The notes under the pieces are model-generated. The model had not been told where the DNA came from. It worked only from the letters and a program-made list of their open reading frames with translations, and searched no databases. This document shows, in pieces, positions 1-64,000 of a stretch of 64,000 bases of DNA. The stretch comes from Mesodorylaimus sp. YZB2_4 (taxonomy: Eukaryota; Nematoda; Enoplea; Dorylaimida; Dorylaimidae). The position numbers and the translations under genes were made by a program. Location: positions 226,093 through 290,092 of the forward strand of contig JASANH010000782.1 in NCBI GenBank assembly GCA_030248295.1. Direction: 5' to 3'. Numbering within the stretch: the stretch's first letter is position 1; each line of letters starts with the position of its first letter.

Positions 1-3000
1 ATAGCTGGTGCCACGAAAAGGGCATCGCTCAATGCTTGAAGTAAGCCCTTCCGAATATTGCCACTCTGATGCATGCTGGGTGACTGCCAGTCGGTATATT
101 CATCTTCCACAGCGCTCATAATTTCATTTCGATGATATTGAAATAAATTAGTTACTAAAGTTCGATAAATTTGGTCCCGTTTTTTTCGTTCAACTCCTTC
201 TTTTAATTCTTGATTGCCCAATAAATGGAAGGCTTCGCTCTTAGTCAGGCCGACCATAAGATCGAGTCCTTGAAATAAATCGCTATACTTCTCTAAATTA
301 TGTTTGGGATCATTGATAACAATTGAGCCATCAACGGAGGGTCCGAACACATTCAAGTAAGTGGGTGGTTCGATGTTGCGGGCAACACGTGTCACATTGT
401 CCACTGATGCTAGTCCAATACAGTCGGTCATATCCTGAAAGAGGATTGAGAAGGTACAGGCAACAGGAAACTTGAGTTGTGTACGTAGGTTTCCAAAAGT
501 GTCACTGTCAGTTGGAGTCGAACCTGAGTCTGGCTCTGAATATTTGTGTGCGAGGTATGGACATTCATTCCATCATTCCATGCAGCACCCCTCTGCTATA
601 TTACCTGCAGCAAGGACTCTGTCTCCGCCTTCCACTGCCAAGCATCATGGGGCTGTAATAGTCGTCGTCCAGGCGTGATCGAATCTTTCATAGCATTAGC
701 TTTGCTCGGCGGGGCGTTGAAGGGCGGGCAGGACAATCCCTCGGCCACATAATCGAATATCTCGGACGGATACTTGACCATGGCCCAACTGCTCAGAGCT
801 GATCCACCCAAGAGGATGGCCCGATGAAATGACCTGTTGGACGGAGCCGACACGGGCGAGGACATTAACAGATTGACTAGTGCAGCACCCGTATCCCAGC
901 CAAGCAAGGTTATCTTCTCCTTATCACCGTTGAAGGTGTCAATGGTTTCTCGAAGGAATACTAGGGCGGCCGCGATATCGCCCAAGGCCCAGTTGCCTCG
1001 GCAAGACGGAGCCATGTAACCAGCGCTGAGGAAGCCTGGAAAAGTTGAGTGATAACAAATCAAATCATTAGTGATTGGAGTCCTGACAGACTGATAAGTT
1101 GATAGGCTGACATCTTTGAACAGTACACAGCACCATGCACATGGTACACATTTTCACAACAGCCACTGCACTATCTGCACAAGCTCATAGATACACAGAG
1201 TCATAGAAAGGGGGTGGACAGTTTATCACTAGCCATGTGGTCTTGCTGGGCATGAATGATCGGTGATTGATAAAACAAGCACCGTCACACAATTTATACG
1301 CTATACTTGCGCTGTAACAGGAAAACTTGATAGCGAAATTTAAAACCGTTATGCGTACCATATATGCAAAACTGTTTTGATGACGAGCCTCTCCTTATCA
1401 GTTTTATCATTTCATTTTTATCAATGATAACGATGGAGTCAGAAAACGCTTACCAAACAATCCCAGACGATAATTGAGCGTAACGACAATAATTTGGCCG
1501 TAGCTTGCTAATACACTAGCATTGTACGCGTTGCCAGTCCCCCATGCGAATGAGCCGCCATGGACGAGCACCAAGACTGGCAGCTTCGCCATCGGAGCGT
1601 GTCCTGAAAATGATAGGGCCAAAATGCTTGCCTGCACAATGTCCTCAGTAATTGTAAACACATACAGTAACCGAACAAAATATGACCAGGCCCATGTGTA
1701 CTGCACCCTGGACTATTGTAGTCTGGGTCCGTATTACTGAAGGCAGTGAGCGGTAGAGCTTTCGCACCACGCCGAAAACACAGGGCAGCCAACCAAGTCT
1801 CTTGAACTAGTCCACCGGTTGAAAGATCACCCTGACCTGACCCCCCCCCCCCAGATGCTGGCTCCATGCAGATTATCAATTGCCAGTCAAGCCTTTCCAC
1901 TGTTATATTAGTAAGAGGAGCCAAACTTATATGCCATCCTGTATATATTTGAATTGGAGGCTGTGAGGCAGCCCATGGAAGAAAATGAAAGCCATAATTG
2001 CGAGCCACCGGCGTACAGTAGGTACTATTGGTAAAGGGCGGCTGTGGCTAGTAGCATCACCCGTCGGGTAACTTTGCATCCATGAACAGGCACGTATACT
2101 GAAAACATTTGAAAGACCATGAAGTTTTGGCGCCCGTAACACCCTGCATTCATTTTATTTCACTCATTCATTCTTTATTCATTGATCAAACACTTTACAG
2201 TGCACTCGAGGACCAAGAAACACGAATATGCTGAGTTGTGCCTAACCCAGCAGATCTATTACACTGGGATCACAAACATGGGCAAACTACAGGAGGGTGT
2301 ACTGTATTGCAATACAAATTCCCAACCGACTTTTCCTCAAAACCTGCAAAAAACACGCTGCAGCTGTTAAAAACACTAGTCTACCGTGCTATGTGACACT
2401 GGCACTTTAAAATTTGCTGTCTTCTGATCGTACGTGAGTCTTTTTTTACCGCTGTGGGCTTCACGCACTGATGAGGACAATGGAAACAGTCGAAACGTTC
2501 ATTTTTGCCCTCATCACAAAAACAGTATTCACTCGATTTACAAAATAACTGAACTAAACCTTAAGAGACTCTCGATCAGACGTTCAGGTTTTTTGCACTG
2601 ATCAGCTTCATGCTTCAGCTACACGTCCAAAAATGGCGGGACCTTATCACGCACCCCGTATGCGCTGTGTGTAAAGTTCATGCATGCCATGCAGTATATT
2701 GCACGTATATCAAATAATTTTGAGCTGAATACGCATTTTTTGTGGTCTTGCTCTCCTTTCCTTGCCTTGCCTCAGCCGTATTGGGCCAGCCAGTCAATAA
2801 AAAAATGCTTCCCTGTTAAAAAGCTCGATGAGCAGGGAACGGAAGCCGGTGTCACGCGCACGCCGCACGGGGACATGTTTCGTTTACGAGCAGCGCATTT
2901 TCGACGACAGCACAACAAATGAGAGCGAGTAAATGAACGGGCGCAGATGGTCATGCTCGTGTCTCTATTTCGATTTTGGTCGGGGGCGAGAAAAGTACCT

Positions 3001-5477
3001 TTTCTCATCGGGCGCCCGCTCCCATGACACCTGCACTCGTCGATCATTGGCGCCTATCGATAATAGTAGATCGTGTGCGAACAACCCCCAGGGTGATTGG
3101 GCTTCATCGAGCACGCTGGCCAGTGCCTATTGACTCGTGTAAATAGTTAGGGGATCGGGGGCCTGGAATTGGCCCTGGGACGATAGACTGCACGCCACGG
3201 TGCATATATCACGATAATCGAACGGGCATCGTATCCTGTCTAGACTGCTGCTGATTGTAGCTGTACACGTGCTAGCTGCCTTGTTGTTCGCATATCCTAC
3301 CAGCCCGAAATCAACTTAACCTACAGCCAAGTATGGAATCGAGCCCGACTAGACAAGCTGGCCGAGCGAGACAAATTTGGTGCACTTTGAAGGGCGCTAA
3401 CACGATTTGGTTAGCAGTTAGCCCGTTTTGGCCTATCGTGATTGCCTGTCCAATGCGCATCCTCGCCCGATCGCACATAATTACACGCTCCTACGAGCCA
3501 GACTGGCCTCCCTAGCAAGATCGTTAGCAGATATGATGCGCCTGAGTGAGTAGACTGCGTCCGGCCCAACAATCGACCAACACAAAAAGTTGTTCGTTCA
3601 CACGTTGGTGGGTGGAAATAGAGGAGGGGTAAGCAAGGATAGATTAGTCTGACCTTTAAAAATGAGATTCCATCATGGCTGAATGAATACTAGCCGAGAA
3701 CTTCCGGCCTAGGCTCGAACGAGATAAGCAGATTGACATTTTCGTTGAGACTATAAACCAATGATAGGCAGCCTGGAAAATGGCACATCGTCCTGAACCT
3801 AATTGGTACTTATTTTTGAAAAATTACCACTGACTAATTCCGAGTGGAAACGAAAAAAATATGTGTTTACGTTTTCTGAAACGAGCATCGAGCAAAAAAG
3901 GTAGAAAGAGCAAACTTATTGACAGTTGGTTTGGTATAAAAGCTGTTTATACAATTTCTTTCTTCTCAAAAGCAATTTTCAGCTCTTCGATCCACGAGTT
4001 ATTTTCTTTCGAGCATATTGTGTATCTAGGCGATCTAAGCTTTCATCCGGGGTGTATAAGGAGGGGAAGACGGACGGGTGTGGATAGGAGTCGACAGAAC
4101 AGAAATTATATCCGACTATTGCATAAAATAGCTAGAGTGCAAGCAACATCGAATCCGACCCGAACACATGCACTTACATTCAGTCGAATAGTTGTGCAGC
4201 GTGGAAAGAAAGGTTTTTAATTTCAAGAATTGTTGTTGTAAAAGAAGGATTTATGCGATGAGGAGAGGTGCGATCGCACAGCTATGGCGAGTGAAAAAAT
4301 GTGCCAGAAATTCTGCCGCCTTAGAGCTTTGTGGCCTACTGTAGATATAACTGCTGTGCTCGAGCTCGGACAGATCACGGCCAGCCACCGCAAACTGGTA
4401 CGGTGTGACAAATGCCCTGATTTTCGCGGCAACCAGGATAAAACGCAGCGCAAGGAAAAATTCTACCAGCAGTTCCCAAGATACAGTAGTCCCACCGGAG
4501 TTTAAAAGCATCTAAATATTAGCTGGTCTTGTTTTGCAACTCTTCTTTCTAACTTCAAAAAATCAATAAAAGTCTTAAATCATTAGAGTCGAGTAAAAAA
4601 CTGAGATGCAAAGTGCCTAACTTGTCTTCCCAATCGACCGATTTAGCTTTAATGTTCAAACATTTGCGACAGGCCCAAGTTCAAATTGACTTATGCAAAT
4701 GGATGAAGAACGCTATTAGACTACGCACAGATGCGCTTGTCTTAAAATTGATCATATATGGGCTTTGAAAGAGGGCCAAACAAAATCTGTGTTGCACAGT
4801 TTGAATCAATACGAATGATCGATACGGCATTGTGCTTTTCTAAAGGGTGAGCAAGGATGAGGTGAAGATGGCAGGCAATACAGGATGGGTGAATCAGACA
4901 TGTTTAAAAAATAGTGAACAAACTTTGTTGCCACCTACTATACGCCAGGCCGCAGCCCCCCCCCCCCCCCCCCCTCACCAGCATAGAACTTACCCATTCT
5001 TTCGGGGACGTACAAATTCAAATATAAGCAATCCTCGGATTGATTCTTGAGGAAGGCTCGTAATCGTTGCAAATATCGATAATAACTTTCCGGCATCCAT
5101 TTCAAAGCCTCCGACTGTCCGGCCGCTATTGAATTAGGGAACATTTGCGTGCAAACTGGTGGCAATCGAGTGGCATCTTTAGTCGACGACCATTTGGCAG
5201 CCGAATTTGGAGGCATAAATCGTTTTTGACCAACTGGAGGCGACGCGTATGGCACACCCAAATATTCCTCTACTGCCCCCAATCCAGGTATGTTCAAATG
5301 AGTAATTCGACCTTCCAATTTTCCAAATGGTGTTGTGACAGTTTTACGAAGTTTCGGTGGCGAAATGCCGAATGGTTGAGCCGTGATTGCTAAGAGACCA
5401 GTGGTGGCGAAGATGGTCGTGAGCCATATTAGTGCAAAGGGGACGGAGGTAGGCGCCACCAAACTCGATCCAGCCAT
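1..5477 (-). CDS. Neuroligin-like cholinesterase-fold adhesion receptor (5' part; 3' end outside window)
   Basis: Four exons on the minus strand keep phase: 5477-4994, 1603-1454, 1035-605 and 434 to beyond position 1. The start is the ATG at 5477, followed by a hydrophobic signal peptide (residues about 13-35). The open frame extends upstream only through a TTG. Family landmarks in order are [12 protein letters not shown], the HGGSF oxyanion region, NYRLG across the exon 2/3 junction, and FGPSVDGS in exon 4. The position of the catalytic Ser (GxSxG) reads GWDTG, with Asp259 in place of Ser, so the protein is predicted to have no esterase activity. That is the rule for neuroligins, which bind presynaptic neurexin. 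The missing 3' part should hold the rest of the fold, the TM helix and the cytoplasmic tail. Another non-catalytic cholinesterase-like adhesion protein is possible. Intron 1 is unusually long (3.4 kb). Confidence 0.85.
2468..2495 (+). other. Hammerhead-ribozyme-like core sequence
   Basis: CTGATGA at 2468-2474 is followed by GGAC, a 10-nt loop, GTC and then GAAA at 2492-2495. This is the order of the conserved hammerhead core around stem II. Penelope-like retroelements and other animal retroelements carry minimal hammerheads of this kind. I could not find convincing stem I or stem III partners next to it, and stem II has only about three pairs. It may be a decayed retroelement end or chance. 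Confidence 0.25.
4956..4974. repeat. 19-nt C homopolymer close to a splice donor
   Basis: An uninterrupted run of 19 C on the plus strand lies 19 bases inside neuroligin intron 1. In the transcript this is a G19 tract just downstream of the 5' splice site, able in principle to form a G-quadruplex. Confidence 0.9.
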
Positions 5478-7584
5478 GATTATGGTCAATCAGAGCAATA
5501 ATTTCTTGTTGACCCTGATCGAGCCATGATAGACGGGAGAAAATCAAAGCATGTAAATCTCAATTTCAGTTGATCAGTTGCACAAAAATGTGCCGGCTAT
5601 TTCGGCTCGCCTGTTGCTCACTAAAGAAACAGAGCTGTTGAGGATTTGGAGTGCGGGTGGGACCGGAAACGGGCAGTCAGCTAGGCGAGAGGCGAGTCGA
5701 GCCGCGTGCCGGCCCTAAAATGGAATGCTTAGCCGAAAGGTCCATCAATAGGCACTGGCCCCTAAACTGACCGATGTTGGCTCGTTGGCGGCGCCTTTTC
5801 GCGCGCCTCCCGCCCTTGGATACGGTGCCAATGCTAGAAGGGGTTCGGAGTCCGGATGTAGTTTCTACTTCACTACACTAACATTTTTCGTATACGAATC
5901 GGCGTCCCGTCTCAACCTCGCGCCTAGCCCAAGACGAAGCTCGTATAAGATACTACTCGTCCTAGCCTCAGCACAAACACAGGCAGCCCGAGGCGAAGAA
6001 AAGTGCACACAAAACGCACTTTTGCTTCCTCAAACCCCTTCTCTTCTTTCGTTTCTTTTCTTTTCATGACGTCACCAACGAACAAGAAGGAGTTTTGAAG
6101 AAAATGGTCGACGACAAGCCTCGCATTACGAAAAAGATAATTCATGGAGAAAGAACTCGTCTGAATTCATTCTGCTTGTGGCAGCATAAATTGTGTGAAC
6201 GAAATGTTTTTATAGAAAAATCGTTTTTCGCCTCATTCCACAATCGACGCGGATTGTGGGCGGATGGACTTTTTGAGTTCGTTTTCAAGAACTTTTTAGG
6301 AGGGCCATTGGAAAAATTTCTACCCACTTCTTCTTTTTCCCATAGAAGGCAAGATGGGAGAGGAAGAGACCAAGACCCTGGATCGAAAGCTAACCAATTA
6401 TGGGCGTATTTACCTAGCTGACGTCATAAGAGTGTGTCGGACACGAACTGGCAAGTGACGGGTCTCGTGTTTATTGTAGCCGCACAAATGCCGATCGAGG
6501 TGTATAATAGAGCAAAGTGTGCATATCCAATAGCTTGCCCACCCAACCCACGAAGCCCAGAGGCCCAGAGAGCTGACGAGTTGGCACGGGTGGTCAGGGA
6601 AACAGAGGTGTCGGTAACAATGGCCGTACGACCAGTCAATACACGAGCTAATAGCTAGCTACTAATGGAAGACCACCAAGAGAAACAGCCCGATGATCAC
6701 AGAACAAATAGATCATCACCTAGAACTCGACTTCTTGCGACTGGCTGGCGTAAGTAGTTTGAAGATTTGGAAGCAACTGATGCAAGAAATATTCTTTTAC
6801 TAAAATGCCGCTTTGGTGAATTTAGACGCGAAAGATACATTTTAAAAACGACTTCACGAAGCGAGACTCAAACTTGACGGCCATAAGAGTGTCGAATTTG
6901 TGAGAGTGGGAGTTTGACAAGCAACTGTTTGAGAAAGCATCAATTGACGAAGTGCACCTATTGAGAGAGTGGGGTTACGCGTTCACATGCTCGAGTGTTT
7001 CACCATCGCGAAGAAGAGGATGGATATAAGAAGGGGAGGAAAGAGGTAAAGCCGAGTCACAACGTCGAACAAAGTGGTGTTTGCAAACTTATTTCCCTGT
7101 CCTCCCCGCTTTCTCGGACTCGGCCAAAACCAAAACAATGAGCTGGCACTTTTCGAGGGTTTCGAGTGGTTTGTTAGAAACTGAGGCATCCACGTGCACT
7201 CTATGGTCACGTCCCCGGAGTTTTCTCGGTCATCGCTCGCTTGGTCGAGGAAGCTGAGGAAATCCCAATCTGGAACTATACTTTACAAACGTGCAAGAAT
7301 CGTGGGTTCTGACTTTCTGCTTTATGGTCGCATCTCCGCAATATATCATCCATATGACAAAGAAGGTTGCAGGTTATTTATGGCTATAAAGTCCAGTGAC
7401 ATTTTTGAATTCTTCGAGAGTGTTTGGGTCTTTTTAAGAAAAATCCCCAAACCCGGATGTTGAAAGCTTGAACTGGAAGCGTGAAACCCGTAAACCGGGT
7501 TTGGATAGAGTCCTGCATGTTTTTTTTTGTGCGCTCGGCTTTCCTAGCACGCAAAAGTTCAAATATTCGGCGGACTTTAGACGC

Positions 7585-7920
7585 TGACCGCTGCTGACCA
7601 CTGCGTCAGACGCCTCTAATATTTTGCACAAAGCTTTTCTTTGCACCAGAGAACAAATTTTAATTTTTGTTTCCGCAAAGTCGGCGATGTTCCCTTGTGA
7701 GTCTTGTTTTCTCTGGTCGCAAATAATAATGAGAAGCACTTGTACAAACTCGTGAGCGGGAAAAAAGAGGCATCAATTTACCTGCACCAGAGTGTTTGAA
7801 TAAAAATTGCGCAAAAACCATCGGCTTAGAATTTTCGATCAGATCGTTCAGATCAGATGATCCGATCTGAATTTTCGGATAGTGATTTTTCGGATCAGAT
7901 CGGATCTGATCCGCCGTGAC
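7585..7920 (+). repeat. Copy of a dispersed GATC-rich element (right-end type)
   Basis: The stretch contains CTCTGGTC followed by a diverged CAAAT-AATAATGAGAAG block and then dense GATC/GGATC sub-repeats at 7838-7912. The same order recurs in the same orientation at 41818-42062. At its start a CTGACC(A/G)CTGCTGACCACT block resembles ones at 9400 and 43262. No coding capacity is seen. Boundaries are approximate and no target duplication was recognised. Confidence 0.5.
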
Positions 7921-9639
7921 CGCTAAGGTGATAGCAGAGGTTACTGCAGAAGGAGGATTGAAATCTACCTGAAGCGCGAGATGTACAGTAGAGAGTGCAA
8001 GACGAGAGAGTTTACTTCCTTTTCATCCTTTATATGCAGAAGAATCCAACATGACTAAGCAGTGTTCCTAAGTCATATCTGCCTGTCGATCAAAGGGTGT
8101 CCATTGAGTTTCATAATGCAACGGAATGATATCTTTGCCTGCCCGTCCGCTGATGCCTACATTGGCGAAAGGCCATTCTATTACTTACGACTTTTTTATC
8201 GTAAATGGTTCGTCACAGAACGAGTCCTTGAAGGCGAGAGATTGGCAAATAACTCAACTCGGCCGACCTACTTAGAGCCCTGGGGAGGCCAGGGTAGACT
8301 CTCCCACAGCCTTCTAACTTCTCTCTCAGAGGAGAATTTTCGAGTAGCCACTATGCAATGATTGCTTCCCTGAGGTCGCTCAGAATGTTTTCTAAAGTCA
8401 TATGCAAGTGACCACACAAGAACATATTTATAGGCGGCAGATTGAAGAAGTGTGTTTCAAAAGGAAGATAATAAGCAGGCTTCCTAGCGACTGCGAGTTG
8501 ACAAAAGATCAAGCCAGAACTCGATATCATTTGATGGCAGCTTAAAATTCAGTTCCGTTACAGTGGAACCGACATGTCGAATAAGACTAGGGGACAACTG
8601 GGGACATAGGGCATCAAGCAGGATGGGCAACGATCTCATAAACTGAATGGTGCGCGACTTCTGTCTTATCAGAATCAGTCGACTCGAAACCAAAAAGAAC
8701 ATCATATCGCAGTGGCTAATACACTGCGCTGACCAACCACATGCTCATCCTGACGAATAAGCCTGGCCACGAGTAAACAAGTGATTTTTTGGGTTGGATT
8801 CGAAAAAAGGGCATCAAAAATCCAACCGCTCTGTCTTAAAACCCGACTCAGCCATCGATGGCTGCTTACACTGATGCCATATGTAAATCATCCCTTACAC
8901 GCTTTAATGATGGTACACTGTGGCCCGGCGATGGACTGAGAATGAGTCAAATTAGGCTCGACGTAAGTCGACTTGAGCGAATTCTGAAAATGATGGTGGA
9001 TGTGTTATGCCGCATAGAATGCTACGATTTGCCTTTTTCTTGCGATGGCCGATGCATAGATTTTCAAGTCGGTCACGGCTCACGGCTCACGGATGACTCG
9101 CACACAAGGAAGCATCGCCAACGGTCGAGTCGAACTTTACCGAACAGAAAATCGTAATTTGCTGATTGTTGCCAGGTGCAAAAGAAGAAAACATCCCGCA
9201 AAATATCAGAGACGTCTGGCCAACTGATTTTTTAAATTCTTGATAATAAGGAACCCGCGCTTTGAGATGAGCACACGGCTCTTTTCAAAGTCGCTTTTCG
9301 AGTTTCGGGTTTCGATTTTTGCTTCCAGCAGCCAGATTGCCGTTCTTTCTCTGATAAAAACCAAAAAATCCAGAATTTAAAAAATTCCTAGACATCACGC
9401 GCTGACCACTGCTGACCACTTAGCCAGATGCCCCCAATATTTTTCAGAGAGTTTCATTTTACCCCTATAAACAAATTGCAATCTTTGTTAAGTTCGACGA
9501 ACGGTTTGCAAGATTGCCTCTCCAGGTTTTGCAAATGCAGTATTGGAGTTGGACTGCAGAAATATTAGAGAGGAGAGGAAACCAAGCGAACATATCCGTT
9601 TTTGGTTAAAAATAAGTTAAAGTTGTGGTCGCAGTCATA

Positions 9640-9925
9640 TAAGCAGCATGGATCTTGCTTACATTATCAGCTCGTAAATCCATGATGAGCAGTATGGCAA
9701 AGCTTTAAGATGGATGCTGCTTTTGCCATGCCACCATGATAATAAATACTGTGTGTTTATCATGCGGTTTAAACTTTTGAAAAAAGTTCATGCCTTTTTG
9801 AATGCTAAAAATTTTTAAATACCCTTTTCACATGATCTAATCCAAAACTTTAATAATCTGATCCGGAGTTTTTGCCATCCGATCCGATCCGACAAATCCC
9901 CATCCGATCCGGTCGTGAGTCATGG
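9640..9925 (-). repeat. Copy of a dispersed GGATCGGATC-ended element
   Basis: In minus orientation this copy starts with CACGACCGGATCGGATGGGG and runs into a conserved inner block (CCATGGTGG-like motif, TTTGCCATAC, CATCATGGAT). The same order occurs on the plus strand at 17758-18060 and 39190-39490, so there are three clear copies of one family. No open frame of size lies inside. The boundaries are my estimate. Confidence 0.55.
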
Positions 9926-10032
9926 CAACTAGTCGCTTTTACATACCGCCCTCGCTCCCTCCCCCTGACCGCATGCCGACCACTTCTCGCGAACCCCGCT
10001 CAAAATTGGTCGACCACTTCAGCAATCCTCCT

Positions 10033-10049
10033 CCCCCCCCCCCCCCCCC
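10033..10049. repeat. 17-nt C homopolymer
   Basis: Seventeen C in a row. The flank (CCCTCCCCCTGACCGCA and GACCAC motifs, 9957-10030) resembles the flank of another C tract at 52840-52901, so the tract is probably part of a dispersed repeat. Confidence 0.85.
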
Positions 10050-10214
10050 GTTTCGTCTTATGCTTTCTTGAGCTCGACAAGATGCCATCTCCTTCGAAAA
10101 CAAATCTTTTTTGATTCATTGAGCGGATTTCTATTTTGTAAAAGCCTCCATAAACTTTTCACCATATTTTTTAAAAGTTTTGCAGGTTGACCCGGCGCGG
10201 CCCAGTTCCCCACG

Positions 10215-10285
10215 AGACTTCCAATCATATTGGCTAGCCAGCAGTCATGATATGATAAGCGAGGCTGTGAGGTGACCAGGGATAG
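10215..10285 (-). repeat. Dispersed repeat shared with 42845-42910
   Basis: The reverse complement reads CTGGTCACCTCACAGCCTCG and then CTTATCATATCATGACTGCTG. An almost identical stretch occurs on the plus strand at about 42855-42905, and a weaker one near 25420-25465. It is a short interspersed repeat of unknown type. Confidence 0.5.
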
Positions 10286-11675
10286 GTGGGGATCCCGATC
10301 CGGATCCTGGAATTTTCCAGTTCCAGTTTTAGCTCTAAATTATGATCTATTGGAATTTTGACCATTTTTAACGCGTCATGAGTGCGGGTGCGGGCATGCT
10401 CAGAGAACACCACCCACCTAATGCACTTGCTGTGCGGAGATTTTGGCTGAATCGGGACTGGCTGTTCACGAACACCTGCAAAAACCCCACCGACACTGGC
10501 TCGAAAGGGATTCTGGCCCAAGCGGGTCGCTGGCTGAACCAGGATGGGGCCCTGAGAAATAATCCATGGTCGAACCTAACAGAAATTTCTCCCCGAAGCC
10601 GTTTATCCAGCTGACCATAAGCGGCAGCGACAAGTTCTGCGATGTCATATGTCTGGTGTACTGTTGTGGTGGTTGACATTTCAGCTATTGACATACAGTC
10701 AGGTGCAGCTCATTACTACATGCTTAGCTATGGCCTAGGAAAACGATCTTACAACGTGTGCGCTTACGGCCTTTTTTCAGATCCCTATCGCATGGTATGA
10801 GATAACTGTTTTGAATGAGGTGTCTTGATTGGCTTCGCTATTTCGGGACGAAAGCCCAAAGGTGTTTTAAAAGAGCCACCATAAGAATGCACTTGATATC
10901 CGTTCTCTTTGTTTCGTTTTGCCGCACATCTGCGGAATACTGTACATTGACCATTCTACTAGGGTTCACTGGTTTTTTTTAAATTCATGTTATCACAAAA
11001 ATAATAAAAAAAACTGCATGCATTTTCAACTATTTGATTGATATGTGCCTGTCAGTGAAAGAACATGTTAACCTCCTCGTGTAACCAGACATCGATATGG
11101 ACACGGGTATGGGTAAAGTCATTAAGATGCCAACAGTAATGAGATTTTAAGAGGAATACTGCTCGTGAATTATATGAGATTTGCGGCCATTAATTAGACG
11201 GAAGTGCCATGCAAACATACCGTCTTTTACTCAAAATCTTGCGTTTTTATTATTTGAGCTGAATAGTGGGTGAAGTCGATGAGCTGAGGATGCGGTGGCT
11301 GAGTAAAGAAGTGCCGCATGTTTCATAGCTATCTAAACCCATTCTGAACGCACAAACTCTAGGCCTACTTACCAAACCTGTCTACGGGTATCTGTGCACA
11401 CTGGAAATCTGGCCCAATTTTTATTGCATTTCGATACTTCATCTCAGCCCATATTTTACACACAAATTTCACTTACTATCGACACTCTGCTTCTGCGACT
11501 ATACGTCCATCAACAAAGGCCACTTTACGATTTACACTCATAAGGTGAGTCAAAAGGATAGCGTGGTCATTTCTCATTCGAGCTGTCTCCTGTGCGGTTG
11601 TGCCTTTTTTCGTCTCTTCAGTCTCAAACTTCGCCTCGCCTTCTCTCGTCCTCAGAATCGAGCAAAGTCGTCGCA

Positions 11676-13172
11676 ATGGTCTCGCCCATGATTTTGACCT
11701 TGATCTTCATTCTCATCCAACTCCTGTACAGCGTCTCGAACGGGGCCCAACAAGTTCTGGATGTGTATCGAAAAACCGAGTTGGTCATCGTTGCCGACGA
11801 AGGAAGCATCAGCGAAACTGATTTCGCTCTAATGATGAATCAAATCAATGAAATACCTGATCGAATCAAGATTGGAGCGGAAAACGTTCGAGTCGGCGTC
11901 GTCATGTTCGCAAACAAATCCCGAGTCGTGCTCGAGCTGACCGATGTGCCTGATCAAGTGCGACAACTCAAAGTGAACAAGAGCGGTGGAATCACGCGCA
12001 CAGATCTGGGTCTCGCTCAGGCTGAAAAAATGCTCACCAAAGCGCGCCCTAACGCCATAAAGGTCGTTCTCCTGGTTGCTGTCGATGCAACTGAAGAAGG
12101 CTTCCAAAGCGCCGCGGAAATGAACGGAAGAAAACTGCAAGACCAAGACGTCATCGTGCATGCATTCAGTGCCGGCTCTGACCCCTCGAAGCACACCCCG
12201 CACCGCAAAAATATTACTGGGACCTCGAAGCGAGTGTGGTACAGCTTTGTTTTCCCGAACTTGTTACAATCGATACAGGTTGTCCTGAGGGAAGCCAAGT
12301 GTGAATACCTCGATGTCTGTCGCTTCAACAAGCACCTCGAGTGTGGCCCTGTCTGGTGGCACCATTTAACGTTTGAAGATGTGAGCCTATGCGTGAACAC
12401 CCAGCCAGACGATGAAGAAATTACGAAGACATGCTCCGTTGCCGACTGTAACGCGACATGCGAGAGATGGGCATGGGAAGAAATCAAGTGTGAGTCGAGC
12501 GGCCAAAGTGGCGTTAGGAAGCGCGCTGGGAAAAAGCCGAAGTTCCAAGACCACGTCTTCGAAAACTGCGCCAACGAGGAACCATTCCTGTGCCCAACTT
12601 GGATCACTCTGTCAAGCGAAGCGCCAGAAAAAGTGACTGAGGGTGCAGCTGACGACAAGACCCCAAAGAAAGAGGATGGTGAAGGAGGTTCGAATCCGTG
12701 GTTGATCCCGGTCGTCGTCGGTGTGATCGTCGTGCTGCTGCTCATCGTCGCGCTGATCATCGCCCTAAGCGTCCACAGGAAGAAGAAACGGGATGCTGCC
12801 GCTGCCGCCATGGCCAAGAAAAAGGCTGAAGACGAAGCCAGGAAGAAGGTCAAATCCGGCTCCAAGTCCAAGGCTTCAATGAAAAAGTCTCTCGTGCAAG
12901 CCAAGACGCTCGGGATCGAGACTTTCGATCGCAGCATGAGTGCGGCTGACATCGGCATGGGTGTCAGCTTAGCCGAGGTGAGTAGGTCTTCAACGAGGAA
13001 GCCGAAAGCCATGCAAGCGAAGAAATCGGGCAGCCAGCCACCCTCGAAACTGGTGAAAGGCGGCCTCGGAAAACAAAGCTCAAAATCGGGTATGCCGTCG
13101 AAAAAACTGCCAGCCAGCGGACCAGGGAACGCTGGATCCCCATCGAAGGGTGGTCGGGTGAAGAAGCAGTGA
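11676..13172 (+). CDS. Type-I membrane protein with vWA domain, 10-Cys module and basic tail (paralog 1, degenerate metal site)
   Basis: This intronless 498-aa protein starts at the ATG at 11676. That start is chosen over the in-frame ATG at 11592 because a signal peptide (residues 1-24) follows it directly. Residues about 34-200 form a von Willebrand A domain. A 10-cysteine module begins at Cys209 and includes CNATCERWAWEEIKC. One TM helix lies at about 342-365 after an acidic linker, and a Lys/Ser/Gly-rich cytoplasmic tail follows. The MIDAS DxSxS motif is broken: the paralog's DDSGS reads ADEGS here. The TDGE aspartate region is also lost, so metal-dependent ligand binding is unlikely. The layout resembles apicomplexan TRAP, but I see no true thrombospondin repeat. 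The tail shares GMGVSL with the paralog 6 kb downstream. The ligand is unknown. A 431-aa frame on the opposite strand is a shadow. Confidence 0.85.
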   Translation: MVSPMILTLIFILIQLLYSVSNGAQQVLDVYRKTELVIVADEGSISETDFALMMNQINEIPDRIKIGAENVRVGVVMFANKSRVVLELTDVPDQVRQLKVNKSGGITRTDLGLAQAEKMLTKARPNAIKVVLLVAVDATEEGFQSAAEMNGRKLQDQDVIVHAFSAGSDPSKHTPHRKNITGTSKRVWYSFVFPNLLQSIQVVLREAKCEYLDVCRFNKHLECGPVWWHHLTFEDVSLCVNTQPDDEEITKTCSVADCNATCERWAWEEIKCESSGQSGVRKRAGKKPKFQDHVFENCANEEPFLCPTWITLSSEAPEKVTEGAADDKTPKKEDGEGGSNPWLIPVVVGVIVVLLLIVALIIALSVHRKKKRDAAAAAMAKKKAEDEARKKVKSGSKSKASMKKSLVQAKTLGIETFDRSMSAADIGMGVSLAEVSRSSTRKPKAMQAKKSGSQPPSKLVKGGLGKQSSKSGMPSKKLPASGPGNAGSPSKGGRVKKQ

Positions 13173-13254
13173 AAGGAGCTGAATAGTGACCAGTGATGGT
13201 GCTGATGAAGAGTCTCCGCTGCACATGCGCTCATCTCGTGTTCGTGAATGTTCA

Positions 13255-13260
13255 AATAAA
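13255..13260 (+). terminator. Poly(A) signal AATAAA of vWA paralog 1
   Basis: AATAAA lies 83 bases after the stop codon, which fits a short 3' UTR for the intronless gene. Confidence 0.7.
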
Positions 13261-13810
13261 ATGAGGCACAAGTTCGATGCCACCTTAGGGGGAAGCGCGA
13301 GTCACACCTCAAGCTACTTCAATTAATTCCTGCTCAGGGCCCTTCAAAAATTCGCGGTATTTTTGAAAAAATGTATATAAGCTAAGGCAGCCGTGTGCAG
13401 GTTGATCGACATACTGCGTTCACAATATGCCCTGCAATTCACTCGCAGGCCGCGTGCGATATAAGTAGATAAGGGATGCGCCAGAAAAAGCAACTGAAGC
13501 ACCTGAAAAAAGCAGGAAAACAAGCACGCTGCTGATGCTACAATGGCCAAGAAATCTTTTATTTTGTACTAGCATTTTTGGAACACCGATGAAAGGGGGC
13601 GCTGAAACAACAAGCTCAAGATCAGGCTGGCGATTGACAAAACCGTCAGCAAGTAGGTTGAAGAATACAGGATCTCAACAAGGGCTGGTCGAGTAAATAA
13701 ATCATAGAATGAACTGCATGGGTGAATAGTGATCAACGATGGTGTTTTTAAACCGTGGTTGTTCCAGGGGTCGTTTTGGTCGTTCCATCCATCCTGGTCG
13801 GTCCAGGGGA

Positions 13811-13867
13811 GGGTCGACAAGCCCCCTAGCCCTCAACCCGCGGGCTAGGGGGCTTGTCAGTTGACCC
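13811..13867. repeat. Hairpin in a dispersed repeat (CTAGGGGGCTTGT motif)
   Basis: A perfect 17-bp stem (13816-13832 with 13842-13858) encloses a 9-nt loop. An outer GGGTC/GACCC pair sits at 13811-13815 and 13863-13867. The right arm and its flank (CTAGGGGGCTTGTCAGTTGA) recur in diverged form at 22998-23020 in a valyl-tRNA synthetase intron, so this is a repeat family and not a unique terminator. Confidence 0.6.
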
Positions 13868-15242
13868 TATCTTGCCATCGACGATATGGGATGCGGTGAA
13901 GTGAGGATTGGCTGCTTTACGGAATCAAAGGTGGCTCGCTCACGACAGTGGATGGGTGATTTTGCGCATGGAAATTGTGTTCAGCCATTGGTCGTCGATA
14001 GTGCCCGGAAATGATGTTCAGCGATTGTCCTCTTGTCGGAGGATGCGCGATTCTTCCGCTAGGGGGCTCCTTTAGCCTTGATCTGGGCGTAAAAGGTGGT
14101 CGATGAGTGGCTGATCGGGCTCGATCGATGGGACATTAATCAGTGAAAGAGGTTGGGTCTACGAGGGCCGGAAACTGCCCCTTCGCAACACACTTCATGC
14201 GCAAATACAGTAGAACTAAAGATTAGGTTATCTCAAGTGTATAGGCTCGATTTCCACTCAGGGCTTCCCCCTCCCCCTTATTGTCCAGGTTCCACCAAAA
14301 TAAACCATCATTCTGTAAAAACAAGAATATTTTGGCAGCAGTTGCAAGTAAGAAACACAGATGTGCATCCTTATAGCGATATTTCTTGATGAACGAGAAA
14401 ACCAATTTATTGGCTTTCTGAAAGTCTCTCTGAAAGAGCAATGATACTAAATAAGATGCGCTTAGGCAACATTGGCTTCACCATGAAAAAATCCTTCTTT
14501 TTGGTGCATAAGAACATCCTACAAACTTCCACAGCTGTACGAAAAGTTATAGAAACCTACCTTAGTTGTCTAAAATTAGAGGTTCAGCAAAGGGAATACG
14601 GTAGGTCCACCAACCGATGGTTCTGTCAGCTAAATCAGCAGGCACGGTAGTGCCTGCTTAGACCAGCCAACCAGACGCACAATGCTAAAGGACCATTTTC
14701 GCTGGCTAATAACTCGAGAACGGTTCGACGAAAATTTCTGATTTTTTGCACACTTGACAGAATCGGCCGAATCTACAATCGTGCTAATTTTTATCAAAAT
14801 CCGTCCAGCCGTCGTCGAGTTCCAGAATACGCGATTTCTTGTTCAGGGGGAGAAGACGAGGAGGAGGAGGATAAACATCAGCCTAGAGCGACAACCAGAG
14901 GTCGTACACTTGTAAATTTTAGTTTTTCTGAAAGCTTGAGCCTCCTTAATCTGCCTTTTGATATTCATTTTTCGAAAGCATCAATTTCTGAAAAGTTATT
15001 CCCGAAAATAGTCCCTTTTTTGGCCTCTTTCATCCGTCGCTCGTCAGCTACTGGACGGATTTAGATAAAAATTGACACGATAGCGGACCTGAACTATCTT
15101 GCGAAGCTTGCAAAAAAACAAACTTTTTGGTTAATCCGTTCTTGAGTTATCGATTATTGAAAATATTTCGTTTAGAGTTGAGCTTCTCCTCCCGCTGCAA
15201 GGGCAGTTGGGGATGACGCAGAAGAGGGCCCGTGAAAACGAG

Positions 15243-15310
15243 TCAGTATAGCTCAGTTGGTTAGGATTTTGTTTTGAAACCACGAGCTACGCGGTTGGAC
15301 TCCATCACGA
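15243..15310 (+). pseudogene. tRNA-like sequence (SINE head or tRNA pseudogene)
   Basis: An A-box-like TAGCTCAGTTGGTTAG at 15249-15264 and a B-box-like GGTTGGACTCC at 15293-15303 stand about as far apart as in a tRNA. The acceptor and anticodon stems do not pair properly, and the conserved TTC of the T loop is altered. I read it as a tRNA-derived relic with a possible internal pol III promoter, not a working tRNA. Confidence 0.4.
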
Positions 15311-15489
15311 AAATAAATTTTTGGTTTTTTTTTCGCGTGGCGGAGGCACCTTTCTGTGAACAAAGAATATGAGGGTGATCTTGGATTGTGCTTCCAAGTA
15401 GGGGGTAAATTATCGGATATGATAGGCGCATACAAGAAGTAATCTTTTTTCCTGGTGTCTATAGACGGTGGGAGTTAAAAAAGTTCACA

Positions 15490-15511
15490 CCCTGAGTACC
15501 GGTACTCAGGG
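15490..15511. repeat. Perfect 22-bp palindrome
   Basis: Each 11-bp arm reads CCCTGAGTACC and its complement with no spacer. No gene is next to it. It could be the centre of a decayed inverted repeat or a binding site; nothing decides between these. Confidence 0.7.
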
Positions 15512-16300
15512 GGCCGCATGGGCTGCAGCAGTGAAATTTTTAATTTGCACTGCCACACATCCCACTGGAACCCCTGCAAGAAATTACTCAGGCTGCTATC
15601 GATGAATGAGGATTCGAACAAACTGATCATCCACCATACAGTTCAGACCTGGCACCCAGCGATTACTACCCATTCGAAAAACCCAAAAAAAGTTTATTGG
15701 GGGGAAAGATTTTTGAGTGATGAGAAAGTGAAATCAGCGACTTGAGCGTTTTTTGAGGGGTGTGAGTAATCCTTCTTCTTAACCGATATTCACGCGTTGC
15801 ACGAAAGCGTAAGCAAGTTCATGTTCATGTTTTACCACATCACCAACCGCTTATGCGCACTCGAGCGTGAAGGGACACATTTTGCACGGAATGATTTTCC
15901 GGCCGAACACTCGCCCGTAACTGCGCACCCGGCGTGAGGGGCAGACGCCCAGCCCGCTAGGCGACCAGGCCGGTCTCACAAGTGCACTGGTCTCAGGAGA
16001 TGTTATGTCGTACAAGAATAATTATGTATTTGTATAGGTTCAATTAAAATGTGGTTAGGCTACGAACTTTTTGAACTCTTCTCGTTTCTACATATTTTTT
16101 AAAAAAGTGCTTGCGTTCGATCCTGTTAGGCGGACTGTACGAATAATCTCAGGCGCGCGGCTGCAAGTTCCGTTTGAGGTTTATGCTTTCCAGAGGTTTG
16201 GATGTATAATAGTCAGTCACCTCATTTCTCAGTTGATCTATGCATGGGCACGCAGTGTTTTGGTCGAAACTAGTTTGTAACAAAAACGAAAAACGGTCTT

Positions 16301-16988
16301 ATTATTTCCAAAAATGTCTGTTATGACAGACTCAAAACTTTTAGACCAGCCAATGCACAGAGTGGATAACCAGGGCTTAGGATGGCTGGTCTACTCGGCC
16401 GCACGATCACAAGGTCCTCTCATGCTGCTTAATGCACACAGTGTGTATAATCACTATCACACAGATGCTTGTCGATGTCAGCACTAAAGCCACATTGTCT
16501 GTGTGCTGCTGCTGTTTGGACAGGCTCCTCAAAGGATACCAGCTGTTTCACACGATGGCAACCTGAATATGCTGAAGCTCTAGCGCTGCGAGTAACGTGG
16601 TACAGCTTATCGGCAGATCCCAAGCCTCGAGTAACACTCGCAACAGTCTTTCCCCTTTCCAACTGTATGTTTTATGGTCATGTTTCACTACATCAGAAAT
16701 GATTTGCGTAGGCGGGGGTTGAACACTCGCTAGTAGTGCGCATTCAACCCGAGAGGCAGACACTTCGAGCCCACTATGTAGACCACGAACTGGATCTCTT
16801 AATGACCCTCACGATTAGTCGTGGTGCTTATATTCATGCATAAAAAGCAGCTTGAGCACGTTTCCTAATCAGCCGTTGTTGCGATTTGCAGTGGCCGAGT
16901 AGACCAGCCATCCTAAGCCCTGGTCATCCACTCTGTGCATTGGCTGGTCTAAAAGTTTTGAGTCTGTCATAACAGACTTGGAAATAAT
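16301..16988. mobile_element. 688-bp MITE with ~96-bp terminal inverted repeats
   Basis: The left arm (16301-16400) begins ATTATTTCCA and contains GTCTGTTATGACAGACTC and ends TACTCGGCC. The right arm (16893-16988) is its reverse complement with only a few differences, mainly beside the outer ATTATTTCC. The interior has no meaningful open frame, so it depended on another element's transposase. A diverged relative of the left arm lies at 17235-17360. I could not fix a target duplication by eye. Confidence 0.8.
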
Positions 16989-17234
16989 TGAAACATACAA
17001 AGCATGAAGTAAAATAGTTTTGCATGTCATCCCTCAAGCGACACGGGGCTTTTTGAAGTGGGGCAGGGGCGCACGCAGGATTTGAGGCAGGGGTGCTCGC
17101 CAAGAGACGTCAAAATTTATATAAATCTCAGCATTATGCAGTGATGCCAAGACAGTGAAATGACACATGGCAGACGAATAGCAAGACAGATTCATTTTCA
17201 CCATCGCATACGCGCTTGTGGGGGCCTAAGGCCA

Positions 17235-17360
17235 AAATGGTCATATTATTCCCAAAAACATGTGTTTTCACGGACGAAAAACTGTCAGACCATTTAATGC
17301 TGAGGGTAGCTAGCAGAGGCTTAGGATGGATGGTCTACTTGGCCACACGAAGACAGACTG
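17235..17360 (+). repeat. Diverged solo arm of the 688-bp MITE family
   Basis: TATTATTCCC, AGACCA and GGCTTAGGATGGATGGTCTA followed by CTTGGCC match the left arm of the element at 16301 in order and spacing, with many substitutions. No matching right arm was found downstream, so this is probably an old, decayed copy. Confidence 0.55.
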
Positions 17361-17757
17361 TCTCACATGCTCGCGCTGCACTCTGAGTGCGGTCATTCAC
17401 ACTCATCGTCGAATGCATTTCGAGGTTGCATCAAGTCACAGTGAAAGTCACAATAAAATTTGATGAATACAGCTGCTCTGCAAAAGATTCTGTCAGCAAC
17501 CCGAATTCCCGTGCCCTAGCGCTGCCCATGGGCCCAGATTGATATCCTGTAGCGCAAGTGACGCGTCATATACCTCAGGCAAGCTAACAATGTCCCAAGA
17601 AGCAACCGTCCGGAAACATATTTCCAAGCTCTTCTATTTTCATGTTTTAGTCCATCACCCAGAGTCGGAATACACGCAGTCGAGAGTGAATTTGCAAACT
17701 TCGCGAAATGATTCACCTGACCGCAAGATGAACACCCGCTGGTAACTGCGCTTCTGG

Positions 17758-18060
17758 CCCTAACTCACGACCGGATCGCATGGGGGTTTGTCGGATCGGA
17801 TCAGATGGGAAAAATCTCGGATCGGATCGGATGCTTCGGATCGGATCATGTGAAATATTAGTATAATTTCCTTTAAAAATCAACAACGCATAAACTTTTT
17901 TCGGAAGGCCTTTTTTTCATGATAAACAAAGGTATTCATTATCATGGTGCCATGGCACAAGCAAAGCCTCCGGAAAGCTTTGCCACACAGCTCATCATGG
18001 ATCACTGAATACTCTACAACCTGATAAAGTAAAGAAGATACATGCTGCTCATAAATGACT
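17758..18060 (+). repeat. Copy of the GGATCGGATC-ended element
   Basis: It starts with CTCACGACCGGATCGCATGG, followed by stacked GGATCGGATC units to about 17850, then the inner block with TTATCATGGTGCCATGGCAC and CTCATCATGGAT shared with 39290-39420 and, inverted, 9660-9760. No coding capacity is seen. Confidence 0.6.
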
Positions 18061-18510
18061 GCTCAGACAGTCACACATTTTTTGTACGCCCGGACAAAGA
18101 TATTAGGGGCGTGGACATTTTAACTAGGACGCGGAAGAAAACTTGGCAATTCCGCAGATGACACTAACTTGCGGACTGGATGTTCTAAAGCGATAGAACG
18201 AATTTTTCATGCCTGCGATATGTCTTAACGAGCGTCAGGTGCAACACTGAAACAAGCCAAGACCGAAATCCTGCTGGCTAGGATTAACAGGCGGTGGTTG
18301 AGAAAAGAGCATTTCGTTGTTTATAAACTGAAAATATATGGATTTCAGACCAGCAGTGATAGGCGTAGAGATAGCCGAAAACTAGGCATGAGTCACAGAT
18401 CACATTGCTGGGCTCGAGGAAAAGATTCAGATCTCAGAAATTCCATTTTTCGGCAGAATATCTGTGGCAAACACCTACTATTTATCAAAGCTGTGGTCAA
18501 AGCCAGATGA

Positions 18511-18576
18511 CCAGAAGCTAACTTGCAAAGGTTCGTCGACAGTTACGTCGATGGACCTTTGCAAGTTAGCTTCTGG
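18511..18576. repeat. 66-base near-perfect hairpin
   Basis: The left arm starts CCAGAAGCTAACTTGCAAAG at 18511 and the right arm ends with its complement at 18576. As RNA the stem is 30 bp with only two G-U pairs (18533/18554 and 18535/18552) and a 6-nt loop at 18541-18546. It is separate from the neighbouring repeats. It could be a small-RNA precursor, a cruciform or a recent inverted duplication. Such near-perfect pairing is less typical of conserved animal miRNAs. Confidence 0.65.
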
Positions 18577-19101
18577 AGCTTATCGTGATATGCCTTTCAG
18601 AATTCAGGACATGAATTGAATGCGCATTTCTGTGCAGTCTAGCCATACGCCTCTGTTATTTATCCTCTGTTCTACGTCTAGCCATTTATCCTCTGTAATT
18701 AATAATGTTCGTCATCCTACCTTTTTTTCTCCAGCTCCTCTCCACGTCATGCCCAGGACAATGACCCGTCGATTATTTACAAATCAAAAAATACATTCAC
18801 GGGTACAGGAAAATAGGAAAAAAATTGACTTTTTCAGCTTTGGACTTCTGCTCCGCCTTTTGGATTTCTGTTTCTTTTCAGCCTGTCAAACTACTGTATG
18901 TACTGTAGTTACTGTACAGTCTCTCTACCTTCGCTGGTCTACACGCTCTTTACACTCTCTTTCTATCCTGCAGGCCGAGTGCTCAGATCGCCACTCTTGC
19001 TTCAGCTGTTGACCAGTGCGGTTGTTCAGTCTGTTCTAAAACCTTGATTCCCTGCGCGATAAGGAATCGAATTCAGAGATCACAGACAAACTCGAGAAAA
19101 G

Positions 19102-20679
19102 ATGAAATCACCAATGATCGTCGGTCTGTTCATGGTCTTCGGTCTGTTCATGGTCTTCGTCCTGCTTCCGAATTCCATCATGGCCTTTCAAATCGATGAT
19201 CTGAAGGAGCATACGCTGAACCATGTGTGCGACATTGTGCTCATCCTCGATGATTCAGGCAGCGTCTCAGACGAAGATTTCGAGAAAATGATCGAAACAG
19301 TGCGGGAACTACCGAGTCGCATAACAATGGGAAAAGAAAAATCTCGCTTGGCTGTGATCATCTTCAGCGACGATGCATCGATCGCCGTGCCTCTGACGGA
19401 TGACGAAAAGCAGATTCGGCAGTTGAATGCGCGTCGGCAAAAAGGCCAAACTCAAACGCAAAAACCCCTCAAGGAAGCCAAGGATGAAGTATTGTCCAAG
19501 GCCCGTGACAGTGCCGCGAAACTGGTCATATTGATCACGGATGGAGAGACATCGCCTGAACAGTACAAACACGAGGCTGAAAGCATTGCGAAAGATCTGC
19601 GAGAGAGCGACACGTCGATTTTCGCGGCTTTCGTTGGGAAAAAGATTGACGAGACTAGGCCTCATCTGGAGAAGATAACTGGCTCGTCGTCGCACGTGTT
19701 CCATGTTGACGAATTCGATAACCTAGCCAAGAAGATCAGCCAGGAAATCATTAAGGCGATCAAGTGCGAGTTCCGTCCTGTCTGTCGCTACAGCGAGCCT
19801 CATGAAACTGGCTGCCGTGCAGCGTGGTGGCAACCAATGGCTACTGATGATGCCAACTGCGACAACGCCGAGCCCTCCTTCAGGCCCAATCGTCAGTGTG
19901 GCATCTCCGAGTGCGATGGCACATGTGACCTGTGGGAATGGGAAGAACCGAAATGCGATGGCAAAGAGGGGCAAACCGTGGAAGTCGCCCGTGGCAAGCA
20001 CCCGAAGCAATACGAGATAGGATTGCAACACTGCGTGAAAAAGAAGGACCATGTGTGCCCTGTTGGGTCAGCCCCTACCTCCACTTCTACCAATTCGACC
20101 ACGACGACCACGTCGACTGGCTCGAAGCCATCCACGAAGCGTCAAGCAATCAAACCGACCAACGAGGCAGCCAAGCAGGACTCAGAGATGGAAAACGAAT
20201 CGAGTACGGGTCTCGCCCCGTGGGTCGTCCCAGTCGTCGTATGCGTCGCCGCTCTGGTTCTGCTCGCCATCATCCTCGTCATCGTTTTGACTGTGCGCAA
20301 TCGAAAGCGCAAATTGAAGCAGGAACAGGAAGCTGCCACCATGAAATCAATGGGCAGCAAGCCGTCGAACATGGACTCAGCTCTATCGAAAGGACGGGCC
20401 GAATCGACGATCTCAAACGACGGATCTCGCTTCCAGACGACCTACGGTAGGTTGCCTTACGAGCAAAGTAGCCGCCAAGGGGTCCAGCGCGGCATGGGAG
20501 TCAGCCTGACCGGCGCTGGCAAATCGGTCTCGAAAACCACAGTTGGCACAAAAGGGCCAACGTCGAAGACGACGCCGCTCAACGCCACGCAGGGTCAGAA
20601 TGAAATGTCCAAGGGACGGTCGGGACTGAAGTCTGCTGGATCGTCGAAAGCGGCCGGCAAGGGCGTGCAAGGAAAATGA
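19102..20679 (+). CDS. Type-I membrane protein with vWA domain, 10-Cys module and basic tail (paralog 2, intact metal site)
   Basis: This intronless 525-aa paralog of the protein at 11676 starts at an ATG in a good context (AAAAGATGA) directly before a signal peptide. Its vWA domain (residues about 42-215) keeps the MIDAS DDSGS from Asp50 and the ITDGE aspartate, so it should bind a divalent cation and a ligand. The 10-cysteine module from Cys222 matches paralog 1 Cys for Cys, including CDGTCDLWEWEEPKC. A Ser/Thr stretch, probably O-glycosylated, precedes the TM helix at about 374-397. A Lys/Arg stop-transfer and a Ser/Gly/Lys-rich tail with GMGVSL follow. Probable role: an adhesion receptor or matrix-binding surface protein; the ligand is unknown. 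Intronless tandem copies suggest retroposition followed by duplication, or a simple lineage-specific duplication. Confidence 0.88.
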   Translation: MKSPMIVGLFMVFGLFMVFVLLPNSIMAFQIDDLKEHTLNHVCDIVLILDDSGSVSDEDFEKMIETVRELPSRITMGKEKSRLAVIIFSDDASIAVPLTDDEKQIRQLNARRQKGQTQTQKPLKEAKDEVLSKARDSAAKLVILITDGETSPEQYKHEAESIAKDLRESDTSIFAAFVGKKIDETRPHLEKITGSSSHVFHVDEFDNLAKKISQEIIKAIKCEFRPVCRYSEPHETGCRAAWWQPMATDDANCDNAEPSFRPNRQCGISECDGTCDLWEWEEPKCDGKEGQTVEVARGKHPKQYEIGLQHCVKKKDHVCPVGSAPTSTSTNSTTTTTSTGSKPSTKRQAIKPTNEAAKQDSEMENESSTGLAPWVVPVVVCVAALVLLAIILVIVLTVRNRKRKLKQEQEAATMKSMGSKPSNMDSALSKGRAESTISNDGSRFQTTYGRLPYEQSSRQGVQRGMGVSLTGAGKSVSKTTVGTKGPTSKTTPLNATQGQNEMSKGRSGLKSAGSSKAAGKGVQGK

Positions 20680-21551
20680 GATCATGCGCCTGTGTGTTGT
20701 GCTGTGGTGTCAAAAATGTTCATGCTTGCTCGGAAATCAAATCTTGCTGATCATGCTCGAAGGATTCAATAAAAGGGTTTGTTCCGTACTGGCTGAAATT
20801 GTGTGCTCCTCATAATATTTGCCCATCGTCTACAATCGTTCCTCAGAAATAACTCAATGAACTTGCACACCCATTCAGCCCCCAGTCTACCTAGCAGACT
20901 TCCAGGGTCGATATTTGTTTGAAGCACACACTGAGGCTATAATTTTGTCGTCTAGCTCCAAAATTTTTTTGCTTCCGACTCGCTTTCAAATCAACATAAA
21001 TCCGTGACATTTCTGAATTCTTCAATAACCTACTCTAGTCCAATGTGCTGCCACATCCAGTAAGACGCCGCTCCTAAGTTTTTACAGTTGTTTTGTTAGC
21101 CGTGGTAAAGCGTAAATTAAAGTTTCAGATACTGATTTAGAAATGCGCGGGTGAAAAAGAAAAAGAACAGGTTTATCGCACATGCAATTTTCTCGCGAGG
21201 AAAAAAATGAAAACGATGGATGGAAACTGTTCGAAAACTCTCACAATAAAAATTTTAATCTGAAACTCAAAAATGCGGCTTGTTGCGAGTCAACGTGGGC
21301 GAACTTTGCGATTTTCGCTATGATGAAACTTTACAGCATTGCATTTCCGGATAAATTGAAATCTAGACTTATAAAAGACTGAATTGTCACTTCAGTTGGT
21401 GTCTCCTGAGAACGATTCATCGACCGTGAGTGCAAACTGTTCCAGGTATTCTCGATTTTTATCAGGTAAGCTAGGGGAAATTTTTTAGCACATTTGTTTC
21501 ATTTTTCTTCGCATTCATTTTTTTACGGGAAGGATTTAACAACGCCAAATT
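20680..21551. other. Gap between vWA paralog 2 and valyl-tRNA synthetase
   Basis: Beyond the poly(A) signal I see no gene. TTTTTATCAGGTAAGC at about 21456-21470 looks like a splice donor and is followed by pyrimidine-rich sequence up to the synthetase ATG, so a small 5' UTR intron is possible. The 872-bp gap and the separate poly(A) signal argue against an operon. Confidence 0.4.
20768..20773 (+). terminator. Poly(A) signal AATAAA of vWA paralog 2
   Basis: AATAAA lies 89 bases after the stop codon, almost the same distance as in paralog 1. Confidence 0.7.
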
Positions 21552-24500
21552 ATGAGTGCAGTCGCTGAAAAAGATTCCGCCGCGAATCACGATGGATTCG
21601 TGAATAACACTGCAAATGGTGACACTAACAATTTGGACGAGCAGAAATTGATAGCCAAACAGAAAAAAGATGCTCGCGATGCGAAAAAATTAGCCAAATT
21701 AGAGAAATTTCAACAAAAGCAAGCAGCAGCCGCCGCTCAACCAGCAGCTGATGTAAGAAATAATATTTCGCATGTTCAATTTTTTAGCTCCGGAGTTTGT
21801 CTTCATTCATGAATTCATGAATAAAAACAGTTTTCTGTTTAAGAAAAAACCAAAAGAAAAGGAAAAGAAGGTAGCTGGAAGTACGAATAAGGATATTGTC
21901 ACTTACGACATCGATACTCCGAAAGGAGAGAAAAAAGGTGATTTGCGGTTTCATGTTCTTGTTTTATCGATAGACTAAAATTTATTTCAGATATTCGTTG
22001 TCCAATGCCGACTGCCTACAGTCCACGTTATGTCGAAGCTGCTTGGTACCCTTGGTGGGAGAAAAGTGGATTTTTCAAGCCCGAATACGGAGTAAATCTG
22101 GATTTTTAAGCGAATATACAACTTTTAATCAGTTTAATATTTTAGCGTGATCTCAATATTCCAAATCCCAAAGGCAATTTCGTAATAGTCATTCCACCGC
22201 CGAATGTCACAGGCACTTTGCATTTGGGCCACGCTTTGACTAACAGTATCGAAGATGCCATAACTCGTTGGTACGATTTGAATTTTTTTTCAAATATTCG
22301 AATTTTCGAATTTTTCAAATTTAGGCATCGCATGCATGGTCGAACAACACTGTGGAATCCTGGCTGCGATCATGCTGGTATCGCTACACAAGTGGTTGTA
22401 GAAAAGAAATTATGGCGAGAATCGAAGAAAACACGTCACGATTTAGGTCGAGAAGCGTTTTTAGAAGAAGTTTGGAAATGGAAAAACGAGAAAGGACATT
22501 ATATTTATGAACAATTGAAAGCGTTAGGATCGAGTTTGGATTGGGATCGGGCTTGTTTCACTATGGACGAAGTAAGGATCACATTTTTCGTTTTTTTCGA
22601 TTTTTTAATCGACTTTTTAATTCAGAAAATGTGCCGGGCCGTCACGGAAGCATTTTGTCGTCTTCACGAAGAAGGTCTAATTTATCGAAGTAATCGATTG
22701 GTCAATTGGTCGTGTACTTTACGTTCGGCCATTTCCGATATTGAGGTATGGGGATCAGGGGATTCCTAGCGTCGACCGATCTAAGCTCAGTCAGATGGGG
22801 GACTTTAAATTCCCGCCAAAATATCCCTCTCTCTGGGGCCTGGTATGGATCTTCCAGGGGGGGGGGGGGTCGTCCATAAATGACGTCTGCAATGTTTTTT
22901 TAATTTTTGACCTTCTATCTCCATGTGAGCCTTATCGGTGTGTTGACTCATCCTGGTTATTCCAGAGGAAGGCCGAGTTTTGGCTGTTTTCTCGCGGTCT
23001 AGGGGGCTTGTTAGTTGATCCTTTCTGGCCATTGACTTGGGTCAATGCAGGCAGGAGCGAGTGTTAGTCGTTACTCCATGGGATAACCATACCATACCCA
23101 ACCCTCGGGTCTCTCTCCTCGTTTATCGACCCCGCAGGGATGAAGGATGAGTCACCCACCACCAGGCGTGCAAGGCGCAGACAACTTCACCAAGTTCTCA
23201 GACGGCCACAGTTCTGCCGCCAAGCAAAATGTCACACACGCCTTTCGCCGCTGCACCGCCGAGGCGGCAGTGATAGGCGTTGGTACTGCATGGCTGAACC
23301 AGCAACCTTGTCCAGAAGACCGCAGCTGTATTCTGGTTGAGGAACCCGTGCTCAGAGAGGGAACCGCCTTGCACATCTGGCTCTGGGCTTGTGCAGTCGA
23401 TTGGTGGACGCTCAACTGGCTTTCGAACACCAGCCGGGAAGCAACGCTGGTGCTGGCACATGATGCCCTCGGCGGAGGTACTGCTAGTTAGTGTTCGGCC
23501 GAGGATCACTTTCGTCGAGGTCAAGGCTCAACTTTTCCGACCCGAGGTCGGGGTCGGGGTTGATAGTCGAAGGTCGAGGTTCGAGGTTTTTGCTAACAGT
23601 CCCTAACTTATTTTGTGATGTGTCCTACAAGTTTAAGTCTATTTCCATGCTTCTCTGACTGCATTTTCAAGGGACAAATCACCCACAAAAAAGGCATGCT
23701 GTCTGGACGAAGCAGGCCTACACAGTGATTTAATAATACGCGAGAAGAAAAATCGCGGAATTTTTCATGTTCAAGGAACGGGCACACTTCTTGCGCGCCT
23801 TGTGTCCAAACTGAGAAACAGCTCATTGGTTGCATCTTGCTTGCAAACCTCGATCCTTTACCGTTTTTCCTCGAGGTCGAGGCCTCGGCTGAACCGTGTC
23901 ACGTCAAATGACCGCGAGCAAAAGACCGCGCGACAAAAGACCGCGGTCATAAGACCGCGTGCGGAAATGACCGCATGTCAAAAATACCGTCTGAACAATA
24001 GACCGCATGTATAAAATATCGCGGTGAGAAATATACTGTACTGTGTCATGACTCGACTATTACCTACACCATGCTAATTTATTACATAAGTCAAAGAATT
24101 GGAAACTGACATACTTACTGTATATTGTATCATGGCCATCAAAAATACACGAAAACATTAAATGCTAAAATTTAGCAAGTCAAAAATTAATTCGCGCCTA
24201 TACGAGAACTAAAAGTTGTAATTATGAGCCAGTCCACGCAAGTAGTCCAAGATATCGCGATTCGCGTAATCGTTGACGATCCTTTTAATTCTTTCTGCGC
24301 AATCACGATATCGTCGACGACCTGGAGGTGGTCGCCGCTTGTTCATAATCAGTCATAATCGATACTGGGGCCAGGTTTGGTCGCAGCTGTTTCAACTCAG
24401 CCAACAGTCTCGTGTAAGTAGCTTCCATCTTGTTTGGTAATAAAGCAAAAACTGGTGGAATCACGTTATTGTAATGAACCCCATGGATTGTGTAAAGTTG

Positions 24501-27500
24501 CTCGAAAAGCGGTGGAGACGTTTTGAATGTACCATCTGCGTACCAGTGCGGACTGTGCGACAGTAATTCCAAGTTTCTTTGCGTCGAGAATATCAAAATT
24601 CGATTTGGACCTGGCCCAGAATCCCGCATCAAGAAAGGCAACCCTGCTTCCGTCTGTTGATATTCTGGAGGAATCACCAAATCTTCCAGCGATATCGGAT
24701 TTGGTACAGCACCAGTCGCTTGGCGACGCGACCTTTGTACAGTACGCTTCAAGCATGGCACAGATGGCAGCTGACCCTGGACTGCTACGTTCAAGCCAAC
24801 TGTTGCGGCTGCCACGATTTGATGAGTCGATTCTTGAACGCCGGCTGCTCGCTCCTTGATTTCAGAAACAATTTTTTTAACAGACATTTTAGCTGGATCT
24901 GGCGCGTGGTTGTGATCGCCAGTGACTCGAATAATATCGATTTCAGTAGCATGAATTCGAGCGGTGCACTTGGGTTTCTTGTAATACGTACATTTCCAGA
25001 TTGTCTTCTGGGCGTCGCTCTTCTCTCTCACGAATAAATAGCCATGGTGACACAGGAGATCTTTTCCTTTTTGACTTTTGATAAATTCCAGAGCCATGAT
25101 TAAAACGCATACAGGACTGACCATGTACAAGGCCGAAAGGAAAGAAAAAATATTTACTCCGATTAGGATAATTCTACAAGGTGCTCCTCGCATTCCACCG
25201 TGGCGACTCGCTGTCGCATATTTATTGAGGTCGGTCGTATTTACATGCGGTCTTTTTGCGTGAGGTGTTTTTGATCAGCGGTCTTTTTTCACGCGGTCTT
25301 TTGCACACGCGGTCATATGACCGCGGTCTTATGTCGCGCGGTGTTTTTGTCCGCGGTCTTTTGACATGTACCTAACCGGCTGAACACTACTGCCAGTGGA
25401 TGCGTCAGAGGTAACCTGTCGTGGGTTGGTCACTCTGCAGTCTCACTCATGTCATGACTGCTAGCTGGCGATCGGCAATACTGATTGAAGGTGCTATGGG
25501 GGAAAGGGAGGCGGCGGCACGGCCCCACCTCGTGCTGACCACTGGCCACACCACAAAGTGGCGTCCACAAGCGAATAGCAATATCGCAGGTAAAGCGCCT
25601 CCGATAAAATGTGAAATTTTCTACGCCATGAGAACAGCAACAGGAAAAGGCAAAATCAGGTGCGATAGTGCCCTCCTATTCCCGAAAAGCTGCTTCAGAA
25701 ACTGGCAGCTCTAGAGCGAAGATTCTTTCTTCGCCAGTCGCAGCCATCGCCACTGGTGCCTTACTGCGGATGTCCTTTGTGGATGGTCCTTCATCCATGA
25801 ACGAGTGCATCTTGCGAGGAAACAGGATGAGCAGTTGCAACACAAGTCTAAGTGGGGTCGATGCTGGGACAATTGGCCACTAGGCTGACTGAATGGGCGT
25901 TTCAGGTGGACAAAATGGAATTGACTGGTCGGACCATGTTGAAAGTGCCTGGATATGCCGACAAGGTCGAGTTTGGTGTTTTGGTATCGTTCGCCTATCC
26001 TGTGGACGGATCGGGTAAGGTCGAATGGCCGCCACGTTGTGGATCCTTCAGAGTGGGCGGCACCCTCGACTTCGGGCATCAGCTAGGAGATGCGTAAATT
26101 TGTGAGAATGAGGAATCAAGAAACCAAAAGCGTGAGGCCCGAGTGGGTATCGAACCTGCGCCGCTGAGATTATTGGCCCAGTGTACAAGACTCGTACAGT
26201 GTAGTGCATCGCATATTGTCAAGTATGGGCGGACCACCGGACAGATGATGACCCTAGTGGTGCGGGTCAGGGTTCGATTCCCACTCGAGACTCATGTTTT
26301 TCACCTGGGCCCTGATTACTTGGCGGTTTATTTGGTACATTCTGTCAGTCTTTCATCCGAGTGGCACCCTTTCTTGCCCGCAGTGCCATCTTAGGCGCCC
26401 AGTTACACTTGGTCTTGTTTGTAGATGAGGAAGTCGTGGTGGCGACGACTCGTGTTGAGACCATGTTGGGCGATACGGGCATAGCTGTGCATCCGGACGA
26501 CGAGCGCTACAAGCACTTGCACGGCAAGTATGTGCAGCACCCATTCGTCGATCGCAAATTGCCCATTGTCGCCGATGCGTTCGTGGATAGAACATTCGGA
26601 ACGGGTAAGATAACTTGGGCTTTCTGCGAATCCCCCCCCCCCTCCCACCCTGATGAAGCACTAGGCACTTGGTAGGACTCCAAATGTGCCGGGGGATAGG
26701 GTGTACTGTAGGGTTTCTTGGGGTGGGATCAGGGTAGGGGCCTCTGTAAGTAGAGATATACCTTGCAGGGGGATTCTGTGCATGTGGAAATAGGGTTAGG
26801 AAATACAGTAGCTTACATGCTTGGTGTGGTGAGTGGATGGTAAAAATTTATATCTCGGAGACTAAATGGACATTGGAAATGCGCAGTGAGAGATGAGGTT
26901 AAAAATAAAATTCACTACTGTAGACTGTGATGTATGGGGAATATGTTCGACCCCCCCCCCCCCCCTCCCCCGCTTTATTCTCGGAATTCTTTATCAGGGT
27001 TCACTCAAGGCTTTTAAAACAGCAAAAGTGGGAATATCGGAACCAAAATCAGGGAAAACGGAGACATTGCATTTAATAGTTTCAAATTTTGAATCACCCG
27101 CCTTTTCTGAGGCTGCAAAAAATCGACCAAGAAGTATAATCGTGCTCTAAATTAGTAAATCAGTTAAAATGGCTTTAGTTGGAATGCTACAGTGTGAATA
27201 AAATCTGGGTTAAAAAATCAAGTTTCATCAGGAAACCTCGGAAAATCATTTTTGGCGCCTTGTATAAACCCTGTATTAATTGAAGATCTATTGTAGAGCA
27301 CTAATAAATTCAGATGCTCTGCATTTGATACTTTAGAATCTAAAATGGAATGTTGTCTGCTGATGTTACAGTCAATCTGGCTGCACTGGATTAGCATCAG
27401 TTTCAACATCGACTGAATTCCTAATTTTATAGAAATTGGGTGGAAACCCCGCATTGTCCATACTTTTCAAAGCTCGGGACTCTGTCGAATTCTTTTTTTT

Positions 27501-30500
27501 TACAGTAGCGCGCAGAATAGGAAATTTCGCACCTGATTATCTAATCAATTTTTTAAAAAATTTTCCCGATTTGAGTGTTTGCAGAAATTGCTTCTAGGAT
27601 GAAAAGAAGTTTTTAAAAAATGTAAGTTTTTAATTTGATTTAAGGGGCCGTCAAGATCACGCCTGCTCACGATCACAACGATTACGAAGTTGGTAAAAGG
27701 CATAATCTGCCATTTATCCAATGCATTAGCGATGATGGTTTGATGACGGATGTGTGCGGTCAGTATTCGGTAAGTTGTTGGATGAGTGTATGTGGTTTTG
27801 ACGATGAGGAGTTGCCTGCTTTTTCAGGGAATGAAACGATTCGATGCTCGAAAAAGCGTGTTACAAGCTTTGAAAGAACGAGGCCTGTATCGAGATATCA
27901 AGGATAATCCCATGGTGGTGCCCATTTGCAAGTAAGTGGACTCTGTTATCTGCGTGTGGTTGGGTGATGCATTAGCGAAATGGCACTAAATTTGATCGAT
28001 TTCTTTTGATCAAATGGATTGATCGATTCGGCCAATCGATTGAACAGTTTGATCGGTTGAACAATTTGATCGATCGAACAGTCTGATCGGTTAAACAGTT
28101 TAATCGGTTGAACAGTTTAATCGGTTGAACAGTTTGATCGGTTAAACAGTTTGATCGGTTAAACAGTTTGATCGGTTAAACAGTTTGATCGGTTAAACAG
28201 TTTGATCGGTTAAACAGTTTGATCGGTTAAACAGTTTGATCGGTTGAACAGTTTGATCGGTGGAACGGTTTGATGCAGCCTCAGTGCCCATCATCATTTT
28301 TAATTTCGTGCCAAATAGGAACTGAGGTCAAGTTTTTGCCAATTTCTGATAGTAAGAGGATTTATCACGTGATCTGTGTTCCAAAGGTTCAAATCCATTT
28401 ATCTTAGCATGTGTCCTTCCAAGACCATGCATGGACGATAGTGGGTGCCACTAGGATAGGGCATACGAGCAGGTGGATGGTAGAAACACCACCTACATCG
28501 CCTGGACCGCCTGGCAGGTACACAGTAGCCGAATGAGTATAACTCGTTTCTTATAGCCGTTCGAAGGATGTGATCGAGCCAATGTTGAAAGCCCAGTGGT
28601 ACGTGGATTGTCGCGATATGGCGTTGAATGCGATTTCGGTCGTGCGCGATGGCCAATTGCGTATAATTCCCGATTCCCATGTGAAAACGTGGAACTATTG
28701 GATGGAGAATAATCGAGATTGGTGTATATCCAGGCAGCTGTGGTGGGGACACAGGATTCCGGCTTATTTGGTATCAGTGCAAGGAAAGTTCACGGGTGAC
28801 GTAAGTTGGTTTATTTGGTTTATTTTCGGAGTGAAATTTAAAAATGTAAAAAAATCTTGCGGTTCGAGTGTGAATCGAACTCGCACCGCTGGATTTCCAA
28901 GACAACAATGTAAAGACTAGTTGATGTGCACAAGTTCTGTAATTTTCAGCCGTGTAACAACGATCATTGGGTGACCGGGCATACGATAGAGGAAGCGTTG
29001 GAAAAGGCCATAAAGAAATTTAACGCGACGAAAGAGACGATAAGCTTGAAATGGGGTAAGTAATCTTCATGCTCATACTTAAAGGCGAAGTGCACTCTGG
29101 AATCGATGTTGGAGTATGCAGAAAGGAGTATGATATTCAAAATCAGCTCTCGCGTTTCATAGAGGGTAGCCAAAATTCTGGACCTCCAGCACCCTTGTAA
29201 AACAACTCGAAATTCTTAATTGCAAAGGGGGACCCTGAGAAATAAAAATTTCGACTTCTGCAGTGATTAAGACAACGGTCTCGGATTTCGGCCACCCCGC
29301 TAAAACGCGAGTGCTAAATCTGAATATGATGCTCCTTTTTCAATATTCTGACATCGATTCTAGAGTTTACATCGTCTTTAAGTACCACAGCGGAGTCGGG
29401 TGTGAAAGACACTCAAAACTATGAGTAAAGTGAATTTGAGGGAACTCAATCTGAAACTGATATTTACCCGAAGCAGGAATGTGACGCTTCCGGTTTCCGA
29501 TTAAAGTGTCACAGTGAAGCTGAAATCGGCTTTGGTATCCAATGAGATGCATAGTTGCTTGGATGGAAGGCTCTTGTAGGTGGTGTGTAAAATATAGTTT
29601 CAGATCAGGCAGTTATTAGGGATTAGAGTAATTTTTAAGTTTAACTTGATCCGAATGTTTTTTCAGACGAGGACGTGTTGGACACGTGGTTTTCGTCGGC
29701 TCTGTTTCCGTTCTCTATTTTCGGATGGCCCGATGAGGTAAGACGCTCAAGTTTTGAGGTTTGCAAAATGTGAGGAAAATCTGGTTTTTTAGACTCAAGA
29801 TTTGAAACATTTTTATCCTGGTGTTCTTTTGGAAACAGGATACGATATTTTGTTCTTCTGGGTAGCTCGAATGGTATTCTTTGGATATAAACTGACTGGG
29901 AAATTGCCTTTTCGAGAAGTAAGTGTTGGGACTGTGGTGTGGGCTATACTGGGGGGGGGGGGGCAGACAAGGGCCTCCTGTTTTCACTCGTTTCAGGTCT
30001 ATTTGCATTCGATCGTACGAGATGCGCATGGTAGGAAAATGAGTAAATCGTTGGGCAATGTCATCGATCCGTTGGATGTGATTCATGGAATTTCATTAGC
30101 TGTAAGTTAAGGTTTTTATTTAGCACTTTTTGTACTTTTGAAGACGTTGATTTAGGATTTGCAAAAGCAATTGGAGAATAGCAACTTGGAACCGGCGGAA
30201 GTTGAAAGGGCTAAAGAAGGGCAAAAACAAGATTATCCAAGTGGAGTGCCCGAATGTGGAACGGATGCCTTGCGGTTCGCTTTGTGCGCTTATACTGGCC
30301 AAGGTAAGCTTTTGGTAGCGCTGGTTTACAATGGGGGAATGTGGGTAGATCTCGGAGAAAAGGCTTTCATGAACTGGGATAGTGCTCAAAAACTTTAGTC
30401 CTTAGCGGGAATCGAACCCGCGCAATTTCTATGTTAGTCAGGAGCTTTCAGTAAATAGAAACTCATGGAAGATTTATGTCTTGAGCGGGAATCGGACCTG

Positions 30501-33500
30501 CGGCCCTGGTGTAACTGGTTCATTTGCTTTGGCCAGCTAAGGCAAATGACGAGGATCTCGGTCAATGGGCGGAGAGATAGGGAAATCGAACCCGTTATTT
30601 ATTCCGCGGGGCTCATACAAAGGTGTAAGATCGGGGGAACCTGGGAAAGTCAAGGAGTCCTAGAATTGGTTGAAAACCTAGGAAAATTAGAAAAACCGAG
30701 AGGTTGCATTTTGATGCTTCTTGATTTTGATTTCGAATTACCCGCATTTTCTATGTGCCTGGTAATCATACTGAAAGTTGGTTAATCTTGAAGTTGAGTA
30801 GTCGTGGGACTGTGCGAAAACGATATATTTTTGTTTGTGAAACCTGCAAAAATCAGGGAAAACCATTTCCCGCTTTTTTGTATGAACTCTGGTCCAGTTA
30901 AGGGCCTGGGTTCGATCCCCGTTGCGCTCGGTAGTTTTTATCTGTTTCTGAGTGTTATATTTCCAAAAAAAAATCCTGGGCTTCGGGGAGGCTGACATCA
31001 TGAGTCTGATATGATATCATCAGCTGCCATTGTGGGGTGGGCTGCTGTGATGGAGCTGTTCCCTGACCCCGAATAGCTTTGGTGGAAGACACAGTCAGAC
31101 TCGCCCAAGGTGCATGGACACTTTCTTTTAGGTCGCGATATTAACTTGGACGTTCTACGTGTGCAAGGATATCGTCATTTTTGCAACAAGATGTGGAACG
31201 CCAGTCGATTCACGCTGATGACCTTAGGAGACGAATTCCGTCCTTTGGAGAAGTTTATTGTAAGTCGAAAGCAAAATTTTTTGTTGGTGAACAACAGTTT
31301 GTTTAGGATTTGCTTGAGTAAAAATGGAGAATGTTCGCTTTTAGCTCAGTGGTCGTGAGAATCTGTGCGATAAATGGATACTGAGCCGATTGGCCTGTGC
31401 TACCGAATCGTGTAATCAAGGATTTGAGAATTACGATTTTAGCCGAGCTACGACGGCTTGCTACAATTTTTGGTTGTACGAATTATGCGATATATATTTG
31501 GTAAGGATTTGGTGAGGGGAGGTGGATCGAAATATGTAACCCCCTCGTGCCTGGTGGGCCATGGCGGGTGGGGAGAGTAATCGATCTCTCCTGGCTAGCT
31601 GACGTCAACCTTTCGAGTTGATGTTTCAGCCGCAAATATAGTCGCAAGACTTGCCTTGCTCTAGTCGAAATTTTCTTGCCACTGGCTTCGGTCAGCCACA
31701 CTCTCTCCAGCGCTTGGCTGGCTTGGTAACACTTGATATCGTTTTTAGGAAAGTATCAAGCCAGTGATGCAAGGCAATCAAGAATCGGCCAAGGAATGTT
31801 GTCGTCAGACGTTGTTCGCCTGTTTAGAAGCGGCTTTGCGTCTCATTTCGCCCTTCATGCCGTTTATTAGCGAAGAATTGTGGCAACGTTTGCCCAAACC
31901 AGCAAATTCTAGTAAAATAGCAGCTAGTATTTGCGTTGCGTCGTATCCGGAAACCCAAGAGGTAGGGGGAGCACATTCGTGTTGCGAGCAGGGTGAGAGT
32001 GCCAGGATAAATTTTTAAAACTCTTTTTTGGATTTTTTAGTTTCCATATCGAGATGTGGAATTGGAGAATAGATTCGAATTTGCGATGACCATAATTCGT
32101 ACGGTCAGGTCGATGCGAGCCGATTACGAGTTGACGCCGAAGACGAGGCCCGATTGTAAGTGGGTGATTTAAACGGCACCCGAAACTTGGGGGGAGGGGG
32201 GCGGGTGATCCCCTAGGTTTGAAAAATTGTCGATTTCGTAATGTTAAAATTTTGAAAAAAGGTTCTGACCCCCTTCCTCTGGGTGAGCCAAAAGTTAGTG
32301 ACAACCCGTGGGAGAGCTAGGGAGATCGTGACCCCTGCCTAGACTTTTTGGCGCGGCTGTATAGAAGCCACATTCTCGAACTGTAACTTCGTAACACATA
32401 ACTCGTGAAGTGTGAAATTTGAGTTTGCCGCGCGCATTGATACTCAGGCCTGAGTATCGATACGCGCGGCAAATTCAAATTGAGTCAAGGGCAAGAATTT
32501 TATTTCGGTCGGGAGGGAAACTTGATGGGAATGATGGGTTTTCTCCAACTGACCTTTTTTAATTCGTTTTAGTATTTGTGAAGTGCGTTGATCGGAGCGT
32601 GGTGGAAATGTTGCAGCCTTTTTCGGAAGTGATTCGAACGTTGTCCTCGTCGAATAATGTCCATTTTATTCTCATCGATGCGGCGCCACCTGCTGGTTGC
32701 GCTATTCACACGGTTTCGGATAAGTGTCAAGTGCATTTGGCTTTGAAAGTAGGTTGGTGAGGGAGTCGGGAGGCGGGGTGGGTGTTACTAGAACGGTGCA
32801 GGTACACGGTTTAGGGCTTGTTTTGGTCGAGGAAATTGCCTAGGCTCTGCTGACTGGTCGACCGTAAGAAAAAGTCTGCTCTTTCAAGAGCACATCGCAG
32901 GAGGGGCGTTGAAAGACAAAGTGCATTGTAGATTTGATGTCGGAATATTGAAAACAGAGTATGATATTTCAGGTTCAGCACTCACGTTTTGATGGGGGGG
33001 GGAGCTGAAATTCTGGACCTTCAGCACCATGCAAAAACGAAATTTTTTGATTGCAAGGGGAAAGGAAAATTTCGACTTCGTTAATGATAGAGATAGTGGC
33101 AAAAAATTTTGGCCATCTCTGCTAAAGCGTGGGTGCTAAATCTGAATATCATTCTTGTTTTCACTATTCCGACATCGATTCTAGAGTGCACCTCGTCTTT
33201 GAAGACTTGAAGGAATGTTGACGAATATTTTAGTCTTCTATATCTAATCGTAAAGTGATGGATTTAGAAAAAACTCGTGAACTATCCAGTACTTTCAGTG
33301 ACAAGAGGAAAAAAGAAATATGTATGTTGTTTTCCTATAGAAATTCAAATTTAAAAATGAGCGGGAAAATATCCGTATGCTATATTACCACCCCAGTCCA
33401 TTTATTCTAAGAAGCAGATTTTGTCATCTTGGTTTGTAATATCTGTCAGATTCCCACCAAGGCGGCACCTGAACAGTGTATTTGGTCGATGTTTCTGTCG

Positions 33501-33822
33501 TAAACACTGCTATGGGCGGAAAACATGAAAATGATTGAACTTGTAATTTAGGATATTATCGATAAGGAGAAAGAATTAAAGAAATTGGATGATAAGAAAG
33601 AGAAAATTAAGCAGCAAATTGAGAAAGTGGTGAACGCAATGTCGATTCCTGATTACGAGACCAAAGTGCCCGAAGATGTTCGAAAGGCGAATGATGAAAA
33701 GGTGGGTAAGAATTTCTTGATTTGATTAGAAGTTTTTTGAGATATTTTTCTTTCAGAAGCAGCAGTTGGAAGGCGAAGTGAAACATTTGAGTGAAGCGAT
33801 CGAAGGATTGTCGATGATGTGA
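21552..33822 (+). CDS. Valyl-tRNA synthetase, cytosolic type
   Basis: This enzyme charges tRNA-Val with valine. Twenty-three exons join in phase to 1069 aa: 21552-21752, 21844-21937, 21991-22091, 22146-22270, 22325-22571, 22626-22745, 25906-26014, 26425-26604, 27645-27769, 27828-27931, 28557-28800, 28950-29055, 29667-29737, 29793-29918, 29997-30101, 30156-30303, 31132-31259, 31345-31500, 31749-31961, 32041-32155, 32573-32748, 33552-33701, 33757-33822. The class-I signatures are HLGH (residues 158-161) and KMSKS (665-669). The editing domain ([10 protein letters not shown]) spans exons 7-10, and a C-terminal coiled coil fills the last two exons. The N-terminus is a Lys/Ala-rich extension; the GST-like domain of vertebrate VARS1 is absent. 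No mitochondrial presequence is evident. All junctions are GT-AG. Exon 2 uses the weak acceptor TTTAAG, the only one that avoids a stop. Intron 6 (3160 bp) carries nested transposons. Confidence 0.95.
22857..22869. repeat. 13-nt G homopolymer in VARS intron 6
   Basis: Thirteen G in a row. Other tracts in the same gene are C11 at 26632-26642, C15 at 26951-26965, G13 at 29951-29963 and G9 at 32994-33002. Those at 26632 and 29951 lie only 28 and 33 bases after a splice donor. Confidence 0.85.
23895..25376 (-). mobile_element. 1482-bp Mutator-like (MULE) element with sub-repeated termini
   Basis: The element is bounded by an exact 9-bp direct repeat, CGGCTGAAC (23886-23894 and 25377-25385), the duplication size of Mutator-like transposons. 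Terminal inverted repeats of about 80 bp or more (23895-24030 and 25225-25376) consist of a roughly 15-bp unit, GACCGCG plus a variable spacer plus an A-run, repeated about seven times per end. Inside lies a FLYWCH/MULE transposase fragment on the minus strand. It interrupts an older element within VARS intron 6 and leaves the host exons intact. The perfect duplication suggests a fairly recent insertion. Confidence 0.85.
24303..25193 (-). pseudogene. Truncated MULE transposase with N-terminal FLYWCH zinc finger
   Basis: A 296-aa open frame starts at the ATG at 25193. Residues about 36-95 form a FLYWCH zinc finger: [21 protein letters not shown] and DHNH carry the Cys/His ligands. From about residue 205 it enters the MULE DDE domain with the first Asp ([10 protein letters not shown]) and the second (MTDYEQAA). 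It then stops, so the region with the third acidic residue and the C-terminus is missing. It is unlikely to transpose DNA itself, though it could still bind it. The frame has no internal stop, so decay is recent or the shortened protein is kept. A domesticated FLYWCH regulator is an alternative, but its place inside an intact element argues against that. Confidence 0.75.
26137..26290. repeat. Inverted pair of tRNA-like T-arm sequences in VARS intron 7
   Basis: On the minus strand GTTCGATACCCACTCGGGC (26137-26155), and on the plus strand GGGTTCGATTCCCACTCGAG (26270-26289), both have the T-loop consensus. They face each other at the ends of a ~150-bp segment. Neither has a full cloverleaf. They look like relics of tRNA-derived repeats in opposite orientation. 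Confidence 0.45.
28033..28273 (+). repeat. 17-bp minisatellite in VARS intron 10
   Basis: About 14 tandem copies of GATCGGTTAAACAGTTT. The central units (about 28140-28240) are nearly identical and the outer ones diverged (GGTTGAACA, TTTAATC, GATCGATC variants). Each unit carries a GATC. The gradient from clean centre to diverged edges is what replication slippage or unequal exchange would leave. It is not a CRISPR array because there are no spacers. Confidence 0.9.
28861..28905 (-). pseudogene. tRNA 3'-half-like fragment in VARS intron 11
   Basis: The reverse complement gives CTTGGAAATCCAGCGGTGCG followed by a GAGTTCGATTCACACTC T arm. This resembles the anticodon arm, variable region and T arm of a tRNA. 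The 5' half does not fold, so it is a relic. Confidence 0.4.
29077..29383. mobile_element. Palindromic ~307-bp MITE (copy A) in VARS intron 12
   Basis: The element begins ACTTAAAG and ends CTTTAAGT. Its two halves are inverted copies of about 120 bp with shared AATCGATGT and GTGCTAAATCTGAATAT-type blocks. Copy B lies at 32909-33205 in another intron of the same gene, and a half copy at 52330-52500. It has no coding capacity. Confidence 0.75.
30400..30610 (-). repeat. Cluster of tRNA-like T-arm sequences in VARS intron 16
   Basis: Three minus-strand T-arm motifs occur within about 200 bp: GCGGGTTCGATTCCCGC (30405-30421), a GGTCCGATTCCCGCTC copy near 30483-30498, and a GGGTTCGATTTCCC copy near 30578-30592. 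A plus-strand GGGTTCGATCCCC lies at about 30908-30920. None belongs to a complete tRNA. The cluster suggests repeated insertion of tRNA-derived repeats. Confidence 0.45.
32416..32481. repeat. 66-bp spacer-less palindrome in VARS intron 20
   Basis: Two 33-bp arms meet at AGGCCT with three mismatched positions (32423/32474, 32435/32462, 32438/32459). The arms contain TTGCCGCGCG and GATACTCAGG. The transcript would form a tight hairpin inside the intron. Its origin is unknown. Confidence 0.8.
32909..33205. mobile_element. Palindromic MITE (copy B) in VARS intron 21
   Basis: Same order of blocks as copy A at 29077: an AAAGTGCA-type end, TCGATGT, AATATTG, GCACTCACGTTTT, TTCTGGACC and the inverted second half ending CTCGTCTTTGAAG. 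It carries more substitutions and a G9 tract (32994-33002). Confidence 0.7.
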
Positions 33823-35690
33823 GAAGAGGCAGTGTTAATGTGCAGCTGGGAGAATATTGCTGTGCTGTTATGTTGTTGGTGATAGGTGGATTTTCTATTG
33901 TTTATTTGTGGTACTGGTATGAAAGGTAACATTTAAAGGATTCTTGCGGTGGTATCTTTTTCTGGTTGTTGGTTTCTGTGCAGCTGTGACTCCTACGAAA
34001 CATAAAGCTAGCGGAAAATTTTGTATTCACCGTGATAACGCCTTTCACGCATTTTGAAAACGTGGGAACATGAAAATTTTGGGACAAACGGAAACCTGAG
34101 ACTGCGTTCTGAGGTTTCAGATTTTGAATCAGCCGCCTTTTTTGTGTACCTGCTGATCAAGCGAAAAAAGTGCTGGAGAGCGTGCAAAAAATCGAATTTT
34201 TGCCCAGAAATTTTTCTTTCCGTTGTACAAATTATGACAATTGTCTGCGGACTGAAGATGGATGTAAAAGATTCTACAGTAGTAAAAAGTAACGAGACAA
34301 AAAATTTACTCTTGTACTACAATTTTTTCAATAAAGCCCAAATTCTAAAACGATAAGCATAAATTTTAAGGCAAAATTTAATGTACTACTGACCAGTAAT
34401 TTCTAAAAATTACCTACTGTAAAATCTGATGGAAAATCTAATAATCGTTCGAATATGTCTAAAAAACCTCCGAAAAATCCTACGCATAAATTTTTATCAA
34501 AAAATTCAACATGTCACAATTAAACGGTTTTAAACTTTCTCATAACCCTATTCTTAGTTCTTATCACACTTCATCTTCGAAGTATACAAAGTACGATATT
34601 TTTCGGCTCCTACGCTCAGGGCAGGAATAGGAATACTGTAAAGACGCAGCAGTTCGCATGTTATAGTCAAAATATGAAAATAAAACCAAGACTTCTTCCC
34701 CGAGAATGGATGGATTATATAAAAATAAAATATAGTTGTAGACGCATAATGTTAATTTCCCAAAAAATCTATAATAAACTCTTGAAATATATCCATTCTC
34801 GTCGAGATATAAAACTAGAAATTTCAACACATAACAGGATTTTAAGCAATAAAAAATATATCTGCTCCTCTGGTTCATTTTCAAGTGATTTTTGACTAAT
34901 AAAAATGATCACGAAGTGTTTTATGCAAATAAAGTGCGATTATATCACATGACAAAAAACGCGTAGGACGCAATATAACGCGCAAAATACAGCATACCAC
35001 ATAATATTCGAAAAATTCACGACTAATCTAATCCAAACTATATGATATACAAAAGCTTACTAAACCGCACGACACGTGTATAAAGTTGGTGCTCGCGTAT
35101 ATTCCATGTATAACTAACGCCGGGAGCGGACGCAGGGCGATCCGGCGCCATACCCGCGTCGTAGAACTTGTAAAAAAATATATTAGTTTTTGATTTAAAA
35201 ATCAAAATTTTCTTTGTTTTTATTTTTTTTATAAATGTGTCACGGAAAGCCATAAATAATTTGAGTGATAGAAAAGGGACGCGTGCACGAATGCAAAAAT
35301 TTCACGCTAGAAAAAGCAGTGTCTTGTATTTTGTACATTTCGCGAAAAAATTAAGACCCAGTAGAATGAAATTTTAGCAAAATGTGATTTCGAAGGAGTA
35401 AATGCGGACGAGTGAGAGTTTCCATAATTTTGTGCGATCTGAAAAAAAAGAATAATTTTTTATCATGAATAAAAGAGATTTTTAAGTCAATGCTTAAACT
35501 ATAGCATAGGGGGCTGGGCTGGGCTGGGCGTGGTCCAGGCCGTGTTTGCAAGTCCCGCGTGCAAGTCTACAACACAGCACAGCTCATGAGACAGCTGCAC
35601 TTTCATCAACAATCGGTCGATTAAGTTTTCCTAGTGCAAACTTTTCATAGCTTTCATTTACTATGCAAATGATTTAAAACCGATTTCTAG

Positions 35691-36048
35691 AACCGCAACT
35701 TATTGGCAGCTGAGAGAATATTTGATTTTGGAAAATGCACTTGCGCACACAAACGCAAAAATTACTACTCAAGCGTTGGAACAGGAGTTGACGTTGCGCG
35801 TGTTGACTTTGGATAGAATACTCAATGACTCAACCATTCTGCACTTTCTGCAGTTGCGTAATTTTAGGCTGGCAAATGGCATGGGTCGAAAAATGCAGCT
35901 ACTCCAGGACTGGGCTTCCTCGGCACAGCTGCACGCACTGGAATTTAAAAAGCGCACACTGCGTGCAGGCGCCACCTATTGCAATGCAGCCCTGTGCGGA
36001 CCCATTTGTCTGCGAGACGCGGCAAATCTAGACTTTGCGCAACCCCAG
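35691..36048 (+). CDS. Possible orphan coding exon, unknown product
   Basis: After a good acceptor (GATTTCTAG) the frame runs open for about 119 codons to a possible donor (CCCAG/GTGAAA). The predicted peptide has YWQLREYLILENALAHT early and YCNAALCGPICL near the end, with sensible amino-acid use. I do not recognise a family. A diverged inverted copy of the last ~60 bp (encoding YCNATLSRPPCL) lies at 36232-36290 on the minus strand, so this may be transposon-derived and not a host gene. No partner exon was found. Confidence 0.25.
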
Positions 36049-36327
36049 GTGAAATGAGTGCATGCATTGCAGAGCGACTTGTTAGTTAGCTGGACGCACC
36101 TACATTGAGGTCTTTGTTTGAGCAGATATGCAGAGCAAGAAATTGACATTTGAAAAAGTGAGAGAGGTTTTAAAATAAAGCAAAACAGATAATGTTTTGA
36201 TACTTGAAATCACATTTTATGAGATGTTCCCGCGTGTTGCAGACAAGGAGGTCTGCTCAGGGTTGCGTTGCAGTAAGAGACCAAGTGAGGTGTGCGGCTT
36301 ATTGCTGCAGGTATAGGGTACAGACTT

Positions 36328-36590
36328 TTCTTGAATTTTGCCTTAGCGGGGTCTAGCAGACATGTAGCGGCGCGAAATACACCGCGATTATAATGACAAA
36401 TAAATTTAATTCGCTTCAATTTCATTTTTCGTAAAAAATTTAATTTGTTTTTTGTTCCATTTCGGACACTGGCCTCGGATGACGTTATACGGGGTGCACA
36501 CACGCCATACCCCAGTCAATTGCGATCCATTCCGCACCGCTACATGTCTGCTGGAGCCCGCGAAGCCGAAATTCAAGAAAAGCCCATGTC
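36328..36590. repeat. Inverted repeat with ~58-bp arms
   Basis: The left arm (about 36328-36385) with CTTTTCTTGAATTTTGCC and AGCAGACATGTAGCGG matches the reverse complement of about 36533-36590 with several changes. The ~147-bp loop is AT-rich and non-coding. It is probably a small MITE or decayed fold-back element. Confidence 0.6.
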
Positions 36591-39189
36591 CTATGTGCAA
36601 TAGACAGTAGCAGCAGTGGCAGCATGCATGCGTTCATGCTGAAATCGTACGAAAATTTCGAAAAATTTTTTGAAAACGACAATTTTCAGCGCATTGCAAC
36701 TGGAAATTGGCGTTGTCAGAGGAATATGTGCAGCTTTTTCTTGTGCATTTTTCAAACTTTTTTAAAATATTGACCCAAAGTAAGGGTTGTAGCATTTATT
36801 CTTCGTCTATGATTCACGATCAGACCTAGAAATATCGAGTCAAAAAACTATCTGATCTTCGCAAATGATCTACTAGCGGAGTTACCAGCCAATCTAAGAC
36901 ATACATCTCCAGCCGAAACCCAAGGCGTCCTAGAGTCTGCAAGGTTGGAGTGATAAGGCCCTGCTCAAAAATTATTTTGTATCCTATAACATGCGGGCAC
37001 GATTCTTATCGGACGCCTCGCCAGCACAAATTTTTTGTCTGACTACAGCATTTAAAAACCTTTTATGTGCAAAGACCAGTTGGAAGATCGTCATCGCATC
37101 TTCAAGGCCGTGTAGAATAAGATGAGTAGAAATGTATGAGACTGGTTCTTGTGACGAGTATGGGCTTTTGTGAAAGTGCTGAGGGTGGACTAGTTCCTCT
37201 TCCGCTTTACCAGTCCCTTTCCTAGCTGCCTCTATTATTCCAATACTGCCAGTTCAAACAAGACATTCACTCGAGCTCTCGTTTTCTAACTCACCTTCAA
37301 ACTTAATCCACCCACGCCAAGTATACTTTTCTAGCCAGCCAGCCCGGCGTGAGTGCACTTTTTACCTGTCTCATACCCTCCTCCCCCACATCAACCAATA
37401 TGCACTTACTTAGATTCGATTTTATATGCATCCATATTAAGGATAAAAGGTTGCCGATGTGGAAAGATGATGAAAAATGTTAGGCTGAAAACAGATTTCA
37501 TTTTTTCTTTTCTGTCAGAATCGTCAAAGTTTCAGGTCATCGTGTTTTCTAATATATATTCCAATTTTAATCAAACGCATAGATTTTAGATTTATAGAAA
37601 ATAAGTGCAAGGAATCCTGGGATTTGTCAGCTCCTTCTGGTCACATTTTATTGATTACTGAAATGTGACCAGCAAGTGTAAACTGCCTCACCAACCAACC
37701 ATCTTTAAGGCAAACCCTCAAAGAATTTTGCTCACTATTGTACCTGCTTGCTTATCAGGCTGAATGGCGGGAATTCGAATTTGAATCAATTTATGGTACT
37801 TACTTTATTATATTTTGATGTCCAGTCAATCAAATGGCAGAAATGTCGTGGCATGTAAACTCTGACTGCCCAGTGCTCGAAATTGGTTGACCAAAGCAAG
37901 GAAAGTCTGATTAGCCAAAAATTGAAAAGTTTCGAGTTGTGATGATTGAAAAGCAATGTTTGACATAAATATTTGAAATGAGGGATGGGTGGTCGTAATG
38001 ACGATGCTAATATGTACATATCTATACAAGAGAGCAGCCCATGCTCGGAGGGTTGCACGTTTTCACAACCTCTTCTACATCTTTTTCCACAACTACTAAA
38101 TGCCAGCCGGCAAAGAAAAGAGACACGTTGCAATGGCAGCCAGGAGACACTGGCCGACTGGCTGCCTGCTTTGGTACCAGTCAGGCAAGCAGTCGACAAA
38201 AAGTACTAGCAAAGATGAAGGCTGCCTATTCGAACGCACCAAAGCCAGTCACAGCCTTTGCCAGCCAGCAACGAGCGAGCTCTTTGCTCAAGCGGCGGCG
38301 AGAGCAGTTGGAGAGAAAGAAGATAGTGGATGCCTTTGCGCAACCACTACGCTCGCTCCGACTAGCCTGTTTCAAGAGCGAAAGTAGTAGTGTAGGCCGT
38401 GCTAGCGAAAAACTACTGGCCTAGCACATACGCTGCGCCCAGCCCGTTTTGCGTCACAGACCCGTTTCCGCCCCAAACGCGCTGCCTATAGCATTAGGAT
38501 ATGGGACACGTATGGACGTAACTAAGGCCCAAAGGCCCCACCAAGAACCATGCTGGCAAAGTTTCTCGTCAGCCTTGCGCCCACTGCTAGAAGCCAGCTG
38601 CTGTGGCCTAACGACATCGCCATGACGCCCCTATCGATTCGTCCGCTGAACATACGACTGTGCAGGGATTTTTGATGAGTATCTGCAAAAAGCTTCGAGG
38701 CGAGGAAAAAATAAATGCTGATGAGGAAAATAAGACGATGAAGGAGAAAAATGAGGGACAAGAAGGGACAGATGGGGGTCGAATGTAGGACTGCTGTCTC
38801 TACGAGACGAACATTGATTTCACTTGCGACCAGACATGTGCTCGCCTTGAAGGAATATAAAAGACGTAACTGATAAAATACATATGAAAGGCCTTGATGA
38901 TAATCATATACTCTTATTTTATGCCTTCGTATTGGAAACAGCATAAATACTGTAGGATTAGGAAAACGCAGTTATCAGTTTTGAATTTCCCGCCTTCGCC
39001 GCTTATGGCAAGTGAGATAACGTAGATAAAAAGTACTAAATAAGCCAGGCTAAAAATAATTATGCCGGGGAGAATATCCATGATGGCTACAAAAATATAG
39101 CCTCATAATCAATTTTACTTATAATTTCAGCGGACAAACAACAAGGAAAAATGCTTTGGCAATAGTTTGATCACAAAAGTCACAAGGTT

Positions 39190-39490
39190 ACCTCGCCAAC
39201 CGCCGGGCGGAACTTGGCATAACTCGCCCAGATCGGATCATATACGATAAGTTTTGGATCGGAACGTGTGAAATCCTGTAATTTTTTTGAACAATAAAAA
39301 GTTTATCAACTTTTTTCGAAAGGCAATGATAAACACACTGTACGCACTCATTATCATGGGACCATGGCACAAGCAGCGCCCATCTCAAGGCTCCGCCACA
39401 TTGCTCATCATGGATTACTGTACTTTACAAGATGAAGTAAGATCCCATCAATAAAGCTTGACTTATCTGTGCAAGCGTTGCTCATTAATG
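39190..39490 (+). repeat. Copy of the GGATCGGATC-ended element
   Basis: AGATCGGATCATATACG and TTGGATCGGAACGTGTGAAA are followed by the inner block TTATCATGGGACCATGGCAC and CTCATCATGGATTACTG. The order matches the copies at 17758 and, inverted, 9640. Together with right-end-type sequence at 41818-42062 it may bound a ~2.9-kb element. Confidence 0.55.
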
Positions 39491-40148
39491 ACCAGAAGTA
39501 AAGATAATTCGGTGCATGGAGAAACATACAGTATATACTGTATGTAGTTTATAACTTAGGTTCTTTTCATTTGGTATCTATCTAATAAGAAATGCACGAT
39601 TGGCCGTTTAAAATTTTGTCGTTATTTCTGAGGAGATCAATGACATCTTTTAAAAGTATTCTGCACATGCACTAAATCAATTGGGCTTAAAAATTCAAAT
39701 CCATTAATCACCCCCGACCCCAGTCGAACGCTACTTTCTAGGAATCTCGCGTAGTGGGCCGAGCTTGGAGTGGAGAGGAAGGGTTCAGTGTCCAGGCCAG
39801 CTCAACATGGGGACCCCCTACCCCCCTCCCCCCTTGCCCATACTTGGAACATGCCTTGCTTTTAGAAACCAACGAAAAAGTCTTTCAGCGCAGAAAGAAA
39901 GGCTGCACTCGTCAAACGTGGGTGCGATAAAACCATCAGTGGCGCAGAACTAACAGAATTAGGTACGTGGATACTACACTCCCTGAGGATCGGGAAGGGA
40001 CTGGCCACTCAGCCAAGCAGGCTTAATTTTGATCAAAAATTTTAAACTATTGCAATTAAGAATCAAATTTACTTCATGACATATTTTTTTATTTTAGAAC
40101 TTTATTTCAAAAAGCTAAATCTTATAATATAATTGAGTGGACCATTTC

Positions 40149-40373
40149 ATGTGTCAAGGTGAGCAATTATGGACCAATGATATCAGGACCACGTTCAACC
40201 TCGAGATTCGTGGCAAAGCTGAGAAGAAAGAATTCAGCAGCGTCATTCAAATCGATCAGGAGCTATGGAGCGCGATTGGAAACCGAGAGAAAATGGATGA
40301 AATAGTCAGGTCGTACGGAATCGAGTTTCTGTACATTCGGTCGCATAATCAATGTATTTTACATGACCTGTGA
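40149..40373 (+). CDS. Small open reading frame of unknown function
   Basis: An ATG at 40149 opens 74 codons ending ILHDL. Codon use is richer in G and C than the flanks, and the peptide (for example IQIDQELWSAIGNREKMDEI) looks protein-like and amphipathic. A TATCAG/G acceptor-like site at 40183-40188 means it could instead be the last exon of a gene whose other exons I cannot see. No family is recognised. Confidence 0.25.
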   Translation: MCQGEQLWTNDIRTTFNLEIRGKAEKKEFSSVIQIDQELWSAIGNREKMDEIVRSYGIEFLYIRSHNQCILHDL

Positions 40374-40533
40374 ATTTCTTATAACCTTCTCATAAGTCTC
40401 ATGAATATTCTTACCAGTCTTACGAGCCGTATAAGAAATCTATTTTTTTTTCTTGTAGCTAATTGAATGGTTTCTCATGAGATTTTTAATAAGCATTATC
40501 AGGTGTTTTTCAACCTGGGATGCTGCTTATGGG

Positions 40534-41694
40534 TAGACCCCGGATCGGGTCGGATACTTTCGGGTCGGGTCGGGTCGGGTCAGCAAAATTTCGGGTCGGG
40601 TCGGGTCACTATTTTGAAAGATCGGCTAAAACGGGTCAAAATACAGAAATTTTGCAAGTTACTACTATAAGCAGCTACAGAAACCTTTTCGTAGTTGTTC
40701 GACTCCAGGATTTGCAGTATATGCTTCATGAATGCATGCACAAAGTCTTTCATTCCACATTCTCATTCTGCGTAACTTCCGAGAATGTCACACAAATTGT
40801 AAGCTGCGAGAATGACCAATCTTTCTGAGTAATTTCTGCAAAGGGAAGGGCCCATCTGTGAGAGTTCTCATAAACATTCTTTTCAACTCTGATGAATGAG
40901 TGGGACTAGCCATACTCTGACATAAGAAGGAATTGATAACTTTTAGCAGGTCGTAGGGGTATCTACAATCACATTTGATTCCTGAATATGACATAACTTC
41001 CTGGGTATACCTGGCTGGAAGAGCAGTATAGTCTGTACCCAAACACCAAATATGTACCAATAATAGTCCCCTTGACCACCATCCATGTTACCATTGCAGA
41101 ACAGTTTGCTGTGTTCAAAAGTGATAGTTACCCTCACATCCCTCCATCAGTAGTGGAGGTTCTGACAGGAGCTAGTGTCCAGCACAATATGACTTTGTAA
41201 GCGGCATCTTTTGTGAAGACTAGATGCAACTCTAGCCGGGGGTTCAGAAATATTTAGGTACCTATTTCTTTGTTCAACCAAGGATAAGCTGTCTCAGACT
41301 CCGAAAGTTATGACAGAGTTGTCTCTATTGTTCACGCCTATCATTCGGACTGGTTAAATCTTGTCTCCAGTGGACAGACCCTAGTCGCTTTTAGATCTGA
41401 TGTTTTTAAAAAATTATTTGACCAGTATTGTGGGAAATATGAAGGAACGTTATTGCATTTACCCAGGATGACTAGGGAATAACAAAAGATGAAGATTCGC
41501 GTGCGTGAGATGTCTCCACCTCATATTTTCTCACAGTCACCTTTACACCAACGCCACCACCTTCTGAGCATTGGTGAATGGTTTTTATCGCGAGGAACTT
41601 CAACTACTCTTACCGAATTCGGGTCAACCCGACCCGAAATTTCGGGTCAGGGACTTTCGGGTCGGGTCGGGTTGAACCCGACCTGATCCGGTGT
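40534..41694. mobile_element. 1161-bp DNA transposon with GGGTC-repeat ends
   Basis: Left and right ends carry inverted stacks of CGGGTCGGGTC (40540-40610 and 41622-41690) with outer ACCCCGGATCGGGTC and ACACCGGATCAGGTC. The flanks are an exact 11-bp direct repeat, CTGCTTATGGG (40523-40533 and 41695-41705), which contains the target duplication. The interior has no transposase or sizeable open frame. The build resembles the MULE-like element in VARS intron 6 with a different sub-repeat. Confidence 0.75.
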
Positions 41695-41817
41695 CTGCTT
41701 ATGGGGACTGCAACCATAACATCAAATTTAACAAATTTTAACATTTCCACTACGCTCACCCACAAATATTGCTGCCATCCGACTCTGAAATATTTGCAAA
41801 ATCTGAGTCATCCATGT

Positions 41818-42062
41818 TTTCTCTGGTCTCAAATTAATAATAATGAGAAGACGACTTGTAACTCTAAATATGAGCAAAAAGAGGAAGCATCAATGCAGAA
41901 TGTTGAACTCACCTCATTCATATTCACACACTAGAGAGTGGTGGGAGAAAAAGTGCAAGTTAGTTATTTGCCAACGGTTATTGCAAGCACGATCCGCCTA
42001 GAGCTTACGATTGGATGATCCGATCCGATAATCAAAAAATCACCACCCATCATCCGATCTCT
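41818..42062 (+). repeat. GATC-rich element, right-end type
   Basis: TTTTCTCTGGTCTCAAAT, then AATAATGAGAAG, then GATGATCCGATCCGATAATC, in the same order as 7690-7920. It could be the far end of the element that starts near 39190. Confidence 0.5.
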
Positions 42063-42579
42063 ACTTGTCTCACAACCCGAATCCGAATACAATGCACTAG
42101 AGAGCGGTCGCAGAAAAATTCGGGATTCGGGCTGTGAGACATAACCAATGGCTGTAACTTTTTCCTAAGTGCGAGAAGCTCTCTACGCGGCTGCGCGGCT
42201 GCGGTGGTGCTGTAAGGGCTTGGGCCCGACCCAAACCAAGAAGCCAGTATCCGCAAGTGCTTTACTAACGACCACACGCGAGCAATCACACATACACTGA
42301 CACACCAACAGGCCACACCCTGACCTAGCCAGTTGGAGACAAAGAAGGGCGGCGCATATCCTGCCGCACCAGTGCGGTCAACCCCATCTTAGGCTGGGCT
42401 CATCAGAGCGGATCCCCATGCACGAGGTAGTGAAGTATCGCTTCAGATATGGCACCTGCGCATCAATGATATCATCACTTGCGGTCACAGTATGATGGCG
42501 CTACCCTACCATATTTAAACCGTTACAGTGCGTGGTGGCATTCGTCTCCCCGTATTGCATGGGAGCGAGGCTGGACTCG

Positions 42580-42910
42580 TCCCGGGTTCAATCCCCGGTG
42601 ATCAAGGTCGGTTTGCGAACCATAAACCCTCGCTGGCCTCGCACGCCAGGCTGTTGGTGAGTCAGCCGGTACCCAAGAGGTGCTCCGAGTGGAGAGATGG
42701 AAGCCAAACGAGGGGGCTGTGAACCCTGTCGAACACCGACAGGGTTCACAGCCCACCTGCCATTGTCCGAGGGAGTCAGTGTCCAGTCCAGGATGCCCTC
42801 GCGTGGAGGTGCTCCTACAGTACAGCAGTGGAGACACACTGAGGGAAGCTGCCATGAGAGCTGGTCACCTCACGGGCTCGCTTATCACATCGTGACTGCT
42901 GACAGCTTGG
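42580..42910 (+). repeat. GC-rich dispersed repeat with tRNA-like B box and a hairpin
   Basis: It contains CCCGGGTTCAATCCCCGG at about 42581-42598, which has B-box/T-arm form. A perfect 17-bp hairpin stem follows at 42715-42731 with 42737-42753 (loop AACAC). The block ends in a GGTCACCTCACGGGCTCGCT section shared with 10215-10285 and followed by an AT-rich A/T tail near 42966. A tRNA-derived SINE of a few hundred bp would explain this. Confidence 0.45.
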
Positions 42911-43754
42911 CAAAACAGTTGGAATTACTATGGGAATATTGGGGAGGCATGGGACCCAGCCAATAAATTTTTTTTTAAATAGGAGCTGTCTGCGAAATGT
43001 TGGACCCGACGTTAACTGGTCAGCGCCAAAAGTCCGGAGGGGTTGTGAATCCTACATGGGGCTTGGAAGGTCCCACAAGACTCCATTTTTTTGGATTTGC
43101 GTTCCTAACACTCAGGCTTCGGGTCTTTTCCACAAAACACCTAAGAAGCCTGGAAGAATACCCCCCCCCACCCCACCCAAGCAAATTAAGTTCTCCTAAA
43201 AAAAAAAAAAAAAACAAACAAACCAAAGAATTTGTTAAAGCCCGCAGGACCGTAAGCGCTGATCACTGCTGACCAGTCAGCCAGACGATTCCAATTTTCG
43301 CAGAGTGCTTTCTGTCGCCTAGAACAAATAACAGTCGCTGGTTATGTCAAATTCGACTTGGCGGCTCCCTTGTAACATGCGATGCTAGTCTTGCAGGGGA
43401 ACTGCTGTAAGTCACCTCGTAAGGCTAGCAAGTGGATGCCATTCTTACAAGAGAATTCCCCTGGGAGCCCAGCATCCGTTTACCATCAACTAACCAACTC
43501 GATTAAAGATAGTTCCACACAGTCAGGCACTGGGGTGGACTGATGGGGTCCACTGTCTGCAGTACAGTGCCTCAGGCTGGTGCTGCTCGTTGTGAATACC
43601 CCAGCGGACGATTGTAGCAATTTATTGCAAAGTACTCTTGCATGTCATGTCGTGTCATACTCCATCCATAGCCAAGCACTGTCCAGCGCACTCATCCGCT
43701 AAGGAACACATAATTGACATTGATTTGAAATAAAACGAGAAATTAAAAAATGTG

Positions 43755-43786
43755 AGACTGAGAGGGATTTGAACCCGCACCTCTTG
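43755..43786 (-). pseudogene. tRNA T-arm-like fragment
   Basis: The reverse complement contains GGTGCGGGTTCAAATCCCTC, a good T-arm match. The rest of the tRNA is absent. One of about eight such fragments in the window. Confidence 0.4.
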
Positions 43787-44290
43787 GTCATAATGATGCA
43801 GTTTGCAAGCTGGACTAAAATTATAGTTGCAGGGGCTCGAATCCAAATCAAGGCTCAAGTTTTTGTGTATATTTCTAAATTTGTGCTCAGACATGGACAG
43901 AGAAGATAAAAGAAATTGCATCTTAAAATTGTATGTCATTTCAAAAATGCACCTCATATTGATAGAGGAATCATTATTGGGGTGGTATACCATGCCGTAT
44001 AACACTGCTCTTTCTGTTGATATTTTCTTTAATTGTCACTGATAATCGCAAGCGAAATAAAATCATAGGAAATCAAGCATAACTTCTGTAAAATTTACGA
44101 GTATATTCAGAACCCAACATATTTTTAGCTAAAGTCTTCTATTCTGGGAGAATGATTATAATCTGAACTATTGATAACAATCACAAAGTAAGACTAACCT
44201 GACGACATTTATAAAATGAAAATGATAATTGATCATAATTATGCAAAAATATACCTGACCCTTTCGTATCACTATTCAGATTTGATGTAT

Positions 44291-47200
44291 TCAGGCATAA
44301 TGGTGTTGGTGACCCGGGTGAACTTTCTCCAGTTCCATCTCGCCATTGGTGTCTCTCTGAAAACCGAATTTGTCATATAATACAAATTATCATTATCTGT
44401 TCGACACATCGATGAAGTTTTATGAGATTACCGAAAACTGTTTTGAGAAGACGGTAAAGAAATTTTAGGCAGCTGGCGCTACAGATTTCATTAAGCGCTA
44501 CAGCATAAGTGATTTGAATTTCAAACTAGTTTCCCGCTAAAGGTCATATATTGAGGAGACTCCGGCACTGCGCTGCCGCACTTCCCACAGATGTGACAAT
44601 GCAAGCGGCAGTGTCATGAGAAGTTTTGGCGGGAAACGTGTTTCGAATTATGTGTTATCAGATAGTACCATGCAGGACCTAGCCACAGTGCAGAGGTGGA
44701 TACCTTGGCCAAGTAGAGTTGTCCGTGTTCCAAATCTGGCGTCTCGCTGGGCAGCTCCCAGAAATCTTCGTCATCATAGTAAGACGGCTCGTCCAATTGG
44801 ATCCAGATGGGCAATCTCAATACGAGACCAGTGATCAACCCGCCCCCGATAGCGATGCCCAGAGTGGCGCCCAAACCAGCGAACTGGTAGCCAGTTTGAG
44901 CCAAGGCTGTACGACCATCTTTCATGAGTGGGAACACTTCGTAGAGGCTGAAATCGGGTGGGCGTGAAATTGAGACCAGAATCAGTGCCATCTTCCCACG
45001 AACTTACTTATGACCATAGACTTCGTGCGATGCGAAGGCGCTGACAATAGCGCCAACAATGGCGGCCAGTACACCCGGTATGCCGTGCAGGTTGTGCACG
45101 CCGCACGTGTCGTGTATGCCTAGCTTACGAGCCATGAATGGCTAAAAAGGAGTGATTCTCAACCATCCTATCGCCGAATGACCCATGCCTTACTGTTATA
45201 AATTTGTACCCAATAACTGATATTACACCCGCAATCGAGCCCACTATCAAGGCTCCGAATGGTTGAATCATCAAATTAGCACTGGTACCAATCGCGACAC
45301 CACCCGCCAAGGTCGAATTTTGAATGTGCACCTGAAAAAGATCAAAACTTTTGTCGCTGTCTGAATTTATCAAAACAAAGAAAAGTCTACGAGACAACTC
45401 ACCATATCGAATTTGTTTTCATGATTCACCAGTGATGATATGGCGTACGAGACCAGGCAGCAGGCTGCCAAGGAAATGTAAGTGTTTAAAACGGCTCGAT
45501 GACGCTGATCCCCTTGCAATAAGCCGCCATTGAAACTCGGCCAGAATACCCATAAGAAAATCGTACCTGCAAGAAATTAAAGGTTGCTGATAAAAGCAAT
45601 CAACATTTTTCACTGGGTCCAGTTTTGTGACAGTGCATATAGGGGTACAAAATCTAAACTTTGGTCTTTCATAATCCTGTAGTCAGCATTTTTCAGGGAA
45701 CAGTTTGTGTAAATTTACTGCGTGCTTCTTGACTAAATCGAATTTTGAACTTTGTAATTCGCGCGCAATGTCATAGGAGTGACGAAAAGTTGATTGAAAC
45801 TTGGCTCTTTTTACGATGCGCGAAATTCGAAATTTGCGCATATTTAGAACTGTAGCATCCATTGTTCAGAATATCTTTCCTAAATTGCAATGCGGTCTGG
45901 GCGCAATACACTTCGTTTCAGACTTGTCTCATTTCTTTCTACCTCGCCCCCTGAATGCTTCGGCTGTGCCCTTTCGCGCCTGACGCCGAACCCTGTCTAA
46001 AGTCAGTCATTCGCTGTTTTTTTCCCAGCCGCTTCTCCATCCATCTTTACACTCTCTATTCGCTTAGGTATTCCAAGCAAATGCGCCAGCACGTGGTTCG
46101 ACAACGAATGCATCAATGCCAAACTGGGGAAGCCAGTTTTCTTTGAAAGATTTACGACTGCACGTGGCATCGTCTCTGCCACCCAGATCCGCGCCAACTG
46201 GCCACATTGGCAGTCGAGCTGTGAGCGAGCGAGAAATGACACTCTATGCGTCTTATCTCGATCGCTTCATCGGCCCTCTACCCGGATAAAATCTGTACAT
46301 ACCAATCAAAGTGAGTCCTTAGAGTCACTTACCAATCATAGCGAAGATGTCCGAACTATACGAGGAACCTTCGCGAGAATGACCGACTTGACCTTTGCGG
46401 TACATTACTCTGGCCACTGTCAACCCGAAGTACGCTCCGAATGCGTGCACTGTCATCGAGTCGCCAGCGTCCGTTACCTGTGCAGTAGTGCAAAATAAGG
46501 CGATGCAAGAATGCACAGAACAGATGCAGTGTAAAGATACTGTACTGTGCGGTATGCCTGGCATGCGGTTCTGAAGGTCTTCCCCCCCAACATTAGTACA
46601 TTAGTGCACGCTTTGACATTTGCAAACAATAAAGCGCCTTTTTCCAAGACAACTTACCGACCATAATCCAAACAGAATGAACTCGTTGATTGAGTAAAAC
46701 ACCACTTCGAACAATCCCATTATGATGTACTGTTCTGGGCTCAATTTCCCCAGCAATGCTCCCATTGATATGAGCACAGCTGCTGCACCGAAATCGCTCG
46801 TGATCAGTCTAAAAGCCATCATAACCATAAAAGGCATGGTAGGTGGTACATATACAAGAAGAATACACTACTACTGTACATAAGAAGTTGAATACATCAG
46901 TATGCGCACAGGGTGGAACCTAATTTTGGCCAGTAGTGTATATGCACTTACTGTGGCACCCCGATTTGAATATACCCTTCATGAATATCGAAAAATCCTT
47001 CAACCAGCATGCCCCATTGGATGACGAATGCGGCCAGGACGAAGTTAATGCCAACAGCAGAGAAGCCATATCGTTTTAGGAATGTCATCAAAAACCCGAA
47101 ACCAATGAACATCATGACGTGGATATCTTGGAACACTAAAATTATGACTTGTCAGTGTTAGTGTGACATTTTAAAATTTCATGAAAATGAAATGCAAAAT

Positions 47201-48396
47201 TTCATAGAACGAAAAATACATGGAAAACTTTGTGCAAGATCCAAACTTTCTATGTTTTGCATTTTGCATTTTGAATTTTTGAAAATGCCGCCATTAATTA
47301 GTGCCTGAGCATCGCTTCTGTATTGCGACAATATGACGCACACCTAGCTACATTGAAATGCAGATCTGGGCTAGGCGTTTGCTCCACTCTATGTGCGCAC
47401 TTATCAGCGAGTGTTCGACTCCCGCTCGCGTAAATCTTTTTGTGTAATGTGGTAAAATATGATGATTATGTGTGACCACAGACTACGAGTTTGGGTACAG
47501 GCTGCGCAGAGGACTCAGAGTCAAGGCTCACATGCTGACAGGTGGCAAAATTTGCATGTCTGAAGAACATGCAAATTCTCCCGCCAATTTTGAATTTGAA
47601 CAAGGTCAGAGGCTCAGACATGTGCAGTTAGCTCGGTGACAATCAGTCGCATGTTATGAGCGTACACTGAGCACTGAGGCAAAGTACACTTACTGGGATA
47701 ATAGCTCTCCATGGGCGCTGTGGTTTCATTGTGGGCATGCGATGGAACCGTGGAGGTGGTGATCCTCAGATCATCGGGATGGGCGTGCAAAGCTGATTGC
47801 AATTGATCGTACACCTTTGATCTTATCGGATCAGCTTGTTCTCCATATCGAACGAATACAGCAAATAAAACAATGAATAAAATTTCCAGGAGGATCATCA
47901 AAATTCCAAATTTTCTCACATATAATGCTTGCGCCCACGATGAACCCGGCCCACGTTCACGCAAATAACGAACATGATCGGCCATATTTTTATTCAAATT
48001 ATTATTATTGCCAATGTCTACTTGACCATTCACTGTCGCCTTCTCTTTCGATCCTGCAATTGCGCCGACGCCCGTACCGACTCGATTGCGTCTTTGCTCG
48101 ACACCGCTCGAATGCCTGTTTGGCGAGTTCGTGCTCAAATGATCGAAATCCGCACCACTCGCTACGCCACTTGACGATGAGAAATGATAGGGCGTCGAGT
48201 GCGAGATTGGCGAAGCGAATGAAGAAGGCGCAGGAGCGTCAGAGACGCTACCGAAAGTACCACCGCCTCCTTTCGCACCGTCTCCAGCAGCACTCGTTGG
48301 TGGCGCCGAATTGATGACAGCCACATTCCCCCTTTCGTCATTACCGTTCTCAACTTGATACTGCCGCCCAAAGGCATTCTCGCTCGTCGAATGCAT
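44291..48396 (-). CDS. Rh-family ammonia/ammonium (and possibly CO2) channel
   Basis: Nine exons on the minus strand join in phase to 642 aa: 48396-47694, 47135-46952, 46808-46658, 46477-46333, 45566-45403, 45331-45194, 45141-45008, 44947-44704, 44356-44291. The first ATG in frame is at 48396; a leading open stretch upstream has only a GTG and ends in an acceptor-like CCAG, so a 5' UTR exon is possible. Rh signatures are [39 protein letters not shown] and [11 protein letters not shown]. His357 and His514 match the twin pore histidines of the Amt/Rh fold. TM1 begins at about residue 162, after an unusual Ser/Gly/Asn-rich cytoplasmic extension. The first loop has an N-glycosylation site (NET), usual for Rh glycoproteins. 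The last exon (21 codons) is the least certain. The gene faces VARS tail to tail. Confidence 0.93.
47407..47429 (+). pseudogene. tRNA T-arm-like fragment in Rh intron 1
   Basis: GCGAG, a TGTTCGACTCC loop and CGCTCGC give a perfect T-arm stem-loop. The upstream 40 bases do not form the other arms. Same class as the fragments in the VARS introns. Confidence 0.4.
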
Positions 48397-51300
48397 TCCT
48401 GGTACGGGTAAGATAAAAACCACGCCGCCCAGCCCAGCTAAGATGCAAGATAAGACTATGTCAAAGATTATTAATCACTAGTCGCTGGTAAACACTCGAT
48501 TAGGTCTAGCTAGCGAACAAGCCATGCGCGCACCACGTGCCGACTAGCTCCGGGCTGTTCTCCTGTTAGCCGTGCACTCTCAATGTACCCGACTTCCAGG
48601 TGTCAGCCAAGGTCAACCTAGGCCAGCGACGCTCACATGTCGATCACGATATCCTTCCAACTTTTGACTGCTTTCAATCATTTTCATTTCGTACGCAGCA
48701 GAGAACTGCACGGCTAACAGAAAAATTACTTTAAAGACTGATAGCTGAAATTCTAGCTTCTTGGTTTTTTGATGAAAAAATGCAGGTACCTCCTGCTATT
48801 GAGGTGCAGGCGCAGGTGTCATCCTTGGTCACAGTCCAAGTCGCCCCTTCACTGCGCGAATCGACTCAAATTACTTCTAGGCGCACTTTTCTTTGGCAGG
48901 TTTCTTGGACACGAAAAAGTAACTCGAAGGTGCCCTTTTCAAGGTTTATTTAAAAAGGCACATGAAAAGCGGCGTTTACGGATTCCCGAGGGGCCAGTTC
49001 AGTCGATAGATATTGCTATGGAATTCTGAGACGCGTTGCCAACATACGGGCACGGTTGCCATGACGAATTTGAATTTTTAAAAGACTAAATAGTTTCAGT
49101 AAAGGCTTCGAACAAAAAGAGACTCATTACGAGCCGAAATGTGACAGGAAAATTTATAGTCCACGTAGAATTTGAAAAAGAAAAGGAGTGTTTTGAAAAA
49201 GTGCCAACTGCCGATTAGTCCTACACTTTGAAAGAATGATGAACTTTTTGATGGGATGCACGTGAAGCAAAGACAAAATGAATATAATCTATCAATCCAA
49301 TTCTTACAGTCGAGTCATACCAGCACAAAATCCTTGACACTTTACTTTCTGAGGCGAATTTGAATTTCGCGCTTTTTTAAACCCGGAACCACGACTTTCA
49401 CGTGGTTTTGATTGAACAAGGCCTACACTTCGGGAGATTAAGATCAGTTTTAGACTTGGGAAGATTCCGTAGTTTTCTTTGCAAGTCATCAATCAGGCGA
49501 TAAACAAGTTTGGACGAACCTGGACAAAATTTATGCAAACGGTTTCTTCCATATATTGAGAGAAAAATGGTAGTAAAATTTTTTACTAAATCTAAAAAAT
49601 GCTGGACTTCTTAAAATTCAACAGATTGTCACTAATTGCACCTCGCGCTCGATTTTCCACAAAAAAATCTAAAAATTACAAGTGCGAATCAAAATTCGAG
49701 AATTGCAGGGCTACAAGGAAAATTAAAACAAAATGTTGGAGCAAAAATTCTTCAAGCCGCCATTCTCAACTCAACTCCCGTCCGTGTACAGTTTTTCTGC
49801 ACATTTCGTTTTCAAGCTACGGAAGCTTTTTAGAATGAGAACACTGCGAAAACTGTACCGTTGTCCCTGGCAACAGTCTGTCGTGAGCCATTAGGGGTGA
49901 TAATTAAAAGACAATCAATCATTTCAAATGCAACTTTGAGTAAAACTTTTTCATAACCAGCAGGTTTTAAAATTTTAAATTCGCTTCCGACATCTTGGTG
50001 GCACAAAATTTCTTCATAATTTTCCATTAAATTTTTCTAGTTAACTAAAGATTTTTGAAATTCAGTGCGAATAGTAACAAAATGCGGACAAAAATCACAA
50101 AAAATATGCAAGGTAGAACAGTCGTTCGGCAAATTTCGGAAACAACTAAATTTAAGGTTTCAAAAAAATTTTTTGCAAAGTTTCAGTGATTTGAAAAAAC
50201 AACGTAAGTTAGACAAATGTGAGCAGCAAAGAATTAGAGCTCCATATGTTTTTGACGATGATACAAAAAAGTAGAAAACAAAGTCATATAGAATGCAAAA
50301 TTTAATAAATCCTACAATTGTCAAAAGTGGGGTGGAAAATCCAAAAAAAGGTTCTTCCAAAGTTACCCCGCTGCAGAAGTTGCATCATAGATCAATCCAT
50401 TTCTCAATCAATAAATTCTATCAATCAATAATCAAAAATTGATCAATCGATATTGATCAATTTTTTATGAAGCCAAAAGCCAAAATGATTTCCATCACAT
50501 AATAAAACTCAAATTCTGACCAGTAAATCTGCTTTCGCATTTCGAACATCAAATATCCTCTAATCCATGACTCTCGACTTTGACATCACCAGCTCGCATT
50601 CGGAATTGGGTACATATCGGAGCTGTGGACGCGAGAACGGCCTTTGCACACCCCGCAGTGATTTCCTATTGCGCGCTGCCGTGCGATTACTTGAAATTTA
50701 TCACATTCCTTTTCCTATCGAACATGACACGCCTCGACATGCGCGTGGCATGGCATAACCAGCTCGGTTTTTCGGATGGTCGACTCATTAATCTTCGTTT
50801 TATTTCAAAGCATAAAACATAAAAGAAGGAGACAACGCCTCAAACTTGATAAGCCACACAGGTTTTAAATTTTAGGAATATTAGCGACTACGAGTGTGAG
50901 TGTTCGACTGAAGGAGACTGGCACTGGTAATCGTCGAGTAGGCGTTTCGAAACGCTATCTGAACCACGATCGACTTGCGATGGAAATACTGGCGTGCAAA
51001 AGAGAGGCAGTATCAAACACTCAGATTGAGAGTATAGAGTAAAACTTTGCAAAATTTGAAGACTTGAAGAATTTGTAGATTTCCCGCAAAATCTAAAATT
51101 TAAAAGTTTGAATTAGAAGTTAACTCAAAGAAATCAGCAGCGAAATGTGAATCAGCTGCATTGTCACAGGTCGAATTTTAAATTTTACTTGACAGGTCCT
51201 CGTCGATTGTCCAAGAGAACATCTCTTACGTTTTGGGTAGTTTTTACGCAGGAAAATGGCTAAAGAGATTTTTTACGATGGTTATCTCGTAGATCCTGTT

Positions 51301-52329
51301 AAAAATGCGACGAAACACTAATAAAAACAAGGTTTATTAGACTTTTCTCAGTAGACCATTTCACAGGCCCAATACCACTCAAAATTTGAATTTCCCGCTG
51401 GAAGCTACTTATGACAGTTTGACATAAACGAAAAGCCCCTCATTGCAAGGCCTGTGCGCACGGTTGCACTTCAAAGGAAAGGTTTTTATGCAGAAAAGCA
51501 GCAAAACTTGGCAACGTTTATGAAAAGAAGTGAATCAAAAAGTCAGAAACGGAAAAAAATATTGATAGAATAAAGCAGGTAACTTCTCACAATAAAACGC
51601 GCATAGGCTTGTGGCCGGTGTAAGGGATTTTTCATCCATGAAAATGTCATAAGCAGCTGCTGAAGGGATATTCAAATTTTGAAAACGTCTGCGCGATTCG
51701 AAAGTTTAAACTTTTCGATGCGTTTCTGGGTCTTCAGGGGAGCTTAGCGCAGCATTTGTGCAGATGTGTTATTTATCACAGCCCACTTCCATAGCATCGA
51801 ACAATTTGGCTACAGTGGCCACTTCCTACTTTTTACCCTCTTTACTTCTACCAGCGGGATCAGCGCACTCGACGCCCTCTTCTACCTGCTTATCACCATC
51901 GCTTTCGCTGAGGATTTTTCTCACACCACACCTTGGCCCCTAGCACCAGCGTTAGATCAAGCGTTCCCCATCGTTCTTCGATGGCTTTGATCTCATTTGC
52001 GGACACAACTGCCTCGACTGCAATGCATTCTTCATTGGAGAGACGGATCATCTGAGCACTTTTTCAGTAGCATTTGTCAGATGCCATACTGCGTCGTCTT
52101 CTGGGGCTATCTCGATCGTTTTCTTCCCAGTGCACAAGAGGCGCTGTCGGTTATCTTACAAAATAATCCATATAACCTGTAATCGAATGGGTTAGTACCA
52201 TGTCATGAAGTCAGAGAATCAAAACACTATGCAGAAAATCCCTTAGACTGCCCCTGGGGGGGCCTTATGTTTGGAAACTGCCAGAGTCCAAAGTTACCCA
52301 AGGATGGGGCTATTTCGGATGACCTATGC

Positions 52330-52500
52330 TTGGACGAAGTGAAGTCTATAATCGATGTCGGAATACTGAAATAAGTTTCATATTTAAATTTAGCACACGG
52401 ATTTTATTGGGGTAGCCAAAATTTTAGACTTCCAGCACTCACGTAAAAAAGTCAAAATTCTTGATTGCAAAGGGGACCCTTGGTGAAAATTTCCTTTTCT
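52330..52500 (+). mobile_element. Half copy (C) of the palindromic MITE
   Basis: GAAGTGAAGTCTATAATCG, TGTCGGAATACTGAAATAAG, TAGCCAAAATTTTAGACTTC and TTGATTGCAAAGGGGACCC follow the left half of the copies at 29077 and 32909. The inverted second half is missing. Confidence 0.65.
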
Positions 52501-52739
52501 CAAAAAATTGAGATACTGATACTTGATACTGTCAAAGTCAACGCAAAACGCTTCACAAAAAAGCCCCAGATTACCGTATAGCATGTTCATTTACTAAAAG
52601 CTACATAGTGTCGCAACAAACGCTTGCCACGCTTCTAATTTTGGCGTGTACGATTATGTTTTGACCTCGCATGACACACACATTGCGCGGTTTCGATCTC
52701 GAGCAGGCTGCCTGATCGACAATACTGTCGCCTGCTGTA

Positions 52740-52920
52740 GACGAACTCCAAATCTGGGCGTATCGATCGCTCCCCCACCTGCACAGTAGTGATTCCATTG
52801 TGCGCCCTAGCAAATTTGCTGCGGTCGACCACTGGCCGCTACCCCTCCCCCTCCCCCGACCGCACCTGACCACTTTTTGCTAACCCCCTCCCCCCCCCCC
52901 CAGGCTGCGGTCGACCTTTA
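52740..52920. repeat. GC-rich repeat with C12 tract
   Basis: CCCTCCCCCTCCCCCGACCG and GACCACTTTTTGCTAACCCC before a C12 run (52890-52901) parallel the stretch at 9957-10049. TGCGGTCGACC occurs on both sides of the tract (52820 and 52905). Confidence 0.5.
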
Positions 52921-53638
52921 TAGATGGCCGGTAGACAGTTGCCTGGTCAACCATCAGATCGTCCACTGGGCAACGCAATGACAGGTGACCAGGCGCACTC
53001 TCTTCCCAACCACACTCAACACAATCAGACGTCTACTTTGTATTTTTCTTTCGAATACACATTTTTCAATTTATCCTTCCTCTGTGAGCACTCACTTTCG
53101 CAGACCATAGCCCGCTAAAAAATAGTTGCAGACAAAAAGTGCAATGCCTAACCAATTGAAGCAAGGCTCGCAAAAACATAAACCAATCAGCTAAAATATC
53201 AAAGCTTCAAAAAAGAGCATTATCAGAAGTCCCATCTTTCACAAAAACCAATCAAAGGAAAAACCACGACACTACAACAAAAAATAACCGTATTTCATAA
53301 CTATTGACTTCCTCAATCCCCTGTACATTAACCAATCATATGGCGAATATTGTGCGTGCTTTCCCAATCTAGCTCACCCAGCAACCATATCCACAAAAAA
53401 TGGCAGCCCATGTCATCTATCCTATTCCAATATGACCATACAAAAAATTCCAAATTTGTTTCATCAAACGAATCTATTTAATTTTTTTCGAGACACAAAA
53501 ACGTTCATAAATTTTTCTAAATTCGAACAGCCACAACTGAATAAATCGTCCTCGACTATTCCACCGTACCATCGCTGCTCCAGATGACCAAAGTCCACTA
53601 AATCTGCCATTCTCACCCATCACACGCTTATTTTGATG

Positions 53639-56600
53639 TTACTCTTCAGCGTTTGCACGCCGACCCTGAAAAAATAGCAAAGTGTTACATTTGCAACCTA
53701 TGTATGCGGATCTAAAGGCAATATGCATAAGATCCTATTGGTTGGACCACAATATGCTAAGTGGGAGCATGGCAGTATCTGGTACCAAAATGAGATAGCC
53801 CATAAATATGACATGCCATTTGGTTGCTATGGCACCCCTTGAACAATATCCAGTGCCGTAGCTGCATAAAACTAACCAGGGGTGTGTCTGTACACACAAT
53901 ATAAACCTACATATCCACACTAAGCGGCCATTCTTAATCGCAAGCCGCCTCACAAAAAAGGTAATGGTGGGTGGGCTTAAAAAATGGCGCCACACATCAA
54001 ACTGCACTTCCTGTCTATTGCTTCTGTGGACTGACTTGTAAAGAATGGCAGTCCGAGCACTGACTCTAATTATCAATCTACAGCATTCACCTACGCAAAC
54101 TTTTCGAGCAAGATTTTCATCCTTATTAGACATTAAAGGAGCTTGTTTCAAAACCCTGACTTACGATGTGTCAGCCACTGACACTAAAAACCGAGCTGCA
54201 TCCCCTGAAAATGTGCACATGCTTCCATCTAAGTGCAAAAGACGCTACTGCTATGCAAAACGCTACGATTTAAAAATCCCGCACGAGCTGGTCGATCAGC
54301 ACATTCCGACTGCTTATTGCAACAGAACAGCAAAATATTCCAGAGTTTGATTAATTTTTTAGCGCTTTTACGGTCTCATACAAGGCGCCGAAAATGATTT
54401 TCCAGACAAAATTAGTTTACCCCCGATTATTTTCACACTGTCGCAGCACTACTAAACCAATTTCAACTGAGTTACTAATTTACGCCTGATCATCCATCCT
54501 TGCCCGAAATATTTTGCAAAATATAATCGATCTAATCAAATTTATTTCTTCTCCAGAATATTTAGCGACTCAGAAAAGGCGGGTACTTCAAAATTTGAAA
54601 CCTCAAAATGCAATCTCTCACGATCAGTTTTCCACAATTTTGCCTCGAAAGTTTTTAGTTTTTCAGGTTTTTCAGAAATTTCCCCGACTCCTTGACTATT
54701 CCAGGCTCAGCTTTCAATGAACCCTGTTTAATGTAAACAATATTTTCCACATGACTATTCTCTTTTGCTCCTTCAGATTTTTAATCTTTCAATGCTCACA
54801 AACAAAAATATTTCAAGAAACTTTCCCGCTTCAATATTTCTTAGCCAAACCGCTCCGGCTCGTAAGAGACAATCTGATTTCTTGTGACCTGCACTCAATG
54901 AACCTACGCTGCAACGCAATGTAGATTTGCGAAGGATTTTGAAATTCAAACTTTTGATCCTGTTTTCTTCTTCAACCAGATAAAGCTCGTTGCTTCTTAC
55001 ACGTAATAAATTTATTCAGAACCTTTAGAACTTCTCTTAAAACAGAACAACTATTCCTGGTTTTTAACTATTCTTCTGTGCCTCTTCTTTGGTCATTACC
55101 TTTCCAGAACAAATTATTTAGAAACCTACCCGGCCCTGGCATATCTGCTTGTTTCCTGGGCTACTAGCCGATCCTGAGCATTGACAAGCACGCGAAAGAC
55201 CCAACCCAAAGAGCACTTACACTAATCCCACACCCTTCTCTCTTAGCAACCACCATTGCTGCCTATGCACCAATTCACCACGTCCCAAAATCCAACCTTC
55301 AACACACGCCTACCTTGCGCTGATCCTCTTCTTCTTGTCGTTTTTCATAGTGTCCAAAATCATCGAATAAACTCGTCGTATGTCGATATTGATGAATAAT
55401 TTTCAAAACTTGCCTCCCTTTTTCGGGCGGTACTTCTTGCGTGTCCCTCGAATTGGTCACTGGTTTGTTTTCATTATTTTCCAATCGAATATGGCGTAAT
55501 TGAGCGTTCGGCACGTCTTTCACATAAATCCATTTCACAGTAAATTGACCCTTCCATTTATCTTGCGCCCATACCCCGCTGTTCTTACTGTAGTCCAACG
55601 GCGATGTCATTGTAGCCACGCCACAAAAATGGCCACTGCCATTGACCGAGTACAATAAAAAAATGGGTCCTTTACCTTCGCGTTCTCTATAAGCGCTATC
55701 CAAACGTTTATTGCCATGCTCGGTCGAACACCAAATACCATATTTTATCGATCGATGAATATCGTCTTCCGAATATGATTTTATCACAAAATATCGAGCT
55801 CCTTTCATCGCCAAAGAAAATTCTTTTGGATTATAATCATTTTCCAACGCCAAGAAATAATTTTGCTGCAATTTTTGAGTTGTGGAATCAATTTTCTTCA
55901 CATTTGACGATGAATTATCTATTAGTTTTGTATCGTTCGAATTGCTACTTTTCTCCGTGGCACCATTACCATTAAATTCTCCATTTTCACATTCGATATT
56001 GGCACTGGCATCAACGATGGGTTGTTGAGAGGGCGATACTTGGCCAACACTGTCCAAATTCGAGTTCGCCTTTCCTGACTTACCTGATGGCACATTCGTT
56101 GCCGATGACGAAGTCCAAACACCACTTTTCGATACATTTCTAACTAAAGCTCCACCATATGAACGCTGGGATGTCCCGGTTGTGGTTTGTTCCGCGTCTT
56201 GTTTGACAGCAGGTGCATCGGACTGTGGCGAGGATGCCGATGTCCAAAGACCATTCGCTGATTCCCCGCCATTACCACTGGTCGTATCGATGGATGATAC
56301 CGAACCAGGCAATCCCCCGATCGGGACACGACCCTTACCTTTACCAACTCCAATTAACGGACCGCTAATAATACCGCCGGAATTTGGTTTGGCAGGTTGG
56401 CCAGCAATAGTCGCCCATGATTTCTTTTTCGATTCACTAATCGATGTAACGTTCTGCTGACCCATTTGTGTTCCACTAATTACATTATTCTGAATGCCCA
56501 TATTCGATCCAACTGCGGCACCAACACTACTAACGCCTTGGCCATTTCTAGTCACTGCGACTGGCGTAATAGTATCTTCATAAATGGACATACGATTGAC

Positions 56601-57724
56601 GCCTTGCTCAAGATAGCCGAATTGTAAATTGGCGGATTGCTGAGCGTGGCCAATGTTCATTCGAATATCGCCATTCCTATTGCCGCCCACGATATCAGTA
56701 CCGATATAATGCGTGTATCCACTATCTGTTATGGGATAATAAAATTCCGAATGTTTTGACGTAGCACCGCCAGTTGTCATTGTACTACGCGGAGCTGGAA
56801 TAATCGAAGGCCCAGCCCATGCGTTATAATCGCCTCCATTCGTCGGTTGCGTTGGAAAATAATTGTAAAAAAACGAATTACTGCCAGGCCCTGGCCCACC
56901 ACCGAATAATGTCATGGGTTCAATATACTGACTACTGACTGGTGGACTAAGTCCTTGCGGATGATAATAACCAGTTGGCGGTGCCGTAGTCCAACCACCG
57001 TGATGTTCAGGCATCGCGTACGGTGAAGCAGTGTAATAGTTCGTCATATAATCGCCCTGAATCGGCGCTGGTTGCGTTGTAGTCAATGGTCCAAAACTCC
57101 CGTTGTGAGAATAGATCTAAAACATAGCCTAACGTTATGAGGATACACGAAGGCAAACCTCCCGCCGGTGCATCGCACATACAAGGTATCACGACAGGAA
57201 TGTAAAGCACTTTCCAATTAAGGCATCAATCAGAAAAGCCTGACACGAAGCCGATCGATGGAAACTGCTCTAGGATATGATTTTAGCAGTTGAAACGCCG
57301 TACTCACGAAATTGAATTCATGGTAGGAGCTGAACTGCTCGAAGATCGAATCAAAGAGATCAAAAAAGTGGCTTACACTGTGCGAACGCCATTGATCGTA
57401 ATCACCGGCCTGTAATGCGGGCCCATTCGGTATCATATCACCATTTTTTGCCGATCCGCCCATGCCGTGGCCAGATGTCGGATCAGGGCCTGAAAAATGT
57501 TGGAAAAGCAAAGAAATCAAATAAAACACACCAATTTAAACATACACGCAGAGGGTCTATGACTGCTTAGTTTATGCACCGCAGATTTCTTTCAAAAAAA
57601 TCAGCTGCAGCAAGAGTTTAGTTCGAAATCGGGATCGGAGAAACACAAGCAAAAGTGATGCAACGGGACAAGTACAAATAAGACGGAACTTACTTTGTGA
57701 ACTATCCCGACGAGGTGCAGACAT
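53639..57724 (-). CDS. YTHDF-family m6A reader protein
   Basis: Four exons on the minus strand join in phase to 657 aa: 57724-57694, 57489-57377, 57116-55314 and 53665-53639. The first exon ([10 protein letters not shown]) has the short form usual for YTHDF proteins. Residues about 49-465 are low-complexity (Gly, Ser, Asn, Tyr, Gln-rich), as expected of YTHDF proteins that join condensates. The YTH domain spans about 468-640 with [32 protein letters not shown] and [18 protein letters not shown]. The m6A-binding aromatic cage is complete: Trp510, Trp564 and Trp569. It therefore should bind N6-methyladenosine in mRNA and affect its decay or translation in the cytoplasm. The last exon, GRRANAEE then stop, is 1648 bp away and less certain. 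The large third exon has no ATG near its 5' end, which supports the upstream exons. Confidence 0.93.
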
Positions 57725-60700
57725 TTGACGGGTAAGAAACCAAGAAAAACGTTTTTAGTCAAGTAAAATATCAGACTGTTCCAAAAATGTCCTTCCACCT
57801 TCCGTCCTTTTCAATTTTTGATTCCAAGTTTTTTCAACAGCGTAAAATTTTTATTCTTAGAGGTTTTCAACTGGCTAATCCACTTTTGAAATGAATTCTC
57901 TAAGCGAATGTCTTGAACTTCAAATTTTCAATTTCTTGACGAAAAAAATTTAAAAGTGAACTGAACTGCTCGCTCCCTGCTGTGATCCTTTCGAATATTT
58001 TTTTGCAGGAGCCAAAGACCTGAAACGAGAAAATCGGACCGAGAATTCAAATACACTGTTCCGAAACAAGTTCTCTGTTAAAAGATTTTATCAGCAAACA
58101 AAAAAAAAATTTCTTAACCCCCGACAAAAATAAAAAAGAAAAGCCTTCCTTCGCGCACAAAATGCAGTAAAATTGTCATAAAGTCTGATGAGCCTGAGGA
58201 TCAATGCAAAAAGGAAATCCTTTTGACTATAAAGCGCGGTAATTCAAAATTTGAATGTATGTACTATGATGTAGTTAATGAAAAGACAGTTAATCTATTC
58301 ATGAACTCCACACTGTCCTTCCTTATCTGTCTCAAGCTCTATTTTACACAAATTTTTTACACAAATACTCTATTCTACAGTAGCGCCTCACGATGCCAGA
58401 GTTTTGTTTGATTCTTGACTGGTAAGCCCCACATGCCATGGCCCTCTCTTATTATGCCTACCTTTGCACCAGCTACGGCCCTCTAGCCTCGTGCCAAAGC
58501 GGGCGAAGGTAAAAATTTTTGGACGAATTTCTGGGTGCAATTCCAGGGTCGAAATACACGTGAAACAGCTTAAAATAAGGGGGAATGGGGACTCGTTGCA
58601 ATTATCCGAGGTCGACTGTATACAGTACTGTTTGGTGGATACTAGCGGATACTGTATATTGAACTTACACAAAAAAGTTTAGCTTTGAGTGGGAGTCGAA
58701 CCCGTACCTTTCGGATTACTAATCCAGTACATAGTATCTGATTGATCATTTGCCCCGCCCCTGTAACTGTAAACTGAGATATCACCCCTCATCTAGTGGG
58801 TTCGGCCTCTGCTTCTAACGCCAGGCGCGCCGCGCAGTTACGATTTGGTTCGTGTGCAATGCTCCCCTTCACCCTCCAGTTTGTCGTGAAACATGATCGG
58901 GTCGTACTGATCAAGAACAGATCCCGCTTTTTGGACTCGAATCAGGACCAACCTGCACTTTATTTGCGTGGCTGACATCATTCAAGACTGCCGAACAGTG
59001 AGAATAGCTCGCAGTAGGTCTCTGAATGCCGGGGTAAAAACTCAAAATAAAGGCATTGGCTAACCAAAAAACCAAATCTCCGCCTTGGGAGGATCGAAAT
59101 GCCAAGTTTTCTTGTTCACTTTTTCACTCGTGATATGATGTGTCTTTAGGTCTTTACTGCACTGAAACGTCTGAGATCACACGACTGATCTATGTAGCCT
59201 AACTAAGGTCTAAAATGTTTTATCTTGGTCTCCGCTCCATGAAAATAGCCGCCTTCCTGGTCCAGTTTCAGGTCCCGGTTTGGCTACAAAACAGGCTTAA
59301 TCGAACTTTGGTCGGCCAGCCGGTGATGGTGAGCCTGGTTTCTGGAAAGCGCTCATCTTTAACCTGGAAATTATTGTTGGCTATTACAGGCCTAAGTCTC
59401 CATAATATACTTATAAGTCCTTTCAAGCAACCAGGGCCAGGGTCGCCAGGTGAAAGTGCTAAATGGATTCCCGGCGTCTGCCTCCGCCTCTGCATCATAG
59501 CAACCTTCCACATGAATGCAAACCATCCGCACCATCGACATACCTCGCTAGGCGACAGTCGTCAGCTTTCCGAGACTGGCATTGTAATACATTGTCTCTG
59601 GCCAAACCCCGTTTTCATTGTCAGCCAACGCACATCAGGAAAATCGAATAATTTTAATGCCAATCAATGATTGGTTTTTGAAAGAGTATTGCCCCAGATA
59701 CTCCGTTTCTCAGAGTTAGAAGCTAATCGGTACTTTTCAGTGATTTTTGACACCTTGTCTAAATTTATTGACTCGAAACCCAGGCATTGCAAAGCGAATT
59801 GAGTGAGGGTAGGGAAATAATTTATGCGCACAAACATCTGAGACATCTTTTTCTATTTCAACTGACATTTTGTCATCCAAACCAAGAGAGAGTTGCATGC
59901 AAGTTACTTTGGCCAGAAAGGATCGGCGATGTTTTTCACTCATTCTAAATCGGGACTAGTTGTTGCAGCACATAACATGATTGATTAGCTTCATAAAATT
60001 ATGGAAGCCAGTTTCTAAAAATTAGCGTTCGCATTGAAGAACCACATTCTCACGTAGATCTTCGATGCACGCGATTTTAGCGGCATGACATCACGCCACA
60101 TTCATGAAGCAATGAGTAAAATATAGTTTCAGCTAGGACCTTTAATAGATTTGACAGGGTGCTATAACTGACTGATTTGAGGTGACAAACCGACCCGGAC
60201 GGTCATGCACAGTCTTGCAGATCTGCCTCCTGCCAAGAAAAAACTTTGATAATTTGATTAAGTCACGTGACTAACCGCGTACCCCAACAAAACAGGACTG
60301 CACATTTTTTACGGCGTCTGTCCGTCGTGCCAAACACTCGATCAGAATGCTCTCATTGCGTTTTCTCAAGATCTGACTCCACTCCACGAAGTATTCCGTA
60401 ACGCCCTTCGTTTTGTCCTCGAGGGGGGGCTCGTCAATACGTTCTCGTGTTGTGCCACAAATGTGTGCTATTCTCCATGCCAACCAGCGATGCACTGGGA
60501 ATGCACTTCATCGGTGCTGCGCCCACGGCTGGCTGCACTCGCACTCGCCGCGCACCCCGTTTCCGTTTTCTCTCGGTGCATTCTCGTCGTCGTTGGGGCT
60601 CGGCTGGGATCGCGCTTTGGCACTAGCGGCTGTCGACGAGCTAGCGAGCAGTGGCTGCGAGTGCAATAGTTGTTTGACTGGCAAGACTAGTTGGGACGAA

Positions 60701-60806
60701 AGGCGCAACCGTCTTCAATTAATTCTCTGCCCAACGAGTAAGCAAATAAGTTGGTCGGTGCAAACCCTCACACTCTCACTGATCCTTGGTACCGTACAGC
60801 ACGACC
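57725..60806. other. Divergent intergenic region between YTHDF and 6-phosphogluconolactonase
   Basis: About 3.1 kb holding the promoters of two genes read away from each other. I see no third gene. An open frame at 59215-59670 has no recognised domain. A tRNA-like fragment lies at 58686-58730. The stretch just before 60807 (60480-60780) is relatively GC-rich and may be the 6-phosphogluconolactonase promoter or 5' UTR. Confidence 0.45.
58686..58730 (-). pseudogene. tRNA 3'-half-like fragment (anticodon loop TTAGTAA)
   Basis: The reverse complement reads CTGGATTAGTAATCCG, then AAAGGTACGGGTTCGACTCC and CACTC. The first part can form an anticodon stem-loop with AGT and the second a T arm, as in a tRNA-Thr 3' half. 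No D arm or acceptor stem is found, so it is a relic. Confidence 0.45.
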
Positions 60807-62531
60807 ATGCCTGGCCTGTGTGTCCCAACGTGCGACCTGCATGTGGTTTCGAACGAGGCCGAACTCGTACAACATGTCTACAACATTTTGGAACGAGCCA
60901 TGCAAGCGTGCCGAAGGAGCAAACAACAAATTATTGTCGGCTTATCGGGTAAGCCAGTGTAAAGTGCCGAATTAGGCGGTACACCTGCAACGGAAGCTGT
61001 GCTCCAGTGTCCTGGGGCAAGGCCGACCCAAACTTAGGCTGAGTGTTGACCTGGACAAGGACATGGACGTTTTTTGCCGTAAAGTTCAGTGGGAACATTA
61101 GCCAGGATATCGATTGAACCAAATGGCGAAATTCTGGCGCAAATTTTTGAAAGTTTGAAAAGGGAGGAAATATTGATTTGTTTCAGGTGGAAATATCGTT
61201 CGTACGATGATGGAAGTTTTGCCGTCATTGAATGAAGATTATTTAGAACGGGTACGATTCATATTTTGTGACGAATTTCGTGTCCCGTTTGATCACCCCG
61301 ACTCCATATACGGACAATATGCCAAATGCGTTTTACCCCGATTACTGCCAACCGTTTCGAAAGATCAGTTTCTGTCCATCAATCCTTATTTAAAAAGTGA
61401 GTTTTCCTTTTCTTTTAGTTCCACTGTTTGCGGAAGTTAAAATTTCGGCATGCTCTCAAGTTTTGCTGAGCATGACTCAAAATTTTAAATATTTCAAAAT
61501 CAAAAATTTTCAGCTGACGAGTGTGCAAAAGATTACGAAATAAAATTTCGTCATTTGATTGGTGGAAGTAGTCAATGGCCGGAAATGGACATAGTTCTGC
61601 TGGGCGTGGGCGAAGATGGCCGTACGTGCTCGCTGTTTCCCGGACATGACGCCTTGTTGGTAAGCTCCGGCCTCTTTTCCCCTTTAAAACATCGATCCTT
61701 TCCCAGTCGCCACTTATTAAAGTACACTTCGACCCAAAGTATACAATTATAGTACGAGTACATAAGTTCTAAACCTGAGTCGCACCTGCCCAGGCCAGCC
61801 TGTTATTCTCGCCTCTCCAGTTAGTCGGACAGAAATGTACGAGACAGGCCCCTGCACCGGTGCACTCGAAATGATTCCAGTCTGGTCGACTTTTTGTCAT
61901 TTTCGCGCTGAAACGTGAAATAACAACGTTTTAGGAAAATCGATGTTGGGTGTCACCTGTCACTGATTCGTCAAAAATACAAGGCGAGCGTATCACATTG
62001 ACATTGCCCGTCATAAATCGTGCTCGAAATATTGTTTTTATCGCCACTGGATCATCGAAAGCTGGCGTCGTCAAGGTAAAGTCAACAAATCATTTCCCTC
62101 CAAGTTGTGTTCAAATTTGAATTCATATTCTCATCTTCCTTTGACGCAATGAAATGCGAACAAGCAACTTCTAGCGTCGGTGCGCGTGTCCCGAAAAAAA
62201 TTTCTAAACAAACTATAAAAACAAGCATTTTTTGACCAAGAATTTCGAATTTTTTAAAGATTTTGAAATAACGTAGGTGCAGGAGGACCTACTTTTTCTC
62301 GTAGTTTTCTCAGTTTTCATCACACAGCCAGAAACTCAAATAAACATCTACAGTAGTTTTTTTTAGAAAATTTTTGAAAGTAACAATGAAAATAAAGGCC
62401 AAAATATGAACGTACCAGCATCAATGATCGATCCAGTGAATTGTGGCACAAGAATGCATTGGATTTTGGATAAAGCAGCCGCCAGTTTGTTGAAATCCAG
62501 TGATATAGAGAATGATCAAAGTATTTTTTAA
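60807..62531 (+). CDS. 6-phosphogluconolactonase
   Basis: This enzyme hydrolyses 6-phosphogluconolactone to 6-phosphogluconate, the second step of the oxidative pentose phosphate pathway, in the cytosol. Five exons join in phase to 267 aa: 60807-60948, 61187-61396, 61514-61659, 61935-62075 and 62367-62531. Family motifs are GLSGGN across the first junction, FIFCDEFRVPFDHPDSIYG, and LGVGEDGRTCSLFPGH with the conserved catalytic His region. NRARNIVFIATGSSKAGVVK follows, and a C-terminal W(I/F)LD motif (WILDKAAASLL). The length is usual for stand-alone 6-phosphogluconolactonase (about 250-270 aa). Glucosamine-6-phosphate isomerase shares the fold, but the sequence follows the lactonase signature. 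A 179-codon frame overlapping exon 1 in another register is a shadow. AATAAA signals follow at 62807 and 62848. Confidence 0.94.
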
Positions 62532-64000
62532 GCTTTTCATGTTGATCATTTTCAAATTGTGTGTAGTCAGATGTGACCAGATCACGTCATATTTTTCGCT
62601 TGTACCATGTACTATATACGCTTTCTTTGGAATATATTTCGTACGTGAAACGTGAGCACTTTTTAAAAGTACAGATCACTATGAACAAAAGGTTTGCTAT
62701 TCATACCGAACAAGGTGATTGCACTGTCGCTGTACGCACGGAAAAATCCATAGTGCCCCTCCCGTAGGCAGCAGGCCAGACATCAAGAAAGAGTGAAGGA
62801 TTCATCAATAAAAAAAGCTCAAAAGTGAAGCGTGACAGACAACCTTGAATAAAAAAGCGTGCTTTTTATTAAAAAAAGGATTAATTATGCGGCTCTTGCA
62901 CTGGCACGAGACATTGATCACGCCATCCCCCACGGTGATTTTCACTTGTACTCGTATCCGTCGCGGCCTCGTCGCATAAAAACATCACGCTTACAAACAA
63001 GTTTGATTGAATTTCAAAGAAGGCCTTCCATTTCTGCGATTGCACCCAGTCTGGAAAATGTCGTACCCATGGCACTGAAGTGAATTTAATCTCCGGGTGT
63101 AGGCTCGGTGCAAAATCAAGCTAACAAAGATGGGGAATAGTGAAACGCGTTTTTTTCGTACCAAAGCAAAATCGTTAGGCTTATTCAGTCGAGTACATTT
63201 TTTGCTGATAGAAAAGGCTAATGTAAAGAAATAAATGAGAAGGATGGACCACCTATGGTTAGGTTTTCCGTGCTTATATGCTAAAGCCGGCCCATAATTC
63301 GATGTGATGGCCTTTTTCTCGTACGACTGGATAGAAGACGACAAAGTACAAAGGCGTTAGGGGGTGGTTGATATTCATGTGTAGGTATACTGTAGTGCCA
63401 GAGAATACTGCAGGCCGCCATGTAGTGGCAGATCAGGCTGACATTTGTTCTGCGGATGGTGGACGGCATAATCATGGTTGTAGCTGCACTTCAGCATGAC
63501 CACGTTTCTACTTGCTCGACACTTTAGACCAGGCTTCTGCTAAGGTTACGCCTGGGGGGGGGGGAGGCTCTGTAAAGGGCGTTACGGCGGCTGTAGATCA
63601 GCAAAGTGGGCTCGTTATTTCAAAAGTATGAAGGCCTTAATGAGATTTAGAAAATACAAAAGTCGAGAGGCGAGTGGGAATCGAACTCGCTTCTCTGAGA
63701 ATGAGCGTCTAATAAAGATCATCGATGCCAGGAACTGACAAGACCATACGAGGACTGACATATACATACAGCACTGGCCAATGTATTTTTTAGATTATAG
63801 CAATGGAACCTGGAAAGTTCTAAAATGGGGATTATTAAACGGACGTTGTTTCGCAAAGCCAGCAGCGTAATCCCACTGATTGTGGTTATTTTCGTAGGGT
63901 GCATATGTAGTTCCAGATCAGGGTATATCTTCCGTCTTGAGCCAGCACACTGTCATTTACGTCATTCCTCTTTTATATAAGCTGGTAATTTTTGTCAGAA
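62532..64000. other. Right-edge region after 6-phosphogluconolactonase
   Basis: Beyond the 3' UTR I see no gene. It holds a G11 tract (63554-63564) and a tRNA T-arm-like fragment on the minus strand (63666-63710, GAAGCGAGTTCGATTCCCAC). The short open frames have no recognised domains. Confidence 0.5.
62807..62812 (+). terminator. Poly(A) signal AATAAA of 6-phosphogluconolactonase
   Basis: First AATAAA after the stop codon (276 bases downstream). A second occurs at 62848-62853; either could be used. Confidence 0.5.

Follow-up and report, generated by a model that had tools for sequence, protein, structure and literature searches.

A probable Foldback-type FLYWCH-MULE transposon in a nematode VARS intron and related families with different end words on a common spacing plan

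Among the closest described systems are the Muta1–14 families of Aedes aegypti, which have 8–9-bp target-site duplications (TSDs) and, in 13 of 14 families, an N-terminal FLYWCH domain (PMC5225508). According to the same description, Muta DDE transposases measure 416–554 aa, subterminal tandem repeats of 9–15 bp are found in 10 of the 12 long-TIR families, and several families occur per genome together with non-autonomous derivatives. Muta1 carries nine copies of a 12-bp repeat with 3–4-bp spacers (a step of 15–16 bp) and a separate terminal motif (PMC5225508). The Meloidogyne element Tm1 is described as having asymmetric motifs at its outer edges, tandem units that mostly measure 14 bp and TSDs of 8–10 bp; its 496-aa transposase combines FLYWCH and MULE domains and was assigned to Phantom by its authors, who also describe deletion derivatives (PMC3169594). 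Phantom (group 20) is characterized by a FLYWCH domain, a SWIM domain or neither, TSDs of 8–10 bp, TIRs of 18–613 bp and invertebrate hosts (PMC6446971). For the Drosophila Foldback element Galileo, EMSA and footprinting are reported to have located several binding sites of the N-terminal finger in the repetitive TIRs (PMC3688188). How FLYWCH-MULE transposases recognise their ends is discussed in the literature that we surveyed, to which the founding Phantom paper does not belong, and we found no test of it there. The Muta paper terms FLYWCH a putative DNA-binding domain (PMC5225508), and the authors of a 2026 arthropod survey propose several cooperative binding sites as something that long TIRs may provide. 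FLYWCH transcription factors are reported to have originated from transposases of this type (PMC12265568).

We analysed a window of 64,000 nucleotides (GC content 41–47%) from Mesodorylaimus sp. YZB2_4. As a side observation on this genome, the longest COX1-like stretch is open when read with the mitochondrial code of invertebrates (10 TGA; Ser for AGA/AGG and Met for ATA); the contig that carries it is 488 kb long, and the stretch could be a nuclear insert. A first-pass annotation of the window had described an exact 9-bp repeat around an element in a VARS intron, with about seven repeated units at each end, alignable as inverted repeats, and a FLYWCH and MULE transposase fragment inside. All of these features were recovered (Table 1), with the qualification that the element boundary is ambiguous by one base.

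Table 1. Features of the element and its flanks (positions in the window)
Feature	Position	Strand	Details
Transposon	23895..25376	.	1.48-kb DNA transposon; termini conserved in other copies; to 25377 if TSD is 8 bp
Left TSD CGGCTGAAC	23886..23894	+	9 bp, or 8 bp GGCTGAAC
Right TSD CGGCTGAAC	25377..25385	+	Exact copy, flush with element end
Left end	23895..24030	+	6-nt outer motif CGTGTC, then array of 7 units
Left-array word starts	23908, 23922, 23937, 23951, 23967, 23999, 24015	+	Spacings 14, 15, 14, 16, 32, 16
Right end	25232..25376	-	7 units, inverted orientation
Right-array 9-nt words, lower edges	25352, 25337, 25322, 25308, 25292, 25277, 25246	-	
Truncated transposase ORF	24303..25193	-	296 aa, antisense to VARS
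FLYWCH zinc-finger domain	24906..25085	-	Residues 37–96; Pfam PF04500, 62.7 bits
MULE transposase domain, shortened	24327..24545	-	Residues 217–289; Pfam PF10551, 32.4 bits, profile 2–78 of 99
Internal-deletion junction	24329..24332	.	4-bp overlap of two aligned blocks at the join

By chance alone, an identical 9-mer at any one of 21 offsets has a probability of about 8e-5. Since the right terminus reads ...GACATGTACCTAACC in the window copy and ...GACATGTAACC in most of the other family A copies whose right end was recognised, the duplication is either 9 bp long or 8 bp (GGCTGAAC) followed by a terminal C. Joining the two flanks gives a target site that recurs without interruption at 59 further places, all of them inexact (up to 3 mismatches), whereas the reversed-pattern control yielded none. 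These paralogous empty sites carry one target copy each; thus, the target was duplicated on insertion, and the doubt whether the 9-mer is a true TSD, raised with the first-pass annotation, is settled in its favour. The insertion target is an older dispersed repeat inside the VARS intron. ORFs on both flanks (22218–22769 and 26361–26675) match valine–tRNA ligase models at positions 45–185 and 203–268, which places the element in an intron; a short ORF between them (25852–26097) had no family or PDB match.

The ends of the window element are inverted and built of short tandem repeats, which is the structure of Foldback-type elements. Each end holds seven units within 2 mismatches of AAGACCGCG at steps of 14–16 bp, and the best 8-mer occurs seven times per end, compared to a mean of 2.2–2.5 and a maximum of 4 in shuffled sequences (200 dinucleotide shuffles per end). 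Aligned as inverted repeats, the ends share 64 nt at 86%; in a separate comparison, a 98-base stretch of the right end matched the left end at 83%. The right outer motif is unlike the left one and has 4 extra nt (GTACCTAACC vs GTAACC in most other copies). Chance or artefact is ruled out by the shuffles, the further copies and the empty sites.

Both domain matches of the window ORF exceed the Pfam cut-offs, and the FLYWCH domain also matches FLYWCH-type zinc finger-containing protein 1 (PDB 2rpr, E 2e-5). The shortened MULE domain retains the aspartates of DGTF and TDYE. The element is not intact: compared to a sister copy (C31), which is 97–98% identical, it lacks about 509 bp in the middle (alignment blocks join window-element 438 and 435 to C31-element 418 and 924), and the third catalytic residue was lost with this deletion. 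AlphaFold, run on the single sequence of the window ORF, gave a model too poor to use (mean pLDDT 32.1). Two other affiliations were rejected: Pfam scans (E up to 1) gave FLYWCH and MULE and no THAP, which speaks against Galileo/P element, and the PHD finger of Rehavkus was unmatched in scans of the window and sister ORFs. Family B shows a weak ZSWIM1–3 RNaseH-like match (Pfam scan, E up to 1).

The first-pass annotation had left room for a solitary element; a genome search with the left end instead matched 40 scored places, a count that includes both ends of single elements as well as related families, and the transposase search gave 140 match rows. Longer copies with a fuller transposase, for which it had suggested searching, were also found. 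C31 contains a 497-aa ORF with complete FLYWCH and nearly complete MULE matches, and family B has seven uninterrupted 483-aa frames; in both, PF10551 is covered from 2 to 98 of 99 and the D-D-E triad is complete (by motif reading only, against the Muta1 description). Eight family B loci are 98.8–100% identical to L030 over 1.9–2.0 kb. Among copies with both ends, 8–9-bp duplications flank 9 of 10 in family B, whereas in family A the 8–10-bp repeat is perfect in four of ten, imperfect in four and absent in two; both copies of family C (2/2) have a TSD. The near-identical frames and the duplications suggest that family B has moved recently. Family A is mostly decayed, with a single frame covering the transposase profile only in L014 among the fetched loci; by its ends, the window copy belongs to this family. 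No convincing array was seen in the DNA fetched around L049 and L054, two relatives with long open frames, and in a scan of viral_contigs none of the 6 pattern matches was confirmed as a relative.

We compared domains, TSD length and end structure to published descriptions and found the MULE DDE domain, N-terminal FLYWCH, 8–10-bp TSD and, in full-length copies, catalytic triad of the Phantom/Muta kind. The window element is very probably a non-autonomous deletion derivative of a Foldback-type MULE of this kind, whose N-terminal FLYWCH region is proposed to bind the arrays; Pfam matches, TSD and longer copies agree on a MULE with a FLYWCH transposase. Support for the sub-repeats being transposase-binding arrays is only indirect and comes from conserved words with more variable spacers, shared spacing and words that correlate with the protein's N-terminal half; that FLYWCH recognises the units is plausible. 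The full-length transposase would bind the words, spaced at 14–16 bp, via its N-terminal FLYWCH region, several molecules would load on each end before both ends pair, and the DDE core would then cut, followed by insertion with an 8–9-bp stagger. The window copy would be mobile only with transposase supplied in trans.

When comparing families, we find that words follow the N-terminal half (FLYWCH and linker) better than the catalytic half. Across 10 families, a small sample relative to the 124 FLYWCH matches in the genome and picked after the arrays had been seen, FLYWCH and word distances correlated at r 0.67, and at a partial 0.53 once the catalytic core was controlled for. In control segments, the linker equalled FLYWCH and the C-terminal part came close behind (r 0.63, CG-anchored), which weakens this first result. 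With an eleventh family, for which the FLYWCH of L045 was paired with the word of L066 (DNA of the two loci 89% alike), word distance correlated with linker distance at r 0.67 and with FLYWCH distance at r 0.63. The partial correlation of FLYWCH given the catalytic region was 0.43–0.46, and that of the catalytic region given FLYWCH was 0.05 and −0.03. The families are those fetched loci in which an array and a FLYWCH fragment were both found; L049, L054, L059, L060 and L065 were left out, several E and G loci were reduced to one representative, and the permutation p-values ignore the tree. The units might instead be recognised by the linker, another part of the transposase or a host factor, as linker and FLYWCH distances track word distance equally strongly, and the FLYWCH of Tm1 lacks the final zinc-finger histidine, its DNA binding being described as "unclear" (PMC3169594). 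We consider this rather unlikely, since FLYWCH partials persist given the linker (0.28–0.35), although the linker keeps 0.26–0.41 given FLYWCH, and since FLYWCH diverges far more than the rest (44% vs 75%; linker 69%) between families A and B, whose words differ.

Information content was mostly 1–2 bits at word positions and mostly 0.1–0.7 in spacers, with D2 and G less clear. Families with different words have in common the order of mean spacings, which from outer to inner are 14.5, 14.6, 14.1, 15.7 and 15.5 (p 0.0006 with one array per family), although this order could come from shared descent alone. For this test, 16 arrays of 9 families were read, each over its first five steps, with gaps of 30–32 bp split in two; from D2 and E the short left arrays were omitted, from A, E and G the second loci, and families I (7 units) and J (4 units) did not enter. 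Alternatively, slippage or tandem duplication within long inverted repeats (Foldback-style growth) could have produced the arrays as a side effect, without a role in recognition. Array length does differ among copies, the left array of C31 being 14 nt shorter than that of the window element, and the Tm1 authors cite proposals that Foldback-like ends arose repeatedly by end expansion (PMC3169594). However, recent duplication would preserve word and spacer alike, whereas most families conserve the spacer much less, and the spacing order recurs across different words, so we judge such an origin improbable. Very improbable is that the ends are mainly single-strand hairpins or transposase promoters: the left end folds better as single-stranded DNA than shuffles (z −3.0) and plant long Mutator ends are reported to contain promoters besides transposase binding sites (PMC3310237), but the fold may merely reflect the CG-rich repeated word, and neither function predicts 14–16-bp phasing on both sides.

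We tentatively propose, as a possibility that falls just short of probable, that this one genome contains about ten FLYWCH-MULE array types on a fixed plan of 14–16-bp steps in a common order of spacings from outer to inner, with 8–11-bp words that change together with the FLYWCH regions. Under this reading, every family would possess its own lock and key, and together the families could serve as a natural panel from which a FLYWCH DNA-recognition code might be read. Should fingers and words diversify together, pairs that match and pairs that do not would be open to direct comparison, with a bearing on FLYWCH transcription factors. The window element itself is an ordinary decayed transposon, and its end structure has already been described for Muta and Tm1 elements. 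The value lies in the surrounding set of related transposases with different end words on one spacing plan in one genome; in the published literature searched, we found no report of about ten such word types tracking the N-terminal half better than the catalytic one.

Lastly, we compared the element to the known systems by their descriptions. Galileo offers a functional parallel, yet it has a P-element transposase with a THAP finger and is a separate family (PMC3688188). With Phantom (group 20), the element shares FLYWCH, the TSD and TIR ranges and an invertebrate host. With Muta1–14, it shares the FLYWCH-MULE transposase, TSD length, ends of short tandem repeats and several families per genome with non-autonomous derivatives; Muta1 and Muta5 are close structural parallels, as is Tm1. 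The outer motif of Muta1 is a 10-bp imperfect palindrome, whereas the one here has 6 nt and is not obviously palindromic; Muta1 activity has been demonstrated in yeast (PMC5225508), whereas the present element is known from sequence alone. Tm1 is similar in its asymmetric outer motifs, unit length, TSDs, FLYWCH and MULE domains and deletion derivatives. Compared by eye to the published Tm1 motifs (PMC3169594), however, the unit cAAAAGACCGCG and the ends CGTGTC / GGTTAC differ, and Tm1 itself was rejected as neither its unit nor its A1/A2 motifs matched. Furthermore, Tm1 was called senescent, with one transposase copy (PMC3169594), whereas the sister family described here has near-identical copies.

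The 1.48-kb element is confirmed as a transposon and is, as a copy, ordinary; its interest is moderate and lies in giving entry to a collection of transposases paired with their end words. Seven units with at most two mismatches from AAGACCGCG are present at each end, whereas any 8-mer in shuffled sequences reached at most four copies. The two ends align as inverted repeats over 64 nt (86%). An antisense ORF of 296 aa contains FLYWCH and a cut MULE domain. The ORFs flanking the element match consecutive stretches of valine--tRNA ligase (model positions 45-185 and 203-268), which places the element in an intron, with its gene oriented opposite to VARS. The first-pass annotation, which described a transposon with duplicated flanks and repeated-unit termini in a VARS intron, is thus upheld on these points.

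Features of the window element and array words of the FLYWCH-MULE families in the same genome
Feature	Window position	Sequence or remark
Transposon	23895-25376	exact CGGCTGAAC copies abut both sides
Target-site duplication copies CGGCTGAAC	23886-23894 and 25377-25385	exact match
Left flank, end of another dispersed repeat	23695-23898	finishing ...GAACACTA
Site of internal loss relative to the C31 copy	24329-24332	aligned blocks overlap by 4 bp
Family A array word		cAAAAGACCGCG
Family B array word		AAAAGATCGCA
Family C array word		TCAAAATGTCG
Families D1 and D2 array word		CAATTGTTCGC
Family E array word		CAACTCGCCCCC
Family F array word		CAACTAGGCGA
Family G array word		CATTTCGTCCC
Family H array word		ACCTGGCGA
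Family I array word		AAAAGGGCGCA
Family J array word		CAACTAGGCGC

The target-site duplication is real. A 21-base pattern of the joined flanks was found at 59 places with at most three mismatches (none exact), compared to none for the reversed control. In most of these empty sites CGGCCGAAC occurs once, followed by ACTA, so the target was single before insertion. Many of the 59 places coincide with matches of a different dispersed repeat, to which the left flank belongs (44 match rows, with 40 of 107 candidates scored: 39 long matches at 76-88% identity, three short pieces and the window's own two flanks). The end of this repeat resembles a terminus of another transposon, apparently the insertion target of the MULE. 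The base after ACTA is variable; the dispersed repeat therefore stops there, and the right-side support consists of only four to five bases beyond the duplicated target. Furthermore, most other family A copies have the right terminus GACATGTAACC and the window copy has four additional bases near its right end, so the duplication can be read as 9 bp, or as 8 bp plus a terminal C. The proposed perfect 9-bp duplication hence stands as a duplication, but its exact length is ambiguous.

The window copy itself is defective. It lacks about 509 bp compared to its sister copy on contig C31 (L014; 98.5% identity across a 1042-bp block and 97.3% across a 414-bp block), whose 497-aa ORF matches FLYWCH and almost all of the MULE profile. 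Going by its motifs, the window ORF retains the DGTF and TDYE aspartates, and the GCFFH, LWN and NNSVEGW stretches are gone. The motifs suggest that these stretches are the counterparts of H307, W401 and E419 of Muta1, a MULE of Aedes aegypti in which alanine at any of these positions abolished transposition (PMC5225508).

A family sharing these ends had been supposed, and searching the genome (145 Mb, 1067 contigs) with the element ends did detect other copies, including some with 8-10 bp duplications and some with longer transposases (on C31 and in family B). The left end gave at least 58 candidate places and the right end at least 43, of which 40 each were scored, and the transposase gave at least 140 match rows; these counts are lower bounds, and the rows mix both ends of single elements with related families. 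The 20-nt left terminus has seven exact matches and 54 with at most three mismatches (control 15), 28 of the 54 being one identical variant that belongs to family B. Where both ends of a fetched copy were recognised, perfect duplications flank 4/10 in family A (8-10 bp; window, L010, L013, L021), 9/10 in family B (9 bp at six loci and 8 bp at three; none at L034) and 2/2 in family C. Imperfect duplications occur at four family A loci (L009, L011, L012, L014) and none at L016 and L017. Other loci showed no right end: another six in family A, another five in family B, and L055, which has a C-like left end. Eight family B loci are 98.8-100% identical to the reference L030 across 1.9-2.0 kb, and the remaining ones show partial matches or 94-99% identity. 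These near-identical copies, together with an uninterrupted 483-aa frame in seven loci, point to recent movement of family B.

Two observations concern the assembly. Two family A left ends, L019 (C329) and L020 (C26), have identical printed flanks (30 nt), suggesting either a segmental duplication or two assembly haplotypes. COX1 has 15 matches; the longest (L069 1501-2853, C73) lies on a 488-kb contig and is open under the invertebrate mitochondrial code, with TGA as Trp. This reading frame makes an invertebrate animal the probable host. The COX1 matches may be either mitochondrial DNA copied into the nucleus or assembly errors.

Across the FLYWCH-MULE relatives (families A-J), the arrays consist of different words at an unchanged step. 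CG is present in every word, and the F and J words are almost identical. Word positions mostly hold 1-2 bits of information and spacers mostly 0.1-0.7, a contrast that is weaker in D2 and G. Mean steps from the outer to the inner end are 14.5, 14.6, 14.1, 15.7 and 15.5 (n=16 arrays), and spacing agrees across families more than in within-array shuffles (p 0.0006 when each family is represented by a single array, using 8 right or 7 left arrays). In family G, three loci (L061, L062, L063) each have the transposase in two frames (208 aa with FLYWCH, 328-337 aa with the core), which might reflect an intron, a fixed frameshift or programmed frameshifting. Two loci with open frames of 515 aa (L049, C36) and 480 aa (L054, C502) have FLYWCH and MULE matches, and no convincing array or inverted ends were found there; they may be genes adopted by the host, or elements whose ends are of another kind.

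We then compared word distances with protein distances in 11 families, with words aligned at CG and partial correlations in CG-anchored and best-offset forms (given in this order). Word distance correlates with FLYWCH (r 0.63), the linker (0.67) and the catalytic region (0.51). The catalytic correlation vanishes given FLYWCH (0.05, -0.03), whereas that of FLYWCH given the catalytic region is 0.43 and 0.46. FLYWCH given the linker retains 0.28 and 0.35, and the linker given FLYWCH 0.41 and 0.26. In a separate test, the C-terminal segment reached r 0.63 and 0.47. Families A and B, with different words, are 44% alike in FLYWCH and 75% in the rest; D1 and D2, with an identical word, are 64% alike in both and 51% in the linker. 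A counter-example is E and G, with FLYWCH 63% alike and fairly different words (distance 0.50). Based on the partial correlations, end words appear to follow the N-terminal half of the transposase, within which FLYWCH and linker are not cleanly separable.

Muta elements resemble the window element in their main features: the published account describes 8-9-bp duplications, FLYWCH in 13/14 families and, in 10/12 long-TIR families, 9-15-bp tandem repeats; Muta1, which is mobile in yeast, has nine 12-bp units with spacers of 3-4 bp (PMC5225508). For Tm1 of root-knot nematodes, the outer motifs are reported to be asymmetric, the tandem units to measure mostly 14 bp and the duplications 8-10 bp (PMC3169594). 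Since its main features are those of Muta and Tm1, we assign the window element to this already known kind. A 2026 arthropod survey mentions that longer TIRs may offer several cooperative binding sites. The transposase finger of Galileo, a Drosophila Foldback element unrelated to the window element, was shown to bind several sites inside the repeats (PMC3688188).
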